Shown: positions 1-64,000 of the stretch, piece after piece
Position numbering within the stretch: position 1 is the stretch's first letter
Layout of the letters: each line of letters begins with the position of its first letter
IMG/VR virus record: IMGVR_UViG_3300035703_000033
Coordinates: 45,616 to 109,615 of that record
Length of the DNA: 64,000 bases
Source: a virus
Reading direction: 5' to 3' (one strand)
The notes under the pieces: generated by a model
The model's database searches: none
Told to the model about the DNA's origin: nothing
The model's input: the letters and a program-made list of their open reading frames with translations, nothing else
Position numbers and translations under genes: made by a program

Positions 1-2
1 AT

Positions 3-854
3 AGAATAGAAATTTATCCAAGAGTAGTTGTGTATAAAAATACGCTACCTAGATGGAAAGAGTATGTAGATCTTTTAAAAAAGTCTGAATCAGAGCCACC
101 AAGATACTACTTCAAGGATTGGGAAGATTGGTATGGTTTTGGAAAAATGATGAATCTATCAATGAATAATCCAAATGTTTCATACAATATTGATTCTGAT
201 GATGAATATGCAAAACTACAGCAAGATTTTTTACAAGATGTAACAGATGCCTATTATAATGTTACAGCAGATTATGTAAAAACATACGGCATCTCTTTAC
301 CAAATTGGGTCAATAATGGTATATCGATTTGCAAATATTGGGAAAGCCCTAAGCAAAATGAAATGGCAATGCACTATCATACAGATTATGTTGGCGCAAA
401 TGCAGATGCCCCAGGTAAAAAATTTGCTATTACTTGTACAATTTATATTAATGACGATTATGATGGCGGAGGACTATCATTTCTAAGGGAGGATACTGGT
501 GATGTTATTGACTATAAGCCAGAGGCTGGAGATATAGTTGTATTCCCATCAGGAGATCCTATTACTGGAGCTTCTCATTATTTCCACGGCGTAGATAGAG
601 TCGATAATGGAGAAAAGTATTTTATAAGATGTTTTTGGTCATATGAGTTTGAAGGTACAAAAGAGTGGCATGAAGGTGTTGAAAAGTATGGAAAAGATAT
701 ATGGGAAGATATGCAGCTTGAAAAAATGAAAGAGGATATAAAGTCTGGTAAATGGCATAGATATCTTGTCATGCCTGGTGAGGAAGACCCAAAGAAAGAA
801 AGGTCTACCCCATTCTTTTTAAGGGATAAAGATGCTTATAAAAAAATTAGATGA
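3..854 (+). CDS. 2OG-Fe(II) dioxygenase, prolyl-4-hydroxylase-like (5'-partial)
   Basis: Likely hydroxylates a protein side chain or small molecule using 2-oxoglutarate, O2 and Fe(II). The iron ligands are visible: H-T-D at nt 378-386 and a distal His in YFHGV near nt 585, followed by the usual arginine in YFIRCFW. The strand around INDDYDGGGLSF and the GDIVVFPSG turn are typical of the double-stranded beta-helix fold. The frame is open to the left edge and reads RIEIYPRVVVYKNTLP; VVYKN matches the N-termini of the other dioxygenases here, so the GTG at 30 is probably internal and the true start lies outside the window. It overlaps the next dioxygenase by 23 nt. Substrate unknown. Fold is well supported; the specific reaction is inferred. 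Confidence 0.85.
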   Translation, partial: RIEIYPRVVVYKNTLPRWKEYVDLLKKSESEPPRYYFKDWEDWYGFGKMMNLSMNNPNVSYNIDSDDEYAKLQQDFLQDVTDAYYNVTADYVKTYGISLPNWVNNGISICKYWESPKQNEMAMHYHTDYVGANADAPGKKFAITCTIYINDDYDGGGLSFLREDTGDVIDYKPEAGDIVVFPSGDPITGASHYFHGVDRVDNGEKYFIRCFWSYEFEGTKEWHEGVEKYGKDIWEDMQLEKMKEDIKSGKWHRYLVMPGEEDPKKERSTPFFLRDKDAYKKIR

Positions 855-1446
855 GAATATTATCTATTATGAAAATGTATTAGATAACCCATATGAATTT
901 ATTGAAAAAATAGAAAGTTTAGATATATCTAATAATAATTCAAGCCATATTAGCAAGTGGGAAAAGTGGAGTGCAAGTAATGCTGATCAGCAGTACGGCA
1001 TTTCTAAAAATGGTAGATTTTCTAATATGCATTACAGCACTGCGGAAGATATAGAAACCTCATTAATTTCGTATAAAATTAAAGCAATATCTGATTTATG
1101 TTTTGCTAACTATAAAGCTAACACTGGAGTGGATATGCTTAAGTTACCAGATTACTTTAGTATTAGGAAGTATGATACTGGAGCAGACATGGGAAAGCAC
1201 GTGGATTCAGAGGATCCAACAGATAAGTCTCACCCAGTAGTTTCTGGAGTTCTTTATTTAAATGATAATTACGAGGGTGGAGAAATTTACTTTCCAGAAC
1301 AAGAAATTAAAATAAAGCCAAAAGCTGGAAGTATGATCATGTTTCCATCCTATAGACCATACTTTCATCACCCATTAGCAATTACTAAAGGAAATAAATA
1401 CATGATTCCATTTTTCTGGTATCCATTAGAAACGGTTTGGGAATAA
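832..1446 (+). CDS. 2OG-Fe(II) dioxygenase
   Basis: A 204-aa single-domain dioxygenase-fold protein. Iron ligands are H-V-D (nt 1198-1206, GKHVDSEDP) and a distal His in YFHHPL (about nt 1370). The central strands VLYLNDNYEGGEIYFP and the turn KAGSMIMFPS are diagnostic of the prolyl-4-hydroxylase-like family. The position where several paralogues have Arg (FIRCFW) is Pro here (MIPFFW), so 2OG may be anchored by another residue. The ATG at 832 lies inside the end of the preceding dioxygenase gene, suggesting translational coupling. Substrate unknown. It forms a tandem with the upstream and downstream paralogues, directly before a LamG-like structural gene. Confidence 0.85.
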   Translation: MLIKKLDENIIYYENVLDNPYEFIEKIESLDISNNNSSHISKWEKWSASNADQQYGISKNGRFSNMHYSTAEDIETSLISYKIKAISDLCFANYKANTGVDMLKLPDYFSIRKYDTGADMGKHVDSEDPTDKSHPVVSGVLYLNDNYEGGEIYFPEQEIKIKPKAGSMIMFPSYRPYFHHPLAITKGNKYMIPFFWYPLETVWE

Positions 1447-1453
1447 ATGTATA

Positions 1454-2113
1454 ATGAAAGCAAAACAAAATTTTTGGTCAACTCTATATGAAAGGTCACA
1501 AACAAAAATGATGTACTTACCCAATGTTCTTGGAGATAGCTGTGTTTATTTTAGAAATACTATCTCTGAACCACAAAAATTAATAGAATTTATTGAAGAG
1601 TGCGAAAAAGATCAATCAACACATAAGTACCTAACCAGCTGGTCAGAGATGACTGACTCTATTATGTTTAAAAAGTTTTTGCTTGAAGAAAGCGATATAT
1701 CAAAAAGGAATAAACAAAAGCTTCTTTATATATATAATAGCTTTAAGGCTGGGATAGACTATTGTAAAGAACATTATTCTAATTTTGCTAAACAAGAAAC
1801 ATCAGATATAAAGCCTTTATATCTATTTAAGTCTAAGCCACTATCAGAAGGAGAAAGAGATCAGGAGTACTCTTTGCCAGATAGCTCACAATCTATTTCT
1901 GTTTATTTGATGATGAATACAGAAGCTGAAGGTAAGGCATTCTGTTTAAATAAAGAAAAGTCTATATATATCTACCCAGAGCCATGGAGTATTGTTATGG
2001 TTCCAGATAATCTTTCACACTCAGAAGGCATCAATGCTAATAGTGAGTTGTATTATTTAAAGACAAAGTTTGAGCTAGGGGCAGAAAAGCTGCAATGCAG
2101 TAATCTGCTATAA
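1454..2113 (+). CDS. degenerate 2OG-Fe(II) dioxygenase-like protein
   Basis: A 219-aa protein whose architecture follows the two preceding dioxygenases: an N-terminal helix-rich part (VYFRNTISEPQKLIEFIEE), then a strand (SISVYLMMNTEAEGKAFCL) and a PEPWSIVMVPDNLSHSEG turn equivalent to the AG(S/D)hhhFPS...H segment. The distal His is retained (LSHSEG) but no HxD/E is visible where the first two iron ligands should be, and the GGE of the core strand is replaced. It is therefore probably catalytically inactive or has acquired another role, for example as a partner subunit. Family assignment rests on alignment by eye to its neighbours. It lies 7 nt after the previous gene, without a clear Shine-Dalgarno sequence. 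Confidence 0.55.
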   Translation: MKAKQNFWSTLYERSQTKMMYLPNVLGDSCVYFRNTISEPQKLIEFIEECEKDQSTHKYLTSWSEMTDSIMFKKFLLEESDISKRNKQKLLYIYNSFKAGIDYCKEHYSNFAKQETSDIKPLYLFKSKPLSEGERDQEYSLPDSSQSISVYLMMNTEAEGKAFCLNKEKSIYIYPEPWSIVMVPDNLSHSEGINANSELYYLKTKFELGAEKLQCSNLL

Positions 2114-2114
2114 T
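2106..2114 (+). promoter_or_regulatory. extended -10 promoter, likely leaderless start
   Basis: TGCTATAAT: a perfect -10 hexamer (2109-2114) with an extended TG, overlapping the 3' end of the previous gene. The next ATG follows after 6 nt, with no Shine-Dalgarno sequence, so transcription would start at or next to the start codon of the LamG-like gene. No good -35 is visible. Confidence 0.6.
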
Positions 2115-2120
2115 TAAATA

Positions 2121-3806
2121 ATGTCATATTTAGCATCAGTACTCAAAGACTACCCAGTGGGATTCTGGCCACTTTCTTCAAGTGCAGAGGATAAGTCTGG
2201 ATGCGGAAATGACGGGGTTGTAAGTGGCACACATCAGTTCGGCAAAAATTCTTTAATACCGTACTCTGGTGAATCAACAAGAATAGCTGGATCATCGTAT
2301 ATATCAATACCGCTAGATAAAGATTATTATTCTTCTTCTGTTTTGCCAGCAATTGCAAATAGCTCAAGTTCAACAAAAGAGTTTACTATAGAGCTATGGT
2401 TTAAGCCAGAGTCTGATTTCTTACAAGAGTCTCCTTTGTTTGCTGACGTACTAAACGGCACTGGAATTTTTTATCAAAACGGTAATATAATATTTAAAAT
2501 AGAAGACGTTTCGTTAGAGTATACATTAAGCAATATAAATAAATCTTTATATATCGCATGTATTTATGGTGTTAATAGTATGTCAATATATGTTGACGGA
2601 GAAATTGTTGCTACAAAAAATACAGACGGTTTTAAATTTGAGGCAGAGGGTGTAGATTTTCAGGTTGGCCCAGTCGTTGGACCGTCGGATTCATTTTTAA
2701 TTAATGGAATTTCTGTTTACAGGTATGCATTAAGCTCAGATCAAATATATGGAAGATTTTCTAACTTATATAATATACCTCCAATACAAATAGCAGATCC
2801 AAATAATGGTTCATTATTTGAGATTAAAAATAAGGCATATGGTAGAAAATTTACATTTAGTTATCCAATCGATAAAGACTGGTCAGAAATAGCAGAAAGC
2901 CCTGTAAGGCGCAATGAAGGTTACGGGTACATAGAACTAAGCCAAACTGATGGCGAGGTCTCTAAAGAGCTTATAGACGTTCTATCAATACCATCTATGG
3001 AAGAGTACAACCACTCAGTAATAGAATGGGAGGGAGACAATGGAGTATCAATCTATATATCTCAAGATAACTCTACTTTCAATGAATGCAAAAATGGTCT
3101 TCCTCTTCCAATATCTGATTTTACAAAAAGTGTTATTTATTTAAAGATAAAATTTACTTCAAGTAATGCTCAGCGCTTTAATCCAAGATTACATAAATTA
3201 AATATATCTTTCTTTAAAGATGTAAGAATTTATTCAGAAAATAGCGCCAGCTATATTGCAAAGTCAACGGGCGGAAGCCATGATTTTGGTTTCACGTGGA
3301 ACAATAAGCCAATACTCTCACAGTCTAAATATAACGGTCTACGGGCAGAGGCTAAATTCAGTTTATACACAGACAGAGATGTCCATACCCTAGAAACCTT
3401 TTATACACCAGATTCTCTTGAGGCAGGATCATTATTTGATCAGCTTTCATGGAATGGGGCGGGAACACTAAGTAATCCCAATATCCTAGCCCTATATATC
3501 AACGGAGAAGACAAGACATCAGAAACATCAGTCTCTGGCTTATTTGAGGTAGGACAATTACACCATGTTGTAGTAGTCCTATCAGACTCAATTACTGAAG
3601 AAATAGTATTTAATGATGGATCAAATGAGGCCCTATATCAGTATATAACCATATATGAGAGCCAAATGGATGCAGTTACTGCACAGGCTCATTATGAGAT
3701 GTATGTGGATAGTGTCTCTACTATTGCCGTCGGCGGGTCACTGTCAATGACAGAAAATTCAATAAACTACTATGATAATGATTGGGTAGTGATACAAAAT
3801 ATTTAA
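2121..3806 (+). CDS. LamG/concanavalin-fold virion protein (minor structural)
   Basis: A 561-aa protein beginning with a laminin-G/concanavalin A-like lectin domain: YPVGFWPL, then FTIELWFKPESD and SMSIYVDGEIVATKN are the typical strands of LamG_3 domains (roughly residues 10-215). A second ConA-like part may occupy about residues 380-500 (SLYTDRDVHTLETFYT...LHHVVVVLSD). Such domains in phages usually sit on virion surface proteins and bind glycans. It lies just upstream of the portal gene and directly after three dioxygenase-like genes. A likely leaderless start follows the TATAAT at 2109. Exact position in the virion is unknown; a fibre, head decoration or host-surface role are all possible. 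Confidence 0.65.
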   Translation: MSYLASVLKDYPVGFWPLSSSAEDKSGCGNDGVVSGTHQFGKNSLIPYSGESTRIAGSSYISIPLDKDYYSSSVLPAIANSSSSTKEFTIELWFKPESDFLQESPLFADVLNGTGIFYQNGNIIFKIEDVSLEYTLSNINKSLYIACIYGVNSMSIYVDGEIVATKNTDGFKFEAEGVDFQVGPVVGPSDSFLINGISVYRYALSSDQIYGRFSNLYNIPPIQIADPNNGSLFEIKNKAYGRKFTFSYPIDKDWSEIAESPVRRNEGYGYIELSQTDGEVSKELIDVLSIPSMEEYNHSVIEWEGDNGVSIYISQDNSTFNECKNGLPLPISDFTKSVIYLKIKFTSSNAQRFNPRLHKLNISFFKDVRIYSENSASYIAKSTGGSHDFGFTWNNKPILSQSKYNGLRAEAKFSLYTDRDVHTLETFYTPDSLEAGSLFDQLSWNGAGTLSNPNILALYINGEDKTSETSVSGLFEVGQLHHVVVVLSDSITEEIVFNDGSNEALYQYITIYESQMDAVTAQAHYEMYVDSVSTIAVGGSLSMTENSINYYDNDWVVIQNI

Positions 3807-3808
3807 TT

Positions 3809-3827
3809 TTGTCATATAGCATGACAA
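3809..3827. promoter_or_regulatory. inverted repeat upstream of the portal-operon promoter
   Basis: TTGTCAT-atagc-ATGACAA: perfect 7-bp arms with a 5-nt spacer, beginning 2 nt after the stop of the LamG gene and ending 4 nt before a possible -35 hexamer (3832-3837). It could be an operator. As a hairpin it lacks a following T-run, so it is a poor intrinsic terminator. Confidence 0.4.
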
Positions 3828-3831
3828 GATA

Positions 3832-3860
3832 TGGACTTTGGCACTATAAAGTGGTAGAAT
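3832..3860 (+). promoter_or_regulatory. promoter for the portal region
   Basis: TGGACT (3832-3837), 17-bp spacer, TAGAAT (3855-3860) preceded by TGG, an extended -10 arrangement. The ATG of the next gene is 9 nt after the -10 box and no Shine-Dalgarno sequence intervenes, compatible with a leaderless transcript. Confidence 0.5.
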
Positions 3861-3869
3861 AGTCAACAT

Positions 3870-4211
3870 ATGGATATCAAAAGAACTGGATTTAAAGTTA
3901 ATGACCACGAGTCAACGCTTGGCATATACGTTTGGAAAATGCCAGATGGAAGATGGATTGGCGACGACGATGGAAATTTTCTTTCTATAACCTCAAAAGA
4001 AGGTAATAGAGAAAGAATGAACTTGCTTGCTGACGCAGTTAGATCATACGGTATTTATGAAGGACAACCTCACTTTTTATCTGGTCGTAGAAAGATTGAT
4101 GACGAAGAATTTGAGTATCAACAGCAGAGATTGAAATGGGGTCTAACTCCAGATCCTCTTGATATTGGTGTATACAAGGATAGTCTTAAGGAGTTAAACG
4201 GTGGCAAATAA
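3870..4211 (+). CDS. hypothetical protein upstream of portal
   Basis: A 113-aa soluble protein that I do not recognise. It is mixed in composition, with a WKMPDGRWIGDDDGNFLSI segment, a helical middle and a charged C-terminus containing WGLTPDPLDIGVYKDSLKEL. No membrane segment, signal peptide or zinc motif. Its stop overlaps the GTG start of the portal gene by 11 nt, so the two are translationally coupled and it probably serves head assembly or packaging. It opens the head operon, behind its own extended -10 promoter. Confidence 0.7.
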   Translation: MDIKRTGFKVNDHESTLGIYVWKMPDGRWIGDDDGNFLSITSKEGNRERMNLLADAVRSYGIYEGQPHFLSGRRKIDDEEFEYQQQRLKWGLTPDPLDIGVYKDSLKELNGGK

Positions 4212-5796
4212 TATGATGGAATTTGAAGATGAAAACAACTCTGTCGAAGAGATTGAGATTTCAAATACAGCAGACTGGATGAAGTTCTCTTCTCCAGTTG
4301 TGCAAACAAGCAATGATCCATTTAAGATTGAAAATGAAGAAATTTTAAAGGTATCAGGAATGTCTCCTACTTTCAGAAGAAAAGTAAGTAGAGATTTGCA
4401 AAAACGTTTTACTGGAATTGATGGAGCACAGACACAGCAAAATCTTTTACAGCAGGCAGTCACTGGCTATGCAATGTTTGATTTGGTTGAGCCACCATAT
4501 AACCTTGAATACCTATCTTCTATTTATGAAATATCTCCATATAACTACGCAGCTATTAATGCGAAGGTGGCAAATATTGTAGGATTAGGTTTTGATTTTA
4601 TTGAAACAAGAAAAACAAATGATGCTCTTGATGAAATTGCAGATGAGAAGCAATTAGAAAGAGCACGACGAAAGCTAAGCAGAATTAGACAAGATCTACA
4701 TGAGTGGCTTGAAGATTGCAATGATGAAGAAACATTTAAAGAAACATTAATTAAGTTTTATACCGACGTTGAGTCTACAGGAAATGGATATCTTGAAATC
4801 GGAAGAACTACATCTGGAAAGATTGGATATATTGGACATATCCCATCCAAGACAATGCGTGTAAGAAGATTACGTGATGGTTTTATTCAGTTGCTTTATG
4901 GCAAGGCTGTGTACTTTAGAAACTTTGGCGATCAGGAAACACCAAATCCTATAGCTGGTGGACTTGATAGACCAAATGAAATTATTCATTTGAAGAAGTA
5001 TACCCCTAAGAATAACTACTATGGAATTCCAGATATTATTGCTGCTCAAAATGCAATGGCTGGAAATGAGTTTGCAGGAAAGTACAACCTAGATTATTTT
5101 GAAAATAAGGCAGTTCCAAGATATATTATTACTGTTAAGGGTGCAAAGCTTTCATCAGAGTCAGAGCGTAAGTTGCTTGAATTTTTCCAAGTAGGATTGA
5201 AGGGTAAAAACCACAGATCTCTGTACATACCTCTTCCAGCAGATTCTCCAGACTCAAAGGTTGAATTTAAAATGGACCCAATTGAGGCGGGGTCTCAAGA
5301 GTCATCATTTAATATTTATCGTACATCAAATAGAGATGAAATATTAATGGCTCATAGAACTCCTATTAATAAGATAGGAACACCAGCTGGTGTTAATTTG
5401 GCAGCAGCTAGAGATGCCGATAAAACATTTAAAGAGCAGGTTTGCAGACCAGCTCAAGAAAATTTAGAAAAGAAATTAAATAAAATTATTGAAGAAATGA
5501 CTGATGCCTTGAAATTAAAATTCAATGAATTAACCTTGACAGATGAGGATACTCAGTCAAAAATTGATGAAAGATATTTAAGATTCCAGGTAATGACACC
5601 TAATGAAATTAGATTAAGAATGGGTCTTGTGCCAAGAGAAGGCGGAGATAAACCAGTAGATTTAGCAGCCCAGGCTGCTGAGGTTAAAGCTCAGGCACTT
5701 CAGACCAGAACTAGAGACCAGGAAAGATCCTCTAACTCCCCAGATATTTCGGGGGATGGTAGAAATGCAAAGGGAGATGGAAGACAAGTTGAGTAG
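4201..5796 (+). CDS. portal protein
   Basis: A 531-aa phage portal protein: the dodecameric ring at the capsid vertex through which DNA enters and leaves and to which terminase and neck proteins dock. Family features include the wing segment ISPYNYAAINAKVANIVGLG, the core IIHLKKYTPKNNYYGIPDIIAAQNAM, the long helix region AGNEFAGKYNLDYFENKAVP, and the clip/crown region with repeated basic and acidic helices. It resembles the PBSX/HK97-like portal group more than the SPP1 type. The C-terminus is a low-complexity Gln/Arg/Asp tail. GTG start at 4201 chosen because it overlaps the upstream stop; an in-frame ATG follows at residue 5. Prohead protease and capsid genes follow directly, the expected order. 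Confidence 0.92.
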   Translation: MANNMMEFEDENNSVEEIEISNTADWMKFSSPVVQTSNDPFKIENEEILKVSGMSPTFRRKVSRDLQKRFTGIDGAQTQQNLLQQAVTGYAMFDLVEPPYNLEYLSSIYEISPYNYAAINAKVANIVGLGFDFIETRKTNDALDEIADEKQLERARRKLSRIRQDLHEWLEDCNDEETFKETLIKFYTDVESTGNGYLEIGRTTSGKIGYIGHIPSKTMRVRRLRDGFIQLLYGKAVYFRNFGDQETPNPIAGGLDRPNEIIHLKKYTPKNNYYGIPDIIAAQNAMAGNEFAGKYNLDYFENKAVPRYIITVKGAKLSSESERKLLEFFQVGLKGKNHRSLYIPLPADSPDSKVEFKMDPIEAGSQESSFNIYRTSNRDEILMAHRTPINKIGTPAGVNLAAARDADKTFKEQVCRPAQENLEKKLNKIIEEMTDALKLKFNELTLTDEDTQSKIDERYLRFQVMTPNEIRLRMGLVPREGGDKPVDLAAQAAEVKAQALQTRTRDQERSSNSPDISGDGRNAKGDGRQVE

Positions 5797-5813
5797 TCCT
5801 GCTCAACCATTAT

Positions 5814-5842
5814 TTGCCTTTTTATATATAGCATATTAAAAT
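5814..5842 (+). promoter_or_regulatory. promoter for prohead protease and capsid
   Basis: TTGCCT (5814-5819), exact 17-bp spacer, TAAAAT (5837-5842). The ATG of the protease gene begins 7 nt later and there is no Shine-Dalgarno sequence between, so the transcript is probably leaderless. It gives the protease-scaffold and capsid genes a transcript separate from the portal; the terminator at 8304 would end it. Confidence 0.6.
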
Positions 5843-5849
5843 TAACTAT

Positions 5850-7208
5850 ATGAATATCGAAAAATCCTATTGGTCTTCTAATGGCGATGCCATTAATTTA
5901 TCAGTTCCTTTCACTAAAGTCAACCGTGAAAGACGAACTGTATCTGGCTTTGCAACGCTAGATAACATAGATCAAACTGGTGATTTGGTTACAGCAGAAG
6001 CAAGCCTAGAAGCATTTGAAAAGTTCCGTGGAAACATTCGTGAGATGCATGGATCAAATGCAGTTGGCAAAATGTTATCCTTTAGACCAGAAACATTTTA
6101 TAATCCAGAAACACAAGAGATGCACACTGGTGTATATGTAGATGCATATGTTTCAAAGGGCGCACAAGATACCTGGGAGAAAGTTCTAGATGGAACTCTT
6201 TCAGGTTTTTCTATTGGCGGAAAGATTATTGAATCAGATAATGAAGTAAATAAGTCTACAGGAAAGTCTGTGCGATTTATTAAGAAGTATGCTTTACTTG
6301 AGTTGTCCCTTGTCGACTCACCAGCAAATGAATTATGTAATGTTCTTTCTATCTCAAAGTCAAACGGACAAATGGTATATAAAGGAATTGCAGTAGAAAC
6401 AGAAACAGAAAATATTTTTTATTGTGAAGAAAGCGATTCAGTTTTTCTATCGCCAGAAGAAACATATGTCTCACCAGTAAGTGGAAAGAATGCAACACTA
6501 ATTGGATGGGTAGAAAAGAATGATAGCAATAAGGCTAAAGAAATAAATAAGATTCTTGATTCGTTTAAGAATTCAAGATTACCGTTGCCTGATACACATA
6601 TCGCAAAACAGGCAATTGGAGAAGGAGGTAATGAAGTGGAAAACGTAGAGAATACAGAAATTGTAGAAAAGCTACGGGCACCAGAAGCTCCAGCAGTGGA
6701 GCCAGCAGCAGAAGTTGTTGCTGAGCCAGTTGTTGAAGCGACTCCAGATTCTCCTGCATCTGATGAAGATGCCGCAGAAGAAGAAGTAGCTACAGAAGAC
6801 ACTTCTGCCGAAACTCTCGAAAAGGCAGCCGACGTATCAGAAGTTGAGGTTGATGAACCTGATTTTGCAAAGATGCTCGGTGATCTTAAGGGATTCTTTG
6901 CGGAAACCCTTAATAAGGCGTCGGAAAACAATGCTGCACAGGTTACAGAGATTAAGTCTACTGTTGAATCTTTCAGCAAGAGTGTCGACACAAGAATTTC
7001 GGAGTTAGCAGAACAACATACTGCTTTATCAAAAGCAGTTGAAGAAATAAAGAACACAATCTCTACAGTAGAGAAGCGTGTTGACGCAGTAGAATCAGAT
7101 ACTGCAATTAAGAAGTCCTCAGACCTCGGCGGGTCTCAGGAGATTACAATCAAAAAGTCAAGATGGAACGGTTCTTTCCTCGGTTCTGTCAATGAACTAT
7201 TTAACTAA
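5850..7208 (+). CDS. prohead protease fused to scaffold-like domain
   Basis: A 452-aa protein. Residues about 10-175 form an HK97-type (S78-like) prohead serine protease: VNRERRTVSGFATLDNIDQTGD at the front, the likely catalytic His in IREMHGSNAVGKM, and the likely catalytic Ser in ALLELSLVDSPAN. This protease cleaves scaffold and capsid precursors during head maturation. The remainder is acidic, Ala/Glu/Val-rich from about residue 260 (many PEAPAVEPAAEVV-type repeats), then a coiled coil (residues 330-420), as in internal scaffolds. A single polypeptide thus probably supplies both scaffold and protease, removed after capsid assembly. The ATG lies 7 nt after a -10 box. The capsid gene follows. 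Confidence 0.88.
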   Translation: MNIEKSYWSSNGDAINLSVPFTKVNRERRTVSGFATLDNIDQTGDLVTAEASLEAFEKFRGNIREMHGSNAVGKMLSFRPETFYNPETQEMHTGVYVDAYVSKGAQDTWEKVLDGTLSGFSIGGKIIESDNEVNKSTGKSVRFIKKYALLELSLVDSPANELCNVLSISKSNGQMVYKGIAVETETENIFYCEESDSVFLSPEETYVSPVSGKNATLIGWVEKNDSNKAKEINKILDSFKNSRLPLPDTHIAKQAIGEGGNEVENVENTEIVEKLRAPEAPAVEPAAEVVAEPVVEATPDSPASDEDAAEEEVATEDTSAETLEKAADVSEVEVDEPDFAKMLGDLKGFFAETLNKASENNAAQVTEIKSTVESFSKSVDTRISELAEQHTALSKAVEEIKNTISTVEKRVDAVESDTAIKKSSDLGGSQEITIKKSRWNGSFLGSVNELFN

Positions 7209-7226
7209 AGGTAGGTGAAAAAAATA

Positions 7227-8282
7227 ATGAGCAATGAACTATTAGAAAAAGCAGTTGCAGCTGATACTACCGTAACAGGTACTATGGAAGGCGCTCTCTC
7301 AGGTTCTGGCATCCACGTTGGTGCTACATCTAAGGGTGGTCTTTTGAATCCAGAGCAGTCTGCTCGTTTTCTCGATTACATGTTCGATGCAACAGTAATC
7401 GGTAAGGTGGCTCGTACAGTTCGAATGAGAGCTGACACCACCGAGATAGATCGTATTGGTGTTGGTGAAAAGCTAATGAAGCTTGCTACTGAAGCAGATA
7501 ATACTGCATCAAATTCAGCAGTTACTTTCTCCAAGATCTCTCTCACAACAAAGAAGCTTCGCCTAGATTGGGAACTTTCGACTGAATCTCTTGAAGACAA
7601 TATCGAAGGTGCTGATCTCGAAGATCATATTGCCAGAATGATGGCAACACAGGCAGGTAACGACATTGAGGATGTTCTCCTTAATGGTGATACCTCTCTA
7701 ACAGGAGATGCACTTTATAAGTCTTTCGATGGTGCTGTTAAGCTTTCAAAGGCTAACGGTCACGTCGTTGACGCAGAGGGTGCTGCAATTTCACGTGCTG
7801 TATTCAACAGCGCATTGAAGGCACTTCCACGTAAGTACAAGCAGCGTCGTGCAGACCTTAGATTCCTTTCAGGTTCAAACTTGATCCAGGATTATCTATA
7901 CTCTGCATCACTACTTGGAGATTACGGCTCAAACAACCCACAGGATATCGCTTCAAGCGTAATCCGTGGAGCTGGCGTACAGCCACTAGGTGGCCCAGCA
8001 GGATATGTCGCACCATTTGCGTTCGGCATTCCAGTAGTTGAAGTTCCACTTCTTCCAGAAGCACAGGACGGAGACTACTCTGGCGCAACAGGAAACCACG
8101 GTGATATTCACTTGACATTCCCAAATAACGTTGTTATTGGTATCAAGCGTGATGTTACTGTATATCGTTTCTTCTGGCCACGTAAGGACTCTATCGAGTA
8201 CACAATGTATACTCGTGTAGGTGTTCAAATCGAGCAGGCAGACGCTTGGGTCGTTGTTAAGAACGTAAAGGTTGCTTCCTAA
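7227..8282 (+). CDS. major capsid protein (HK97 fold)
   Basis: A protein of about 351 aa directly downstream of portal and prohead protease, the position of the major capsid protein. The segments ATVIGKVARTVRMRADTTEI (N-arm), ISLTTKKLRLDWELSTESLED, DDIEDVLLNGD-like A-domain region and VTVYRFFWPRKDSIEYTMYT are typical of HK97-fold capsids in this phage type. I prefer the ATG at 7227 because AGGTAGGTG lies 9 nt upstream; the in-frame GTG at 7215 would sit inside that ribosome-binding site. Codon use differs from the neighbours, with many CGT arginine codons rather than AGA, consistent with very high expression. A strong terminator follows. Confidence 0.92.
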   Translation: MSNELLEKAVAADTTVTGTMEGALSGSGIHVGATSKGGLLNPEQSARFLDYMFDATVIGKVARTVRMRADTTEIDRIGVGEKLMKLATEADNTASNSAVTFSKISLTTKKLRLDWELSTESLEDNIEGADLEDHIARMMATQAGNDIEDVLLNGDTSLTGDALYKSFDGAVKLSKANGHVVDAEGAAISRAVFNSALKALPRKYKQRRADLRFLSGSNLIQDYLYSASLLGDYGSNNPQDIASSVIRGAGVQPLGGPAGYVAPFAFGIPVVEVPLLPEAQDGDYSGATGNHGDIHLTFPNNVVIGIKRDVTVYRFFWPRKDSIEYTMYTRVGVQIEQADAWVVVKNVKVAS

Positions 8283-8303
8283 TTTTTAGGAATTAAACTG
8301 CCG

Positions 8304-8339
8304 AAAAGCCCCTAATTAAATTTAGGGGCTTTTCCTTTT
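8304..8339 (+). terminator. intrinsic terminator after capsid gene
   Basis: AAAAGCCCCTAA and TTAGGGGCTTTT form a perfect 12-bp stem (8304-8315 with 8322-8333) around a 6-nt loop, ending in a T-rich tract. It lies 21 nt after the capsid stop and would separate the abundant capsid transcript from the neck genes. Confidence 0.9.
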
Positions 8340-8349
8340 AATTGACTAA

Positions 8350-8358
8350 TGCTATAAT
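8350..8358 (+). promoter_or_regulatory. extended -10 promoter for neck genes
   Basis: TGCTATAAT (TATAAT at 8353-8358) immediately after the capsid terminator. The -35 position overlaps the terminator T-tract and is weak. A Shine-Dalgarno AGGAG at 8375 serves the ATG at 8384. Confidence 0.6.
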
Positions 8359-8383
8359 TTATTTAAGTAGAATAGGAGATTTT

Positions 8384-8785
8384 ATGTCATTTGAGACATT
8401 AAAAGTATCTGAGTTAAAGAAGGTAGCCGAAGAATTCGGTGTAGATACAGAAGGACTAAAAAATAAGTCTGATATTGTGGCCGCATTGGCTGAAGAGGGA
8501 ATTACCTGGAATCTATATCAGGATACAATAAAGAAAATTGAGGAAGAATCAGTGCCAGTAGAACAAGAAGTTTTACCAAAGTTTGATGCAACTAAAGAGA
8601 TTGCTGAAGATCAAGTATTGGTTAGAATGACACGAGCTAATTTTAGATACGATATAATGGGTAAGACATTTACAAAAGAGCACCCATTTGTTGCTATGAC
8701 AAAAGATGATGCTCAGAAAATTTTTGATAAGGAGGAGGGCTTTAGACTAGCAACTCCAGCGGAAGTTAGAGAGTTCTATAACTAA
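8384..8785 (+). CDS. neck/head protein with HeH/Rho-N-like N-terminal domain
   Basis: A 133-aa protein whose first 40 residues (FETLKVSELKKVAEEFGVDT, then KSDIVAALAEEGI) form the two-helix pattern of HeH/LEM, SAP or Rho N-terminal-like nucleic-acid or protein binding domains. The C-terminal half (VLVRMTRANFRYDIMGKTF, then a short helix near EGFRLATPAEVREFY) resembles small phage neck proteins found between capsid and connector genes. Start ATG 8384 is chosen for the AGGAG 5 nt upstream; an upstream TTG at 8342 would precede the promoter. The exact virion role is inferred from position only. Confidence 0.7.
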   Translation: MSFETLKVSELKKVAEEFGVDTEGLKNKSDIVAALAEEGITWNLYQDTIKKIEEESVPVEQEVLPKFDATKEIAEDQVLVRMTRANFRYDIMGKTFTKEHPFVAMTKDDAQKIFDKEEGFRLATPAEVREFYN

Positions 8786-8794
8786 GCCTATAAA

Positions 8795-9778
8795 ATGGCA
8801 GAGGTATTAAAAAATACAAACGCTCCAGTTTACCATCAGGTATTCTGGAAAGGCGGTGTACAGGATGCAGATGATCTACCAGTAGTTAAGGTATATGATA
8901 TTTCTGAAGATCCATTTACCGACTCTCCTTCTGAATCATACTATCTTTTAGATATAACTGCTGAAAAGGATGAAACAAACATAGGGCTGTATGCAGTTTA
9001 TATACCAGTGCTATACACATCAAGTAATGCTACTCTTAGATTAATGTGGCAGTATGAAGTTGAGTCACAAGAAATGGAATACAGCCATGATTTATTTGTG
9101 GTTACTCCGTATGCAGATTTATATCAAGCATCCAATATGCTTGGCATAAATACAGATCCATCAGACCCAAACTATAGGTCATATAAAGAACTAGCAGCGG
9201 CTGAAAGATATGCAAGAAAAAGAATTGAAAACGCTACTGGGCAAAAATTTTATCTATATAATGATGTTGCCAGAGTAATTGGCTATGGTTCAGATATTTT
9301 ACCATTACCAGAAAAAATATTTAGGTTAAGAAAATTATATATGAACGATATTCTAATGGTTGATAATGTTACATATCCAAATGTAAATAATTTTGGGTTC
9401 GATGTAGAAATTTCAGAGACTGGTTTTGGCTTAAGGATAAATAAATCCAGCTTACTTGATAACACGGTATATGTAGCAAATGGTATGGTTCCACCAACAA
9501 TACATGACTCAAGTGGTGTGTTTAAGAATAATGTTGAGTACGAGATACAGGCTACATTTGGATGGAAGAAGGTTCCAGACGAAATAGAATTAGCTGCTAT
9601 AGAGTTAATGAAAGACTTTTTCTCTAAAGACACTGTTTGGAAAAATCAATATATTAAAAATATACAGACATTTGACTGGCAGTTTGAGTATAACTCTGAT
9701 GTATTGAGTGGAACTGGAAATGCATATGCAGATAAGTTAATTTCTGGATATGTAATGGACAAGGTTGAAATAATATAA
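8795..9778 (+). CDS. head-tail connector/adaptor protein
   Basis: A 327-aa protein. The N-terminal about 110 residues form a beta-rich domain (VYHQVFWKGGVQDADDLPVV...LMWQYEVESQEMEYSHDLFV). The C-terminal half carries the helical signature of gp6/gp15-like connectors: ELAAAERYARKRIENATGQK, then VPDEIELAAIELMKDFFSKDT. Connectors of this type bind the portal ring and form the first neck layer. Its stop overlaps the start of the next neck gene (TAATG). Confident as a neck protein from fold pattern and position; the fused N-terminal beta domain is unusual for the family and may be surface exposed. Confidence 0.65.
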   Translation: MAEVLKNTNAPVYHQVFWKGGVQDADDLPVVKVYDISEDPFTDSPSESYYLLDITAEKDETNIGLYAVYIPVLYTSSNATLRLMWQYEVESQEMEYSHDLFVVTPYADLYQASNMLGINTDPSDPNYRSYKELAAAERYARKRIENATGQKFYLYNDVARVIGYGSDILPLPEKIFRLRKLYMNDILMVDNVTYPNVNNFGFDVEISETGFGLRINKSSLLDNTVYVANGMVPPTIHDSSGVFKNNVEYEIQATFGWKKVPDEIELAAIELMKDFFSKDTVWKNQYIKNIQTFDWQFEYNSDVLSGTGNAYADKLISGYVMDKVEII

Positions 9779-10206
9779 TGTCATCCGTAATAGATGCCGT
9801 TTTATCCATGAGAATGGATGTATATAAACAAGTTGATTTGCAAGATCCAAATACTGGAGCATTAAAAAAAGAGTGGATGTTTGACAGAACAGTAGATTGT
9901 CACGCAAAAGGGGTTATAAGTAATTCCGCTACCTCAAGATCTAGCGATAAGCAAACCTTTGATAATAGATATTCTAATGATCAGGTTATACAGGTCAGAA
10001 CATCTGGTAGGATTACAGCAAGAGAAAAGATAACAAATATACAAAATAGAGAAGGTGTTTGTATATGGACAGAAATAAATTTTCCTAGCGACACTCCAAC
10101 AGTTTTTGAAGTAGTAGGAACAACTCCTATTACAGACCCCTTTGGCAGAGTTGTAGGATATAACTCTACAATGAAGAGGTCGGAGAATCAGCAAATTGGC
10201 ATCTAA
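9778..10206 (+). CDS. head closure/stopper-like neck protein
   Basis: A 142-aa beta-rich protein beginning MDVYKQVDLQDPNTGALKKEW and containing FDNRYSNDQVIQVRTSGRITAREKIT and PTVFEVVGTTPITDPFGRVVGY, the pattern of small beta-barrel head-closure proteins (Hc1, SPP1 gp16 type) in siphovirus neck operons. It follows the connector with a one-base overlap and precedes two further neck/tail genes, the expected order. Assignment is by size, secondary-structure pattern and context. Confidence 0.6.
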   Translation: MSSVIDAVLSMRMDVYKQVDLQDPNTGALKKEWMFDRTVDCHAKGVISNSATSRSSDKQTFDNRYSNDQVIQVRTSGRITAREKITNIQNREGVCIWTEINFPSDTPTVFEVVGTTPITDPFGRVVGYNSTMKRSENQQIGI

Positions 10207-10978
10207 TTTTTTATTTGTAAATGTTGCTAGCGGTTTAGAGCCATTAATGCAGTCACCGCAGCATAGCCATATTAAGCAATCAATGGTTGCTCAAATTTCT
10301 GCTGCAGTCTATTATCAAGCTAAAGTATTAGAAAAATTAGAAGACAGCGAAAGCTTTAAAAGACAATTTAGAACTGTTATATTTAATCAGATTGAAAAAG
10401 AGTTTGGTCAGTATATAGATGCAAAAGCTAGAACAAGTCCAAAATCACTACATCACGTATATGAATGGAAGAAAATTGGACAGCCAGAGGCTAGGTTATT
10501 TAAATTAAATCAGCTAGAAGGGCAAGGCATATCATTTAAAATATCTACAGAACTTCTACCATCAACATCTTTTGTACCAACTGGGAAGGGAAGACATAGA
10601 CATGTTTTCTCAAATAAGGCAGAGGTTATGGAAGCTGGAAAACCAGTTATAATTTCACCTAAGTATTCAGAAAGATTAGTTTTTGAAATAGATGGAAATA
10701 CTGTTTATATGCCTAAAGGTGCATCTGTAACTGTTAATAGACCTGGAGGACCAGGAGCTACAAATCAATTCTACCTAGCAACTAATCAATATTTCAAAAG
10801 TAATATGGTAAACTTAGCTATAAAGAACTCTGGTTTTCAAAGATTATTTACTGCATCTTTAAAGAAAGCAATGTCTGTTCCATCAGATATTAGAACTGTG
10901 AAATATAAGTTTAGTCCAAATATGATTAAAAGCCAGGCTGACTTTGCAGTAAATGCAGCATTCGGAGGTGTAATGTGA
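10196..10978 (+). CDS. neck/tail-completion protein
   Basis: A 260-aa protein starting at TTG (10196), overlapping the end of the previous gene. The N-terminal half is helical (HIKQSMVAQISAAVYYQAKVLEKLE and following). The middle and C-terminal parts are beta-rich (EGQGISFKISTELLPSTSFV, LVFEIDGNTVYMPKGASVTV). Its position between head closure and tail terminator is that of HK97-gp10/Ne1-like neck proteins, but it is longer than usual. No zinc, membrane or enzymatic motif. Role inferred from context. Confidence 0.55.
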   Translation: MASNFLFVNVASGLEPLMQSPQHSHIKQSMVAQISAAVYYQAKVLEKLEDSESFKRQFRTVIFNQIEKEFGQYIDAKARTSPKSLHHVYEWKKIGQPEARLFKLNQLEGQGISFKISTELLPSTSFVPTGKGRHRHVFSNKAEVMEAGKPVIISPKYSERLVFEIDGNTVYMPKGASVTVNRPGGPGATNQFYLATNQYFKSNMVNLAIKNSGFQRLFTASLKKAMSVPSDIRTVKYKFSPNMIKSQADFAVNAAFGGVM

Positions 10979-11487
10979 GTCCAAATTATAATATAGACTC
11001 AATGTATGAGATTAGAAAGTTCTTGTGGCAAGGGCTGCAAGATGCTAATTTAATAGATGCCGATGACTACTATAGCGATAACCTTGGCGAGGCTATAAAC
11101 CCAATTATTCCAGTACAACAGCTTGCAGAAATGAATCAGTTTTTGAGCGGGAAAACTCATATTGTTTATGACAAAATAGGAATGTCTTATGAGCAAAATT
11201 GGTTGATATGCTGCGAGCAATTATTATTTACGATATATTCTACAGATTTTGCAGAGATAAATAGAATTAGAAATTACATGCTGGACCAGTTCAGACGCAT
11301 GGATGAGTCGGCAAGAGATCTTAATTATTGGGAAGATGTTTCAGATATGGTTAAATTCCATAGCATATTTGTTGCAGACATATCTCCTACAGCCCCTTCA
11401 GAGGAGCTACAAGGCTTTCTGGCAGCCGATGTCATACTTGAGGTCAAATACTCTAGGATAACAGACCTAAACGGCAGATTTGCTTAA
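10975..11487 (+). CDS. tail terminator-like protein
   Basis: A 170-aa protein with GTG start overlapping the previous stop by 4 nt. The pattern MYEIRKFLWQGLQDANLI...IIPVQQLAEMNQFLSGKTHIVYDKIG, a central helix (FAEINRIRNYMLDQFRRMDE) and strands at the C-terminus (GFLAADVILEVKYSR) match tail terminator/tail-to-head joining proteins, which form the ring closing the tail tube. It is the last gene before the major tail protein, where a tail terminator is normally found. Family assignment is by pattern and position. Confidence 0.55.
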   Translation: MSPNYNIDSMYEIRKFLWQGLQDANLIDADDYYSDNLGEAINPIIPVQQLAEMNQFLSGKTHIVYDKIGMSYEQNWLICCEQLLFTIYSTDFAEINRIRNYMLDQFRRMDESARDLNYWEDVSDMVKFHSIFVADISPTAPSEELQGFLAADVILEVKYSRITDLNGRFA

Positions 11488-11488
11488 A

Positions 11489-11517
11489 TTGCTTTAGGCA
11501 ACTGAATATTGTAAAAT
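11489..11517 (+). promoter_or_regulatory. promoter for major tail protein
   Basis: TTGCTT (11489-11494), 17-bp spacer, TAAAAT (11512-11517), followed by a 73-nt leader and a strong AGGAGG before the tail-tube gene. The gene is bounded downstream by a terminator, so this promoter would drive a monocistronic, abundant transcript. Confidence 0.5.
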
Positions 11518-11590
11518 TATCTATAGAGGAAAGGGCCTAGCCAGCCACTTTATATATATATAAATAATTTCATGAAATAGGAGGAAACTC

Positions 11591-12316
11591 ATGGCACAAG
11601 CAGTAGGTAATGCAAGAAATATTCTTGTTGGTGCTTCACCATTGTTCCTATCAACACTAGATTCCACAGCAGCAGGTTATGATGCAGACATGGAAGCTGG
11701 AGTTGCTAAAGCAGGCACAGTTGGTGGAAATAATAAGGTCCCAGCATTTGCTTCAGGTGTATCTTATACAGATACACTAAACGCACAGGATGCTAGATTT
11801 GGCGATGACGGAGCATACCGTAACGTTGGTTACACAAATAACGGTCTTCAGATCACCTATAACCCAACATATGATTCTGTAACTGTTGACCAGCTTCTTG
11901 ATACAGCTAAGCTGTTCAAGTCTGCGATGGAAGTTATGATTGCAACAGAAATGTCCGAAGGTACTCTAGAGAACGTTCTAGTCGTTTTCGGTCAAGGAAG
12001 AAGCACTCTAGACGAGTCAGATGGAACAAAGGATGTTTTAGGTTTGGAAGCAGGTGCACTAGGTGCAGCTCCAACAGAGCGTCAATTAATTGCAGTTGGA
12101 CAAGCTCCAGGAACTGACGTTGAAGGTAATACAATTACAAGAACAGAGCGTGTATATTATGCACGTCGTGTTCTTTCAGTACAGCAGTCACAGTTCTCTT
12201 TGGCTCGTACAGCTCCAACTACATTCCCAGTAACATTCCGTCTTCTACCATCTGGTGACGCAGCTCACGCAGGTAAGGAATACGGTTTAATTATTGACCG
12301 TGTAGTTACAGCTTAA
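11591..12316 (+). CDS. major tail (tube) protein
   Basis: A 241-aa protein between the tail terminator and the tail chaperones, the position of the tail-tube subunit. It is Ala/Gly/Thr-rich and beta-rich, beginning MAQAVGNARNILVGASPLFL and ending with strands (TTFPVTFRLLPSG, EYGLIIDRVV) typical of siphovirus tube proteins. Codon use is enriched in CGT, GGT and AAG as in the capsid gene, consistent with very high expression. A strong AGGAGG lies 6-7 nt upstream of the ATG, and a GAAA-loop terminator follows the stop by 21 nt. Confidence 0.85.
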   Translation: MAQAVGNARNILVGASPLFLSTLDSTAAGYDADMEAGVAKAGTVGGNNKVPAFASGVSYTDTLNAQDARFGDDGAYRNVGYTNNGLQITYNPTYDSVTVDQLLDTAKLFKSAMEVMIATEMSEGTLENVLVVFGQGRSTLDESDGTKDVLGLEAGALGAAPTERQLIAVGQAPGTDVEGNTITRTERVYYARRVLSVQQSQFSLARTAPTTFPVTFRLLPSGDAAHAGKEYGLIIDRVVTA

Positions 12317-12337
12317 TAATTAATTTTAATTATTAAA

Positions 12338-12363
12338 TAAAGCCCCCAGAAATGGGGGCTTTA
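12338..12363 (+). terminator. intrinsic terminator after major tail protein
   Basis: TAAAGCCCCCA and TGGGGGCTTTA form a perfect 11-bp stem capped by a GAAA tetraloop (12338-12348 with 12353-12363). The T-run is short and partly inside the stem. Confidence 0.85.
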
Positions 12364-12367
12364 TACT

Positions 12368-12395
12368 TGTAACCGTATAATCCTTATGTTATAAT
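12368..12395 (+). promoter_or_regulatory. promoter for tail chaperones and tape measure
   Basis: TTGTAA (12368-12373), 16-bp spacer, TATAAT (12390-12395) with extended TGT before it. Directly downstream of the tail-tube terminator. AAGGAGG at 12411 serves the TTG start at 12422. Confidence 0.65.
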
Positions 12396-12421
12396 AATTG
12401 AGACAGCCAAAGGAGGATAAA

Positions 12422-12748
12422 TTGGCAACTACGGTATATAATACAGAAGAAATTGTATTACAAAATGGAAATAAGGTAACACTTAAGCCATTAACTATTA
12501 AGCAGTTAAGAAAGTTTATGGTGGTAGTAAATAAGCTATCAGAAACAACTACAGAAGATGAAAGCCTCAGTACATTATTAGAGGCATGTTCAATTGCATT
12601 AGAAAAGCAATTAGATGATGTTTCGACTGAAACATTAGAAGACATTTTGGACGTTCCAACTATTAACCGCATCCTAGAAGTATGTGGAGGAATTAAGATG
12701 GACGACCCAAACCTTCTAGCGGCGGCGGTTCTGGCTGGTCAGAACTAG
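12422..12748 (+). CDS. tail assembly chaperone (gpG-like)
   Basis: A 108-aa acidic helical protein, the unshifted product of the tail-chaperone pair placed between tail tube and tape measure. It begins MATTVYNTEEIVLQNGNKVT with the strand LKPLTIKQLRKFMVVVNKL typical of Gram-positive and actinophage gpG-like chaperones. The TTG at 12422 is chosen because AAGGAGGATAAA ends just before it; an upstream in-frame ATG at 12398 has no ribosome-binding site. A CCCAAAC slippery heptamer 12 codons before the stop shifts a fraction of ribosomes to the -1 frame to make the longer chaperone. Works with it in folding the tape measure and recruiting tube subunits. Confidence 0.85.
   Translation: MATTVYNTEEIVLQNGNKVTLKPLTIKQLRKFMVVVNKLSETTTEDESLSTLLEACSIALEKQLDDVSTETLEDILDVPTINRILEVCGGIKMDDPNLLAAAVLAGQN
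12706..12712 (+). other. -1 programmed ribosomal frameshift site (CCCAAAC)
   Basis: In the zero frame the heptamer reads C CCA AAC, the X XXY YYZ form that permits both P- and A-site tRNAs to slip back one base to CCC AAA. After slipping, the frame stays open through a Ser/Gly-rich linker (PSSGGGSGWSELDLAALEGE) into the downstream chaperone domain. The zero frame stops at 12746-12748. Confidence 0.85.
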
Positions 12749-13077
12749 ACCTTGCCGCATTGGAAGGAGAGATCTTTCTTCTCGGACATTGGAAAAATTA
12801 CGAGGAGCTAGAAGAAAATCTCTCAATGCCAGAGTTAATACAAACAATTAAGTCTATGCAAAAAACTGAAGAAGAAAAAAGAAAATTCTTAGCTTCGCTT
12901 CAAGGTATAAACTTAAATGAAGAAGAAAATAAAGATGCTTTAACTTTTGAAGATGTCAAAAGAAGAGCTCTTGGAATAAATGCTTCAGGAGATGACGTAG
13001 TTTCACTTCAAGGAAGTTTTGCACAAGAGTCTGGTTTTGGAATTGGTATGGGGTTAGGGTATAGTAGGAGTAATTAG
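12712..13077 (+). CDS. tail assembly chaperone, -1 frameshift extension (gpT part of gpGT)
   Basis: The second tail-chaperone domain, about 120 residues, helical and acidic (GHWKNYEELEENLSMPELIQ; a C-terminal GFGIGMGLGYSRSN). It lies in the -1 frame relative to the gpG-like gene, and the frames connect through the CCCAAAC heptamer at 12706-12712, so the real product is probably a fusion of 218 aa starting at 12422. An internal TTG at 12760 lacks a convincing Shine-Dalgarno sequence. The GYSRSN-like tail is common in actinophage gpT equivalents. The stop overlaps the tape-measure GTG by one base. Confidence 0.8.
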   Translation, partial: PSSGGGSGWSELDLAALEGEIFLLGHWKNYEELEENLSMPELIQTIKSMQKTEEEKRKFLASLQGINLNEEENKDALTFEDVKRRALGINASGDDVVSLQGSFAQESGFGIGMGLGYSRSN

Positions 13078-16000
13078 TGGCTGAAGAAAATATTATCACT
13101 AATATTACGGCAAGGGCTGACTTCTCAAGTCTTATAAAAGATTTGAATAGGGTAACGGCCTCATTGTCGTCCCTACAGCAAACAGTTGGCGCAACTAATA
13201 AAGCAATCTCTAGTCAAATAGATGCAATCAATAGAGGATTTGCAAATACAGTTAGAAGTACAGGACAGTTTTCTTCACACTATGTTTCTTTATCTTCAGA
13301 TGTTGAAAAGTTTGGTAGAAGCCTAGACTCTGGAAGATTAAAACTAAAGGATTATTTTAGAACCTGGCAGGATCATACCAGAACCTCTGGCGGATTAATT
13401 AGAGATCTTGCAAAACAGCAAGTACAATTACAAAATGCAATCCTCCAGCCATTGGGACGAAATGCCCAAGGCTTAATGCAATTTAATGTCCATGTTCCAA
13501 GAGGGCTTGATGTAATTAAAAATAAAACAGCTCTAACAACACAAGAGCTGAAGATTATGAATAAAGTTGTACAGGATGGAGCAGTACAACTTATCAACTG
13601 GGGTAAGAATACTCAGTGGGCAGGACGTCAGCTTACAGTAGGTTTAACTCTTCCATTAGCAGCATTTGGTAAAGCTGCAGCAGATGCATTTAGAAGTGCA
13701 GATCAAGAGTTAACAAGACTAACAAAGGTTTATGGCGATATAGCTGGTGCAACTTCAGCAGAGCTTGGGCAGATTAGAAATGATGTATCTAAGACTGCAA
13801 AAGAACTCGCTTCTAGCATGGGAGTTAATTTTCAAGAAACTATAGCGTTAGCAGCAGACATTGCGGCAACTGGAAAAACTGGAAATGAATTATTATCTTC
13901 AGTTTCTGAAACAACTAGATTGGCAGTTCTTGGTGAAGTAGATAGACAAGAAGCTATGAAAGCAACTCTTGCAATACAGTCAGCTTTCAAGTCAAATACA
14001 GAAGAGCTTAGCCAGTCAATTAACTTTTTAAACGCAGTAGAAAACCAAACATCAACTACTCTTAATGACCTTGTAGAGGCTATTCCAAAGGCTGGCCCAG
14101 TTATTAAGGGTCTTGGTGGAAGTGTTCAAGATTTAGCTTTATATCTTACAGCAATGCGTGAGGGTGGAGTTTCTGCATCTGAAGGTGCAAATGCCCTTAA
14201 GTCAGCATTAGCTTCTTTAATTAACCCAACTGATGTTGCTGTTGCAAAATTTGAAGGGTTCGGTATAGATCTACTTGGTATTGTAAATAATAATGCAGGT
14301 AATGTAACACAAACTTTGATGTCATTACAAGGTGCATTAGATAAACTTGATCCATTGCAAAAGCAACAGGCAATTGAGCAGTTATTTGGTAAGTTCCAAT
14401 TCTCAAGACTTAATGCATTATTTGAAAACCTAGGAAGACAAGGAAGTCAGACGCTGCAGGTTCTTGATCTTATGAAGGCAAGCGCAGGAGATTTGGAAAA
14501 TGTTGCAAGTCGAGAATTAGCAATGGTTACTGAATCAGCAGCAGGTAAATATAAGAGAGCAATAGAATCTCTAAAGGCTGACCTGGCTGGTGTTGGAGAG
14601 CAGTTCCTAAATATAGGAACAACAATAGTAACTGTATTAGATAATATTATTGATTTTGGTAAAAAGCTTCCAGAGCCACTTAAAAAGATATTAGCTTTTG
14701 GAACAGCATTCACTGCTATGGTAGGGCCAGTAATTATGTTAACTGGTTTGCTTGCAAACTTCTTTGGATACATAGTTAAGGGTGTTTTCCACTTTAAGTC
14801 GCTATTTAAGGGTGGAGAGGGATGGAGACTTCTAACTCCAGAAATTTTAGCTGCAGAAAAAGCAGGCTCTTTAGCAGAGCAAACATTTTATAGTGATGCA
14901 CAAGCCGCTACAATATTAAAGAAAGCATTAGCTGATTTATCAATGGAGTATGATGCTCTAGCAGCACGTCTTGCTTCTGGAAAAATTTCAGTATCTCCAG
15001 CACTAACAACGATGGCTGGCTCAATAATTCAACCAGGATCTCCTGGGTATAGACCAGTAAATCCAAACCATCCTCTTGTTGGCGGAATGTCAAGCTCTCA
15101 CTTAAATCCAAGAGACCCAAATAATCCAGCAACCCTATTTGGCCTAGTTCCAGGAGCCACTGGCGTAAATCAGAAAATCGGTAGAAATCCACAAATTATG
15201 ATGGAGGAGAGGCTTCCAAATATTGAAGGCTTAACTTCTGTAGGTGGAGTTTCAACTGGAGTTGTAGCATCAGAGGCTGCTAGATATCAGGCACTTATGG
15301 CAACACTTGGAATGCAGTCTCAAAAAGAAATTGAAGATTTAAAGAAAACTATTAGAATGGGTGGAGCAGTAAGCTCTCAATTTATTCAAACATTTGATGA
15401 TATTTTGCCTTTAACAACTCAAATAACTCAAAATGTTGCAGCACAGTCAGCAGCAGTAATTGCAGAGCTAAGAGCTGGTAAGTTAACTGTTGATCAAGCT
15501 AAGGCTCAAATTATTGCATTGAATGCACAACTTGAAGCAGATCTAGGTAGAACAGTAAGCGCATATGCTAGTTCAACTGGAAGAAGCATAGATTTAACTA
15601 GAGTGCCACTAATAGATCAGCCAGTAGTTGATGCAACTGGAAAGTCAAATATGAGAGCATTATTTAGAAAGGGCAGAATGCGTGATATCATGCAAGCCCT
15701 TGGAAGAGCTACCAGAACAAGAACTATGGGTGCTCCATACAGCATAGAGACTACTAATCTGCCTAAGTTTAATACTGGTGGTCAAGTTTATGTGTCACCA
15801 GGAAGCGTTGTTCCTGGCCCTAACGTTAATGCGGATGTCGTACCAGCAATGCTTACTGCTGGAGAGTTTGTTGTTAATAGAGAAGCTACAGCAGCTAATT
15901 TACCATTACTACAAGCAATTAATGGTCAAGGTTCAAGGGGCCCAGGGTTTAATTTAGGATCTTCAAGAGAAATTAGAAACAGATATTCTGGAAGACAACT

Positions 16001-19000
16001 GGCACATTTAACAGATGCAATTACTGGAGACACTCTTTCTGTAGATGCAAAAGCTAGACTTATGAGGCAGTTTGGTTTAACTTATGATCAAGTTTCTGCA
16101 CCAAGTACTAGAGTTAATAGCTCTTTATTTGCAGCATATGATAAGTTCTTTAATCAGGGTACAAATGATGGGAATTTAAGTATAAGTAAAGCAATAGATT
16201 ATTTAAGTGGTAAGCCAGTATTTGATCCAAAATTTGCAAAAGGTCCAGTGGTTCATAACCCGCTAATAGCATATGAAGGAATGATGGCAGACCTTGGAAT
16301 ACCAGTCAAAGACAGACCAGCATTTGCAAGATCGCTAGATGCAGCAATTGTTTCAAGGTTAAAAACTTTAGCAACATCTGGAGCAGATACTCTTTCAGAT
16401 TCACCAACAAGACCTGGACAAGTTAAAGCATCCATAATTGGAGATGCCATAACAGATCAGATAGTTAGTTCAAAAGATCCAAGAATTATTAAAGCATTAG
16501 AAAGATTAAAAACCCCTGGAGAAGTTAGAGTTTATAATCCAAGACGTGGAACAAGTGATAGGTTTTTCCCTAAAGCTACAAGTAGAATTAGTACGCTTCT
16601 TGCATCAATAGTTGCAAAAAGAAGAATGCCTTCAGTATCTGCAGCAGTTGCTGCGGCATTTCCATCAATAAGAACTAAGATTGCAGATCAGCCAGCAGCG
16701 CCAACAAGAAGCACACTACCTAGAGGAACGTTTACCCCTGGAGCATACAGAGGATATTTCCCAAGAAGAAATCGTGGCGGAGTTATTGGATATAATTCTG
16801 GAGGTTATGTACAAGCATTGAATAATGGCGGAATAAAAACTGATCTTGGAATGCCAACAATGGGTCCTACTGCTCAATGGAGGGGAGACCATGTTTCTCC
16901 TATGCAAAGATTTAAGGGTCAAGGCGGACCAATGATGGCTGGATTCGGATTGCAGATGGCAGGACAAATGATAGGTGGTCAAGCTGGAAATGCAATGATG
17001 TTTGGCGGACTTGCAATGCAACTTTCTCCTTTGTTAGGAATGATGAAGGGTCTCAGCGCTTCAATGATTTCATTTAAGTCTATAGGAACAGTAGCAATGA
17101 GTGCGGTTACTAAGACTGTTGGTGTTCTAAGAGCTGCTCTTGTATTCTTAACGGGACCAGTTGGAGCAACAATTGCAGCATTGACAGCAGTATCTATAGT
17201 TTTATTAAATATGAAGAAGAATGCAGAAGCAGCTGGAAAAGCAAATAGATTAGCTTTAGGCGGAACTTCTGAATCATTCTCTTCTGTTGGAATTAAAAAT
17301 TATAAAACTGTTTCTGACAGACTTAAAGAAATTAATGACCAGATGGAGCTTAATAGGGCAAAGGCAAAATCTATTGCAGATTCATATAATCAAGCAGGCC
17401 CTACAGGTGTTACTTTATCAATCAAGCAATTAAATGAAGCAATTAAAAATGCTAAAGCAAATCAAAAAGATTACGTGGACGCATTTAACTCAATTGATCC
17501 TTCTAAGGTAGTATCTTATGCTGCACAGATTAAAGCACAGTTTGTAGCTATGGGAATGAGTGCTGAGCAGGCATCTAATCAAATATTTGCAATAATTAAA
17601 GCTTCTGAAAAAGCATCTCAAGCATTTTCTGCTGTATCATCTTCAGAATTTAGAAATATTACAAGTCAGGTTACAGCACTTAAATCATTATTTACCACAA
17701 TGGCAAAAGCATCTAGCTCATCTCTATTTAACGCAGAAGAGTTCACACAAGGCTTAGATACGCTAGTATCTTCAGTTCTTGCATATAGAGATTCATTAAT
17801 TGGAACTAAGGATGCTGCACAAAATATATTAGATGAGTCTGATGCAACCAAGAAGGTAATGGATGAGATCAGCAAGGTAAAGAATGCCGATGCCCAGCTA
17901 GACCAAAAGGTAATTCAAGGACTCAAGGAGCAAAGCTTAACTTATGCAACAATTTTAAATTCAGCAGAAAGCTTAGAGAGTATAACTGCAAAAATATTAC
18001 TATACCAGTCAGGATTATCAAATATAGTTGATTTAGCTGCAATGGGAGCACAGGCTGCAGTTACAATGGCAAAGAATTTATCAGTAATACAAGGTGGAAT
18101 TAATAATATTACTGAAAGCACAGATCCAAAACTTAACCCATTATCAGGCTTAGCTGTTTCCATTAATGCAGCTGATAAAGCTCAAAATGCATTTAATAAT
18201 AAAATTAAAGCTGCAAAAAAGATGGATGAAGATTATTATAAGAACAAAATCAAGGCAATAGATAAGGTTATAGATAAGCTTCAAGAAGAAGCAGACGAAA
18301 GAATTAAGGCAATTCGTGCAGAACAAGATGCAAGAAATGTAGCCACCGATATACAGCAAGAGCAGCTTAAGTATCAGCAAGCCCTCATGGCTGGAGATAT
18401 GGAATCTGCAGCACAGGCACAGCTAGAAATTCAAAGACTTGTAAAACAAAAGCAAGAAGAAGATGCTATTGCAGCAATTGAAAAGAAGTTAGCTGAGGAA
18501 CTAAAGAAGCAAAAAGCTGAGCAAGAAAGATTAGCAGATCTTGATGAAAAGAGAAGAAAGGGTCTTGAAAATATGACCACTTCTTCTCAAGCAAACCAAG
18601 CTTCATCTTCTGAAATGAAGTCTGCAAGAGACAGGCTAGAGGCCATAATAGCGCCTTTCTCTGGGAAAGACATAAAAGATGTTCCAAAGGATGTCAGAGA
18701 CCAAGTTGTTACTATATTAGAAGAAATGAAGAATAGCACAAACAAGGCTTTGAGAGATGAATACTCAAGATTGTTTAATGAATTTAGAGGAAAGGCTGGC
18801 AAGGGGCCACAGGATATAGCAACGCCTTTAATTAAAGAATTTTTAAAGTCTATTAATAACTACGGTTCACAGGCTGGTAATTCAGAATTTTTGGCTGCAG
18901 TTAAGCAATTCTCTGCAGCAGTTGATGCCTTCTCTGGCAAGACAGGCTTACCTTTCTTTAAGCCAGGAGCTGGAGATTTTAAGAATAATAAGTTTGCTCC

Positions 19001-19571
19001 AGATACTACATTTATGCAATTTACGGATTCAAAGGGTAAGAATCCAATTCAGTTCATGGTGGCTTCCTATGATTATGAAAATGCTTATAATAAGTACACA
19101 GCAGCTGGCTGGAAGTTTACAGGATATTCTGCAAATAAAGTTCAGGGTATTAATGAAATCAAATACATAAAAGGACTGCCAGCAAAGAAGTCAGCGATGG
19201 GCGGATTAATATCTGGCCCAGGAACTGGTACCTCAGATTCAATTCCAGCATTACTTTCTAACGGAGAATTTGTTATAAATGCTGCATCTGCCTCTAAGAT
19301 AGGATATCCAACTCTTGAAAAAATTAATAAGTATGCTGGCGGAGGAATGGTATCTTATGATGTGCCTAAGATGGCAAGTGGCGGATTAGTAAATGGATCC
19401 ACACTAGGACAAGTATTCCATGTTGTAAATAACCCAGAGATTAAGGTATATGCTGCAGAAGGACAAAATGCAGAAGAGATAGCAAGAACTGTATATAAGC
19501 TTGTTGCAAAAACACAAAAGGATGCTATGATTAAACTTGGAGAACCAATAGGTTACGGAGGAAGAAATTAA
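13077..19571 (+). CDS. tape measure protein
   Basis: A 2,164-aa protein that sets tail length, assembling inside the growing tube with the chaperones encoded just upstream. It has the TP901-type core near residues 170-500 (WAGRQLTVGLTLPLAAFGKA, ITLAADIAATGKTGNELLSS-like, REGGVSASEGANALKSALAS), hydrophobic segments near residues 540-575 and 1347-1375, and long coiled coils near 1700-1850. Two related Gly-rich motifs (DVVPAMLTAGEFVVNREA near residue 920; DSIPALLSNGEFVINAASAS near 2060) are typical of actinophage and Gram-positive tape measures. No lysozyme or peptidase motif was seen. GTG start overlaps the preceding stop. Arginine is almost always AGA here, unlike the capsid gene. Confidence 0.95.
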   Translation: MAEENIITNITARADFSSLIKDLNRVTASLSSLQQTVGATNKAISSQIDAINRGFANTVRSTGQFSSHYVSLSSDVEKFGRSLDSGRLKLKDYFRTWQDHTRTSGGLIRDLAKQQVQLQNAILQPLGRNAQGLMQFNVHVPRGLDVIKNKTALTTQELKIMNKVVQDGAVQLINWGKNTQWAGRQLTVGLTLPLAAFGKAAADAFRSADQELTRLTKVYGDIAGATSAELGQIRNDVSKTAKELASSMGVNFQETIALAADIAATGKTGNELLSSVSETTRLAVLGEVDRQEAMKATLAIQSAFKSNTEELSQSINFLNAVENQTSTTLNDLVEAIPKAGPVIKGLGGSVQDLALYLTAMREGGVSASEGANALKSALASLINPTDVAVAKFEGFGIDLLGIVNNNAGNVTQTLMSLQGALDKLDPLQKQQAIEQLFGKFQFSRLNALFENLGRQGSQTLQVLDLMKASAGDLENVASRELAMVTESAAGKYKRAIESLKADLAGVGEQFLNIGTTIVTVLDNIIDFGKKLPEPLKKILAFGTAFTAMVGPVIMLTGLLANFFGYIVKGVFHFKSLFKGGEGWRLLTPEILAAEKAGSLAEQTFYSDAQAATILKKALADLSMEYDALAARLASGKISVSPALTTMAGSIIQPGSPGYRPVNPNHPLVGGMSSSHLNPRDPNNPATLFGLVPGATGVNQKIGRNPQIMMEERLPNIEGLTSVGGVSTGVVASEAARYQALMATLGMQSQKEIEDLKKTIRMGGAVSSQFIQTFDDILPLTTQITQNVAAQSAAVIAELRAGKLTVDQAKAQIIALNAQLEADLGRTVSAYASSTGRSIDLTRVPLIDQPVVDATGKSNMRALFRKGRMRDIMQALGRATRTRTMGAPYSIETTNLPKFNTGGQVYVSPGSVVPGPNVNADVVPAMLTAGEFVVNREATAANLPLLQAINGQGSRGPGFNLGSSREIRNRYSGRQLAHLTDAITGDTLSVDAKARLMRQFGLTYDQVSAPSTRVNSSLFAAYDKFFNQGTNDGNLSISKAIDYLSGKPVFDPKFAKGPVVHNPLIAYEGMMADLGIPVKDRPAFARSLDAAIVSRLKTLATSGADTLSDSPTRPGQVKASIIGDAITDQIVSSKDPRIIKALERLKTPGEVRVYNPRRGTSDRFFPKATSRISTLLASIVAKRRMPSVSAAVAAAFPSIRTKIADQPAAPTRSTLPRGTFTPGAYRGYFPRRNRGGVIGYNSGGYVQALNNGGIKTDLGMPTMGPTAQWRGDHVSPMQRFKGQGGPMMAGFGLQMAGQMIGGQAGNAMMFGGLAMQLSPLLGMMKGLSASMISFKSIGTVAMSAVTKTVGVLRAALVFLTGPVGATIAALTAVSIVLLNMKKNAEAAGKANRLALGGTSESFSSVGIKNYKTVSDRLKEINDQMELNRAKAKSIADSYNQAGPTGVTLSIKQLNEAIKNAKANQKDYVDAFNSIDPSKVVSYAAQIKAQFVAMGMSAEQASNQIFAIIKASEKASQAFSAVSSSEFRNITSQVTALKSLFTTMAKASSSSLFNAEEFTQGLDTLVSSVLAYRDSLIGTKDAAQNILDESDATKKVMDEISKVKNADAQLDQKVIQGLKEQSLTYATILNSAESLESITAKILLYQSGLSNIVDLAAMGAQAAVTMAKNLSVIQGGINNITESTDPKLNPLSGLAVSINAADKAQNAFNNKIKAAKKMDEDYYKNKIKAIDKVIDKLQEEADERIKAIRAEQDARNVATDIQQEQLKYQQALMAGDMESAAQAQLEIQRLVKQKQEEDAIAAIEKKLAEELKKQKAEQERLADLDEKRRKGLENMTTSSQANQASSSEMKSARDRLEAIIAPFSGKDIKDVPKDVRDQVVTILEEMKNSTNKALRDEYSRLFNEFRGKAGKGPQDIATPLIKEFLKSINNYGSQAGNSEFLAAVKQFSAAVDAFSGKTGLPFFKPGAGDFKNNKFAPDTTFMQFTDSKGKNPIQFMVASYDYENAYNKYTAAGWKFTGYSANKVQGINEIKYIKGLPAKKSAMGGLISGPGTGTSDSIPALLSNGEFVINAASASKIGYPTLEKINKYAGGGMVSYDVPKMASGGLVNGSTLGQVFHVVNNPEIKVYAAEGQNAEEIARTVYKLVAKTQKDAMIKLGEPIGYGGRN

Positions 19572-19573
19572 AA

Positions 19574-20173
19574 ATGGCATTTGAAAATTTACCAAAAGGT
19601 TCAATTCTATATATAGAAGCTAAAGACCCGCTAGCTATAGATACTGGAACTACAACCAATAATTTTTCTTTTGGTGGAGCAACTCTTTCTGCACCAGGGC
19701 AAAGATATACTTCTTCCGTTGCCTCTAGAAATAAGTTAGCTTATTCAGATATTAATAATATGAAATTTAGAAGAGTTTCAGAGCATAATAGATCAGAATT
19801 TTCTATAAGCCCAATAAGAATAGAGCAACAGACAAGAATGGCAAATGGATATATGCGTAAATATTTTACAGCAGAAAAAAAGCAATTTTCCTTATCTTGG
19901 GATATGCTACCATCATATAGAAATGAAACTGTAGATGGTGCATGGGCTGCGGAAGATCTAAAGTATTTTTATGAAAGCTCAGCAGGAAGAGGCTCATTTC
20001 GAATAAGAATTAACCCAACAGTCCTTACTCCAGCAATGTACCTTGAAGACTCTTCTAGCCAGCTTTTAGATGACTATACTTATACAGTAGTTTTTACATC
20101 ATGTAATTTTACTGTTGCTAAGAGAGGTATTCAGCCTTACTGGAATGTAAGCATGACTTTGGAGGAGGTATAA
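19574..20173 (+). CDS. minor tail protein (distal tail-like)
   Basis: A 199-aa beta-rich protein following the tape measure after 2 nt. Segments such as RRVSEHNRSEFSISPIRIEQ, YFTAEKKQFSLSWDMLPSYR and GSFRIRINPTVLTPAMYLED resemble small baseplate/distal tail proteins that cap the tube and bind the tail hub. The next gene encodes the probable hub. No enzymatic motif. A Shine-Dalgarno GGAGGAAG lies in the end of the tape-measure gene. Confidence 0.6.
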   Translation: MAFENLPKGSILYIEAKDPLAIDTGTTTNNFSFGGATLSAPGQRYTSSVASRNKLAYSDINNMKFRRVSEHNRSEFSISPIRIEQQTRMANGYMRKYFTAEKKQFSLSWDMLPSYRNETVDGAWAAEDLKYFYESSAGRGSFRIRINPTVLTPAMYLEDSSSQLLDDYTYTVVFTSCNFTVAKRGIQPYWNVSMTLEEV

Positions 20174-20176
20174 TAA

Positions 20177-22390
20177 ATGGAAATTTCTCCATCTCTAAAA
20201 ACACTGCTAAATACCTCACAGTCTTTGCAAATAAACTCAGGATGCTTCATTGAGTATAATATGAATAATATGCTGGATAGCATATCTGTATCTTATCCAG
20301 ATGATTTAGAAGTATTTTATAAGACACATAATAACTCAGATGGAACAGTGGTTGATTCATTTAATAAATATAGAAAGCTTTTCCCTGTAGACTCCGTAAC
20401 AAGACCAATCCGCCCACTCAATTCTGGAATTAAATACTTTATATGGACAGAAGGTAAGACAGAGGTTAGTGAAAGTTCTTTTGAGTCTCCAAGAGTTTCT
20501 TTATACCCAGTAGATAAAGCTAGGGTCTACTATCCAGGAGTGGAAAATCAATATAAGTATTGGGTTACTCCTATTAATAAAAATGCTGATATTACTGTAA
20601 ACTATTCCGTATCAACAGCAAAAATAACTCAAGCTTATTTTAATGGAACATCTGTAGTATATAAAACATTTTTTCCTCATGGGTTCCTGTCTGGAATGAG
20701 AGTAAATATAACTGGGCTATCTATATCTGCATATAATCTTTCAAATGTTTTAATTTCTAATATAATAGATCAGTATACATTTGAGGTTAGCAGCTCTGCA
20801 GTCGGAGCCTGGGCAGAAAATCAAAATGGAACAGCCACCCTAGTAACTGCTACTAAAGCAGCAACTGCTAATAAAATAGTTATAAGATTTGAAAAGTTTC
20901 ACGATAAGCCAACCGCTATAAATGTTACGATAAATGCTGAAACTCCAATAGCTTTGACAATACCAGCAAGTGACTGGAGCGGAGAGCATATTTTATATTA
21001 CAATGGTTCATCTTGGTCTACATCTAAACCATCTTCTCCGTCTAGTCCTATAAACGTATCAACCGTTAGGGTACAGGCTACAAATAGCGCATCTGGAAAA
21101 GCATTAGGCGTTATAGAGGTTTCAGCTAGATGGTACAAAGATATATCTTCAGATATAGTGTCTATGAAAATATCTAAAGAGTCTTCTTCAGATAACACAA
21201 GAATATTACCTGTTGGATATGTTACGGCAAACGATATGAGCTTAGAGTTAGTAAAATATGATCAAGACCAGGTTAAGATATTAGAGTATAATAAGTCTGA
21301 CAGCATAGATGCCTCAAAAATATATTTATATAAAAATGCTGAGCTAACACCGTACATAGAAGTTGAAGGAAATAAAATTAATCAAGGATATTTTTATATT
21401 AAAAACTTTGATATAGATCAATATGGCTCAGCAAGCGTAATGGCATTAGACTCAGCTAAATTTTTAATGGAAACAATTGCTCCAGAAATTTTATGCGAGT
21501 CATATCCAGCTACAGCAGTCCTAAGAAGATTGCTGGATTCAGTTGGATTTTCCAGCTATAATTTTAATGTAGAAGAAAATGATGACTCAGTTCCAGTGAT
21601 AAATTATTGGTACTCCACTAATACAGAAACAGTCTGGGGGCTAATACAAGACTTATGTCGAGACATTCAAATGAATGCTTTTGTTGATGAAAATAATGTT
21701 TTACAGTTCTATAGTAGAAATAAGATATATAATAACTTAAGTGTAGACTGGCAATTTTTTTATGACACTGAAATGTCTGGGGCATCAGTAGTTGGTCTAC
21801 CAAATATTCAGTCTTTAAATAAACAAGAAATTGCATCTGCTAATGAGGTTCAAATATTATGGAGTTCTCCAGTAACTTCAAACTACCTAGGTAACTCTAC
21901 ATTTATTTGGCAGACTCCCACTAGATTTTTGGGAGCTGGAGGACTCAAAACTTCGATAGAGAGAGATACAACTCCTGTTGATACAATACTTGATATTGAT
22001 TTAAATACATACGCAGACGCATATAGCGAAGCTCAATCACTATACAGTTTTAGCGGGTACGTGTTAATAAATTCTGAAGTTATAGAATATGATGCTATAC
22101 AATATCAGTATGTTCCAAAAGAAGCATCGGATGATGCGGTGCCAGAAAAAATTTGGGTAACTTCCGCTTTAGATTTAAATAAATATAGATGGTTATCAAA
22201 GCCAGGCTATAAAGACCCTAAAAAACCAGAAACAGCTTTCTTTAGGCCAACTGGAAAGTACAGGGTAAAAACAAGAGGAGCTCTTGGAACTAATAGGGGA
22301 GAACATCCAGCTTCTGCAATTGATTTTGTTAATCCGAGCCATTCAGAAGATTTAACTAAATGGAATCAGGGGGTGCTAGAGTTTAAATGA
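20177..22390 (+). CDS. minor tail protein, probable tail hub
   Basis: A 737-aa protein downstream of the distal-tail-like gene, the usual site of the tail hub (Tal/gp27-like) protein. The N-terminal half is beta-rich. The second half contains hub-like segments: SMKISKESSSDNTRILPVGY, YIEVEGNKINQGYFYIKNFD, YWYSTNTETVWGLIQDLCRD and MNAFVDENNVLQFYSRNKIY, which resemble the gp27-like fold of baseplate hubs. The C-terminal region (YRVKTRGALGTNRGEHPASA) also occurs in other long minor tail proteins. No peptidase catalytic motif is visible. Good Shine-Dalgarno GGAGGAGGT upstream. The stop overlaps the next start (ATGA). Confidence 0.65.
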   Translation: MEISPSLKTLLNTSQSLQINSGCFIEYNMNNMLDSISVSYPDDLEVFYKTHNNSDGTVVDSFNKYRKLFPVDSVTRPIRPLNSGIKYFIWTEGKTEVSESSFESPRVSLYPVDKARVYYPGVENQYKYWVTPINKNADITVNYSVSTAKITQAYFNGTSVVYKTFFPHGFLSGMRVNITGLSISAYNLSNVLISNIIDQYTFEVSSSAVGAWAENQNGTATLVTATKAATANKIVIRFEKFHDKPTAINVTINAETPIALTIPASDWSGEHILYYNGSSWSTSKPSSPSSPINVSTVRVQATNSASGKALGVIEVSARWYKDISSDIVSMKISKESSSDNTRILPVGYVTANDMSLELVKYDQDQVKILEYNKSDSIDASKIYLYKNAELTPYIEVEGNKINQGYFYIKNFDIDQYGSASVMALDSAKFLMETIAPEILCESYPATAVLRRLLDSVGFSSYNFNVEENDDSVPVINYWYSTNTETVWGLIQDLCRDIQMNAFVDENNVLQFYSRNKIYNNLSVDWQFFYDTEMSGASVVGLPNIQSLNKQEIASANEVQILWSSPVTSNYLGNSTFIWQTPTRFLGAGGLKTSIERDTTPVDTILDIDLNTYADAYSEAQSLYSFSGYVLINSEVIEYDAIQYQYVPKEASDDAVPEKIWVTSALDLNKYRWLSKPGYKDPKKPETAFFRPTGKYRVKTRGALGTNRGEHPASAIDFVNPSHSEDLTKWNQGVLEFK

Positions 22391-24069
22391 CATATCCAGA
22401 TAGAAATGAATACAGTGGTATATCTAGTTCTTTAAATTTAAGATTTACACCAACAATAACCGACAATATGGATGGTTCTGTTGAAATATCAATAGATAGC
22501 TCATTTGTTACAACACTTCCATCTCTATATAGGGTAGAATATAGAAAAGCTTCAGATACATCATTACCATTCACAACTGTCACAAGCCCCATAGGCGTGT
22601 TAACAATTTCTGGCTTATCCAGAGGTACGACATACACTTTTAAAATAAGGGCAGAAGACGGTTCGTTGTATGGTAACTATTCAATTGTTGAAAAATATAT
22701 TTCAAAAGACTCAAAGGTAGCAGGCGATGGTTCTAAGCAGGTTAATGGATCAAGCCAAACAAAATCTTTGTTAGAGTTAACTAATACAAAAGATAATTTT
22801 AAAAATAAAAAGTGGGCTATTGTATATAAGAGATTTGATAATATACCAGTAGAGCCAGAGGGTGATACTGAGACATACTATTCTTATGGAACTGCTCTCT
22901 ACATGGATTCTAATTTTGACAACCCAAATCAAAGCGCAGCTATAGGATTCTTTATTTCCAATCAGGGCCAGAAAGGGTACTATCTATCGCTAGAGACAAC
23001 CAGCCTAGCAGCATCTGCAAATAAAAAAGAATTAAGAATTATGAAAGCAACAGGTGGAGGCAATCTAGTTGCAATAAAAGACAGTCAGACTACAATAGCG
23101 GAGAGCTTAAACGGTGTTTATGGCGGAAGAGAATACTTGGTAAACATAAAGGTTAAGTTTAAAAGAGTTGCTGGAGTAAAGACAGTTAATATATATGGAT
23201 CAGTAAATGGGTATAAGTTTTCTGCGACAGATACAGACTATGAAAATACAGAAGAAAAAACTAAAAATGTTGCGCTTACTCCAACAAAACAAGTAGCACT
23301 AGTTTGTAAATCTGGTAAGGTAGCTTTTGATTATGTCTACGCAACAGATATCAAGGATAAGAAGTCTTTTGATAGATTACAACTTGTCGGATCTATACAG
23401 AATGGTATATTTAACAATGATTTCCTTGAGTCTGGATTTGGAAATTTAATATATAATCAAAATACCGATGAGGATGCAAAAATAATTCCAGCTGACGCAA
23501 TTGAAGAATTTGGTACAACTGTTAGAGAGATACATACAGCTAAATTAAAATTTGATGCAAGACCAGTCTTTCCAATAAACATATCGACTGGTTTAAATAC
23601 TGGAGCAAGTCTAATAGGATCTAAAATGGGAAGCTTTGATGCTGAACTATACCTATTAAATAATAGCTCTACAACAATACCCATAGATGGTTCAAGTCTT
23701 TATATATATGGAAATACTCTATCAGACTCTGGACAGTTAGAATATAAGACAAATGAAACGTCAGAGTATGTCTATAAAGAGCCAGTAATTTTTGAAACTA
23801 AATGGATTCAAAATTTAGACGACGTAGAAAAACTAGCAAACTGGATTAAGGGTAACGTAATAAATAAAGGTAAAATTGTAGATATGGAAATATTTGGAAA
23901 TCCAGCAATTTCAATTGGTGAAATTATTACCATTAAATACCCATATGTTGAGATGAGCGGGGATTCTGAAAAAGAAAGATTTATAGTTACTAACGTAAAG
24001 CATGAGTACAAGGATGGAGGTCTAACTACTATACTGTCTGCTAGAAAGATTCACTTCTCTAGCTTATAA
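22387..24069 (+). CDS. minor tail protein with FnIII domain
   Basis: A 560-aa protein. Residues about 20-100 form a fibronectin type III domain (GSVEISIDSSFVTTLPSLYR, then GVLTISGLSRGTTYTFKIRAED). Residues about 120-320 form a ConA/LamG-like beta sandwich (KWAIVYKRFDNIP, ALYMDSNFDNPNQSAAIGFF). The C-terminus (SIGEIITIKYPYVEMSGD, ERFIVTNVKHEYKDGGLTTI) resembles the end of hub proteins that dock to the baseplate. Together with the previous gene, with which it overlaps by 4 nt, it may form a split hub. Likely part of the tail tip and host recognition. Confidence 0.65.
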   Translation: MTYPDRNEYSGISSSLNLRFTPTITDNMDGSVEISIDSSFVTTLPSLYRVEYRKASDTSLPFTTVTSPIGVLTISGLSRGTTYTFKIRAEDGSLYGNYSIVEKYISKDSKVAGDGSKQVNGSSQTKSLLELTNTKDNFKNKKWAIVYKRFDNIPVEPEGDTETYYSYGTALYMDSNFDNPNQSAAIGFFISNQGQKGYYLSLETTSLAASANKKELRIMKATGGGNLVAIKDSQTTIAESLNGVYGGREYLVNIKVKFKRVAGVKTVNIYGSVNGYKFSATDTDYENTEEKTKNVALTPTKQVALVCKSGKVAFDYVYATDIKDKKSFDRLQLVGSIQNGIFNNDFLESGFGNLIYNQNTDEDAKIIPADAIEEFGTTVREIHTAKLKFDARPVFPINISTGLNTGASLIGSKMGSFDAELYLLNNSSTTIPIDGSSLYIYGNTLSDSGQLEYKTNETSEYVYKEPVIFETKWIQNLDDVEKLANWIKGNVINKGKIVDMEIFGNPAISIGEIITIKYPYVEMSGDSEKERFIVTNVKHEYKDGGLTTILSARKIHFSSL

Positions 24070-24078
24070 TGGTATAAT
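24050..24078 (+). promoter_or_regulatory. promoter for fibre genes, likely leaderless start
   Basis: TTCACT (24050-24055), 17-bp spacer, TATAAT (24073-24078) preceded by TGG (extended -10). ATG of the next gene begins 8 nt later with no Shine-Dalgarno sequence. Confidence 0.6.
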
Positions 24079-24086
24079 AAATTATT

Positions 24087-24542
24087 ATGGTAAAAGCAGT
24101 GGACCAAAAAATTAATGCTCAAGACATCACAAGAGGTGCTCCAGTAGTATTAGTTCCTGGACATCCAGATACTCAATTTTTGAGACCTGGCGAGTACATA
24201 GAAAAAAATATTCAAAATCTAACAATAAAGGGAACAGCCGCAGGAATATCTGGCTACTCTTCGGGTGCTGGATCAAAAGAAGTAAATACTGAAAATCCAG
24301 AAGAAAAGAAGCCGTTATTTCCAAGAGAAGTAGTTCATAAGTGGGGTCCAAAAAGTTTAGCATATCCAATAGTTTTGCCAGACACACCAGATTTAAGTGA
24401 TATTGTAAGTGTTCAGTTTACTAAATATTATGATATAGCTAATAAATTAAGAGTAAAGGCAGAAATAAAAATCAAAAACTCTAGTGTTCGAAAAGACAGC
24501 GTAATAGGTGTAGACGCTAGAATATTTAATGTGGGGTCGTAA
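24087..24542 (+). CDS. hypothetical tail-region protein
   Basis: A 151-aa protein that I do not recognise. The N-terminal part contains RGAPVVLVPGHPDTQFLRPG, then a Gly/Ser-rich linker (AGISGYSSGAGSKE) and an acidic Pro-rich stretch. The C-terminal part is beta-rich (DIVSVQFTKYYDIANKLRVK). It stands between hub and fibre genes and is presumably a virion component. Expressed from an extended -10 promoter whose likely start point coincides with its ATG. The stop overlaps the next start (TAATG). Confidence 0.65.
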   Translation: MVKAVDQKINAQDITRGAPVVLVPGHPDTQFLRPGEYIEKNIQNLTIKGTAAGISGYSSGAGSKEVNTENPEEKKPLFPREVVHKWGPKSLAYPIVLPDTPDLSDIVSVQFTKYYDIANKLRVKAEIKIKNSSVRKDSVIGVDARIFNVGS

Positions 24543-25474
24543 TGATTAAGGGTACATATATATATTATCAAGATGGTGTAGAGATATACAGATCTTCAAA
24601 TATTATAACAAAGTTTGGGAAAAGATTCCTAACAAATTTTATAGCTGGAAGATCATCGTTCAACGAAAAGTCTTTAGCAATAGGAATTGATAGCACTGTA
24701 GCTACAGAGAATGATACACGCTTAGGTCTTGAGTTCTATAGAACACCAGTGGAGTTTGGTAGCACGGACATTAGTACGGTTGACGGTGTTTCTTCATATT
24801 CAGTAGTATATAAGGCTACGCTTCCACAGGCGCTAGCTGGCGTTATACATGAAATTGGTTTATACCCACAAAATACAATATCTTTAAATAATTATGACAG
24901 CAAGTTTTTAGCTGGTTTTGATAGCCAGCTAGATTGGTATGATTCTTCTCAAGCAAGCCCAGATTTTGTGGCTGAAAACTCTAGGGTCGGAGAGAACATC
25001 CTAGAATTTATATCTGGAAATGATGAACCAAAAGAATATTTTTCTAATATCAATTCATTAGATTTATCTGGTTATAGTATTAATGACACAGTTAGATTTG
25101 CATATTATCAAAATGACACAAATTTATCTACAATAAAAATTAAGCTGTATAGCTCAAATACAGATTACTATACTGCCTCAGTAACACCTGGGGCGGAGGC
25201 TGGATATCAAATATCATCAGACATTTCAATGAGTGAGTTTTTGAATAATCCAGTTGGTAATCCTAATGTTTCCGATATTACTAAAATTGGCATTGAAGTA
25301 TTTCCAGTTTCTGGAGAACAAACATCAATAGGTGCAGATGCTTTAAGAATAAACGATGAAGATACATTTAATCCAATCTACGGCATAATTAGTAGATCTG
25401 TTTTAAGTACACCACTAACTAAATTGGCTGGAAGACAAGTAGATGTAGAATATAGATTGGATTTAAGCTTCTAA
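24542..25474 (+). CDS. baseplate/fibre-associated structural protein
   Basis: A 310-aa beta-rich protein. Its start (GTYIYYQDGVEIYRSSNIITK, FGKRFLTNFIAG) and the segment GVSSYSVVYKATLPQALAGV, IHEIGLYP resemble proteins that link tail fibres to the baseplate in several phages. The second half looks like a carbohydrate-binding-type beta sandwich (LDLSGYSINDTVRFAYYQND, IKIKLYSSNTDYYTA, VSDITKIGIEVFP). No catalytic motif. One-base overlap with the preceding gene suggests coupled expression. Confidence 0.6.
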   Translation: MIKGTYIYYQDGVEIYRSSNIITKFGKRFLTNFIAGRSSFNEKSLAIGIDSTVATENDTRLGLEFYRTPVEFGSTDISTVDGVSSYSVVYKATLPQALAGVIHEIGLYPQNTISLNNYDSKFLAGFDSQLDWYDSSQASPDFVAENSRVGENILEFISGNDEPKEYFSNINSLDLSGYSINDTVRFAYYQNDTNLSTIKIKLYSSNTDYYTASVTPGAEAGYQISSDISMSEFLNNPVGNPNVSDITKIGIEVFPVSGEQTSIGADALRINDEDTFNPIYGIISRSVLSTPLTKLAGRQVDVEYRLDLSF

Positions 25475-25475
25475 A

Positions 25476-27668
25476 ATGGCATACGAAGATTTACTTAAGG
25501 ATACATCAGTTCAAAGCTCAGATCCTGGGTATTTCATTGTTACAATTACAGATCTTGATCCATTAAAGCTATACCCGCTTCAGTTAAGATGGAAGTATAA
25601 CGATAATACTTTTGGCCCATGGTCTGCTGTTAAATCAATAACAACTCCATCTGAAACAGTTCCATCAACTCCAAATTTAGGAGTCAGCGATGTTGTTGGC
25701 GGAAATGGTTATATAAAAATTACTTGGGATGGAAAAGATTCAAGCGGCAACCCAATACAAAATATTGACAGAGTTAATATACACATCTCTGGCGGTACAT
25801 TTGGTATAGGCACACAGGTCGTAGATTTTTTTAAAACAGCAGGAACAAAAACAATTGTTGCAGCTCCAGGAACATATATTGTTCAATTAAAATCTATAAC
25901 AGTAGCAAATACAACGTCATTCTTCAGCTTGTCTAGAACTGTAGAAGTTACAGGCACAGAAGACATAATATCTGATCCAGAAGATCCGTCAGCGCCAACA
26001 TTATCAGCTGGAAAGGCATCTATAATTGTAAGCTGGGACGGAAAGAATTCAAGCAATACAAATTTTACTGCAGGTAGCTTTTTTGGTGCAAAGGTATATA
26101 TTGGAAAAACTTCTAACTTTACTCCATCAGAAAATAATTGGGTTCATACACTAAACTTTGCAAATGGTTCCAACCAAGTCTCTATTGGTGTTGGAACAAT
26201 TATAGATAAGTCTACCTCAGAGTCTTTAGATTTTGATACAAATTACTATATTAAAATAGGTACACTAAACGCAAACGGTGAAACAACAGGAAACTTTATA
26301 TCAGCAACTGGGAACCCTATTCAAGTTGAAAAAACTGCGTTTAGCGAGATAGAGGCTGGTATCTTATCAGCAGATGCTTATATACAAGCAGGTCCATCAG
26401 GCGGGCAGAAGGTCATCCTTTCTGGAGGAGCTGAGCCTTTTGTTATATACGGCTCAGATGGTGTCACAAAACTTTTATCATTTCAATCTCAGTTGGGCGG
26501 TGTAGGAAAGTTAAGCATTATTGGATCTGGTACATTCACTGGAGATATTTCTGCTGCTACTGGAACGCTAACTAATGCTTTAAATATAGGAACGCCAAGC
26601 GGTGGACTTTACCCGTTTAGCGTTAGCTCTACTGGAGTTGTAAGAGCCATATCTGGAACTATTGGCGGAATGACACTAGCAGCTGATGGTATACAAAATA
26701 GTACAGGAAGCTTTAAGCTAGACACAGACGGTAAAGCAAAATTCGGTTCTATAGACATTTCTCCAACAATAGGTATTTATCATAATAGTGGATCATTTAG
26801 TCTTGGAGCAAATGGAAGTCTATCACTTACTGGAAGCGTTACAGCAACAGAAGGAAGTATAGCTAATTGGACAATAATTGGATCCACCTTAACTGCAAAT
26901 AACATAACGCTAGACGCATCTACTGGAACTATTTATTCAGGAAATTCTGCAGGATCTCATATTCAATTAAGTAATGCTTATGGCTTGCGACACATGAACA
27001 ATGCATCAACTACTGGAAACTTTGTTCTTACACCACTTGGTGATTTAACAATACGTGGAACAGTAACAGCAGTATCTGGTTATATTGGAACTCCAGAAAG
27101 TGGTTGGTATATAGATAGTGTGGGTATTAGAAACTCTCAATATGGAGTAACCCCAAACACGTTTTTATATAACCCAAATAGCTTTACCGATAATAATGTT
27201 ATATTTCAAATTGCTGATGCGGATAAGTTTAGTGTAACAAAGGCTGGAAATTTGACAGCTTCTAACGCAGACATATCTGGAACAATACGTGGTTCTGAAG
27301 TTATTGGTTCTACATTTTGGATTGGAGCAAATGCTAATTCTACTGATTATATAAATTGGGATGGTACGTTTAGCCTTGCAGGAGGAAGATTAGTTGGATC
27401 TCCATCTGTATTAACATTGAATCCAAATAAACTTGGTCCATCTCAATTTAAATTTTATTTAAACGCAGTAAGTAATGGCGACGGAACAGCTGGAGATAAA
27501 ACACTTGTTCAAGATGCAGATACAGGAGAAATAACATTAGGACGTGCATTCTTCTATGCTGGAAATCAATACCCAGATGGAAGAACAGATAGAAGTCAAT
27601 TTGCAGGTGGAGACCAAGGCTCTGGAGCATTTGATACTGGAGACATAATATTAAGTAGGAAAGCATAA
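25476..27668 (+). CDS. tail fibre protein with FnIII domains
   Basis: A 730-aa protein. The N-terminal 280 residues carry two to three FnIII-like domains (YFIVTITDLDPLKLYPLQLR; NGYIKITWDGKDSSGNPIQN; ASIIVSWDGKNSSNTNFTAG). The rest is a Gly/Ser/Thr-rich repeat region of the kind seen in J-like central fibres and long side fibres (GILSADAYIQAG, GTFTGDISAATGTLTNALNI, GTVTAVSGYIGTPESG), probably a trimeric beta-structured shaft. It may contact the receptor or carry the following large protein. The stop TAA shares a base with the next ATG. Confidence 0.75.
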   Translation: MAYEDLLKDTSVQSSDPGYFIVTITDLDPLKLYPLQLRWKYNDNTFGPWSAVKSITTPSETVPSTPNLGVSDVVGGNGYIKITWDGKDSSGNPIQNIDRVNIHISGGTFGIGTQVVDFFKTAGTKTIVAAPGTYIVQLKSITVANTTSFFSLSRTVEVTGTEDIISDPEDPSAPTLSAGKASIIVSWDGKNSSNTNFTAGSFFGAKVYIGKTSNFTPSENNWVHTLNFANGSNQVSIGVGTIIDKSTSESLDFDTNYYIKIGTLNANGETTGNFISATGNPIQVEKTAFSEIEAGILSADAYIQAGPSGGQKVILSGGAEPFVIYGSDGVTKLLSFQSQLGGVGKLSIIGSGTFTGDISAATGTLTNALNIGTPSGGLYPFSVSSTGVVRAISGTIGGMTLAADGIQNSTGSFKLDTDGKAKFGSIDISPTIGIYHNSGSFSLGANGSLSLTGSVTATEGSIANWTIIGSTLTANNITLDASTGTIYSGNSAGSHIQLSNAYGLRHMNNASTTGNFVLTPLGDLTIRGTVTAVSGYIGTPESGWYIDSVGIRNSQYGVTPNTFLYNPNSFTDNNVIFQIADADKFSVTKAGNLTASNADISGTIRGSEVIGSTFWIGANANSTDYINWDGTFSLAGGRLVGSPSVLTLNPNKLGPSQFKFYLNAVSNGDGTAGDKTLVQDADTGEITLGRAFFYAGNQYPDGRTDRSQFAGGDQGSGAFDTGDIILSRKA

Positions 27669-30600
27669 TGAGTTGGTGGAGAAAAGCAAGTTCTACCGAC
27701 ACGGGTAGTCATAATATAGATGGATGGATCAAAATACAGAGTATCTGGAGAAAAGCCAGCGCTTCTGATTCATACAACTCTTCACTAAGTACAAATCCTT
27801 GGGTAATAGATGGATGGCTTAGAATTAAAAGTGCTTGGAGGCACGAGGGTGGTGGAATTTGGTCAAGAATATTTAGTGCCTTAAGTGTTCCAATTCCAAA
27901 AGACCCATTACCTACATTATATTTTAAATGGCCAGATACATTTGAAACTACTGATTCTCCAATAAATGGCTCAAAGATGTTTGTAACAAGAGGAGCTTGG
28001 ACAGAAGAGCCAAATGAATTTAGAATAAGAATTCAGGAATTAGAGCCATACGGCACTTGGACTACAATATATGATACTACTAAAACATATACAGAATATT
28101 TAGAGTCAGATGATTTGGATAGATTCCCGTCAAATGCAAATGATTCATCTAGACCAACAATATCAAAGGCAAAGACCTTAGCTGGATATAAATTTAGAGC
28201 AAGGGTTGATGCTACTAATGTGAATAATGACACAAATTTTCATATTACAGATCCAATGATGCCAAGATTAGATTTTATAATATCTTCTTTAGTTGTAAAT
28301 TCAGAGACCTCATCTGGTGCAACATTTTCTTGGGACTATGCCCCGTATGTAAACTCTGGATCAATTAATTCATCAACAGACATATACTCTCAGGTTATAA
28401 CAATTTATGATGAGCTTGGAGATGAAGTTTATTCAGAATCAATTCCAGCAGGGACTACATATGTTATTCTTTCAAATGCAGCTTTGCTACCAGGCACTAC
28501 ATATACTGCAGAGTTATGGTCTATTGCGTACGACGGCTATGTTTTTGAAACAGATCAAACTTTTGATTTTACAAGTGTAGATTTTACTACAACTGATGCT
28601 ATACCAGAAATAGAAGTTAATCCAACCCTCACATTAATTTCTGGAGAATCTGCTTGCGTGGGTTCTGTTTATAGACTATCCAGTGGATCTTGGACAAATA
28701 ATCCAACAGGATTTAGATATTATTTTGATAGACAAAATTTTGCTGGTTCAAATATATTAACATATCCAAGTACTTCTACATATACTACTGATACATATTA
28801 TGACTATACTCTTGCAAGTGAAAATGCACAAGGAATAGATGCATATACAATTGCAGCAAATAATAATGGTGAAGCACAACTATATGCATATGCAACAAGC
28901 AGCATAACTGGGCCAATTAAATTACCAAGACCTACTGGTGTCTCTGCAACAGCATCTGGCTCTTCAATTAGTATAAGTTGGACCCCACACCCATCAGCTA
29001 CAAAATATAGAATTTATTGGGCTTCATCTTCAGCATACGAGCCTGGCCCAGCAAGTTCTTCTTTTGATGAAGAAAAAACCACCACTTCGTGGACATGGAG
29101 TTCAAGCGATCCAGATAAAAATGGAGTATCTCCATCTCAAGGTTCTTCATATGTTTTTTATGTTTCTCAATCTGTTGGAGGAACAATCTGGAGTAACTGG
29201 TCTACAGCTTCAGCTAGTGTAACAATGCCTTCAACTCCAGTAAATACATCAAGACCAGTATTTAGTTTACAGTCTGGTACAGCAAATAAAGTTGGATCCA
29301 CTTATAGATTATCTAGTGGATCTTGGGCAAATAATCCTACACCAACACAGTTTAGATATATACTAGAATTAAACAATGTTTCTGGCACACGTTTTGTGCA
29401 GTATCCGTCATCTACAGGATGGACAACAGACAGTTATTATGATCATACATTTTCTTCAAGCACATCCTCATCTATTTCTGGAGTAGTTGTTGCTTATAAT
29501 GGCTTGTCTGCAGAAGCTTATAGTACGACTAGTATTGGTCCAATTACATATCCAACATATACAATAACATATAATGGAAATGGCGGAACTCCAACAAGGT
29601 CTTCTGATATTGTAAATGCTGGTTCTTCAATTACTTTACCAAGTGCTTCAAGAAATTATAATACATTTTATGCATGGTATGATTCAGCAGTTGGTGGCTC
29701 ATATGTAGGGACTGCTGGAGCTACCTATACACCTACATCAGATATCACCCTATATGCTAGATGGACTCCAATAGAATGGACTGTAACCTGGAATGGAAAT
29801 GGAGGTACTGTAAATAATAATAATAGCAGCACTTATGCAGTTACATTTAATGCAGGTTCTACTCTTACAGCTCCATATGCAACTAGGGCGAACTATACAC
29901 ATACTGGTTGGCGTTACCCGTCGTCTGGAGATATTTGGTATAGCGCCTCACCAGGAGGCTCATTCACACCAGATAGTAGCATAATAATGTATGCAACATG
30001 GTCAAGGAATAGTTATTTCCTATATTATTCAGAAGAAGGTGGAACGGCAGTTTCAGATGCTACAGTATTGGCTGGAGATTCAACAACACTACCAGCAACT
30101 ACAAGAACTGGATATACGTTTAATGGTTGGTATAGCGATGGTATAAGGTTGGGAGGAGCTGGTTCTACTTATACGCCAACATCTAATATGACAATATATG
30201 CATCCTGGACACCAATACAATATACTGTAACTTGGAATGCAAATGGTGGCTCTGTAAGCCCAAGCAGCACTACAGGAAACTTTGATTCAGTTATATATGC
30301 CCCAACACCAACCAGGGCTGGGTATACCTTTTTATATTGGAGAGATGATACAAGAGCTCAAAATTATCTTTATCAGGTAAATGCAGGAGGTCAATGGACA
30401 ATTGCTGGAAATATTACATTCTATGCTATTTGGCAAGTTGCAATTCCGCCAACACCATCATGGGTAAGTGCTTCTACAGACAGAACTGATGGAATTAGAT
30501 TAGAGTGGGGTTTGATTGATGGAGCAACTTCTTATGAAATTTGGTGGGGATCTAGCGCACCTTCAGATAGTTTATCTACACCTGATTTTTATCCAGGCAA

Positions 30601-31306
30601 TACTTACTACTATTTAGATACATCAGTTAGTTCTGGTAGCTCTAGAACATACTATATTCGTGCAAGAAATTCAGCAGGAGCTTCATCTTGGTCTAGTGGA
30701 ATAACTGGAACTAGGGCGAACACACAATATACTGTAACTTGGAATGCCAACGGAGGTACTGGCGGAGGATCTACTACCCAAAATGCTGGAGTAGCACATA
30801 TAGCACCATCACCTGGAACCAGAACTGGCTATACTTTTAATGGATATTATGACAGAACATCTGGAGACTATTTATATGGACCAATTGCATCTGGTGGCTC
30901 ATTTAACCCGCCATCTTCAATTACAATGAGCGCAAGATGGTCATCAGCTACCACCACAACTACTACCACTACTACAACAACAACCACTACAACGTCATGC
31001 GTATGTAATTACTCAGATTATGGAACTTATTATTTCTCACCACAATGCTGTTCTGCTAATGCTCCGTACACGGGCCTCCCAGCTGGGCTTTCCCCAGGAT
31101 CTGGGTCATGTTGTCCAAATGTCAACAAGCCAGCTGCCACCACAACTACCACCACAACCACAACAACCACGGCAGCTCCATGTAATACCGTATATTGGAA
31201 ATGCAATTTAACAGATGTGCAAAATTATAGTAATCCATGTCAATTTGTTGGTCAATGTAGGTATGAGGGGAATGACTATTATTCTGCAGGATGTTGCTCA
31301 GTATGA
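27668..31306 (+). CDS. large tail fibre with InlB B-repeats and poly-Thr/Cys-rich modules
   Basis: A 1,212-aa mosaic protein. The N-terminal region has W-rich repeats (MSWWRKASSTD, IWRKASASDS, WLRIKSAWRHEG). FnIII-like domains occupy about residues 90-620 and again near 930-1020. Five InlB B-repeat (Listeria-Bacteroides) domains are visible between about 630 and 1095, each with a YTVTWNANGG-type start and an ITLYARW-type end. The C-terminus has two poly-threonine tracts (about 15 and 11 Thr), each followed by a Cys-rich module with CC pairs (VCNYSDYGTYYFSPQCC; CQFVGQC...AGCC). Thr codons vary among ACA, ACC, ACT and ACG, so the tract is kept at protein level. Likely the distal host-binding fibre; Thr tracts are candidate O-glycosylated linkers. 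Confidence 0.8.
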   Translation: MSWWRKASSTDTGSHNIDGWIKIQSIWRKASASDSYNSSLSTNPWVIDGWLRIKSAWRHEGGGIWSRIFSALSVPIPKDPLPTLYFKWPDTFETTDSPINGSKMFVTRGAWTEEPNEFRIRIQELEPYGTWTTIYDTTKTYTEYLESDDLDRFPSNANDSSRPTISKAKTLAGYKFRARVDATNVNNDTNFHITDPMMPRLDFIISSLVVNSETSSGATFSWDYAPYVNSGSINSSTDIYSQVITIYDELGDEVYSESIPAGTTYVILSNAALLPGTTYTAELWSIAYDGYVFETDQTFDFTSVDFTTTDAIPEIEVNPTLTLISGESACVGSVYRLSSGSWTNNPTGFRYYFDRQNFAGSNILTYPSTSTYTTDTYYDYTLASENAQGIDAYTIAANNNGEAQLYAYATSSITGPIKLPRPTGVSATASGSSISISWTPHPSATKYRIYWASSSAYEPGPASSSFDEEKTTTSWTWSSSDPDKNGVSPSQGSSYVFYVSQSVGGTIWSNWSTASASVTMPSTPVNTSRPVFSLQSGTANKVGSTYRLSSGSWANNPTPTQFRYILELNNVSGTRFVQYPSSTGWTTDSYYDHTFSSSTSSSISGVVVAYNGLSAEAYSTTSIGPITYPTYTITYNGNGGTPTRSSDIVNAGSSITLPSASRNYNTFYAWYDSAVGGSYVGTAGATYTPTSDITLYARWTPIEWTVTWNGNGGTVNNNNSSTYAVTFNAGSTLTAPYATRANYTHTGWRYPSSGDIWYSASPGGSFTPDSSIIMYATWSRNSYFLYYSEEGGTAVSDATVLAGDSTTLPATTRTGYTFNGWYSDGIRLGGAGSTYTPTSNMTIYASWTPIQYTVTWNANGGSVSPSSTTGNFDSVIYAPTPTRAGYTFLYWRDDTRAQNYLYQVNAGGQWTIAGNITFYAIWQVAIPPTPSWVSASTDRTDGIRLEWGLIDGATSYEIWWGSSAPSDSLSTPDFYPGNTYYYLDTSVSSGSSRTYYIRARNSAGASSWSSGITGTRANTQYTVTWNANGGTGGGSTTQNAGVAHIAPSPGTRTGYTFNGYYDRTSGDYLYGPIASGGSFNPPSSITMSARWSSATTTTTTTTTTTTTTTSCVCNYSDYGTYYFSPQCCSANAPYTGLPAGLSPGSGSCCPNVNKPAATTTTTTTTTTTAAPCNTVYWKCNLTDVQNYSNPCQFVGQCRYEGNDYYSAGCCSV
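30949..31173 (+). other. two poly-threonine linkers with Cys-rich modules
   Basis: Within the large fibre gene, ACN codon runs at about 30949-30993 and 31138-31170 encode roughly 15 and 11 consecutive threonines, each followed by a cysteine-rich module. Synonymous codons are mixed, arguing for selection on the amino acid sequence instead of recent slippage. Mucin-like glycosylated spacers are a plausible interpretation. Confidence 0.8.
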
Positions 31307-31318
31307 TGATAAATACTA

Positions 31319-31347
31319 TTGACAAAAATAATCTAAATTGGTAAAAT
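31319..31347 (+). promoter_or_regulatory. strong promoter, likely leaderless start
   Basis: Perfect TTGACA (31319-31324), 17-bp spacer, TAAAAT (31342-31347) with extended TGG. The ATG at 31354 lies 6 nt after the -10 box without a Shine-Dalgarno sequence. Confidence 0.75.
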
Positions 31348-31353
31348 GGCATA

Positions 31354-31713
31354 ATGTTATTAAGTAAAGATATTATTCACATAATAAATCCTGGGAATGA
31401 GCAATATTTTAATGAAGAGGTACATGTTGCCGCATGTTTTATTATTGATGATATAGTTGTTGAAAATGGTATGTATTCTAGAGAGTTTTTTGATTTGTTC
31501 AATAGATCTCATATTGAAGAAAAAGAACAATATGAAAACGGAGATATACGCATTGCATTAACAGAAAGCGGTAGTGTGGAAAAACAACACATGATATTAG
31601 ATGAAAGGCTTGCTTCTATAATGTTAAGTAATCCACAGTTAATTGAAGTCCCAGAAAATATGCGATGGGTTACAATTGGGTCTCAATATATAGATGGAGT
31701 GTTCTATCCATGA
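31354..31713 (+). CDS. hypothetical protein
   Basis: A 119-aa acidic protein that I do not recognise (IINPGNEQYFNEEVHVAACF, EFFDLFNRSHIEEKEQYENG, NMRWVTIGSQYIDGVFYP). No zinc, membrane or Walker motif. It starts the group placed after the large fibre and is driven by the best promoter in this area. It overlaps the next gene by 4 nt (ATGA), which precedes the GT60-like transferase, so it may belong to the same modification unit; that is inference from context. Confidence 0.65.
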   Translation: MLLSKDIIHIINPGNEQYFNEEVHVAACFIIDDIVVENGMYSREFFDLFNRSHIEEKEQYENGDIRIALTESGSVEKQHMILDERLASIMLSNPQLIEVPENMRWVTIGSQYIDGVFYP

Positions 31714-31964
31714 CAGAAAAAACTAAATGGGAACAGTATTTAGAAAAGCAAAAAGATAAAAGTCCAAATAAATCTGTAAAGCCGTGGGATTTAATAAATC
31801 CAAATACAGAATATGTGGATAAAGAAATTTCAGCACAAAGATATGAAATTTGTAAGCAGTGTCCTGAGCTTTTTGATTTAACAAAACAGTGTAAAAAATG
31901 CGGATGCTTTATGGCATTAAAAACTAAGCTGACAGAGGCTACATGCCCTATAGGTAAATGGTAA
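31710..31964 (+). CDS. small Cys-rich zinc-binding protein
   Basis: An 84-aa protein with four to five cysteines in a zinc-ribbon-like arrangement: RYEICKQCPELFDLTKQCKK, then CGCFMALKTKL and TCPIGKW. Small proteins with this C-x2-C...C-x2-C-x-C...CP-GKW signature are frequent in aquatic phages; function unknown. ATG at 31710 chosen because it overlaps the previous stop by 4 nt; an upstream in-frame start at 31665 would overlap by 49 nt. The stop shares a base with the start of the glycosyltransferase gene. Confidence 0.7.
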   Translation: MTEKTKWEQYLEKQKDKSPNKSVKPWDLINPNTEYVDKEISAQRYEICKQCPELFDLTKQCKKCGCFMALKTKLTEATCPIGKW

Positions 31965-32857
31965 TGTCTAGTATATTTGTTCAAATACCATCTTATCATG
32001 ATTATGAATTAAAAAGAACTATTGTTGATGCCATAAAACAAAGCTCTGGATCACATATAATTAATTTTGGAGTTCATGTTACATATTTTGACAATATTGA
32101 TTTTGATATTCCAGACCTTCCAAATGTAAGGCTAGAGATATCCAAAGCTCCTAAAAATATTGGAGTCGGAGCTAGCAGGTATATAGCAAATTCACTATAT
32201 TCTGGGGAAGACTATTACTTGCAAATAGATTCTCATATGAGGTTTGAAAAAAATTGGGATCATAATTTAATTACAGATTATCTTGATAAAAAAGCACATG
32301 GAGCAAATCCAGTAATATCCGCCTACCCAGGGGCATATGAGTACAATAATGGTAGCCTCAATATACTAAATAGCAAAGCACATGTTGCATATACAGATTT
32401 TATTCAGGAGTTAAGTTTTCAGGGAGATGTTGTTCCGCATCAAAGAGCCGTAGGTAATTTCTCCAATAATATTTTTACTAGATCTGTTTCTGCTGCATCT
32501 ATTTTTTCAGATGGATCAATTGCGTCCATAAAGCCAAACAAAAAGATATTTTTCTGGGGAGAAGAGATATTAACTGCCGTAAGGCTTTTTACACATGGGT
32601 ATGACCTCATGCTTCCAGTTTCTCAAAACCTATATCATCTTTATTACAAGCCAGAAGATGGGTTTAAAAATTTAAGAAGGCAGGTTGGGGTAGATTTTGA
32701 ACAAGAATCTATCTTAATGGATATAGAGTCAAAAAAGGAAATAGAATCGATTATTTTGAACAATATTGTTGGGGAGTATGCGCTGGGCAGCTCTAGGACC
32801 TTGGCTGATTACCAAGAGTATGCTAGAATAGATTTTACCAATAAGGTAATTCTTTAA
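31964..32857 (+). CDS. GT60-like polypeptide GlcNAc-transferase
   Basis: A 297-aa glycosyltransferase with the PF11397 (GlcNAc) pattern: N-terminal SSIFVQIPSYHDYELKRTIV (GT-A first strand and helix), APKNIGVGASRYIANSLY, the metal/sugar-binding DSH in YYLQIDSHMRFEKNWD, and the C-terminal FFWGEEILTAVRLFTHGYDL, with YHLYYK. Known GT60 members transfer GlcNAc to hydroxyproline of Skp1 (Dictyostelium) or threonine of mucins (Trypanosoma cruzi). Here it is the third gene after a fibre with poly-Thr tracts, an attractive substrate (inference). ATG at 31964 overlaps the preceding stop; an ATG two codons earlier is possible. A second copy lies at 59.4-60.4 kb. Confidence 0.8.
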   Translation: MSSIFVQIPSYHDYELKRTIVDAIKQSSGSHIINFGVHVTYFDNIDFDIPDLPNVRLEISKAPKNIGVGASRYIANSLYSGEDYYLQIDSHMRFEKNWDHNLITDYLDKKAHGANPVISAYPGAYEYNNGSLNILNSKAHVAYTDFIQELSFQGDVVPHQRAVGNFSNNIFTRSVSAASIFSDGSIASIKPNKKIFFWGEEILTAVRLFTHGYDLMLPVSQNLYHLYYKPEDGFKNLRRQVGVDFEQESILMDIESKKEIESIILNNIVGEYALGSSRTLADYQEYARIDFTNKVIL

Positions 32858-32868
32858 GGAGGAATATA

Positions 32869-33078
32869 ATGCTATCAAATAGTGATAAGCTAGTAATTGT
32901 TGAGCAAAAGATCAAAAATCTTGAGTACCAAAAGTATGGTATAGAGCTAGACTTGCAGCTAGAAAATGCAACGTCTGTACCAGATCAGGAAAACTTAGAT
33001 TCAATTAATACAAGACTTGCAGACGCAAACGCTAAGCTTGATGTTTTAAATGCAGAAAAAGCATCTCTAGGAGAATAG
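32869..33078 (+). CDS. small coiled-coil protein
   Basis: A 69-aa protein predicted to be mostly coiled coil (KLVIVEQKIKNLEYQKYGIE, INTRLADANAKLDVLNAEKA). Preceded by a good AGGAGG-like ribosome-binding site (GGAGGAATATAATG). Function unknown. The next small gene is also a coiled coil; the pair may form a hetero-oligomer in the virion or during assembly. Confidence 0.75.
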   Translation: MLSNSDKLVIVEQKIKNLEYQKYGIELDLQLENATSVPDQENLDSINTRLADANAKLDVLNAEKASLGE

Positions 33079-33086
33079 GAATATAA

Positions 33087-33260
33087 GTGTCAGATAAAGC
33101 AGAACTTATGATTATTGCCTTGCAACAAAGAATAGGCGAATTGGTTTCTGGGTATGAATCACAAATTGCTATGCTTAGAGCAGAACTTACTGAATTAATT
33201 AGGGAAAAGGAAGAGCATGAGAAAGCTATTCAAGACTACTCAGACTCCCTCCCTGGTTAA
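33087..33260 (+). CDS. small coiled-coil protein (57 aa)
   Basis: A GTG-started 57-residue gene filling the gap between two recognised genes. It follows AGGAATATAAGTG and encodes a helical heptad-like sequence (AELMIIALQQRIGELVSGYE, then IAMLRAELTELIREKEEHEK). Its 3' end overlaps the next gene by 44 nt in another frame. Function unknown; similar in type to the preceding coiled-coil gene. Confidence 0.6.
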   Translation: MSDKAELMIIALQQRIGELVSGYESQIAMLRAELTELIREKEEHEKAIQDYSDSLPG

Positions 33261-33627
33261 TCAACCAACCACATTCCCATCAGGATTAGCGGTTAAAACA
33301 GAATCTGCCACCTACTGGATCAAAGATAATAAAAGATACAAGCTTATTTCTGAAAGAGCTGCAAGATCTTGGTCTTTTGTTACAGTTAACGCAACAGAGA
33401 ATGCCATATCTCATATCAAGATAGTTGGAAAATTGGGATTTAGAGATGGGACTATCATTAAAAATATATCAGATAGCAAGATATATCTAATATCTCAAAA
33501 TAAAAGAAGGCATGTGGTAAGTCCAGATGTCTTCGTTAGATATGGGCTAAGCCGAGATGCTATAATTGAGGTATCAGATGCAGAATCCAATATGCATAAT
33601 TTAGGAGAAGATTTAAATGCCATATGA
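33217..33627 (+). CDS. hypothetical virion-associated protein
   Basis: A 136-aa protein with two repeats of the type often seen in extracellular proteins: SATYWIKDNKRYKLISERAA, and TIIKNISDSKIYLISQNKRR followed by HVVSPDVFVRYGLSRDAIIE. The hydrophobic-GKR/NKR-R pattern, then a short helix ending in a glycine, matches small beta-beta-alpha repeats used in cell-surface and phage structural proteins. ATG at 33217 overlaps the end of the coiled-coil gene. Probable minor virion protein by context. Confidence 0.6.
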   Translation: MRKLFKTTQTPSLVNQPTTFPSGLAVKTESATYWIKDNKRYKLISERAARSWSFVTVNATENAISHIKIVGKLGFRDGTIIKNISDSKIYLISQNKRRHVVSPDVFVRYGLSRDAIIEVSDAESNMHNLGEDLNAI

Positions 33628-34048
33628 GTTTAAGAGGTTCGATGACGGAGAGCCGCTTGATGTAAATAAGTTAAATTTAATTGTAGATAATATTACACAA
33701 TTAATTACAGATACAGCACCGCTTAGAGATTCAACAGACTCTGGCCAGGGTTACGCTTTAGTGGAGTCTGGGCTTATACAGTTTGAAGATGTAACTGGAA
33801 ACGGCACTCCAGTTCAGCAGGCAATTACATTCAAAAAGATCAGCGCAGAGGCAGCACAAGCTGGGAAGGTGCATGTAGTTGCGTCATTAAACAATGGATT
33901 ACGTGCAGACGAAGATGTATTTGTTTCCGTAGGAGCAATATCGACTGGCACACCTCAAGTTATGTTGAAGGTAAATATTACTGGTAAGTCTATCAAGCCA
34001 AGAGCAACATACAATGTGCGTTGGATAGCTGTAGAGAACAAAATCTAG
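33617..34048 (+). CDS. hypothetical minor structural protein
   Basis: A 143-aa protein beginning MPYEFKRFDDGEPLDVNKLN, a motif common at the N-terminus of phage fibre-adjacent proteins, with a helical start and a beta-rich remainder (GLIQFEDVTGNGTPVQQAIT, AGKVHVVASLNNGLRADEDV, PRATYNVRWIAVE). It is the last gene of the structural region, before the promoter/hairpin at 34051-34118. Probably a virion component; exact role unknown. Confidence 0.6.
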   Translation: MPYEFKRFDDGEPLDVNKLNLIVDNITQLITDTAPLRDSTDSGQGYALVESGLIQFEDVTGNGTPVQQAITFKKISAEAAQAGKVHVVASLNNGLRADEDVFVSVGAISTGTPQVMLKVNITGKSIKPRATYNVRWIAVENKI

Positions 34049-34050
34049 TA

Positions 34051-34078
34051 TTGACAAGTTTGTATTTAATGCTACACT
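34051..34078 (+). promoter_or_regulatory. strong promoter of the replication region
   Basis: Perfect TTGACA (34051-34056), 16-bp spacer, TACACT (34073-34078) with extended TGC. It sits 3 nt after the last structural gene and faces the replication genes. The -10 box overlaps an inverted repeat. Confidence 0.75.
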
Positions 34079-34088
34079 ATCGGTGTAG
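34072..34088. promoter_or_regulatory. inverted repeat over -10/+1 (candidate operator)
   Basis: CTACAC-tatcg-GTGTAG, perfect 6-bp arms separated by 5 nt, covering the -10 element and the expected start point of the promoter at 34051. This is a classical position for a repressor operator; no phage repressor was identified in the window. Confidence 0.5.
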
Positions 34089-34092
34089 TATC

Positions 34093-34118
34093 AAAGTCAC
34101 GCACCCGTGACTTTTTTA
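34093..34118 (+). terminator. hairpin with T-run in the early leader
   Basis: AAAGTCACG and CGTGACTTT form a perfect 9-bp stem with a CACC loop (34093-34114) followed by a run of T. It can terminate transcripts from the structural region, but because it lies just downstream of the promoter at 34051-34078 it would also act on that transcript as a possible attenuator. Confidence 0.7.
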
Positions 34119-34132
34119 ATATAGGGAATTTA

Positions 34133-34936
34133 ATGAGTAATGATTTAAAGTGGATGCTGTCTTCTGATCAGCAATTTCCATATCAAGATGATAAGATGAT
34201 CGAGCTTTGGTTTAAGGTAATGAAGTGGTTTAAGCCAGACGTAGTAGATTATCTTGGAGATACAGATGATCAAGCATGTTACAGTAAGTACAATGAGGGA
34301 TTGTCTTCAGAATTTTTAGCTCTGCATAAGACAGATAGCAAAGATTTAATTGTTCCAATGATGCGACATGAGGCTAAAGGTGCAAGAGATTTTTATACAA
34401 AAACAAGAGAGATGCTTCCAGATGCTCAGCTATTTTCAGCATTAGGAAATCATGATATTAGAATTTTTAATTATATGGATGCAAAGCTTCCAGAATATCT
34501 AAATGATGTAACTCCAGAAACTTTATGGAATTTAGATTCTTTGGGGTATGAGTATATTTATTATGATTCATTGCCAAAACGTCGTTTTGGAGATATACAT
34601 GTTCATCACGGAATTTCAATTTCTGCCACTGGATCAGTTAGAAAAGACATGGAAGACATGCAGGTATCTTTAATTCGTGGGCACTCTCATAGAATTGCTT
34701 CACATATGGTAACTTATGAACTAAGAAATAATGGAAATGGCGAGACGCTAAGAGGTTATGAGATTGGACATATGTGTGATGAAAAGGGTCCAGGGATGAA
34801 GTATACTCAGCACCACGATTGGCAAAAAGGTTTTGCTATTGCTCATATTGAAAATGGAGAATATCCACACATTCAAATGATCCACGTATCACCAGATTAC
34901 TCGTGTGTGGTAGATGGAAAGTTATTTAAGCTATGA
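34133..34936 (+). CDS. calcineurin-like metallophosphoesterase
   Basis: A 267-aa protein with the ordered motifs of the metallophosphoesterase superfamily: SSDQQFPYQD at the N-terminus (D-x-Q replacing the usual D-x-H), YLGDTDD, ALGNHD, a His pair in IHVHHG and the C-terminal RGHSHR. Two metal ions are therefore probably bound, with Gln replacing one usual His ligand. Such phage enzymes may act as nucleotide phosphatases, DNA/RNA nucleases or phosphodiesterases; the substrate cannot be told. First gene behind the strong promoter at 34.05 kb, so probably expressed early. Confidence 0.85.
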   Translation: MSNDLKWMLSSDQQFPYQDDKMIELWFKVMKWFKPDVVDYLGDTDDQACYSKYNEGLSSEFLALHKTDSKDLIVPMMRHEAKGARDFYTKTREMLPDAQLFSALGNHDIRIFNYMDAKLPEYLNDVTPETLWNLDSLGYEYIYYDSLPKRRFGDIHVHHGISISATGSVRKDMEDMQVSLIRGHSHRIASHMVTYELRNNGNGETLRGYEIGHMCDEKGPGMKYTQHHDWQKGFAIAHIENGEYPHIQMIHVSPDYSCVVDGKLFKL

Positions 34937-35121
34937 TGAGTTGTGGTAAGTGTAATGGTAGAGTTTTTGTTGATAGGGTATTTTCACAAAAACTACATGT
35001 AGAGCTTTTCTGCATAATGTGCGGTAAAAGATGGATGCTGAATAAGGATAGAAGTGCGCTTGGAAGATGGCTAGAGGAGACAGAATTAAACCAGCAAAAA
35101 AACTTAGCTATTTTTTCTTAA
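34933..35121 (+). CDS. small zinc-ribbon protein
   Basis: A 62-aa protein with two CxxC knuckles: CGKCNGRVFVDRVF and FCIMCGKRWML, spaced as in a zinc ribbon. ATG overlaps the stop of the phosphoesterase gene (a second ATG follows directly). Likely binds nucleic acid or protein; function unknown. Its 3' end overlaps the next gene by 55 nt. Confidence 0.7.
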   Translation: MMSCGKCNGRVFVDRVFSQKLHVELFCIMCGKRWMLNKDRSALGRWLEETELNQQKNLAIFS

Positions 35122-35552
35122 ATAACAAAATACATAAAGTATTAAAGTTATCTAGAGCTAAAGATGAGTTAATTGCTTGGTGCTATCCTGATAAAAAAAG
35201 AGTTCTATATTCTTATTCACAGGTAAAGAAGAATATGGAAAATGCATACAGCACACAAAACGTTTCTGATATTCTAGGTAAGCACAAGGTTACAATAGAG
35301 GATTATATTTTAGATGGTAAAATAAAAAGACCACACGTGGTTTATCCTATTGGAAATCCAGACAGCTCCTGGTATAAGTTTATGTTTTCTATAAATGATA
35401 TTTTAGATCTGCATGACTTTATATTAGAATCAGGATACTCTAAAAATATGCCATCAAAAAACGAGCTACTTGCCAGATTGAGGCACAATATGATATTGTA
35501 TACCAAAACGACTAACGGCGATTTTGTTCCAGTATGGAAGGCGGAAGAGTGA
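35067..35552 (+). CDS. hypothetical protein with MerR/excisionase-like DNA-binding segment
   Basis: A 161-aa basic protein. The segment STQNVSDILGKHKVTIEDYI followed by LDGKIKRPHVVYPIGN resembles the winged helix of MerR/excisionase-type DNA-binding domains (helix-turn-helix plus wing), and DILDLHDFILESG is a following helix. It could be a transcription or replication regulator. Starts at ATG 35067 inside the zinc-ribbon gene. Assignment of the DNA-binding domain is tentative. Confidence 0.6.
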   Translation: MARGDRIKPAKKLSYFFLNNKIHKVLKLSRAKDELIAWCYPDKKRVLYSYSQVKKNMENAYSTQNVSDILGKHKVTIEDYILDGKIKRPHVVYPIGNPDSSWYKFMFSINDILDLHDFILESGYSKNMPSKNELLARLRHNMILYTKTTNGDFVPVWKAEE

Positions 35553-35659
35553 GTGGTAGATTTGTTATATGCAGTATTTGCAAAAAAGAAATTGAATTAC
35601 GATGGGGTATTTTTGGACATCAAACCCTTTCTCGTCACAATGCTAAGGAGCACAAATAA
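35549..35659 (+). CDS. C2H2-type zinc finger mini-protein (36 aa)
   Basis: A GTG-started 36-residue gene that exactly fills the gap: it overlaps the preceding stop by 4 nt (GTGA) and its TAA shares a base with the next ATG. Cys8, Cys11, His24 and His30 give C-x2-C-x12-H-x5-H, the spacing of a classical C2H2 finger (VICSICKKEIELRWG, then HQTLSRHNAKEH). Probably a DNA-, RNA- or protein-binding finger. Confidence 0.7.
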   Translation: MSGRFVICSICKKEIELRWGIFGHQTLSRHNAKEHK

Positions 35660-35868
35660 TGTCTGAAACAAAGGTTAAGGTTGATCTATCTTTTACAAGA
35701 AATCTAGGAAACTATGAGAGTATTAAAATTGGTATTGGCGTTGAGGACAATGTTCGTGAAGGAGAAAACGTCGACACTGCTACAGAAAGAGTTTATAGGT
35801 TTGTTGAAAGTAAATTAATTGAAAAGACAAATGAGGTAGAAGAGGAATTAAAGGGTGGCGGAAAGTAA
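35659..35868 (+). CDS. hypothetical small conserved phage protein
   Basis: A 69-aa protein with a beta-rich start (VKVDLSFTRNLGNYESIKIG, GVEDNV) and a C-terminal helix (ATERVYRFVESKLIEKTNEV). The FTRNLGNYES signature occurs in small proteins near phage replication genes; function unknown to me. Translationally coupled to the zinc-finger mini-gene before it and overlapping the next gene by 14 nt. Confidence 0.7.
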   Translation: MSETKVKVDLSFTRNLGNYESIKIGIGVEDNVREGENVDTATERVYRFVESKLIEKTNEVEEELKGGGK

Positions 35869-36169
35869 ACAACCTTATATTTTATTAAGCTTATATCAAA
35901 ATTTATATAAGGATAGATATAATAAACAGGCAAAGCTTAATAAATATCGTGATAAGTGGGCTATGCAAGATGTCATAGATACTGTAGGATATGATAGGGC
36001 TAAAGAGCTTCTAGAATATTATTTTAAAACAGGTAAGGTTGGGCACCCGCTACAATTTTTCTTTTATAACTTTGATTCAATGGATAGGATTAAGGAAGAG
36101 TCTGATAAAGATAAAGTAAATAGAATTAAGTTGCGTGAACAAACAAAAAGAATGGTGGAGGAAGAGTGA
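35855..36169 (+). CDS. hypothetical replication-region protein
   Basis: A 104-aa helical, charged protein with GTG start (LLSLYQNLYKDRYNKQAKLN, WAMQDVIDTVGYDRAKELLE, DKVNRIKLREQTKRMVEEE). Its stop overlaps the start of the DnaB-type helicase by 4 nt. Position and size would suit a helicase loader or helicase-partner, but no ATPase or other diagnostic motif is present, so this remains a guess. Confidence 0.65.
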   Translation: MAESKQPYILLSLYQNLYKDRYNKQAKLNKYRDKWAMQDVIDTVGYDRAKELLEYYFKTGKVGHPLQFFFYNFDSMDRIKEESDKDKVNRIKLREQTKRMVEEE

Positions 36170-37416
36170 ATACAGAGGCGGAACTAATATCTGCAGTATG
36201 CAAAAACAAAGACATTAGCGTACTTCTTGCAGATAACGTAGATGAAATTTTTACTTCTCACAAAGATATATGGGAGGGATTAAAAAGCTATTACTATAAA
36301 TTTAGAGCCGTACCAGAAGCTGGTATCTTGCAAGAAAAATTTAGTGATTTTGAGCCAGTAGCTACCAAAGCAGAGACTGGGTATTATCTTGAAAAGCTAA
36401 AAAATGAATATTTAACTTCAAGGTTAAAGTCAATTATACTCCATGCTGGAGCAGCCCTAAAGGAAGATGCAGCAGCCAGGGTATTGGCTGATGTTCAGGG
36501 TAGACTGTCTAACCTAAGTAGATATACAAATAACGTTAGAGACATTGATGTTACTGATATTGAGGCTGCAGAAAAACACTTTTTATCAGTAAAGGAAAGA
36601 TCAGCTGTAATGGGTGGAAGCCCAGGAATCCTAACTGGTTTTGATGCCATAGATAAAGCTTACCCTACAGGAATGGCCCCAGGACACCTTATAGTCGCCA
36701 TTGGCTGGCCAGGTAGGGGTAAGACATGGTTTACCTCGTATCTAGCCTGTAAGGCCTGGGAACAGGGTTTTAGACCTATGATTATTTCTCTTGAGATGTC
36801 TCCAGAAAATATGCGTGACCGTATTTATACACTCCTAGGTTCTGGTATTTTTAAAGCTAGCGACTTATCTAAGGGAGATATTAATATTGATGACTTTAAG
36901 TCTTGGGGAAAGAAAAAGTTTGATAATAAGGGAAGTTTTGTTCTTGTTTCAAACGAAGGGTTTGGAGAGGTTACTCCTGCCACGGTTCAAGGTAAGATTG
37001 ACCAACATAAGCCAGATTTAGTTATTCTTGACTACCATCAACTATTTAATGACAATAAACGTAGTAATTCTGAAGTAGAAAGAAATAGAAATATTTCACG
37101 TGAGTTTAAATTGCTTGCAGTTACAAATAATATTCCTATTATTGATATTACTGCTGCAACTGCTGATGACATATCTGATCAAGACGATCCTCCAATGATG
37201 AGTCAAGTAGCTTGGTCGAAGGCTATCGAATATGATGCTGATATGGCTATGGCTATTCATAGGTATCCGAATACAAACATGATTGAGGTTGTTAGCAGAA
37301 AAAATAGGCATGGTCATGAATTTGATTTCTATCTGGACTGGGATATCAATCGTGGAATAATTAAGCCTATTTATGAGAGTTTGCCAGATATGAAGAATGC
37401 TGCACAGGCAAATTAA
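36166..37416 (+). CDS. dnaB: DnaB-type replicative helicase
   Basis: A 416-aa RecA-fold helicase that unwinds DNA at the phage fork. N-terminal helical domain (TEAELISAVCKNKDISVLLA, then VPEAGILQEKFSDFEPVA), Walker A GWPGRGKTWF near residues 178-187, PMIISLEMSPENMRDRIY following strand, Walker B-like DLVILDYHQLF (DnaB motif H2), and a C-terminal SRKNRHGHEFDFYLDWD (motif H4 region). Slightly shorter than bacterial DnaB. GTG start overlaps the preceding gene. Followed by a small gene and the primase, giving a helicase-primase block. Confidence 0.92.
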   Translation: MNTEAELISAVCKNKDISVLLADNVDEIFTSHKDIWEGLKSYYYKFRAVPEAGILQEKFSDFEPVATKAETGYYLEKLKNEYLTSRLKSIILHAGAALKEDAAARVLADVQGRLSNLSRYTNNVRDIDVTDIEAAEKHFLSVKERSAVMGGSPGILTGFDAIDKAYPTGMAPGHLIVAIGWPGRGKTWFTSYLACKAWEQGFRPMIISLEMSPENMRDRIYTLLGSGIFKASDLSKGDINIDDFKSWGKKKFDNKGSFVLVSNEGFGEVTPATVQGKIDQHKPDLVILDYHQLFNDNKRSNSEVERNRNISREFKLLAVTNNIPIIDITAATADDISDQDDPPMMSQVAWSKAIEYDADMAMAIHRYPNTNMIEVVSRKNRHGHEFDFYLDWDINRGIIKPIYESLPDMKNAAQAN

Positions 37417-37693
37417 AAGATTTCAGATTGATGTAGAGTTTAAAGATGACTCTGATATTATCCGAATTAGAAATCAGTATGAAAATATGATTACTATGGA
37501 TATGAGGCAAAAGGGTTATCTTAGACTACTTGACATAGACCCAGTATTTTCTGTAGAATTTACTGGAGAGACATGGAAGTTCTTAATGACTATCTATGGT
37601 ATATACGTTGGAAAGAAGAAGGCATGGGTTTCAGAGGGGGTATCTCAGTGGAAAATAATTCCACGTACACGCCATCGCATATCAAGTCTGTAA
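37397..37693 (+). CDS. hypothetical protein between helicase and primase
   Basis: A 98-aa basic protein (IDVEFKDDSDIIRIRNQYEN, GYLRLLDIDPVFSVEFTGET, WKFLMTIYGIYVGKKKAW). It bridges the helicase and primase genes, overlapping both by about 20 and 46 nt. No motif recognised. The DPVFS...YGIYVGKKKAW pattern looks like a compact beta-rich domain. Possibly a primosome accessory factor, inferred only from position. Confidence 0.6.
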   Translation: MLHRQIKRFQIDVEFKDDSDIIRIRNQYENMITMDMRQKGYLRLLDIDPVFSVEFTGETWKFLMTIYGIYVGKKKAWVSEGVSQWKIIPRTRHRISSL

Positions 37694-38619
37694 TTAAAAA
37701 CTTAGGGCTTAATGTACTGTCTGAATCAAATGATAATTTAAGTTTATACTGCCCTTTTCATAACAATACAAATACATACAGCTTTAGCATAAGTGCAATA
37801 AATGGTGCATGGCTTTGTTTTAATCCATCTTGTGGAGAGTCTGGTTCATTAACTGATCTTGTTAAAAAGATTTTAAATAAAAATGATTTTCAGGCATTAA
37901 GATTTATAATGTCTTATGCTAATTCAGAAGACGATATGTTTGATGAAGAGCTCAGGTCGCTGCTTGAGGATAAGCCAGACTTTGAAGAGTTTTCTCAAGA
38001 AACACTAAATAACTTATATCAAGAGCTGGGCAAGTCTGAAAATGCACGAGAATATTTTAAGTCAAGAAAAATTAATGAAGACTCTATGCATTATTTTAAA
38101 TTAGGATATTCATCTAATATGAATATGGTTATAGTTCCAGTACATAGTCCAGATGGAATTCCAGTTGGTTTGGTTGGTAGATCAATTTCTGATAAGCGGT
38201 TTAAAAATAGCACCAACTTGCCAAAAAATAAAACTATGTTTAATATACATAGAGCAAAAAAAGTAGGAAGCAATGTAATTATTGTTGAGTCTGCATTTGA
38301 TGCGATATTAGTCCATCAAGCAGGATTTCCTAATGTGGTTGCAACTTTAGGTGGTCATATTTCAAAAGATAATATATCATCTTTAAATAGGTACTTTAAT
38401 AAGATAATAATCATGACAGACTCAGACGAAGCAGGTAGAAAACTTGGTTTGAATATCTCAGATAGATTAAAAAACAAAGAGGTCTTGTGGGCTTCTTACG
38501 AATATGGTAAGATATACCCACATGGTGCAAAAGATGCAGGCGACATGTCAGATACTGAAATTAAGCAATGCATCAATAATGCAGTTTCCGATATCGAATA
38601 TCGATCTTGGAACCCATAG
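37648..38619 (+). CDS. DNA primase (zinc-finger and TOPRIM domains)
   Basis: A DnaG-like primase, about 323 aa. The N-terminal zinc finger is visible as LYCPFHNNTNTYSFSI and WLCFNPSCGESGSL (C-x2-H...C-x4-C). The TOPRIM domain has NVIIVESAFDAILVHQAGFP (conserved Glu), VVATLGGHIS and IIIMTDSDEAGRKLG (DxD). It synthesises primers with the DnaB-type helicase upstream. I choose GTG 37648 because AGAGGGGG lies 7 nt upstream and overlap with the previous gene is smallest; in-frame ATGs at 37573 and 37624 are alternatives that would add 25 or 8 residues. Confidence 0.88.
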   Translation: MENNSTYTPSHIKSVIKNLGLNVLSESNDNLSLYCPFHNNTNTYSFSISAINGAWLCFNPSCGESGSLTDLVKKILNKNDFQALRFIMSYANSEDDMFDEELRSLLEDKPDFEEFSQETLNNLYQELGKSENAREYFKSRKINEDSMHYFKLGYSSNMNMVIVPVHSPDGIPVGLVGRSISDKRFKNSTNLPKNKTMFNIHRAKKVGSNVIIVESAFDAILVHQAGFPNVVATLGGHISKDNISSLNRYFNKIIIMTDSDEAGRKLGLNISDRLKNKEVLWASYEYGKIYPHGAKDAGDMSDTEIKQCINNAVSDIEYRSWNP

Positions 38620-38631
38620 TATAAAATAACA

Positions 38632-38648
38632 GATGGATATATACCATC
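38632..38648. promoter_or_regulatory. inverted repeat and weak promoter before SSB gene
   Basis: GATGG-atatata-CCATC, 5-bp arms, lies 4 nt downstream of a TAAAAT box (38622-38627) and 18 nt before the SSB start codon. Position fits an operator or a leader element, but arms are short. Confidence 0.3.
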
Positions 38649-38665
38649 AAATATAAGGAGAAAAA

Positions 38666-39337
38666 ATGGGTATCGTAAAAGGTCTTAAGGATCTAAATAA
38701 AGCACTCGATAAGCCACAGTCTAGCAGTGGTGAGGGTTCAAAGGCACGTTGGTTGAAGCTAGAAGATGGTGAAAGTATCAAGATTCGTTTCTTGCAGGAA
38801 TTGGATCCAGATTCACCAGAATACAATGACAAGCTTGGATTAGGCTTTATTGCAGTAGAACATACAAATCCAGGTGACTATCGACGTAAAGCTCTATGCT
38901 CTATGGACGATCAGGGTAAGTGTTGGGGTTGCGAACAGCACCGCAAGGATTACAAGAAGGGCTGGAAGGGTCGCTCACGACTTTACATCAACGTGCTAGT
39001 TGATGACGGTAAGGAAGAGCCTTATGTAGCAGTTCTTTCTCAAGGAAGCAGCGGAAAGACTATCACTCCAACCGTAATTGAATATGCTGGAGAAATGGGA
39101 TCAATCACTAATTTGATGTGGCGAATTAAGCGTTCAGGCACAAAGACAGACACAAGCTACACAATTATTCCTCTTGCAAAAGATGAAGAAAAGTTTGATT
39201 CTTCTTCATTAGAGCTTTATAAGCTTGAAGAGGTTGCAGTACGTGATTTGCCATATACAGAACAAGAAGCTTTCTTTAACGGAGAAGGCGGACACGAAGA
39301 AACAGCAGACTCTACCTCAAGCACGGTAGACTGGTAA
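38666..39337 (+). CDS. single-stranded DNA-binding protein (gp32-like)
   Basis: A 223-aa protein with the layout of phage gp32-like SSBs: N-terminal basic region, OB-fold starting ARWLKLEDGESIKIRFLQEL, an embedded zinc-binding part with Cys and His (KALCSMDDQGKCWGCEQHRK), then GRSRLYINVLVDDGKEEPYV, and an acidic C-terminal tail ending TSSTVDW as used to recruit replication partners. Good Shine-Dalgarno (AAGGAG). Codons are enriched in CGT/GGT, unlike nearby genes, suggesting high expression. Located between primase and DNA polymerase. Confidence 0.85.
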   Translation: MGIVKGLKDLNKALDKPQSSSGEGSKARWLKLEDGESIKIRFLQELDPDSPEYNDKLGLGFIAVEHTNPGDYRRKALCSMDDQGKCWGCEQHRKDYKKGWKGRSRLYINVLVDDGKEEPYVAVLSQGSSGKTITPTVIEYAGEMGSITNLMWRIKRSGTKTDTSYTIIPLAKDEEKFDSSSLELYKLEEVAVRDLPYTEQEAFFNGEGGHEETADSTSSTVDW

Positions 39338-39360
39338 TATAGAGTTAGGCGGAGAGTTAA

Positions 39361-42300
39361 GTGGATTTTGTACACCTTCATGTGCATTCTTATTATTCAT
39401 TAATGGATGGGCTTAACTCTCCTGCCGAACTTGTCCTAGCAGCAAAAGATGCTGGGCAAACAGCAATTGCAATAACTGATCACGGCACACTAGCATCACA
39501 TAGAGATTTTCAAATTGCATGTAAGGAAAACAATATAAAGCCAATTCTTGGTGTTGAGGCATATATTTCTCCAACAGATAGATTTGACAGGTCATCTAAA
39601 ACAGATAAATCAATTCAGGCCTACAACCACATTATCCTACTAGCAAAAAATAAAAAAGGTTTAGAGAATATTAATTCCCTACAGGAACTTGCTTGGAACG
39701 AAGGCTTTTACCATAAGCCACGTATTGATAGAGAGATTTTAAAAGAATATGCGGAAGGTATTATTGTACTTAGCGGATGCCTTAATGGTCTTATTAGTAA
39801 AGCTATTGAACGCCAGGAATTCTCTGAAGCAAAGCTTATACTCAAAGACTTTAAGCAAACTTTTGGTGATGACTTTTACATTGAGGTCCAATCTCACAAT
39901 CCAAAAGAAGTAAATGAAAAACTATTAGAGCTTGCAGATGAGCTAAATATTAAGCCAGTAGCTACTGGAGATGCACATTTTGCCAGAGGCGAGGATAAAA
40001 TTCTTGAAGAAGCAATGCTTATTCTTTCTACAAATCCAAAGGTAGATAAGGAAGCAGACTTCGACATGTCTAGAAATATGAAAGATTATTTAGATAGATT
40101 TAATTATCTTTATCCAGATCGTCGTATTTCATTTCAAGATTATAATTTATTTATTCAAAGTCGCAAAGAGATAGAAGAAGATTTTGTTGCTTCTGGTTTA
40201 ATCAGAACTGATATTTATCAAAATACGTTAGAGATTGCAAGTAAAGTCGAAGAGTATGATTTTTATCAGAACCTAGACCTACTGCCAGTTCCTAAAACAA
40301 ATGCTGATAAAAAATTAAAAGACATGGCATTGGAAGGACTAAAAAGACTAGGGCTTAGTGGTAATGAGGTATATGATAATAGGCTTGAGGAAGAACTTGC
40401 AATAATTAAGGATAAGAAGTTTGCTTCGTACTTTTTGGTTGTTGCAGATATGATTAACTGGGCAAAGGGTGAAGGCATATTAGTTGGGCCAGGACGTGGT
40501 TCAGCAGCAGGATCTTTAGTTTGTTATTCATTAGGAATCACTGACGTTGATCCAATCAAATATGATCTTTTGTTCTTCCGTTTTATTAACCCAGAGCGAA
40601 ATGACTTTCCAGATATTGACACTGACTTTGAAGATCGTCGTAGAAAAGAAGTAAAGGATTACCTTAAGAAGAAGTTTAAGCACGTAGCCTCTATCTCAAC
40701 ATTTACTTATTTTAAAGATAAGGGTGTTGTTCGTGATGCATCACGTGTATTTATGGTTCCGCTAGGTGATGTTAATAAAGCCTTGAAATCAGTAGACACT
40801 TTTGAAGACTATCTTGATTCTCCTAATACAAAAGAGTTTAGGACAAAGTATCCAGAGGTAACTTGGTTAGCTGAAAAGCTTAGAGGCAAAATTAGATCTG
40901 TAGGAGTCCACGCTGCTGGAGTTGTTGTGGCTAAAGATGATATTAGAAAATATGCACCAGTAGAGTCTCGTGAGGACGCACAGGATAAGGTATCAGGCAG
41001 AATACCAGTAGTTGCGTATGACATGGATACTGTTGCAGATATTGGTTTGATTAAGTTAGATGCACTTGGTTTAAAAACACTTTCTGTTATTTCAGATACA
41101 CTAAAATCCATTAAAGATAGACACAATAAGGATATTATTCTATCTGATTTGCCTTTAGATAATCAGGATGTTTATCGTACATTAAGCGAAGGATATACAA
41201 AAGGTGTATTCCAGGCTGAAGCAACCCCATATACAAACCTATTAATTAAAATGGGTGTCAACACATTTGAAGATCTTGCTGCATCAAACGCACTCGTAAG
41301 ACCTGGAGCAATGGACACCGTAGGTGCTGAGTATATTGAAAGAAAGCATGGACAAAAAGCTGTGCAATATATTCATCCATTAATGAAGCCTTTTACAGAA
41401 AACACTTATGGTGTTATTATTTATCAGGAACAGGTTATGCAAGCATGTGTGCATTTAGGCGGCATGTCTTGGTCAGAGGCTGATAAGGTTAGAAAGATTA
41501 TTGGAAAGAAGAAAGATGCAAAAGAATTTGATCAGTTCAAGGATAAGTTTATTGATGGCGCTTCAAAGCACATTTCTAAAAAAGAAGCGGAGGACCTTTG
41601 GAAGACTTTTGAGGCACATGCTAACTATTCTTTCAATCGCTCTCATGCCGTTGCTTATTCTATGCTTTCTTATTATACTGCTTGGCTTAAATATCATTAT
41701 CCTACTGAATTCATGTTTGCAATTCTTAAAAATGAAAATGATAAAAATGCTAAAACTGAATATTTAATCGAGGCAAAAAGACTTGGTATTAAAATTATGC
41801 TACCACATATTAATGAGTCTGATGTGTATTTTTCATTAAAGAAAGATGGAGTCATATTTGGTTTAGCAGAAGTAAAGTTTATTTCTGATGGAATTGCCAA
41901 TAAAATTATAGAGAATAGGCCATTTAAAAATTATGCAGACTTTATTGAAAAGGCGTCTAAAAAGGGTAGCGGCATTAACAGCAGGGCTGTTGCTGCTCTC
42001 AACGCCATTGGTGGCGCTGCTTTTGATGATAATCCACGCACTGGATCTGAAAAAGAAAACTACTACGAATACCTAGGTATACCATCATTTAACTTAGACT
42101 CTATACCACCAAGAATTAAAGCGCAGGCAAGACCTATTGATCAGTTTGATGAGCTTGGATCATTTGTAATGTTTGGCATGGTCAAGAATATTAAACGTGG
42201 TAATGGTTGGGCTAGAGTAGAATTGGTAGATGAAAGCGGTTCAATAGGACTATTTCATCATGAGCAGACTCAAATTGAAACTAACCAGATGTATTTTATA

Positions 42301-42630
42301 TTAGTTGGAGATAATAGAATATCTAGGTATGTTAAGGTTTCTGATATTAAGCCAGATTCTGAAGATTTGTTTGTTCAATACCTATATAGAAAAGAATATG
42401 ACTTACAGGAAGATGAGATGTATGTTGTTAATTTTAATCCATATAAAACTAAACAAGGCAAAACAATGTCACATATAGTGATGTGTGATAAAAATAAAAA
42501 TTTGACCAGAGCTATTGCGTTCCCATCTATGTATAAAATAACTCTGGCAAAAATGCGAGAGGGCATGGTATGTAAGCCTGTACTCTCTACGCTAGACGAC
42601 GGAACGCTAATGATAAAGGAGATAAAATGA
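39361..42630 (+). CDS. dnaE: DNA polymerase III alpha subunit (DnaE-type) with PHP domain
   Basis: A complete 1,089-aa C-family polymerase. PHP domain at the N-terminus with metal-binding motifs HLHVHSYYSLMDGLNSP and AITDHGTLASH, and GDAHFARGED further on. The palm follows: GPGRGSAAGSLVCYSLGITD near residue 376 and the catalytic PDIDTDFED near 416, then VGVHAAGVVV. The fingers/thumb contain FNRSHAVAYSMLSYYTAWLK. A helix-hairpin-helix and OB-fold (FGMVKNIKRGNGWARVELVD) occur at the C-terminus. The intact PHP residues suggest possible proofreading. GTG start with GGAGAG upstream. The phage thus encodes its own replicase. Confidence 0.96.
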   Translation: MDFVHLHVHSYYSLMDGLNSPAELVLAAKDAGQTAIAITDHGTLASHRDFQIACKENNIKPILGVEAYISPTDRFDRSSKTDKSIQAYNHIILLAKNKKGLENINSLQELAWNEGFYHKPRIDREILKEYAEGIIVLSGCLNGLISKAIERQEFSEAKLILKDFKQTFGDDFYIEVQSHNPKEVNEKLLELADELNIKPVATGDAHFARGEDKILEEAMLILSTNPKVDKEADFDMSRNMKDYLDRFNYLYPDRRISFQDYNLFIQSRKEIEEDFVASGLIRTDIYQNTLEIASKVEEYDFYQNLDLLPVPKTNADKKLKDMALEGLKRLGLSGNEVYDNRLEEELAIIKDKKFASYFLVVADMINWAKGEGILVGPGRGSAAGSLVCYSLGITDVDPIKYDLLFFRFINPERNDFPDIDTDFEDRRRKEVKDYLKKKFKHVASISTFTYFKDKGVVRDASRVFMVPLGDVNKALKSVDTFEDYLDSPNTKEFRTKYPEVTWLAEKLRGKIRSVGVHAAGVVVAKDDIRKYAPVESREDAQDKVSGRIPVVAYDMDTVADIGLIKLDALGLKTLSVISDTLKSIKDRHNKDIILSDLPLDNQDVYRTLSEGYTKGVFQAEATPYTNLLIKMGVNTFEDLAASNALVRPGAMDTVGAEYIERKHGQKAVQYIHPLMKPFTENTYGVIIYQEQVMQACVHLGGMSWSEADKVRKIIGKKKDAKEFDQFKDKFIDGASKHISKKEAEDLWKTFEAHANYSFNRSHAVAYSMLSYYTAWLKYHYPTEFMFAILKNENDKNAKTEYLIEAKRLGIKIMLPHINESDVYFSLKKDGVIFGLAEVKFISDGIANKIIENRPFKNYADFIEKASKKGSGINSRAVAALNAIGGAAFDDNPRTGSEKENYYEYLGIPSFNLDSIPPRIKAQARPIDQFDELGSFVMFGMVKNIKRGNGWARVELVDESGSIGLFHHEQTQIETNQMYFILVGDNRISRYVKVSDIKPDSEDLFVQYLYRKEYDLQEDEMYVVNFNPYKTKQGKTMSHIVMCDKNKNLTRAIAFPSMYKITLAKMREGMVCKPVLSTLDDGTLMIKEIK

Positions 42631-42821
42631 ACGAAGAAAAGTTAAATGAGGTTATGCAAACAATGAGCGCCTCAAGAATTTTAGTTGCAATATTAGAGCA
42701 TTTAGGGTCTGTTATTATTCCTACAGAAAAATTTATGTCTGCCAATGAGGTTGATCGTAATTTATCAGTATCTTATAATGATGATACTTTGTCTTTTGAA
42801 TTTAGCTTGAAAGAGGATTAA
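42627..42821 (+). CDS. hypothetical small protein
   Basis: A 64-aa protein overlapping the polymerase stop by 4 nt (ATGA). It has an amphipathic helix (KLNEVMQTMSASRILVAILE) and an acidic C-terminal strand (NLSVSYNDDTLSFEFSLKED). Small phage proteins of this type are common after replication genes; function unknown. Confidence 0.65.
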   Translation: MNEEKLNEVMQTMSASRILVAILEHLGSVIIPTEKFMSANEVDRNLSVSYNDDTLSFEFSLKED

Positions 42822-42822
42822 T

Positions 42823-43164
42823 TTGAATAATATATTGAATGACTATGGGGTAGATGCCCTAGCTGCAGTTCTTCATGAGACTGCAGTAGAAAAAGGGTTT
42901 TGGGATGGAGAAATAACACATGATAAAGTGGGCAATAAACTTGCTCTTGTACATTCAGAAGTTACTGAAGTTCTTGAAGCTATCCGCAAAAATAAAGGGT
43001 CTAAAGAAATTGTAGAGGAAATGTCAGATATTATTATTCGCTTATTAGATCTTTATGCTGCAATGCGTAATTCAGATATGATTACGGATAGCCTTGAGGA
43101 AGCACTAGAAAATAAAATTAATAAAAATAAAGAGCGTCCAAGACTTCACGGCAACCTGTTTTAA
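42823..43164 (+). CDS. MazG-like nucleotide pyrophosphohydrolase
   Basis: A 113-aa all-alpha protein with the MazG/dUTPase-like signature: LALVHSEVTEVLEAIRKNKG (ExxE type) and EEMSDIIIRLLDLYAAM (ExxD). Such enzymes hydrolyse (d)NTPs to monophosphates, shaping nucleotide pools or ppGpp level during infection. TTG start directly after the preceding stop. RecA follows behind its own promoter. Confidence 0.85.
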   Translation: MNNILNDYGVDALAAVLHETAVEKGFWDGEITHDKVGNKLALVHSEVTEVLEAIRKNKGSKEIVEEMSDIIIRLLDLYAAMRNSDMITDSLEEALENKINKNKERPRLHGNLF

Positions 43165-43173
43165 TGCTATACT
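43145..43173 (+). promoter_or_regulatory. promoter for recA
   Basis: TTCACG (43145-43150), 17-bp spacer, TATACT (43168-43173) with extended TGC. The following CTATACTATAG is a short near-palindrome. ATG of recA is 21 nt downstream of the -10 box with a weak AAGAAG ribosome-binding site. Confidence 0.55.
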
Positions 43174-43193
43174 ATAGATAAAGAAAGAAGAAC

Positions 43194-44198
43194 ATGACAA
43201 TTGTATTAGACGAAATACTAGCAAAGCTAGATCCAAAAACTAGAGCAAGAGTTCAATCAGCACAAGATGTAAAGGTTGAAAAACAATTAACTCCAAGCAT
43301 AGGTCTTAATATGGCTTTGCGTGGCGGGCTTGGCTATGGAAGGCAGGTGCTGGTTTGGGGCAATAAGTCTGCTGGAAAATCATCATTTTGTTTACAGATG
43401 ATTGCAAAAGCACAAAAGGAAGGAAAAACCTGTGCTTGGATAGATGCAGAAGCCTCATATGATCAAGCTTGGGCAGAGTCGCTTGGAGTAGACTCGTCTA
43501 AATTAATTTATTCACCAGCAAAAACTGTTAATGATATGGTTGATGTTGCAACTAAGCTAATGGAAGCAGATGTAGATATGATTGTTGTTGACTCTATTTC
43601 TGCTCTGCTTCCAGCAATTTATTTTGAAAAAGATGGAAACGAATTAAAGGATTTGCAAGATACTAAGCAAATCGGCGCTGAAGCAAAGGATATGACCCAC
43701 GCAGTCAAAATGTTAAATTATGCAAACAAAAACACACTACTTGTTCTCATCTCACAACAACGAAATCAATTTGGATCTATGCATGCTAGTCACATCCCCA
43801 CAGGTGGCATGGCAGTCAAGTTCTTTTCTTCCACAGTCATCAAGCTCTGGTCTTCTGAAGCTGAGGCTAATGCTATTAAGGCTGGGGTTAAAGTTGGCGA
43901 CAAAATCATTGAACAGAGAGTCGGAAGGCCAGTTAACTGGATTATTGATTACAACAAGCTTGGCCCCCCAAATTTATCAGGACAATATGACTTTTACTAC
44001 CAAGGGGAAACTCTTGGTGTAGATCAAGTTGGAGAGACACTAGATGTTGCAGAAATGTGCGGACTTATAGAAAAAGGCGGAGCATGGTACACCGTAAACG
44101 AAGAGCGTTTTCAGGGTAGAGCAAAAGCTGTTCAATATCTAAGAGACAACCCAGACGTTGTAGAAAAATTACAATCGGAGATTTATGCCAAATATTAA
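43194..44198 (+). CDS. recA: RecA recombinase
   Basis: A 334-aa RecA protein: N-terminal region, then the core ATPase with Walker A GNKSAGKSSFCLQM near residues 56-69, AWIDAEASYDQAWAESLGVD, the Walker B strand MIVVDSISALLP, and NTLLVLISQQRNQFG with the conserved QQ-type motif. The C-terminus is basic/acidic. It catalyses strand exchange for phage recombination or repair, with nearby RuvC-like and PD-(D/E)XK nucleases. Slightly shorter than bacterial RecA (about 350). Its end overlaps the next zinc-ribbon gene by 14 nt. Confidence 0.93.
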   Translation: MTIVLDEILAKLDPKTRARVQSAQDVKVEKQLTPSIGLNMALRGGLGYGRQVLVWGNKSAGKSSFCLQMIAKAQKEGKTCAWIDAEASYDQAWAESLGVDSSKLIYSPAKTVNDMVDVATKLMEADVDMIVVDSISALLPAIYFEKDGNELKDLQDTKQIGAEAKDMTHAVKMLNYANKNTLLVLISQQRNQFGSMHASHIPTGGMAVKFFSSTVIKLWSSEAEANAIKAGVKVGDKIIEQRVGRPVNWIIDYNKLGPPNLSGQYDFYYQGETLGVDQVGETLDVAEMCGLIEKGGAWYTVNEERFQGRAKAVQYLRDNPDVVEKLQSEIYAKY

Positions 44199-44379
44199 TG
44201 AGTTTATTGGCCCAAAGCCAACAGTAGATTCTATGTCTAATTTAGAAAAATTAATTGGTCAAAAACCTTGTTCTAAATGTGATCTTGATGTCACAGAATA
44301 CTATTGGGATCCAGCCAACTTTATAATGACATGGACATGCAACGCTGGACATTTAAATACAGTAAAGGTCAATGTATGA
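44185..44379 (+). CDS. small zinc-ribbon protein
   Basis: A 64-aa protein. Two PKP/KP-type repeats (EFIGPKPTVDS and KLIGQKPCSKCDLD) are followed by a metal site: CSKCDLDVTEYYW and WTCNAGHLNTVKV (C-x2-C...C-x3-H). Starts inside the 3' end of recA. Function unknown. Its stop overlaps the start of a dioxygenase gene. Confidence 0.65.
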   Translation: MPNINEFIGPKPTVDSMSNLEKLIGQKPCSKCDLDVTEYYWDPANFIMTWTCNAGHLNTVKVNV

Positions 44380-45164
44380 TATTTGATTACGAAAAAGTTG
44401 TTGTTGCTCCACAAATAGTAATATATAAAAATATATTTAAGCACAGCGCTGAGCTAATCAATTTATTAAATTCTGATAGGGATTCTATAATTTCCCCATG
44501 GTCTTCTTGGTATGAAAACGGATATAGATGTGGCACTTTATTTAAAGATATGGATATTTTAGAGTCAGATCCAGAATCAATAAAAGAAGAAAAAAGATAC
44601 CTAAAAGAATTCTATGATATCTTAGAGTTTATTAAAAAAGATTATTTATTAGAATTTAATAAAGATAATGGCATATGGCCAGACTTTATTTCTGATTGGG
44701 ATCAACTTCTAAATAATAACATAGATTATTATATTGATTTTTTTAGATATGATATTAACAAAATTGATTTATCTGAAAATAAATTATTGATGGAGTATCA
44801 TGTTGATGAAGATGAGTACCTGGCAGAAGGTGAGATTAAGTCTCTTAAAAATGTTGCAACAATAAATATTTATTTAAATAATGAGTATCATGGTGGTGAA
44901 ATTTGCGCCTATGATTCGTTTACAAATAAAAGCTATAGTTACAAAGCTAACCCAGGTGATGCCGTAATTATGCCATCCTGTTCACCATTTTACCATGCTG
45001 TCAAAAAATTTAGTGGAAGCGATAGATATTTTATGAGATCATTTTTTAAATATATTTCAACGTCAACAAGCACAAAATCTGAAATAGAAAAGCAAAAAGA
45101 TGAATATTTAAAAAATAATTTACAAATGCGTAAAGTGGATATAGATGAGATTGAGGTATTTTGA
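44376..45164 (+). CDS. 2OG-Fe(II) dioxygenase, prolyl-4-hydroxylase-like
   Basis: A 262-aa dioxygenase. N-terminal YEKVVVAPQIVIYKNIFKHS matches the entry strand of its paralogues. Iron ligands H-V-D in LMEYHVDEDEYLA (nt 44798-44806), distal His in FYHAVKKF (about 44991), followed by YFMRSFF with the 2OG-binding Arg. Core strand INIYLNNEYHGGEICAYDS. I use ATG 44376, which overlaps the previous stop by 4 nt and retains the conserved start; upstream in-frame codons at 44304 would overlap the zinc-ribbon gene. Isolated from the other dioxygenases, inside the recombination region. Substrate unknown. Confidence 0.85.
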   Translation: MIFDYEKVVVAPQIVIYKNIFKHSAELINLLNSDRDSIISPWSSWYENGYRCGTLFKDMDILESDPESIKEEKRYLKEFYDILEFIKKDYLLEFNKDNGIWPDFISDWDQLLNNNIDYYIDFFRYDINKIDLSENKLLMEYHVDEDEYLAEGEIKSLKNVATINIYLNNEYHGGEICAYDSFTNKSYSYKANPGDAVIMPSCSPFYHAVKKFSGSDRYFMRSFFKYISTSTSTKSEIEKQKDEYLKNNLQMRKVDIDEIEVF

Positions 45165-45166
45165 TA

Positions 45167-45463
45167 ATGTCTGAAAAGAGTGAAGCAATAAGAGATGGCG
45201 CAAGGCAACAAAAAAATTCTGGACGTGGCAAGTACCAAAAGGGTGATGCTATATGGCATAACTTTGTTGTTGACTACAAAGAATCAAATTCATCATTCAC
45301 ATTAAATAAAGATGTTTGGTCTAAAATATGCACAGACACATTTAAGGTTAGTAGAGATATGCATCCAGCGTTAAAACTAATCATTGGGGAAAATTCAAAA
45401 ATAAGGCTTGCTGTTATAGAGTGGTCAATTTTAGAAGATTTATTAGGAGAAAAAAATGTATAA
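45167..45463 (+). CDS. PD-(D/E)XK-like nuclease, possible junction resolvase
   Basis: A 98-aa protein with SGRGKYQKGDAIWHNFVVDY directly followed by KES; the GD-A and DYK arrangement fits a minimal PD-(D/E)XK core in which an acidic residue precedes a D-x-K strand. The tail KISR-like VSRDMHPALKLIIGENSKIR is a further strand pair. Small phage endonucleases of this kind act as Holliday-junction resolvases or recombination nucleases, plausible next to RecA. ATG 45167 preferred over TTG 45161. Family assignment is tentative. Confidence 0.5.
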   Translation: MSEKSEAIRDGARQQKNSGRGKYQKGDAIWHNFVVDYKESNSSFTLNKDVWSKICTDTFKVSRDMHPALKLIIGENSKIRLAVIEWSILEDLLGEKNV

Positions 45464-46148
45464 TATTACAGCATATATTGATGATCCAGTACGTGGGCAT
45501 GCAAAGATTAGACAGCTTAGCCCAAAGCGAGAGTGGATGAATTCTGGTCATTATAATTGCTATCCACTAAATGTAGCAAATAGTGTAGGCTACGGTGTAT
45601 ATTTTGATGAAGATATATCTTTTATATGGGATGGTGTTGCAGAAAATCCACCTAAAGGAATACTTGGATCTAAGTATATATGGGAGGGAAGAAGTAATGG
45701 AGCAGCAAGTTTAGCTACAGGGCTTGTTTTTAAAAGTGATCCAGACGTAAGTCTTATGACTATGCCAATTCCTAATTATTTTAGAAAAGAATTTAATGTC
45801 GTAAGCACTGTTTTATCTACTTCATTTTTTACTGGAGAACTGTCAATAGCATTGCAGATACAGGAAGACTACATAAATAAAGAAATTGTTTTGCCAGCAA
45901 ATACTGACATAGCTTGTATAATTCCAATATCTATTTCTCAATTTAATGAGTCTACTATAAATATTGCAAATCAAAGATACCCATTTGATAGAATTCATGA
46001 TAGAAAAGAATATGTTGATGCGTTACATAAGCACTTCAGAGAAACTGGCAAAAGATTAAGACTTTATAAAAATGGTAAAGATGAAAAGAATAATAAAATA
46101 GGAGATCATGAATTGTCTTCCTTAAAAATGAATGTAAAAGAGGTATAA
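45456..46148 (+). CDS. DUF6065-like protein
   Basis: A 230-aa protein similar in pattern to the DUF6065 family found in phages and marine bacteria: an N-terminal HYNCYPLNVANSVGYGVYF (C-PL-AN-GY), strand ISFIWDG, and the C-terminal VLPANTDIACIIPISISQFN. Members of this family resemble small-molecule hydroxylase-associated or cupin-like proteins, but no function is established. Nothing here shows a catalytic residue set that I can name. It overlaps the preceding gene by 8 nt. Confidence 0.55.
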   Translation: MYNITAYIDDPVRGHAKIRQLSPKREWMNSGHYNCYPLNVANSVGYGVYFDEDISFIWDGVAENPPKGILGSKYIWEGRSNGAASLATGLVFKSDPDVSLMTMPIPNYFRKEFNVVSTVLSTSFFTGELSIALQIQEDYINKEIVLPANTDIACIIPISISQFNESTINIANQRYPFDRIHDRKEYVDALHKHFRETGKRLRLYKNGKDEKNNKIGDHELSSLKMNVKEV

Positions 46149-46151
46149 ATA

Positions 46152-46307
46152 ATGCGTGAAGTTTTTCTTACAACATTAACTGGTGCAGGTGTCGGTGCAA
46201 TTTTTGCACTGTTTAAGCTTCCAGTTCCAGCTCCTCCAGTATTTGCAGGAGTTATGGGTATTGTTGGTTTATGGATCGGATATGGATTGATTGGAAAACT
46301 AGTATAA
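46152..46307 (+). CDS. XapX-domain small membrane protein (51 aa)
   Basis: A 51-residue hydrophobic protein with the XapX (DUF1427-like) signature: TTLTGAGVGAIFALFKLPVP followed by APPVFAGVMGIVGLWIGYGL, two short membrane helices around a Pro-rich turn. XapX proteins are small bacterial membrane proteins of unknown function; one copy in phage is unusual. The TAA shares a base with the ATG of the next mini-gene. Confidence 0.75.
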   Translation: MREVFLTTLTGAGVGAIFALFKLPVPAPPVFAGVMGIVGLWIGYGLIGKLV

Positions 46308-46405
46308 TGCTACAATTCCTATCAGGCGTTTTACTTGGCTTTATTATTGGATACCCGCTAGGCCTTTGGGCTATTGATTACACTAGGAAGCATAATGAGC
46401 GATAA
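46307..46405 (+). CDS. mini membrane protein (32 aa)
   Basis: A 32-residue ORF beginning at the stop of the XapX gene (TAATG overlap) with one hydrophobic helix (LQFLSGVLLGFIIGYPLGLW) and a basic tail. It may pair with the XapX protein in the membrane. Overlaps the next gene by 11 nt. Short, so support is by exact coupling and hydrophobic pattern. Confidence 0.5.
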   Translation: MLQFLSGVLLGFIIGYPLGLWAIDYTRKHNER

Positions 46406-46730
46406 GAGCAGTTTAGAATTAATTAGTGACATTACAGAGTTTAATGATCTTCATGAATTCATGAAAGACGATCAGCTAGACAGAGCATTGGCTATTGTTG
46501 TAAAGTTGATGATGAATCCAGATGTGCCAGCAGCAAAGGCACCACAGCTTATTATTGAGCTTCAAGCAATGTCTACAAAGTTTTCTATGCTTGCAGCAGT
46601 CTACTCTACAATAGCAAAAGATAAAGCAGGAACGGTAAATAATAATAAAAAGAATGTATATTATTCAGCAAAGGAGTCAATAGATAAACTTGTAGACGCA
46701 CTCAAGTATATCGTTCGTTATAATGGGTAG
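46395..46730 (+). CDS. hypothetical helical protein
   Basis: A 111-aa helical protein (SSLELISDITEFNDLHEFMK, DRALAIVVKLMMNPDVPAAK, APQLIIELQAMSTKFSMLAA). ATG 46395 follows AGGAAG at a good distance; an in-frame TTG at 46374 is less likely. No motif recognised. It is directly upstream of, and overlaps by 8 nt, the Cas4/RecB-like exonuclease gene, so it may be a partner of it. Confidence 0.65.
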   Translation: MSDKSSLELISDITEFNDLHEFMKDDQLDRALAIVVKLMMNPDVPAAKAPQLIIELQAMSTKFSMLAAVYSTIAKDKAGTVNNNKKNVYYSAKESIDKLVDALKYIVRYNG

Positions 46731-47490
46731 AGATATTGTAAATAATTTAAAGTTTAAAAAAACTGTTGGAAACTTCGACACGGCAGTTTTTTCTAAGATG
46801 TTGGACGATGCCTATCTGTCTACAAAAAGAGCTGATGACGTAAGAACAAAAAATAGTTTTAGCCCAAGTAGTTTTGGTTACGGATATGGTAATTGTCCAA
46901 GATATTGGTACATGGCTTTTTCTGGCGCTATGTTTATAGATAATAATGACTCAATTGCAATTGCTAATATGTCTCAGGGCACACAGGCTCATGAAAGACT
47001 ACAGGACATTATTAAAAAAACTGGAACTCTTAAGTATGAAGAGTTAGAGATAACTAATGAGTATCCGCCAATTAGAGGTTTTATAGATCTAGTTTTAGAA
47101 TGGAATAACCAAGAGGTAATTGGAGAAATAAAGACTGCTAAGCAGGAAGTTTGGGATACAAAGCAGGCCGAAATGGAGCCTTCAGCAAACCATTTGCTTC
47201 AACTTTTAACTTATATGAAATTAAGAAAAGCTTCTGAAGGGTTTTTGATGTATGAAAATAAAAATACCCAAGAACTTTTACTTATACCTGTTAATATGAA
47301 TGAAAAAAACAAAGCAAAGATAGACGGTTTATTTATATGGCTACAAGAGGTATATGACAACTATAGGGATGGTGGTCTTCCATTAAGACCATTTAAAAAA
47401 ACATCATCAGCCTGTAAGTATTGTCCAATAAAAAAAGACTGCTGGAGTGCTGAAATTGGAGAGGTTCAAATTGAACCTTATGAGGTTTAA
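46723..47490 (+). CDS. Cas4/RecB-like exonuclease with Fe-S cysteines
   Basis: A 255-aa PD-(D/E)XK nuclease. A first Cys stands in GNCPRYWYMAFSG (near residue 58); the catalytic core has GFIDLVLEWNNQEVIGEIKT (D...E-x-K, residues about 118-137), and three more Cys occur in SACKYCPIKKDCW (about 230-241). This 1+3 cysteine arrangement is the iron-sulfur binding set of Cas4, AddB and phage exonucleases. It would resect DNA ends for recombination with RecA or degrade host DNA. No CRISPR genes are near it, so a CRISPR role is unlikely. Confidence 0.85.
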   Translation: MGRDIVNNLKFKKTVGNFDTAVFSKMLDDAYLSTKRADDVRTKNSFSPSSFGYGYGNCPRYWYMAFSGAMFIDNNDSIAIANMSQGTQAHERLQDIIKKTGTLKYEELEITNEYPPIRGFIDLVLEWNNQEVIGEIKTAKQEVWDTKQAEMEPSANHLLQLLTYMKLRKASEGFLMYENKNTQELLLIPVNMNEKNKAKIDGLFIWLQEVYDNYRDGGLPLRPFKKTSSACKYCPIKKDCWSAEIGEVQIEPYEV

Positions 47491-47492
47491 TA

Positions 47493-47777
47493 GTGATTTG
47501 TTTTAACTCTGATTGTGCAAAAGAATTTAATGCAAAAACACATAATCAAAAGTATTGCTCAGACGACTGTTGCAGAATTGCAACTAATAAAAAGATTATG
47601 GAAAAATATTATGAAAAAAAGGCTATTAAAAATGGTGCAAAAAGATTATGCAAACAATGTAAGGCTAGTCTAAGTAGATATAATACAGAGATGATTTGTT
47701 CTTTATGCCTAAAGAGCAGTAATGCAAAACATAATAAAAAAATTATGGAGGCCCTAAATGACCCTAGCATCTCTTAA
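47493..47777 (+). CDS. small double zinc-ribbon protein
   Basis: A 94-aa Cys-rich protein: ICFNSDCAKEFNAKTHNQKYC with SDDCC gives a first zinc knuckle, and LCKQCKASLSRYNTEMICSL followed by C gives a second. The basic region between (IATNKKIMEKYYEKKAIKNG) could bind nucleic acid. GTG start two bases after the nuclease gene. Similar small zinc proteins occur in actinophage recombination clusters; exact role unknown. Confidence 0.7.
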   Translation: MICFNSDCAKEFNAKTHNQKYCSDDCCRIATNKKIMEKYYEKKAIKNGAKRLCKQCKASLSRYNTEMICSLCLKSSNAKHNKKIMEALNDPSIS

Positions 47778-48324
47778 AAAGGTTAATGCGTCTAAAGTCT
47801 TAGGAATAGATGCATCTACAAATTCTTTTGCATTTTCTTTAATTGAAAATAATAAACCAACAAAGTGGGGCAAGGTTGAATTTTCTGGCGCTGATATTTA
47901 TGAGAAAATATATGATGCAAAAATTAAAACAAAGGCTATGCTAAAAGAATTATCTTGCGATTATATTGCAATTGAGGGTGCAGTGCTTGTCAGATCACCA
48001 GATGCTGTGATAAAATTGTCATATGTTTATGGAGTTGTTATTTCAGAGCTTATGTCTACTGGCGCCAGTGTTATCGCTATTTCTCCTACTGCTTGGCAGG
48101 CATTTATTGGCAATAAAAATCCGACAAAAGATGAAAAATCTGCTTTAAAAGCTGCATACCCAGGTTACGCAGAATCTTGGTATAAAAATAAAATGAGAAA
48201 TATAAGAAAGCAAAGAACAGCTGATTATTTTAACAATAAGTACGGCTTAAAGATAGAAGATTTCGATGTGGCTGACTCGATGGGTATAGCCTATTATGCT
48301 AATGAGGTATTAACAAAAAGATGA
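47758..48324 (+). CDS. RuvC-like Holliday junction resolvase
   Basis: A 188-aa RNase H-fold nuclease. Acidic catalytic residues are visible at the expected sites: GIDASTNSFAFSLIE (first Asp), YIAIEGAVLVRSPDAVIKLS (Glu), and EDFDVADSMGIAYYA near the C-terminus (Asp pair). The pattern and length match phage RuvC-like resolvases, which resolve branched DNA before packaging. Starts within the zinc-ribbon gene and its end overlaps the kinase-fusion gene by 4 nt. Confidence 0.88.
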   Translation: MTLASLKKVNASKVLGIDASTNSFAFSLIENNKPTKWGKVEFSGADIYEKIYDAKIKTKAMLKELSCDYIAIEGAVLVRSPDAVIKLSYVYGVVISELMSTGASVIAISPTAWQAFIGNKNPTKDEKSALKAAYPGYAESWYKNKMRNIRKQRTADYFNNKYGLKIEDFDVADSMGIAYYANEVLTKR

Positions 48325-49079
48325 TTATTCAAATTATAGGACTTCCTGGGTCTGGCAAAACAGAGCTAGCAAAGGCTTTAAAGGAACGCATAAATGCAAT
48401 TCATCTTAATGCAGATGAGGTACGCTCTACAGTTAATTCAGATCTTGGTTTTACAAAGGAAGACAGAATAGAGCAGGCCAGACGTATGGGAGAAATGGCT
48501 AGGCTTATATCAAAGCAAGGTGTTGCCCCAGTAATTGTAGATTTTGTGTGCCCAACAAAAGAAACAAGAGAGGCTTTTGGATTCGCTAACTTAGTTATTT
48601 GGGTGGATAGAATTAAAGAAGGTAGATTTGAAGATACTAATAAGATGTGGGAAGATCCAGATCATTTTGATATTAGAATTCTAGATGGCTACACAGTAAA
48701 GCAAGAGGTAGACACAGTAATACAGGCTGGAGGTCTATTCGACTGGTCCTCTCCAACAACATTGCAGTTGGGAAGATATCAGCCATGGCATGAAGGTCAT
48801 CAGGCATTAAAGGACGAGGCTCATAAAAGAACTGATCAGGTTTTAGTTGGAGTTAGAAATACATACGGTACTTCAGAAAAAGATCCAATGACTTATTCAG
48901 AAGTAAGACACTATATTGAAAAGGATAATTTTTATAAAAATACCATTATATTAAGATTGCCTAATATTACAAACATTGTTTACGGTAGAGATGTTGGCTA
49001 TAAGATTGAGCAAGTAGATTTGGGGGCTGAAATTCATGCTATTAGTGCTACTCAAAAGCGTAAAGAAATGGGTATATAG
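48321..49079 (+). CDS. bifunctional P-loop kinase/nucleotidyltransferase
   Basis: A 252-aa fusion. Residues 1-130 form an APS-kinase-like or polynucleotide-kinase-like P-loop domain: Walker A IGLPGSGKTELAKA, DEVRSTVNSDLGFTKEDRIE, and VIVDFVCPTKETREAFG. Residues about 145-252 form a nicotinamide/cytidylyl-type nucleotidyltransferase: LGRYQPWHEGHQALKDEAHK (HEGH in place of HxGH) and the C-terminal ISATQKRKEM that replaces the ISSTxIR motif. Domains suggest a cofactor or sugar-nucleotide activation pathway (for example NAD+ salvage). The end is complete here. Overlaps RuvC gene by 4 nt. Confidence 0.85.
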   Translation: MIIQIIGLPGSGKTELAKALKERINAIHLNADEVRSTVNSDLGFTKEDRIEQARRMGEMARLISKQGVAPVIVDFVCPTKETREAFGFANLVIWVDRIKEGRFEDTNKMWEDPDHFDIRILDGYTVKQEVDTVIQAGGLFDWSSPTTLQLGRYQPWHEGHQALKDEAHKRTDQVLVGVRNTYGTSEKDPMTYSEVRHYIEKDNFYKNTIILRLPNITNIVYGRDVGYKIEQVDLGAEIHAISATQKRKEMGI

Positions 49080-49167
49080 TTTTATTTTTGACAACAAGAT
49101 TGCAGATGCAGAAGCAAGACTATATTCTGAATGGTTTAAGGAAGATAAAAGTGACAAAGGTATCTAA
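49045..49167 (+). CDS. candidate small protein (40 aa)
   Basis: An open frame from GTG 49045, overlapping the kinase-fusion 3' end in another frame and the beginning of the DUF2061 gene, encodes VYSFIFDNKIADAEARLYSE followed by WFKEDKSDKGI. The helical acidic pattern looks protein-like and fills an otherwise non-coding 71-nt gap. No ribosome-binding site is clear, so support is weak. Confidence 0.3.
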   Translation: MLLKSVKKWVYSFIFDNKIADAEARLYSEWFKEDKSDKGI

Positions 49168-49357
49168 GAAAAGATCATTTGCTAAGTCTTTAACATGGAG
49201 AGTTATTGCATTAATAACAACTTTTATTACATTGTATGCTTTAAGTAAAGATATTAATATGGCTACAATGGCAACAGTTATAACTAATTTAGTTAATTTT
49301 GTTTGCTACTACTACCATGAAAGAGTATGGAATTCGGTATCTTGGGGTAAAGAATGA
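49151..49357 (+). CDS. DUF2061 membrane protein (copy 1)
   Basis: A small membrane protein of the DUF2061 family: KKRSFAKSLTWRVIALITTF, then ITNLVNFVCYYYHERVWNSV and SWG at the end. Two hydrophobic helices with the conserved YYxHERxWN signature. GTG 49151 is preferred because AAGGAAG lies 6 nt upstream and the family normally begins with a short K-rich segment; a TTG at 49088 would add an atypical N-terminus. Function of the family is unknown. It is followed by a second copy, overlapping by 4 nt. Confidence 0.75.
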   Translation: MTKVSKKRSFAKSLTWRVIALITTFITLYALSKDINMATMATVITNLVNFVCYYYHERVWNSVSWGKE

Positions 49358-49575
49358 AAGTAACAAAAGCAAGATCATTTGCTAAGGCATTAAGTTATCG
49401 AATATGGGGAACACTGTCTTCTTTCATTGTTGCATATATATTAACAGGTAATGCAACATTATCAGGGGCTATTGCATTTTGGGAAACTGTAGTTAAAGTA
49501 TTTATATATTATGCACATGAACGTGGATGGAACTATATAAAGTGGGGTAGAATAAATGAAACTATATCAAAGTAA
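49354..49575 (+). CDS. DUF2061 membrane protein (copy 2)
   Basis: A 73-aa DUF2061 protein: MKVTKARSFAKALSYRIWGT, ILTGNATLSGAIAFWETVVK, FIYYAHERGWNYIKWG. It shares the RSFAK start and Y-Y-x-HER-x-WN end with the preceding gene but differs in its helices, so the two are diverged paralogues that may heterodimerise in the membrane. ATG overlaps the first copy by 4 nt (ATGA). Confidence 0.85.
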   Translation: MKVTKARSFAKALSYRIWGTLSSFIVAYILTGNATLSGAIAFWETVVKVFIYYAHERGWNYIKWGRINETISK

Positions 49576-49699
49576 AGATTGGCTTCGCAGAAGATATGTA
49601 TTGCAAAGAAAAACTGTAACAGAAATTGCTGCTGAATGCCAGGTTTCAGCAATGACAATACAAAGGTACCTGGAGAAATTTGGATTACTTAGAAAATGA
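49556..49699 (+). CDS. helix-turn-helix mini-protein (47 aa)
   Basis: A 47-residue protein that is almost only a helix-turn-helix: YVLQRKTVTEIAAECQVSAM followed by TIQRYLEKFGLLRK, like the DNA-binding end of resolvases or sigma-4-type domains. It overlaps both neighbours (20 nt and 4 nt), as typical for this genome. Candidate transcription regulator of the phage or host. Confidence 0.7.
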   Translation: MKLYQSKDWLRRRYVLQRKTVTEIAAECQVSAMTIQRYLEKFGLLRK

Positions 49700-50298
49700 T
49701 TAAAACAATTTTTATCATAGGAGAGTCTCAGATAGCCTACATGTCTGGCGGAGTTATACACTCTGGTCCACCAAAAGCATTAGAGTATGGTTCTTATTCA
49801 AGAGAGAAGAATGGATACAACATAGTATTTCTATGGCAGCACAGTAGAACAGCATTTAAGGTAGATTTTAATTACCTAGAAGATTTATTTAAAGATCATT
49901 TAGATAAATTAAATGAGGATGCCGTTATAGTCTCTGAATTTGGTGGAATGGATGCAGCTCTAGGACAATATCAAAAGCATAATAATATGTCTCAAATTAT
50001 GACAAAATATACTTCAGAGTGTATTAAATTTGCAAATAAATATAATACTAATTTAGTATTTATGGCACCTTGGTGGCAGGTAGATGATGATAATGCTTAT
50101 AAGCTGTGGTTTGATATTACAGATTTATTAAAAGATATATCTAAGAGCAACCTATTGCCAGAACCCATAGAAATTATGTATAATGTGGTTCAAAGGCAAT
50201 ATCCAGTATTAGACGAGTGGAAGCATCATACTCCAGAGGACTCTGAGAGAATAGTAGAATATACTATATCACAAATAGAAAAGATATATAATGCTTAA
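49696..50298 (+). CDS. SGNH-like hydrolase
   Basis: A 200-aa protein with the beginnings of an SGNH/GDSL fold: TIFIIGESQIAYMSGG (GES replacing GDS), VIVSEFGGMDAALGQYQ (the G and N/D positions), a parallel strand LVFMAPWW and a C-terminal DEWKHHTPEDSERI segment that can hold the catalytic Asp-x-x-His. Such enzymes are esterases or O-acetyl transferases/esterases of glycans or lipids. Ser of the nucleophile motif is present, so activity is plausible. Related SGNH-like genes occur at 54.97 kb and 58.28 kb. Confidence 0.6.
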   Translation: MIKTIFIIGESQIAYMSGGVIHSGPPKALEYGSYSREKNGYNIVFLWQHSRTAFKVDFNYLEDLFKDHLDKLNEDAVIVSEFGGMDAALGQYQKHNNMSQIMTKYTSECIKFANKYNTNLVFMAPWWQVDDDNAYKLWFDITDLLKDISKSNLLPEPIEIMYNVVQRQYPVLDEWKHHTPEDSERIVEYTISQIEKIYNA

Positions 50299-50620
50299 TC
50301 CAGTATTTCCAGATTCAAAAGACTTTAATTGTCAAGATTTATATTTGCTTACAGTCGGTACAGAGGCAGGAAAAGAAATTCTAGAAACCTGCCATGAAAT
50401 TGCACATATGCTTGTAAAGAAAAATATTGCCTATGGAAACTCAGCCTTAGATCCTGTACGTATATTTTCAAAGGCTGGACCAAGGGAGCAATTACATGTC
50501 CGCATTGATGATAAATTAAATAGATTAATGAAGGGTACAGATTATCCAGGGGACAACGATATTGACGATTTAATTGGCTATTTAGTTTTATTAAAGATTG
50601 CCAAGTCTAAATCCATTTGA
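50291..50620 (+). CDS. DUF1599/nucleotide-modification-associated protein
   Basis: A 109-aa helical protein: LETCHEIAHMLVKKNIAYGN, VRIFSKAGPREQLHVRIDDK, LNRLMKGTDYPGDNDIDDLI and GYLVLLKIAK. This pattern matches the DUF1599 family (nucleotide modification-associated domain 1), related to MazG-like folds, with acidic residues that could bind metal and nucleotide. It overlaps the SGNH gene by 8 nt and is the last gene before the terminase promoter. Confidence 0.75.
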   Translation: MLNPVFPDSKDFNCQDLYLLTVGTEAGKEILETCHEIAHMLVKKNIAYGNSALDPVRIFSKAGPREQLHVRIDDKLNRLMKGTDYPGDNDIDDLIGYLVLLKIAKSKSI

Positions 50621-50645
50621 TTTTTTAGTCAACTAGGAATATAAT
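50617..50645 (+). promoter_or_regulatory. promoter of the terminase operon, likely leaderless start
   Basis: TTGATT (50617-50622), 17-bp spacer, perfect TATAAT (50640-50645). The ATG at 50654 lies 8 nt further with no Shine-Dalgarno sequence. Confidence 0.7.
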
Positions 50646-50653
50646 ACATATAT

Positions 50654-51193
50654 ATGGAAATTGAATTAGCTGATCATTATGATCGAATGAATAAAGTTGT
50701 AGAAGAGCTTTTGAAGGGTAATAGTCCAACCCAGATTGCCTCTATAACGGGTTTTAAGCGGGCAGATGTTGTCGGATATATAGACGAGTGGAAACAGGTC
50801 GTTAGAAGCGATTCTGGGGCTCGTGAGAGGGCAAAAGAAGCCGTATCTGGGGCAGACCAACACTATGCAATGCTCATTAAAGAAGCCTGGAAGACAGTAG
50901 AGGACGCAGATACTCAGGGGCAATTAAACGTTAAGGCTACTGCATTGAAGCTAATTGCAGATATTGAAGGTAAAAGAATTGGAATGCTGCAAGAGGTTGG
51001 TCTTTTAGATAATGCAGAATTGGCTACACAGTTAGCAGAAACAGAACATAAGCAGGATATACTTGTAAAAATCTTAAAAGAGGTTACTGCTACATGTCCT
51101 AAGTGCAAGCTTGAAGTTGCCAAAAGACTTTCTCAAATTACTGGAGTAGTAGAGCCAGTTGTATTAGAGGCAGAGCAGGTCAGTGGATCTTAA
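50654..51193 (+). CDS. terS: terminase small subunit
   Basis: A 179-aa protein immediately upstream of TerL. The N-terminus contains a helix-turn-helix segment (MNKVVEELLKGNSPTQIASI, TGFKRADVVGYIDEW) for DNA recognition; the middle is helical (YAMLIKEAWKTVEDADTQGQ, LNVKATALKLIADIEGKRIG) for oligomerisation; the C-terminal part has a CPKC pair. This fits a small terminase that selects phage DNA for packaging. Its end overlaps the GTG start of TerL by 11 nt. Confidence 0.75.
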   Translation: MEIELADHYDRMNKVVEELLKGNSPTQIASITGFKRADVVGYIDEWKQVVRSDSGARERAKEAVSGADQHYAMLIKEAWKTVEDADTQGQLNVKATALKLIADIEGKRIGMLQEVGLLDNAELATQLAETEHKQDILVKILKEVTATCPKCKLEVAKRLSQITGVVEPVVLEAEQVSGS

Positions 51194-52967
51194 TTTTAAT
51201 GATTTAATTGACATACTGGACGGAGAAGAATTTGAAGAGCGTCCAGTTGATTTACGTACATTTGTTACAAGCCCAGAATATTTAGGTCTGCCTCCTCTTT
51301 CTGAATATCAGTACACATTAATAGAAAAATCTTCTCAGATTTATAAAGAGTCTACTTTGATAAAGTTATTTGGAGAAGAAGAAGGCAAAAGAATATTTAA
51401 GCAAACTTGCAATGAAATTATTGCACAACTAGGAAAAGGTTCTGGAAAAGATTATTGTTCAACTATATCAGTTGCATATCAAGTATATTTGCTTTTATGC
51501 TTAAAAGATCCTGCTTCGTATTACGGAAAGCCGCCAGGGGACACAATAGATATTCTTAATATTGCTATAAATGCACAGCAAGCGAACAACGTTTTCTTTA
51601 AAGGTTTTAAAACAAGAATAGAAAGATGCCCTTGGTTTGCTGGAAAGTATGATCCAAAAGCATCTGAGATTAAGTTTGATAAAAATGTCAGCGTCTACTC
51701 TGGACACTCAGAAAGAGAAGCCTGGGAAGGATATAACGTTCTTACAGTAATTCTTGATGAGATATCTGGATTTGCTACAGAAAATACAACAGGTCATGAC
51801 CAAGCTAAAACTGCTGATGCAATATATGATATGTATCGTGGATCAGTTATTTCTCGTTTTCCAGAATATGGAAAAATTATTCTTTTATCTTTTCCACGTT
51901 TTAAAAATGATCCAATACAAAAGTTCTACGAGTCCGTTATAGCAGAAAAAGAAACTGTTATCAGAAGTAAAACTTTGAAGATGGATGAAGAACTTCCAGA
52001 CGGAACGGAAGGCAATGAGATTCTTGTAGAGTGGGAAGAAGACCATATTATTTCTTATAAGATTCCACGCACATATGCAATTAAAAGACCATCTTGGGAA
52101 GTAAATCCAACAAAAAGTATAGAAAATTATAAGGTAGAATTCTATAAAAATATGCCAGATGCACTTGGCAGATTTGCATGTATGCCATCAGAAGCAGTTG
52201 ATGCATTTTTTAAGTCCAGGGAAAAAATAGAAAAAGCATTTAACAATACAGCTTTAGCTGTAGATAAATTTGGACGATTAGAGCCATGGTTTGCACCAGA
52301 TCCAGATAAAGAGTATTTTATTCACGTAGATTTAGCACAGAAGCATGACCATTGTGCAGTAGCAATGTCTCATGTAAATAAATGGGTTAATGTAAAGGTT
52401 ACTGATTCTTATTCTCAGCCTGCTCCTATAGTAGAGGTAGATGCAGTAATGTACTGGACTCCTACAGCTGATAAGTCTGTAGATTTTACTGAAGTTAAAG
52501 ACTACATACTTTCTCTACGCACAGCTGGATTTAAAATTAGATTATGTACTTTTGATAGATGGAATTCTCATGATATGATGCAGCAGCTTAAGCAGTACGG
52601 TATTAATACAGAAACATTGTCTGTTGCAAAAAAGCATTACGATGATATGGCTATGATAGTTTTAGAAGAACGTTTAAGTGGTCCTAGTATTCCTCTGCTG
52701 ATAGATGAACTATTACAATTAAGAATTATGAGAGATAAGGTAGACCACCCCAGAAAAGGATCTAAAGACTTATCTGATGCCGTATGTGGATCTATTTATA
52801 ATGCTATTAGCATGACTAGATTTAATATCAATCAAGAGATAGATATACATACTTATGACTCTATTAAATATGATAATAATGATGAAGAGGTTAGGTTAAA
52901 TATGATTCGGGCTCCTAGAATGCCAAAAAATTTGTCTAGTGTTTTAGACGGAATGGAAATATTATGA
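51183..52967 (+). CDS. terL: terminase large subunit
   Basis: A 594-aa packaging ATPase-nuclease. The ATPase has an atypical Walker A (AQLGKGSGKDYCST, about residues 81-94) and Walker B VILDEISGFAT near 188-198. The nuclease domain shows the acidic residues in YFIHVDLAQKHDHCAVAMSH (about 377), LCTFDRWNSHDMMQ (about 455) and DLSDAVCGSIYNAI (about 527). It drives genome translocation into the prohead and makes the end cut. In this linear window it lies almost 47 kb from the portal gene, so a circularly permuted map is likely. GTG start overlaps TerS. Confidence 0.93.
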   Translation: MDLNFNDLIDILDGEEFEERPVDLRTFVTSPEYLGLPPLSEYQYTLIEKSSQIYKESTLIKLFGEEEGKRIFKQTCNEIIAQLGKGSGKDYCSTISVAYQVYLLLCLKDPASYYGKPPGDTIDILNIAINAQQANNVFFKGFKTRIERCPWFAGKYDPKASEIKFDKNVSVYSGHSEREAWEGYNVLTVILDEISGFATENTTGHDQAKTADAIYDMYRGSVISRFPEYGKIILLSFPRFKNDPIQKFYESVIAEKETVIRSKTLKMDEELPDGTEGNEILVEWEEDHIISYKIPRTYAIKRPSWEVNPTKSIENYKVEFYKNMPDALGRFACMPSEAVDAFFKSREKIEKAFNNTALAVDKFGRLEPWFAPDPDKEYFIHVDLAQKHDHCAVAMSHVNKWVNVKVTDSYSQPAPIVEVDAVMYWTPTADKSVDFTEVKDYILSLRTAGFKIRLCTFDRWNSHDMMQQLKQYGINTETLSVAKKHYDDMAMIVLEERLSGPSIPLLIDELLQLRIMRDKVDHPRKGSKDLSDAVCGSIYNAISMTRFNINQEIDIHTYDSIKYDNNDEEVRLNMIRAPRMPKNLSSVLDGMEIL

Positions 52968-53203
52968 GTATATATCAAGAACAGGCAAAAGAATGTAAAT
53001 GTTGTGGAAAACATGTACCTCTGCCAACAGTATTAAAAGATTATAATGGAATAAAAGTATGTCCAACTACATTTGATAATATAATAGAGTATAAAAGATT
53101 ATGGCTTTCTATAGGTTCAAGGCCACAGGGAAGTATCAGAAAACATTTTTCTGAATATGTTCAAAATATAGTAGAAAAAACGTTGACAGATAGCTCTGTA
53201 TAG
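52964..53203 (+). CDS. small zinc-ribbon protein
   Basis: A 79-aa protein with a zinc-binding beginning (CKCCGKHVPLPTVLKDYNGI, KVCPTTFD; C-x-C-C...C) and a basic helical C-terminus (IGSRPQGSIRKHFSEYVQNI). Overlaps the TerL stop by 4 nt. Might serve packaging or be an HNH-like remnant, but no HNH His residues are present. Function unknown. Confidence 0.6.
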   Translation: MSIYQEQAKECKCCGKHVPLPTVLKDYNGIKVCPTTFDNIIEYKRLWLSIGSRPQGSIRKHFSEYVQNIVEKTLTDSSV

Positions 53204-53212
53204 TTATATAAT
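53183..53212 (+). promoter_or_regulatory. consensus promoter for the tRNA-CAT
   Basis: Perfect TTGACA (53183-53188), 18-bp spacer, perfect TATAAT (53207-53212), ending 9 nt before the tRNA. It overlaps the 3' end of the zinc-ribbon gene. The strongest promoter by consensus in the window. Confidence 0.8.
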
Positions 53213-53221
53213 ATCAGCTAG

Positions 53222-53295
53222 GCACCAGTAGCTTAGTTGGTTAGAGCCCCGAACTCATAATTCGGTAGTCGTAGGTTCAAGTCCTACCTGGTGCA
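53222..53295 (+). tRNA. tRNA-Met (anticodon CAT)
   Basis: Full cloverleaf: acceptor GCACCAG with CTGGTGC, D-arm GCTTAGTTGGTTAGAGC, anticodon stem CCGAA/TTCGG with loop CTCATAA (CAT at 53256-53258), T-arm GTAGG-TTCAAGT-CCTAC, discriminator A. CCA is not encoded. CAT could be elongator or initiator Met or, after lysidine modification, Ile; type cannot be settled by eye. Confidence 0.92.
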
Positions 53296-53308
53296 CAAAA
53301 GGAGAATA

Positions 53309-53626
53309 ATGGAAGACGAAGAATATCTTGAAAGATTAAAACACTATATTGAAATAGGTGCTATACGTGAGGCTGGCATAGATCAAAATGGTGAAGTTAT
53401 TTTTGAGATAGATGAAGAGCATACAAAAGAATTAGCTCCAGAGCTATGGGAAGCCCACATGGAATATATAGATAACTCTTTTTTAGAATTATACAAAGAT
53501 GGTTTAGTAGAAGTGGAATATGATGAAGAGCTTAATGCAATAATGCATTTAACAAAAGAAGGATATAGCATAGCTTTAGAAAAGGGGTTGATTCCAGTAG
53601 ATATGGACGAGATTCCAGACAATTAA
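53309..53626 (+). CDS. acidic hypothetical protein
   Basis: A 105-aa very acidic protein (MEDEEYLERLKHYIEIGAIR, VIFEIDEEHTKELAPELWEA, GLVEVEYDEELNAIMHLTKE). The pattern could be a small winged-helix fold. Such proteins may mimic DNA or act as regulators; I do not recognise it. ATG at 53309 is preceded by AAGGAG at proper distance, 14 nt after the tRNA, so tRNA and mRNA are probably cotranscribed. Confidence 0.65.
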   Translation: MEDEEYLERLKHYIEIGAIREAGIDQNGEVIFEIDEEHTKELAPELWEAHMEYIDNSFLELYKDGLVEVEYDEELNAIMHLTKEGYSIALEKGLIPVDMDEIPDN

Positions 53627-53627
53627 C

Positions 53628-54026
53628 ATGAATTTTGAATCAGAAGTTTTTGACAATAGAAGATTTTTATTTCAAAATATAGCAAAGTCGTTCCCAAATA
53701 ATCCGTGGGTAATTAAAGCTACAGAAAAAATGAAAAGTTATTCTAAGGATGAATATGCTAGAATGTTAGAGGAGGCATATGATTTTCAGGATAAATTTGA
53801 TAAAGCGGTAGAGCTTGGTACATCTGCAAAAACAGCAGATGGACACGAGCTGTTTATTTTATTTATTAAGCATATAAATTGGTTTTTTGAGATAGATAAA
53901 TATGCGTACGACGAGCTAATACAGCTATGTAGTCCGAATACTAATCAATTTCTTTTAGTTAATAAATCATATTCAGATTTATTATTTGATATTCTCACAG
54001 AATATAGATTGGAGTTAAATATATAA
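53628..54026 (+). CDS. hypothetical protein
   Basis: A 132-aa soluble helical protein (VFDNRRFLFQNIAKSFPNNP, DEYARMLEEAYDFQDKFDKA, LFILFIKHINWFFEIDKYAY). No motif recognised. It lies one base after the acidic gene and shares one base with the quinone-oxidoreductase-like gene (TAATG), so it is probably made together with the accessory module that follows. Confidence 0.6.
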   Translation: MNFESEVFDNRRFLFQNIAKSFPNNPWVIKATEKMKSYSKDEYARMLEEAYDFQDKFDKAVELGTSAKTADGHELFILFIKHINWFFEIDKYAYDELIQLCSPNTNQFLLVNKSYSDLLFDILTEYRLELNI

Positions 54027-54985
54027 TGAAGGCTATTGTAGTTAAGTCGTTTGGCGGACCAGAAGTAATGGAGTATACTGAGTATCGTGACCCTACTCCC
54101 AGAGGTGATCAGATTTTAGCAGAGACCAGGATGATAGGCGTTAATTATGCAGACACGTATCAAACAGAAAATACATATTTAGTTCAATCTCTACCCCCAG
54201 TTATACCTGGAATTGAAGCTTCTTTTTATATAGATGGAAAGCTTTTTGTTGGTAATACAGCAAGCGGTTCTTATGCAGAAAAGGTTATTGTTAATAAAGA
54301 TAGAATATTTGAGGTGCCAGATGGTATCTCTGAAGAAGAAGCGCTAGCTTCAGTGGTTCAAGGGACTACGGCTTATGCTATAGTGAACGATTTGTGCGAT
54401 ATCAAGCCAGATGATTTAGTTTTGATAAATGGAGCGTCTAGCGGAACTGGAGTTTTTTTAATACAGCTATGTAAGCTGCTCGGAGCTAAAGTTATAGCAG
54501 TGACTGCCGATGGTGAAAAGCTAGAATTTGTAAAAACACTAGATGTAGATTTTGCTTGTAAAAATGATTTATCTGAAATAAAAAAACTAATAAAATCTAT
54601 TGGAAAGAAACCAAAATTTATTTTAGAGTCATACGGAGGGACACAGTTTATGGACTACTACAACATGCTTGATGTCGGTGGCCATATTTGTTCATATGGG
54701 GCATCCTCAAGAGAGGGTTTGCCAAATATTAATGTTCGTGATCTTATTAAGGATACAAGATTAGTATCTGGATTTTGGGGCACAAAGGTATTTCAAGATA
54801 CAGATAAGCTAAAATCAGTAATAAATAGCTTATTTGATTTAATTAAAAACAAAAAAATAAAAGTTGTTTTAGGCGATACAATGAGTTTAAAAGATGCGAA
54901 GTTAATGCATGAAAAAATAAGAAGTAGAAATACTGTTGGAAAGCTTATATTAATTAATAATTTAGGAAATAAAAGTGATTCCTAA
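54026..54985 (+). CDS. NADPH:quinone oxidoreductase-like (MDR family)
   Basis: A 319-aa medium-chain dehydrogenase/reductase without zinc ligands. Recognisable parts: N-terminal KAIVVKSFGGPEVMEYTEYR, MIGVNYADTYQTENTY, PVIPGIEASF, EALASVVQGTTAYAIV, and the nucleotide-binding VLINGASSGTGVFLIQLCKL followed by GAKVIAVTADGEKLEF. Such enzymes reduce quinones or activated double bonds with NADPH. Unusual in phages; it starts an accessory cluster with SGNH hydrolase, carbamoyltransferase and dioxygenase genes. Substrate unknown; a role in small-molecule or glycan tailoring is inferred. Confidence 0.88.
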   Translation: MKAIVVKSFGGPEVMEYTEYRDPTPRGDQILAETRMIGVNYADTYQTENTYLVQSLPPVIPGIEASFYIDGKLFVGNTASGSYAEKVIVNKDRIFEVPDGISEEEALASVVQGTTAYAIVNDLCDIKPDDLVLINGASSGTGVFLIQLCKLLGAKVIAVTADGEKLEFVKTLDVDFACKNDLSEIKKLIKSIGKKPKFILESYGGTQFMDYYNMLDVGGHICSYGASSREGLPNINVRDLIKDTRLVSGFWGTKVFQDTDKLKSVINSLFDLIKNKKIKVVLGDTMSLKDAKLMHEKIRSRNTVGKLILINNLGNKSDS

Positions 54986-55799
54986 AGATCAACATAATGT
55001 ATTTCATAAAAGATATTACGGAAATTTAAATCCAAATATTGAAGAGGAAAACTTATTTTATGAAAATGATTTAGAGCTAAAACAAAAAGATAAAATATTA
55101 TATAAATATAATAATGAAGGTTTTAGATGTGATGATTTTACTAAAGAAAAAAATGGATTACATATTTTATTTGCAGGATGTTCAGAAACTGAAGGTGCTG
55201 CAAATAAACTTGAAGATGTATGGGCTTATGTTCTTTATAATAAAATTAAAGAAACTCACAGCGTAGCAGGATATTATAATGTTGGAAAATCTGGGCTTAC
55301 TGTATCTGCAATCATAATGAATGTATTCCAGTATATCTACGATTACGGTTATCCAAATTATATATTTTTACAGTTACCAGATCAAACGAGGTATGTTACC
55401 TGGGATGAAGAAAACTATTACCACCCAAAATATCCAATTCGAGGTGAAGAAATAGATAAATATGGTAAAGATGTTTATTTTAAAAATCATGATAATTTAC
55501 CAGTAATGAAAATAAATTTATTATATAACTATTTTTTATTAAAAAATTTAATTCAAGTTTGTGAGCTAAATAATACTAAAATAATATGGTCTACTTGGCA
55601 TCCAGATACAGTTAAATGGATAATTCCAGAACTAAAAAAACTAAACGGGTACATAGAAACAGGCAATAATACAAAGGATGCCTGGGATATTAAATTAAAT
55701 GAGTTAAAGGCAAGAGATGGATGGCATTTTGGTAAGGGTTTTCATAAATTGTGGGCAAAAAAATTTTATGAGGAGTTTTTAAATGTTCAAAATAATTAG
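54975..55799 (+). CDS. SGNH-like hydrolase
   Basis: A 274-aa protein with GTG start overlapping the previous gene by 11 nt. SGNH features: NGLHILFAGCSETEGAANKL (nucleophile region, CSE), GYYNVGKSGLTVSAIIMNVF (Gly block), YIFLQLPDQTRY (N/D block replaced), and the C-terminal ARDGWHFGKGFHKLWA (D-x-x-H: DGWH). It resembles sulfatase-free SGNH esterases or acyltransferases placed in polysaccharide clusters. Likely adds or removes an acyl group on a glycan, together with the carbamoyltransferase downstream. Inferred. Confidence 0.6.
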   Translation: MIPKDQHNVFHKRYYGNLNPNIEEENLFYENDLELKQKDKILYKYNNEGFRCDDFTKEKNGLHILFAGCSETEGAANKLEDVWAYVLYNKIKETHSVAGYYNVGKSGLTVSAIIMNVFQYIYDYGYPNYIFLQLPDQTRYVTWDEENYYHPKYPIRGEEIDKYGKDVYFKNHDNLPVMKINLLYNYFLLKNLIQVCELNNTKIIWSTWHPDTVKWIIPELKKLNGYIETGNNTKDAWDIKLNELKARDGWHFGKGFHKLWAKKFYEEFLNVQNN

Positions 55800-55860
55800 A
55801 AGAATGATAGTTAAAAGAAAAGTAAAAAAAATGCTTAAAAAAAATAGGTATACATACTAA
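55783..55860 (+). CDS. 25-aa highly basic peptide
   Basis: A 25-residue gene with a strong GAGGAG 7 nt upstream of its ATG. It overlaps the end of the SGNH gene by 17 nt, and its TAA shares a base with the ATG of the carbamoyltransferase gene. About half of its residues are Lys or Arg, alternating with hydrophobic residues (MFKIIRRMIVKRKVKKMLKK). It may be a leader controlling the downstream gene or an antimicrobial-like amphipathic peptide. Confidence 0.55.
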   Translation: MFKIIRRMIVKRKVKKMLKKNRYTY

Positions 55861-57296
55861 TGATAATTTTAGGAATTAACGAAACATCTCATGATGCATC
55901 TGTTTCTTTAATAAAAGATGGACAAATACTGTTTTCTGCTCATGCAGAAAGATATAGTAAAATTAAAAATGATTGGTATAACAATCAAGATATCTATCAA
56001 GATATGCTTAATTACGGAACACCAACACACATAGCTTATTATGAAAGACCTCAATTAAAAAGATCAAGATTGCTACTTCGTGGTGGAGCTGGAGAATGGA
56101 AGCCAAATATTCCTATGAATTTACCAGTCAAATACTTTTCTCATCATCATTCTCATGCAGCAGCTGGCTACTATACAAGTAGGTTTGATGACGCAGTTAT
56201 TGTCGTTTTAGATTCAATTGGAGAATATAATACTTCTACCGTGTGGGTTGGAGAAGGTGAAAGTATTAAATTAAAATTTAAACAAAATTATCCAGTTAGC
56301 TTTGGATTATTCTATTCAGCATTTACTCAATTAGTTGGTCTTATGCCAAATCAAGAAGAGTATATTCTCATGGGTATGGCTGGATATGGTGATCCTAATA
56401 AATATTTAAAAAAAGTCTTAGAATACTTTCCTTCGCCGTACCAACAAAAATATAATTTTCATAAGGGTATACATGATTGGGGCGTAATATCAGGAGATCA
56501 AGATAGATTTGATATAGCTGCAGCTGTTCAAGTTGTTTATGAAAGTAATTTAATGCAATTTATGAATATGGCAAAATCTATAACTGGCAAAGATAATTTG
56601 GTTTTTATGGGAGGTTGTGCATTAAATTGTTCTGCTAATACAAAGCTATGGAAAATATTTAAGGATATTTGGATTATGCCAAACCCAGGGGATGCTGGTA
56701 GTTCATTAGGTGCAGCAGCTGCTTTATATGGTAAGCATATAAAATGGAATGGACCGTACCTTGGTACAGATATTAGTGGTGCTTGGCCAAGACATGAAAT
56801 ATTAAAAGAGTTAAAAGAAAATAAAATAGTAGCTGTAGCCTCTGGACGAGCAGAATATGGTCCAAGAGCTTTAGGAAATAGAAGCATACTAGCAGATCCA
56901 AGGGATCCAAATATTAAAGATAAAGTTAATCAAATTAAACAAAGAGAAAAATTTAGACCGTTTGCTCCAGTTGTTTTAGAGCATTTTGCACACGAGTGGT
57001 TTGATATGCCTACTAGATCTACTCCTTATATGCAGTATGCTATTAGATGTAAACAGCCTGATAAAATACCATCAGTTGTGCATATTGATGGCACATCAAG
57101 AGTTCAAACTGTTAATGAGTATAATCATCCTGAGCTACACATGCTACTAAGACAATGGTACTGGGAAACTGGTGTTCCAGTTTTATTAAATACTAGTTTA
57201 AACATAAAAGGACAACCACTCCTTAATGATCAAAATGATATAATTGAGTGGCAAAATAAGTACGACGCTAAGATATATGGAGGAAATAATGTTTAA
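55860..57296 (+). CDS. carbamoyltransferase (NodU/CmcH-like)
   Basis: A 478-aa carbamoyltransferase that transfers a carbamoyl group from carbamoyl phosphate to a hydroxyl, for example on a sugar or antibiotic. N-terminal ASKHA-like domain: ILGINETSHDASVSLIKDGQ, YFSHHHSHAAAGYYTS (metal-binding His), VIVVLDSIGEYNTSTVWVGE. The C-terminal YrdC-like domain carries GRAEYGPRALGNRSILADPR and REKFRPFAPVVLEHFAHEWF, the conserved signature. All key motifs are present, so it is probably active. Located between an SGNH enzyme and a dioxygenase, suggesting glycan or small-molecule tailoring. Confidence 0.92.
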   Translation: MIILGINETSHDASVSLIKDGQILFSAHAERYSKIKNDWYNNQDIYQDMLNYGTPTHIAYYERPQLKRSRLLLRGGAGEWKPNIPMNLPVKYFSHHHSHAAAGYYTSRFDDAVIVVLDSIGEYNTSTVWVGEGESIKLKFKQNYPVSFGLFYSAFTQLVGLMPNQEEYILMGMAGYGDPNKYLKKVLEYFPSPYQQKYNFHKGIHDWGVISGDQDRFDIAAAVQVVYESNLMQFMNMAKSITGKDNLVFMGGCALNCSANTKLWKIFKDIWIMPNPGDAGSSLGAAAALYGKHIKWNGPYLGTDISGAWPRHEILKELKENKIVAVASGRAEYGPRALGNRSILADPRDPNIKDKVNQIKQREKFRPFAPVVLEHFAHEWFDMPTRSTPYMQYAIRCKQPDKIPSVVHIDGTSRVQTVNEYNHPELHMLLRQWYWETGVPVLLNTSLNIKGQPLLNDQNDIIEWQNKYDAKIYGGNNV

Positions 57297-58125
57297 TGAA
57301 CAATTTAGGAAAAATCCAAACATCATACAGTTGGCTCCTAAATTATTTATTTATAAAAATTTTATAAATGGAGATTTATTAGAAAAAATAAATAATATTT
57401 GCAAGGGTCACATCAAGGATGTACCGATAAGTCATAATATTGATTGGTATCAGAATAGAACAACATCCTTGGTATTTGATTTGCTTGAGGTATGGGAGCA
57501 AGCTAGCGAGCTAATTTACCCAGATTTGGTAATGCATCCGCAAGCTTCAATGCTTATTAGCAGGCCAGGAGATGGCGGTATGTTTACACATGCTGATGCA
57601 CCAGGTCAGCCTCACGAAGACTGTGGCCCCGTTTGTGGCACATGTGAAATAGCTTCTGCAAAATTGATTTCAGAAGATAGATGGAATACATGCTGTAGAT
57701 TACACTACGGTTTAGTTATATATTTTGGTGACTGGTCAGGCGGAGAAATATTCTATGACCATATAAATAAAGATGGAGAATATGTTTCAGAGGAGATAGT
57801 GTTATCTGAAGATGAAAAGTTAACTATAAAGCCAGAAAATGGTGACTTAGTTATACACGGCGCACATGGAGATTATGCACATGGCACAAAAGAAGTTACA
57901 GATGGAGTTAGATTTGCATTTTCTAATTTTGTTCTTCCAGCTCACACTAACCCAGGCACTTTTTATAACTACAAAACCAAAGAGTATCTAGATCAAATCG
58001 AAGAGGTAAAAAAGAAAAAAGATATAAAGCTTTGGCTAAAGATTATGAATGAGTTCTCTTGGCAAGATCCACCAGAGGTATTAGAAGAAAAAGAAAAGGG
58101 CATAAGTGGTATCAGGTACAGGTAG
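57289..58125 (+). CDS. 2OG-Fe(II) dioxygenase with Cys-rich insert
   Basis: A 278-aa dioxygenase. ATG 57289 is chosen for its GGAGG five bases upstream and small overlap with the previous gene. N-terminal NIIQLAPKLFIYKNFINGDL parallels the paralogues. Iron ligands H-A-D in FTHADAPGQ (about nt 57590) and a distal His in DYAHGTKEV (about 57877), with the 2OG-binding Arg in VRFAFSNF. An insert after the HAD motif contains CGPVCGTC and later CC, a potential metal site absent from the other copies. Cotranscribed with the carbamoyltransferase; likely tailors the same substrate. Confidence 0.85.
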   Translation: MFNEQFRKNPNIIQLAPKLFIYKNFINGDLLEKINNICKGHIKDVPISHNIDWYQNRTTSLVFDLLEVWEQASELIYPDLVMHPQASMLISRPGDGGMFTHADAPGQPHEDCGPVCGTCEIASAKLISEDRWNTCCRLHYGLVIYFGDWSGGEIFYDHINKDGEYVSEEIVLSEDEKLTIKPENGDLVIHGAHGDYAHGTKEVTDGVRFAFSNFVLPAHTNPGTFYNYKTKEYLDQIEEVKKKKDIKLWLKIMNEFSWQDPPEVLEEKEKGISGIRYR

Positions 58126-58131
58126 TATCTA

Positions 58132-58160
58132 TAGACAAAATCTGTCTTAATTGCTACAAT
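58132..58160 (+). promoter_or_regulatory. promoter for tRNA-Arg
   Basis: TAGACA (58132-58137), 17-bp spacer, TACAAT (58155-58160) with extended TGC, ending 9 nt before the tRNA. The -35 lies in a small inverted repeat (AGACA-aaatc-TGTCT). Confidence 0.65.
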
Positions 58161-58169
58161 ATACTCGTT

Positions 58170-58242
58170 GCCTCTGTAGCTCAGCGGATAGAGCGAGACT
58201 CTTCTAAGGTCTGCGTCGGAGGTTCGATTCCTTCCAGGGGCG
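58170..58242 (+). tRNA. tRNA-Arg (anticodon TCT)
   Basis: Acceptor GCCTCTG with CAGGGGC (one G-U), D-arm AGCTCAGCGGATAGAGC, anticodon stem AGACT/GGTCT with loop CTTCTAA (TCT at 58203-58205), T-arm GGAGG-TTCGATT-CCTTC, discriminator G. It decodes AGA, the dominant arginine codon of most genes here. CCA not encoded. Confidence 0.92.
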
Positions 58243-58277
58243 CAACTTTTTACTGTTAATTTTGATAAGGTGGTTTT

Positions 58278-59033
58278 ATGAAGAATTTATATATTATAGG
58301 AGACTCTCATTCTGTAAGAATGGGGCAAGGCCTCTTTGATAATATAATAAAAAAAATGAGTATATCAGAACCTTATTCAATATATACTACGGAAGGCATA
58401 GATAAGTTATTAAAAAAAGATGATGAGGGAAATCCGATTAGACAAAAGCATGAAGTTAGAACTATTAATTTTAAAAATAGATCTATAACATGCGCCTCAT
58501 ATTTAGGCAGATCAGCTTTAAGATTTGACTATAAACTTAATAGGTATATGAATTTTTGGGATGACGAGGACAGCACCGTAATGCCGTGGCTGGGGTATAT
58601 AGATGTAAAAAATTATTTGCCTAATAAAAAATTAAAAAAATATGTACCAGTACATGATGTAGTAGATACATACGTAGAAAATACTCTTAAAAGTTTTAAA
58701 AAATCAAAATTAATTTTTATTAATCCCATGCCACAGTTTGAGGTTATAGTAACAGCAAGATGGAAAAATTTTTCTGTAGATCCAGATATTCCATTTGAAG
58801 ATAGGCATGAAGAACATTTATTATTTTCTAAAGCTTTAAAAGAAAAGTGTTTATCTGTCGGTCTAGAAGAGCCGATAATGATAGAAAAAATTTTAAATGT
58901 TCCTTGGATAGGAACTACTATGCAGTATAAAACTCCATTAGAATATATATATAATGATCATTGTACCCCAGAGTATTATGATAGAATATTAGAACATATA
59001 TTAGATCATACTGGATTTAATATTGGTCCATAG
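58278..59033 (+). CDS. SGNH-like hydrolase
   Basis: A 251-aa protein. The nucleophile block is clear: NLYIIGDSHSVRMGQGL (GDSH). The middle includes SKLIFINPMPQFE with the Asn/Pro block and a C-terminal YNDHCTPEYYDRILEHIL that could provide the catalytic Asp-x-x-His. It is the best match among three SGNH-like proteins here to O-acylesterases/acyltransferases of glycan clusters. Good Shine-Dalgarno AAGGTGG. The last codons and stop lie inside the tRNA-Asn gene. Confidence 0.65.
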   Translation: MKNLYIIGDSHSVRMGQGLFDNIIKKMSISEPYSIYTTEGIDKLLKKDDEGNPIRQKHEVRTINFKNRSITCASYLGRSALRFDYKLNRYMNFWDDEDSTVMPWLGYIDVKNYLPNKKLKKYVPVHDVVDTYVENTLKSFKKSKLIFINPMPQFEVIVTARWKNFSVDPDIPFEDRHEEHLLFSKALKEKCLSVGLEEPIMIEKILNVPWIGTTMQYKTPLEYIYNDHCTPEYYDRILEHILDHTGFNIGP

Positions 59034-59096
59034 CTCAGTTGGTAGAGCGTCGAACTGTTAATTCGAATGTCGCAGGATCGAGACCTGCTGGACCAG
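59024..59096 (+). tRNA. tRNA-Asn (anticodon GTT)
   Basis: Acceptor TGGTCCA with TGGACCA, D-arm GCTCAGTTGGTAGAGC, anticodon stem TCGAA/TTCGA with loop CTGTTAA (GTT at 59057-59059), T-arm CGCAGG...CCTGC, discriminator G. It overlaps the last 10 nt of the preceding SGNH gene, including its stop. Confidence 0.92.
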
Positions 59097-59100
59097 CAAG

Positions 59101-59173
59101 GCCCTTATAGCCCAGCGGTAGAGGCGGTAGACTTAAAATCTATATAGCGTTGGTTCGAATCCAACTAGGGGCA
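59101..59173 (+). tRNA. tRNA with anticodon TAA (Leu-type), no long variable arm
   Basis: Acceptor GCCCTTA with TAGGGGC, D-arm GCCCAGCGGTAGAGGC, anticodon stem GTAGA/TCTAT with loop CTTAAAA (TAA at 59134-59136), T-arm GTTGG-TTCGAAT-CCAAC, discriminator A. TAA reads the UUA leucine codon, but the variable region is only about 5 nt, whereas bacterial tRNA-Leu has a long variable arm. It is 4 nt downstream of tRNA-Asn. Confidence 0.85.
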
Positions 59174-59177
59174 CAAA

Positions 59178-59186
59178 TGATATAAT
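59178..59186 (+). promoter_or_regulatory. extended -10 promoter
   Basis: TGATATAAT (TATAAT 59181-59186) directly after the TAA-anticodon tRNA and before the small MPW-type gene, which has a GAAGGAG ribosome-binding site. Confidence 0.5.
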
Positions 59187-59209
59187 TAACAAATAGAGAA
59201 GGAGCATAT

Positions 59210-59362
59210 ATGCCTTGGAATATTAAGCAGGGTGCAGCTGGTTGCAATGGGTATGCAGTTGTAAAAGATGATGGAAAACTAGTTGGCTGTCATGACTCTG
59301 AAACAAAAGCTAAAGCTCACTTAAGAGCATTATACGCTAGCGAAAACAAGAAAGAAAATTAA
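59210..59362 (+). CDS. small MPW/GCH-motif protein (50 aa)
   Basis: A 50-residue protein MPWNIKQGAAGCNGYAVVKD followed by GKLVGCHDSETKAKAHLRAL and YASEN. This sequence pattern (PW, AVVKDDG, GCH, a helix ending RALYASE) is found as an N-terminal or independent domain in many actinophage proteins, sometimes linked with head proteases. Here it is free-standing, just before the second GT60-like gene. Good AGGAG Shine-Dalgarno. Confidence 0.7.
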   Translation: MPWNIKQGAAGCNGYAVVKDDGKLVGCHDSETKAKAHLRALYASENKKEN

Positions 59363-60356
59363 AATTTCAAAAATATTTATTGCCATAACAAGCGCTAATG
59401 AAAAAGACTTAAAGCAAACTGTTTTGAGTGCTATAAAAAACTCAGATGATCCAGACAGTTTAGTTTTTGGTATTTTTGATTTATGTATGAATGGGTTCCC
59501 GCAAACAGATTTTACAGAATTTAAAAACGTTATATATATGCCAATGATTTTTAGCGGTACCCAAGGAATAGGATTAGCCCGACTTATAACATCTTCTATA
59601 ATAACTCCAGATTGTGATTATGTTTTACAGCTTGATTCTCATATGTTGTTTACTAAATCTTGGGATACAAAAATAAAAAATAGATATAAGGATTTAGAAT
59701 CTAAATATAACAAACCAATAATAAGTTCAAGATGTAATTATTGGGAATACGATAATGAAATGAATATAGTTGTAGATGGTAAAGTTGTTGAAGATATATA
59801 TAATTTTGAGTATAATAGTAATTCTCCTGTTTCAAAGTTAGTCTTTAAAGACTACCAGACTTCTTTATTTCAAGACGGATACCCAACTATAACTGGGATC
59901 GATACTGAAGAAATGGTATATGCTGAGCATAGCTTGATATCCGCACAGTTTACATTTAGTAGGCCAGATCTGTACTCAGAAATAGTTCATGACCCCAGAC
60001 TTCCTTGGGGAGGAGATGAGCCAATATATTCTCTAAGGGCATGGACAAGAGGCTATCAAATGTTTTCAATTCAAGATACAATATGTTTTCACTATAATAA
60101 GAACACCATGACTGCTGGTTATAATAAAGATAATCAAGAGGATTGGAGAAATTTAAAAAATAATGATAATAGGCTTTTTAAGCTATATCAAAAAAGATAT
60201 AATGATGGGCTGACTATAATGAAAGACATATTGCTTGGAAACTATTTGGGGTATTGGGGAGCTGAGTCTCTATCAGAATTAAAAGATTTTGAAAGTGCTT
60301 GCGGTATTAGTTTTAACGATTTTTATTCTACCAAAAAATCTGCTTTTATGATATAA
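59358..60356 (+). CDS. GT60-like polypeptide GlcNAc-transferase (copy 2)
   Basis: A GT60-like (PF11397-type) transferase: KIFIAITSANEKDLKQTVLS (GT-A entry strand and helix), YMPMIFSGTQGIGLARLITS, DYVLQLDSHMLFTKSWDTKI (DSH metal/sugar site) and PWGGDEPIYSLRAWTRGYQM followed by FHYNK. The conserved N-terminus lies upstream of the first canonical start (TTG 59424), in a frame open from 59325 but without ATG/GTG/TTG. Translation may begin at ATT 59358 or 59364 coupled to the preceding stop, or by +1 frameshifting from the small gene. Substrate unknown; see the copy at 31.96 kb. Confidence 0.75.
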   Translation: MKISKIFIAITSANEKDLKQTVLSAIKNSDDPDSLVFGIFDLCMNGFPQTDFTEFKNVIYMPMIFSGTQGIGLARLITSSIITPDCDYVLQLDSHMLFTKSWDTKIKNRYKDLESKYNKPIISSRCNYWEYDNEMNIVVDGKVVEDIYNFEYNSNSPVSKLVFKDYQTSLFQDGYPTITGIDTEEMVYAEHSLISAQFTFSRPDLYSEIVHDPRLPWGGDEPIYSLRAWTRGYQMFSIQDTICFHYNKNTMTAGYNKDNQEDWRNLKNNDNRLFKLYQKRYNDGLTIMKDILLGNYLGYWGAESLSELKDFESACGISFNDFYSTKKSAFMI

Positions 60357-60357
60357 T
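60349..60357 (+). promoter_or_regulatory. extended -10 promoter for Hsp20 gene
   Basis: TGATATAAT (TATAAT 60352-60357) near the end of the transferase gene. The leader begins with a hairpin TTAGGT...ACCTAA (60362-60384), then AAAGGAGG before the ATG. Confidence 0.55.
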
Positions 60358-60414
60358 AACTTTAGGTTGCCGAATGGGACCTAATTTAATTTATTCGCTT
60401 AAAGGAGGAATAAA

Positions 60415-60831
60415 ATGGTAACACAGTTTGCCATGGATCTTTTTAATGATCCATTTTTTATAGGCTTTAACAGAGAGTTAAATCGCCTAAATCATGCACA
60501 TAAAATCAATTCACAATCATACCCACCATATGATCTTCTAAAATTAGATGAAGATACATATAGAATTTCTATTGCTGTTGCAGGTTTTTCAAAAGATGAT
60601 ATTGATGTTTCTGTTGATAATGGAACATTAGTTATCAAGGGTGAAATTGTTGAGGTAACAGATGCTGAAGTTGTTCATAAGGGAATTGCAGGTCGTAAAT
60701 TCACACGATCATTTGCCCTTGGTGAATATATGGAAGTAACTGGTGCAGAAATGAAGGATGGTATGCTACATATAAATGTAGATCGTATTATTCCAGAAGA
60801 AAAAAAGCCAAAGACAATTAAAATTAAGTAA
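60415..60831 (+). CDS. Hsp20 small heat-shock protein
   Basis: A 138-aa alpha-crystallin domain chaperone: N-terminal FNDPFFIGFNRELNRL, PPYDLLKLDEDTYRISIAVA, GFSKDDIDVSVDNGTLVIKG, GIAGRKFTRSFALGEYMEVT and GMLHINVDRIIPEE. The GxLxI-type motif (GMLHI) and the C-terminal IKI tail of the family are present. It would hold unfolding proteins during infection or protect phage proteins; similar chaperones occur in cyanophages. Strong Shine-Dalgarno. Confidence 0.92.
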   Translation: MVTQFAMDLFNDPFFIGFNRELNRLNHAHKINSQSYPPYDLLKLDEDTYRISIAVAGFSKDDIDVSVDNGTLVIKGEIVEVTDAEVVHKGIAGRKFTRSFALGEYMEVTGAEMKDGMLHINVDRIIPEEKKPKTIKIK

Positions 60832-60839
60832 GGTATAAT
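60811..60839 (+). promoter_or_regulatory. promoter for dioxygenase gene
   Basis: AAGACA (60811-60816), 17-bp spacer, TATAAT (60834-60839). The leader carries a 7-bp stem TAAGCAC/GTGTTTA (60842-60863) near the start point. Confidence 0.5.
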
Positions 60840-60888
60840 GGTAAGCACCTGAGTAAGTGTTTAAACTGCTCCATAAAGAGAGGACAGT

Positions 60889-61452
60889 ATGAATATAATT
60901 AATCATTCCGAAAGCATCTGGGAGTATCAAGACGTACACGATTCTATAGATGGTTTACTCGGCAATTTGATGTCTGGGTATTGGATGGATTATACTAATG
61001 TTGGCGGAGGCAATACTATTATTGGAGCCTCTACTGGACTTCATCCAGACTCTAAATACTATCATGAAGTTTTAAAAATTTTTACTAATTGCTTTACTGA
61101 TTATTTAAATAAAAAAGATATAGATATACCAATGGAAAATCTAGATGTGATGCCTATTCCAGATAGGGATTGGTTAGAGCAAAAATATTTTACAGTTAGA
61201 AGATATGACCCAGGCTCAGTAATGTTTCCACACGAAGATTATGGAGTTCCGTTGAGGCCAAAATATACAGCACTTCTTTATTTTAATGATAACTATGAAG
61301 GTGGAGAGATAGCTTTTCCAGACAAAAACATTTCCATAAAGCCTAAAAGAGGATCAGTAATAATTTTTCCAAGCATAACAATGCACGAAGTTAAGTTAAT
61401 GATAAGTGGTCAAAGATATTTGACATCATGCTACCTTTACGAAAAGAATTAA
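60889..61452 (+). CDS. 2OG-Fe(II) dioxygenase, prolyl-4-hydroxylase-like
   Basis: A 187-aa dioxygenase. Iron ligands H-E-D in VMFPHEDYGVP (about nt 61231) and a distal His in SITMHEVKLM (about 61382). The core strand ALLYFNDNYEGGEIAFP and turn KRGSVIIFPS are nearly identical in pattern to the 832-1446 gene. The position of the usual Arg is Ser/Thr (QRYLTSCYLY); a preceding Arg may replace it. Own promoter with a leader hairpin and GAGAGG ribosome-binding site. Substrate unknown. Confidence 0.85.
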   Translation: MNIINHSESIWEYQDVHDSIDGLLGNLMSGYWMDYTNVGGGNTIIGASTGLHPDSKYYHEVLKIFTNCFTDYLNKKDIDIPMENLDVMPIPDRDWLEQKYFTVRRYDPGSVMFPHEDYGVPLRPKYTALLYFNDNYEGGEIAFPDKNISIKPKRGSVIIFPSITMHEVKLMISGQRYLTSCYLYEKN

Positions 61453-61453
61453 T

Positions 61454-61630
61454 ATGCCAAGATATGAGTATGCATGTATTGAATGTGATTTTGGTATGGA
61501 AGTAACAAAGTCTTTTTCAGAAGCTGATTCTATTGAAATGTGTGAAAAATGTGGAAGCGTAATGAATAAAGTTTATAGCACATTTGGAATACAGTTCAAG
61601 GGCGGCGGCTTCTACTCAACTGGTGGTTAA
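61454..61630 (+). CDS. FmdB-family zinc-ribbon protein (58 aa)
   Basis: A 58-residue protein with the FmdB zinc-ribbon pattern: MPRYEYACIECDFGMEVTKS, then MCEKCGSVMNKVYSTFGIQF and a C-terminal KGGGFYSTGG. Four Cys in two C-x2-C pairs. FmdB-type proteins occur widely in bacteria and phages as putative regulators; the terminal KGGGFY-T motif is diagnostic. It follows the dioxygenase gene by one base. Confidence 0.88.
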   Translation: MPRYEYACIECDFGMEVTKSFSEADSIEMCEKCGSVMNKVYSTFGIQFKGGGFYSTGG

Positions 61631-61643
61631 CTAAATCCTTCAA

Positions 61644-61652
61644 TGATATAAT
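61644..61652 (+). promoter_or_regulatory. extended -10 promoter for the PA14 gene
   Basis: TGATATAAT (TATAAT 61647-61652) after the FmdB gene. No good -35. The start point would be at the edge of the palindrome at 61656. Confidence 0.55.
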
Positions 61653-61655
61653 TAA

Positions 61656-61678
61656 CTTGTTATAAAAGTTATAACAAG
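61656..61678 (+). promoter_or_regulatory. 10-bp-arm palindrome in leader of the PA14 gene
   Basis: CTTGTTATAA-aag-TTATAACAAG: perfect 10-bp arms and 3-nt spacer at the expected transcription start. As DNA it is a good operator; as RNA it forms a hairpin whose right arm touches the AAGGAG ribosome-binding site (61676-61681). Confidence 0.7.
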
Positions 61679-61688
61679 GAGTTATCAG

Positions 61689-63725
61689 TTGACTAGGACT
61701 AAAGCATGGAGACTATCATTAGCCACAATTTTGGGATTTGGTTGGCTATTTCTAACTCCTGCCTATAGTGATGATCCACTAAGCTTAGCAGCTCAAGAGA
61801 TACAAAAATTAAACAATAGTGTAAATGATTTAAGCTATAAAGATGAGTTTAATTCTTTAATAAATATAGCAGAATCTAAATATAATGATGCAGTTAATGC
61901 AAAAACTGCTAAAAATAACGCATTTGCTGCATATGATACAGCAGTTGAAAATGAAGCAGCAGCGCTATCCACAAGAGATGCTGCACAGGTAGCAGTAGAT
62001 GGCCAGACCGTAGTGGTTGCAACAGCTTTAACTAATAAAAATAATGCTCAAGATTCTTTAGATATAGCAAACATAAATCTTCAAACAATTCAATCTGCAA
62101 TTCAAAATGCTGGCAGTTCAGGACTTCAATATACAGTATATCATCTTGTCAGGGGATTTAATGGAGTGGCAATTCCTGACGCATATATATGCAGCGGAAC
62201 GTGGAACTCTAACTCTATGAATCTACCAATTTGTGGGTATTATGAAGATATCGTTGTAAAGTTTACTGGACAAATAACTGTACCGTCTCATTGGACAGAA
62301 ACAAAGTTTGCAGGCTACACAGATGATGGCTTTAGAATGTACATTAACGGGCAAATTGCAATCAATAATTGGGTGGAGCAAGGGGCAACCTGGAGTCCCT
62401 ATTCCCCAATATATAATGTAACTAATGACAAGACTTTTGACGTAGAAATTTGGTGGTATAACGGTGGAGGCCCAGGATCCTATCATTTGGGCTGGGCAAT
62501 CCCTGGAGGATGGACTGGTGCAGGATGTGACTATACTGGAGGATGGGGAGTAGGTTTTAGTTGTAACTTAAACACATTTTCACATGGGTCTGGGCCAACA
62601 CAAGCACAAATTAATGAATATAACTCTGCATTAGAAGCACAGCAGGATGCACAAACAAATTATAATAATAAGCTTGCTATATACAATCAAGAAGTTCAAA
62701 ACCTCACAAGCCTTACACAAAACCTAACAACGGCTAATCAAAACCTAACAACGGCACAAACAAACCTAACAACTTCCCTAGCAAATAAAAATAATGCAAT
62801 AGCAACATATGATCAATCTATTATTGATTTAAATAATTCTATTGCTGATGCTTGGGATTATTATGAAGAACAAAAAGCAAGAGAAATTGCTACTGCATTA
62901 GCTCAAGCCGCCGCTGCTGCTGCAAATCAACCAGCTCCAGAGCCAAGTCCTGAAGTCACTATTGAGCCTTCTCCTCAACCATCTCCTGAGCAAACAGAAC
63001 AAGTTGATCCCACTCCAGAGCCAACGCCTGAAACCACAAATGAGGCGACTCCAGAGCCAAGCCCTGAGCCTGAGACTTCTCCAGAGCCTGAACCAGAGCC
63101 TTCACCTCAGCCAACGGATACAGATCCAGCCCCAACTCCTGAACCAGAGCCAGCTCCTGAACCAACTTTGGAAGAAACACAAGACAATGTTATCATAAAA
63201 GATGAAGACTTGAAAGAACTCATCCCAGAAAAAGGGGAGGGAACTGCAGAGGATCTTTCTGGAGTTATAGCTAATTTAACAAGTAAGGATAATAAATTAG
63301 TTAAATTAAGTACAGAGCAAATTGCTGCTGTTAGTAAAACTCTAATTGCCTTAACAAATGAAGCAAAGGCTGAGGTTGCACAAGATCTTGGAATTAAAGC
63401 AACTGAAGTTGCTGTAATTGCAGAGGCAATGAAATCTAATCCAGAATTGGCTACAGCGTTTGTTGAGTTTAAAGATAGAGAGGCAGAAGCAGGAGACTCC
63501 GCAATGCCCTACACACTAGCTGATGCAACTACAGAGGTACAAACGGAAGCATTTTTGGCGGATCCAATAGGAGCAATTTTAAATATAGATTTGAGTAAAG
63601 TTTTAAACCCATCTGAATGGGGTAAAGATATGACTGATGACCAACGAGAAAAAGCACAGGAAGTTGTAGTCCCAGTAATTATCGCATCAAATATTGTGGC
63701 AGCAGCCATGACTAGGAGGATATAA
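61689..63725 (+). CDS. secreted PA14-domain protein with Pro-rich spacer
   Basis: A 678-aa exported protein. TTG start after AAGGAG; a signal peptide (TKAWRLSLATILGFGWLFLT, cleavage near PAYS-DDP). Coiled coils at about 35-135 and 290-395. A PA14 carbohydrate-binding domain at about 148-275 (YHLVRGFNGVAIPDAYICSG, FAGYTDDGFRMYINGQIAIN, SYHLGWAIPGGW). Pro-rich spacer with PEPSPEP-type repeats at about 412-497, then an acidic/helical region and a hydrophobic C-terminus (VVVPVIIASNIVAAAMTRR) that may anchor it. A phage protein placed on the host surface or virion; could mediate exclusion, adhesion or lysis control. The spacer is a candidate for hydroxylation/glycosylation. Confidence 0.8.
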   Translation: MTRTKAWRLSLATILGFGWLFLTPAYSDDPLSLAAQEIQKLNNSVNDLSYKDEFNSLINIAESKYNDAVNAKTAKNNAFAAYDTAVENEAAALSTRDAAQVAVDGQTVVVATALTNKNNAQDSLDIANINLQTIQSAIQNAGSSGLQYTVYHLVRGFNGVAIPDAYICSGTWNSNSMNLPICGYYEDIVVKFTGQITVPSHWTETKFAGYTDDGFRMYINGQIAINNWVEQGATWSPYSPIYNVTNDKTFDVEIWWYNGGGPGSYHLGWAIPGGWTGAGCDYTGGWGVGFSCNLNTFSHGSGPTQAQINEYNSALEAQQDAQTNYNNKLAIYNQEVQNLTSLTQNLTTANQNLTTAQTNLTTSLANKNNAIATYDQSIIDLNNSIADAWDYYEEQKAREIATALAQAAAAAANQPAPEPSPEVTIEPSPQPSPEQTEQVDPTPEPTPETTNEATPEPSPEPETSPEPEPEPSPQPTDTDPAPTPEPEPAPEPTLEETQDNVIIKDEDLKELIPEKGEGTAEDLSGVIANLTSKDNKLVKLSTEQIAAVSKTLIALTNEAKAEVAQDLGIKATEVAVIAEAMKSNPELATAFVEFKDREAEAGDSAMPYTLADATTEVQTEAFLADPIGAILNIDLSKVLNPSEWGKDMTDDQREKAQEVVVPVIIASNIVAAAMTRRI

Positions 63726-63922
63726 TGAAAATAATAAAGGGCTTTATAAATTGGCTCTGGGAAGCAATTAAGGAGAGTATTGCTCAGGTTTGGACCCTCC
63801 TTGGATTCTTTATTGCCTGGCTTACCCTGACTGGAACAGCTCAAGACGTGGTTGGAGTAGCAACCATAGCAGCCACTGTTATATGGCTACTAACAATACC
63901 TCTTCGAAAAGAAGAGGAATAA
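63725..63922 (+). CDS. small membrane protein, holin candidate
   Basis: A 65-aa protein with two hydrophobic helices (VWTLLGFFIAWLTLTGTAQD; VVGVATIAATVIWLLTIPL), an amphipathic start (KGFINWLWEAIKESI) and a short charged tail (RKEEE). Size and topology suit a class II holin, but no lysin gene is visible in the window, so the role is uncertain. ATG shares a base with the PA14 gene stop, so it is coexpressed with the secreted protein. Confidence 0.6.
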   Translation: MKIIKGFINWLWEAIKESIAQVWTLLGFFIAWLTLTGTAQDVVGVATIAATVIWLLTIPLRKEEE

Positions 63923-63923
63923 A

Positions 63924-63932
63924 TGCTATAAT
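63924..63932 (+). promoter_or_regulatory. extended -10 promoter, likely leaderless start
   Basis: TGCTATAAT (TATAAT 63927-63932), with the ATG of the lipoprotein gene 6 nt downstream and no Shine-Dalgarno sequence. Same arrangement as at 2106-2121. Confidence 0.55.
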
Positions 63933-63938
63933 CTAACT

Positions 63939-64000
63939 ATGAAAAAATTAATTAGTATTGCCACGGCAGGCGTAGTAATGCTATCATTGACTAGTTGCGG
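63939..64000 (+). CDS. lipoprotein (3'-partial)
   Basis: Only the first 20 residues are in the window: MKKLISIATAGVVMLSLTSC followed by G. This is a complete lipoprotein signal peptide: KK charge, a hydrophobic stretch and a lipobox LTSC with the cysteine to be lipidated. The protein would be anchored in the host membrane. The gene continues past the window end. Confidence 0.7.
   Translation, partial: MKKLISIATAGVVMLSLTSC

Follow-up and report, generated by a model that had tools for sequence, protein, structure and literature searches.

The DNA analyzed here is a 64,000-nt window (positions 45,616 to 109,615) of a 109,615-base IMG/VR virus record, and its source is a freshwater phage. Downstream of tape-measure and tail genes, a plus-strand open reading frame (ORF) at 27668 to 31306 encodes a tail fiber of 1212 aa, in which a Pfam profile search found five InlB-type (Flg_new) repeats (PF09479, E = 1e-33). 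As the original prediction had described, the fiber ends in two poly-Thr tracts with Cys-rich modules: T15 at residues 1095 to 1109 (30950 to 30994, plus strand) and T11 at residues 1158 to 1168 (31139 to 31171, plus strand), each adjoined by a Cys-rich module in a C terminus that reads ...RWSSA-T15-SCVCNY...CCPNVNKPAA-T11-AAPC...CCSV. The final 140 aa hold 12 Cys residues versus one in the remaining 1072, and the longest Thr run obtained among 20,000 shuffles of the fiber protein was nine. Both tracts are encoded by a mixture of ACA, ACT, ACC, and ACG codons and are therefore not a simple DNA repeat, which makes DNA slippage an unlikely origin. T15 and T11 form dense, low-complexity stretches of the Thr/Ser (Pro) type seen in mucin-type proteins, and this part of the fiber is the acceptor that we propose below.

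Three plus-strand genes, starting at 31354, 31665, and 31958, follow the fiber. The first (31354 to 31713; 119 aa) has no assigned function and no Pfam match, and a weakly similar counterpart (27% identity) is retained in a relative (L231) that lacks the third gene. The second (31665 to 31964) encodes a small, Cys-rich, zinc-ribbon–like protein (DUF6171, E = 2.9e-7; phrog_13558, E = 1.3e-16) and overlaps the start of the third; because it is also retained in L231, it is not specific to the system described here.

GT60 genes and 2OG oxygenases of the window

The third gene (31958 to 32857, plus strand) encodes a 299-aa protein that we assign to the GT60 (PF11397) polypeptide glycosyltransferases on the basis of its sequence profile, AlphaFold2 model, and fold matches, and it is the enzyme proposed to act on the fiber. 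The protein covers positions 99 to 351 of the 352-position PF11397 profile (E = 2.4e-36; bit score 126, cut-off 21), matches phrog_24687 "glycosyltransferase" (E = 4.7e-28), and contains the QIDSHMRF, GEEI, and THGYD motifs from which a PF11397 transferase had been predicted at this position. In a set of 51 sequences, the invariant positions include T21, G69, R74, E84-D85-Y86, F96, W100-D101, and G214, as well as D91 and H93 of the DxH metal-binding motif D91-S92-H93 (32228 to 32236, plus strand) and E202-E203 of the WGEE motif (32561 to 32566, plus strand). H227 (32636 to 32638, plus strand), conserved at 90% or more in the same set, is by analogy with GT27 enzymes the likely C-terminal metal-binding His. 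The AlphaFold2 model (pLDDT 93.9) was compared with the Protein Data Bank (PDB) using Foldseek, and the 45 best matches were all GT27 polypeptide GalNAc-transferases (best E = 2.7e-10), with moderate TM-scores of about 0.52 to 0.58. Sequence searches of the PDB detected no solved relative of this protein or of the phrog_4417 protein discussed below. GT60 and GT27 enzymes have in common a DxH variant of the DxD motif and belong to the same clade of the GT-A tree (PMC7185993); the phage protein combines the PF11397 family profile with DxH in place of DxD and a GT-A fold close to GT27. Relatives of the enzyme were found at 70 viral-contig loci, and the 34 nonredundant sequences at 38% identity or more form a single clade. 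Bacterial relatives reach only ~25 to 30% identity; they occur in genome bins of SAR86, Magnetococcales, Burkholderiaceae, and Rickettsiales (L318-L331).

The whole record contains two PF11397 matches. The second, a distant GT60-like gene whose presence in the window had also been predicted, lies at 59424 to 60356 on the plus strand and is likewise significant in the profile search (E = 1.4e-21). Its product is 23% identical to the first enzyme and falls outside its clade, no Thr tract was found beside the gene, and a scan with its sequence returned only one viral relative, which is near-identical. We found no support for this protein as the fiber's partner, and it is probably a separate system. 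The gene is located ~2 kb beyond a NodU/TobZ-like carbamoyltransferase gene (55860 to 57296), and in Xanthomonas phage XacN1 (L408) a carbamoyl transferase gene directly follows a GT60 gene. Near the end of the record, the window encodes a 678-aa protein (61689 to 63725) that matches a PA14 domain weakly and contains a long Pro/Glu/Thr-rich region of PEPSPEP repeats.

The GT60 family includes the Skp1-modifying enzyme Gnt1, which requires a prolyl hydroxylase (PMC6939170), and several 2-oxoglutarate (2OG) oxygenase genes are present in the window. The original prediction counted at least five intact hydroxylase-like genes and envisaged a hydroxyproline branch, in which phage 2OG-Fe(II) oxygenases would make hydroxyproline and the GT60 enzyme would modify it, in the manner of Gnt1 and Skp1. 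Four of the genes pass the 2OG-Fe(II) Pfam cut-off (3 to 854, 832 to 1446, 44304 to 45164, and 60889 to 61452), one is below it (57244 to 58125, E = 0.038), and another (1454 to 2113) has no Pfam match to the family. The distribution of these genes is independent of GT60: many GT60-negative relatives encode five to nine copies, four GT60-positive records of 78 to 87 kb encode none or one, and one GT60-positive record of 109 kb encodes eight. No prolyl hydroxylase linked to the transferase was found, the oxygenase genes are distant from the fiber, and the tracts beside the enzyme in some lineages are Thr-rich and Pro-free (ATTATT, TTAATTAA). On the oxygenase distribution and the Pro-free tracts we reject the hydroxyproline branch, which we consider highly improbable.

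Distribution of GT60 and Thr tracts among relatives

The predicted co-occurrence of GT60-like genes with poly-Thr fibers was examined in two ways. From the enzyme side, loci extending 2 kb or more upstream were screened for ORFs, no more than 6 kb upstream, that contain a low-complexity tract in which nine or more of 18 residues are Thr. A Thr tract was detected at 32 of 40 close-relative GT60 loci versus 1 of 16 distant loci. Weaker Thr repeats are present at several loci outside the 32, including L027 (TTAAPATTAAP), L032 (TPAPTPPPTT), and L014, where the strict rule missed T5 tracts accompanied by the same Cys modules; three loci with a close GT60 relative (L019, L028, and L042) gave no clear Thr tract in the upstream search. 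The repeat unit varies by lineage (T-runs, ATT, TTAA, PTPT, and STTTPTPT), and Thr is the common element.

A set selected on neither trait was assembled from relatives retrieved with a tail gene unrelated to both, whose end lies 2.2 kb upstream of the fiber; they were clustered at 95%, and a minimum of 6.5 kb of downstream sequence was required. All six GT60-positive clusters in this set have a Thr tract; among the 69 GT60-negative clusters, two have a T6-T7 run and none has T8 or longer (Fisher p 1.4e-7 and 5e-9, values that ignore kinship). Kinship is handled by a test on the tail-gene tree, on which the GT60 state changes at least 12 times: the tract follows GT60 in six to seven of nine independent tree pairs and shows the opposite pattern in none (p = 0.016, with power set by the six to seven informative pairs). 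When whole records were searched, GT60 and (ACN)8 were found together in 9 of 87. One record (L238) has the tract without GT60 and ends 0.55 kb past the fiber, before the usual GT60 position; two have GT60 without the tract, the gene being separated from the tail module by ~30 kb or more. The association is thus strong and recurs independently.

A natural comparison is given by the GT60-positive L234 and the GT60-negative L231, in which most neighboring tail and downstream genes are 74 to 100% identical and the small genes of the fiber-to-enzyme interval are more diverged (27 to 51% identity). The two fibers are homologous at both ends, and the homologous site reads SYPSASTPPTCTTTTTTTTTTTSCTC in L234 versus SYPSASNPPACPTTTWYCTES in L231. 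The GT60 gene is present in L234 alone, where it separates the zinc-ribbon gene from the conserved gene that comes next. In these phages, then, a transferase gene is tied to the gene of a virion protein.

Fiber and enzyme both lie within a variable cassette, which would also fit an enzyme whose target is DNA or a surface polymer of host or phage (wall teichoic acid, for instance, modified so as to block superinfection), with the fiber linked to it only through a shared host-range cassette. Such roles are known or have been proposed for phage transferases (e.g., PMC10202952), and the teichoic-acid GlcNAc-transferase TarP appeared at rank 49 of the fold search (E = 1.2e-6). However, cassette linkage leaves the tie between tract and enzyme unexplained, given that fibers with the same ends lack the tract when GT60 is missing; the best fold matches are polypeptide transferases; and the unrelated family phrog_4417 pairs with Thr tracts too. 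We therefore regard a surface-polymer or DNA target as unlikely.

Poly-Thr proteins and candidate transferases of other families

Poly-Thr proteins are also frequent in phages that lack GT60, so the tract must either work with other partners or serve some independent purpose. A scan of viral contigs with a T11 tract sampled at least 104 loci with an ORF holding T9 or longer, and among the matches listed GT60 was present in the examined stretches at only two, so poly-Thr does not by itself mean GT60. Aligning distant tail proteins yielded no segment usable as a search query. Among the same listed matches, phrog_4417, a family annotated as "unknown function" and unrelated to GT60, was detected by profile at 13 poly-Thr loci, and it lies downstream at 12 of the 70 that have a suitable ORF within 3 kb. 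The AlphaFold2 model of a phrog_4417 protein (pLDDT 93.9) had GT-A glycosyltransferases as its top 50 matches (WbbM, UGGT, GT6, and GT8/glycogenin; best E = 4.6e-7), and phrog_4417 is accordingly modeled as a predicted GT-A glycosyltransferase. A run of T5 or longer was found within 2.5 kb upstream at 57 of 60 phrog_4417 loci (13 of 16 after 80% clustering). None of 124 tail-gene control loci contains the family, nor does any GT60 locus.

Genes of phrog_4417 sit directly beside poly-Thr virion proteins at L073, L089, L100, L112, L121, L126, L137, L142, L158, L177, L184, L187, L392-L396, and L403-L405, in many unrelated phages. The family is present in isolated Enterococcus, Lactobacillus, Lactococcus, and Staphylococcus phages, in several of which the major capsid or a tail protein ends in a Thr tail: phiFL1A (...GETTTTTKPTTTTTKPTTTTTTTQG), iLp84 (...VPTTTTTTTSK), bIL285 (...KTTTTTTTTTRHD), and 1706 (...VTTTTTTTTTTHHD). 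In a hand-picked, nonrandom comparison of 16 records, Thr tracts were found near phrog_4417 in 8 of 10, and the remaining two, SAC12B and LP65, are the most divergent and lack them; the other six records, from phages whose capsid protein is homologous but which show no phrog_4417 in the stretch examined, have no such Thr tail. A third transferase-like group (PF00535), with DCHVLL and GFGGEE motifs resembling the DxH type of GT27, is encoded directly downstream of poly-Thr proteins at L132 (4243 to 5085), L139 (3895 to 4746), and L161 (680 to 2758), each on the minus strand. Radical SAM/SPASM genes adjoin the transferase at two GT60 loci and one phrog_4417 locus (L079, 1865 to 2911; L163, 7176 to 8150; L187, 2 to 931, minus strand), and their products might modify the same peptide as the transferase.

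Most sampled poly-Thr phages encode neither GT60 nor phrog_4417 in the stretches examined, as would be expected if the tracts functioned without sugar, as bare linkers of a flexible or beta-prone kind, and the GT60 association were a side effect of co-inheritance within the cassette. Those stretches are short, though, and transferases of other families (PF00535, with its DxH-like motif) adjoin some of the tracts; in independent lineages with related tail modules, long tracts are absent wherever GT60 is. Bare linkers consequently seem to us quite improbable. We consider it reasonably probable that self-glycosylation by a Thr tract and a dedicated transferase evolved more than once in phages of many hosts, with GT60 acting on the tail fibers of freshwater phages, phrog_4417 acting on the Thr tails of major capsid, tail, and neighboring proteins of Enterococcus, Lactobacillus, Lactococcus, Staphylococcus, and Chryseobacterium phages, and perhaps further families. 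If so, poly-Thr would act as a general tag marking phage structural proteins for glycosylation, its widespread and so far unexplained occurrence in them would be accounted for, and phrog_4417 would acquire a function. A phage version of this kind, with small enzymes and an acceptor tag encoded alongside, could yield simple tools for protein O-glycosylation in bacteria.

Proposed mechanism and comparison with known systems

Relatives gain and lose the enzyme and the Thr runs together, and the phage therefore probably sugar-coats its own fiber. We put at roughly 75% the probability that the GT60 enzyme encoded at 31958 to 32857 O-glycosylates the Thr tracts of the upstream fiber, producing mucin-like linkers. 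The observations behind this reading are family membership, catalytic motifs, the GT-A fold, genetic linkage, and repeated joint gain and loss; from them we infer the acceptor, sugar, linkage, catalysis, timing, and benefit of the reaction. During infection, the GT60-type polypeptide O-glycosyltransferase would add sugar to the hydroxyls of consecutive fiber threonines, before or during virion assembly. The sugar would probably be α-GlcNAc drawn from the host pool of UDP-GlcNAc, a peptidoglycan precursor at hand in the bacterial cytoplasm. The distal fiber would then consist of dense, stiff, protease-resistant, mucin-like linkers between Cys-rich tip modules, and the effect on the virion may be stiffening, shielding, or surface interaction. 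The original interpretation is thus partly supported: GT60 similarity and co-occurrence favor the enzyme's action on the Thr linkers of its own fiber, and the hydroxyproline branch finds no support.

Thr-run mucin-type O-glycosylation is best known from eukaryotes (animals and Trypanosoma cruzi). Glycosylation of phage virions is itself already known, and the new element here would be Thr-tract (mucin-type) targeting by GT60 and phrog_4417 enzymes; a literature search of incomplete coverage, which does not prove novelty, found no description of such targeting and no report of a phage GT60 glycosyltransferase. According to papers citing Freeman et al. 2023 (PMC11256854, PMC12691614), through which we make the comparison, mycobacteriophages glycosylate their own virions; that system likewise uses phage transferases on phage structural proteins, but as described there the targets are capsid proteins of actinobacterial phages.

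A GT60-related activity of T. cruzi takes KPPTTTTTTTTKPP as an acceptor in vitro and requires Mn2+ (PMC3769586). The phage enzyme resembles it in Pfam family, DxH motif, and Thr-run acceptor, and differs in being phage-encoded, 299 aa long, and free of a Golgi, with a predicted activity and a proposed acceptor that is a virion fiber with Cys-rich modules. Gnt1 of Skp1 shares the GT60 family and the glycosylation of protein in the cytoplasm, but it requires a prolyl hydroxylase and a hydroxyproline acceptor (PMC6939170), a linkage not found at this locus. The animal GT27 GalNAc-transferases, which start mucin O-glycans, share the GT-A fold and DxH motif and provide the best structural matches, whereas the phage protein is 12 to 15% identical to them, has no lectin domain, and belongs to PF11397 by sequence.
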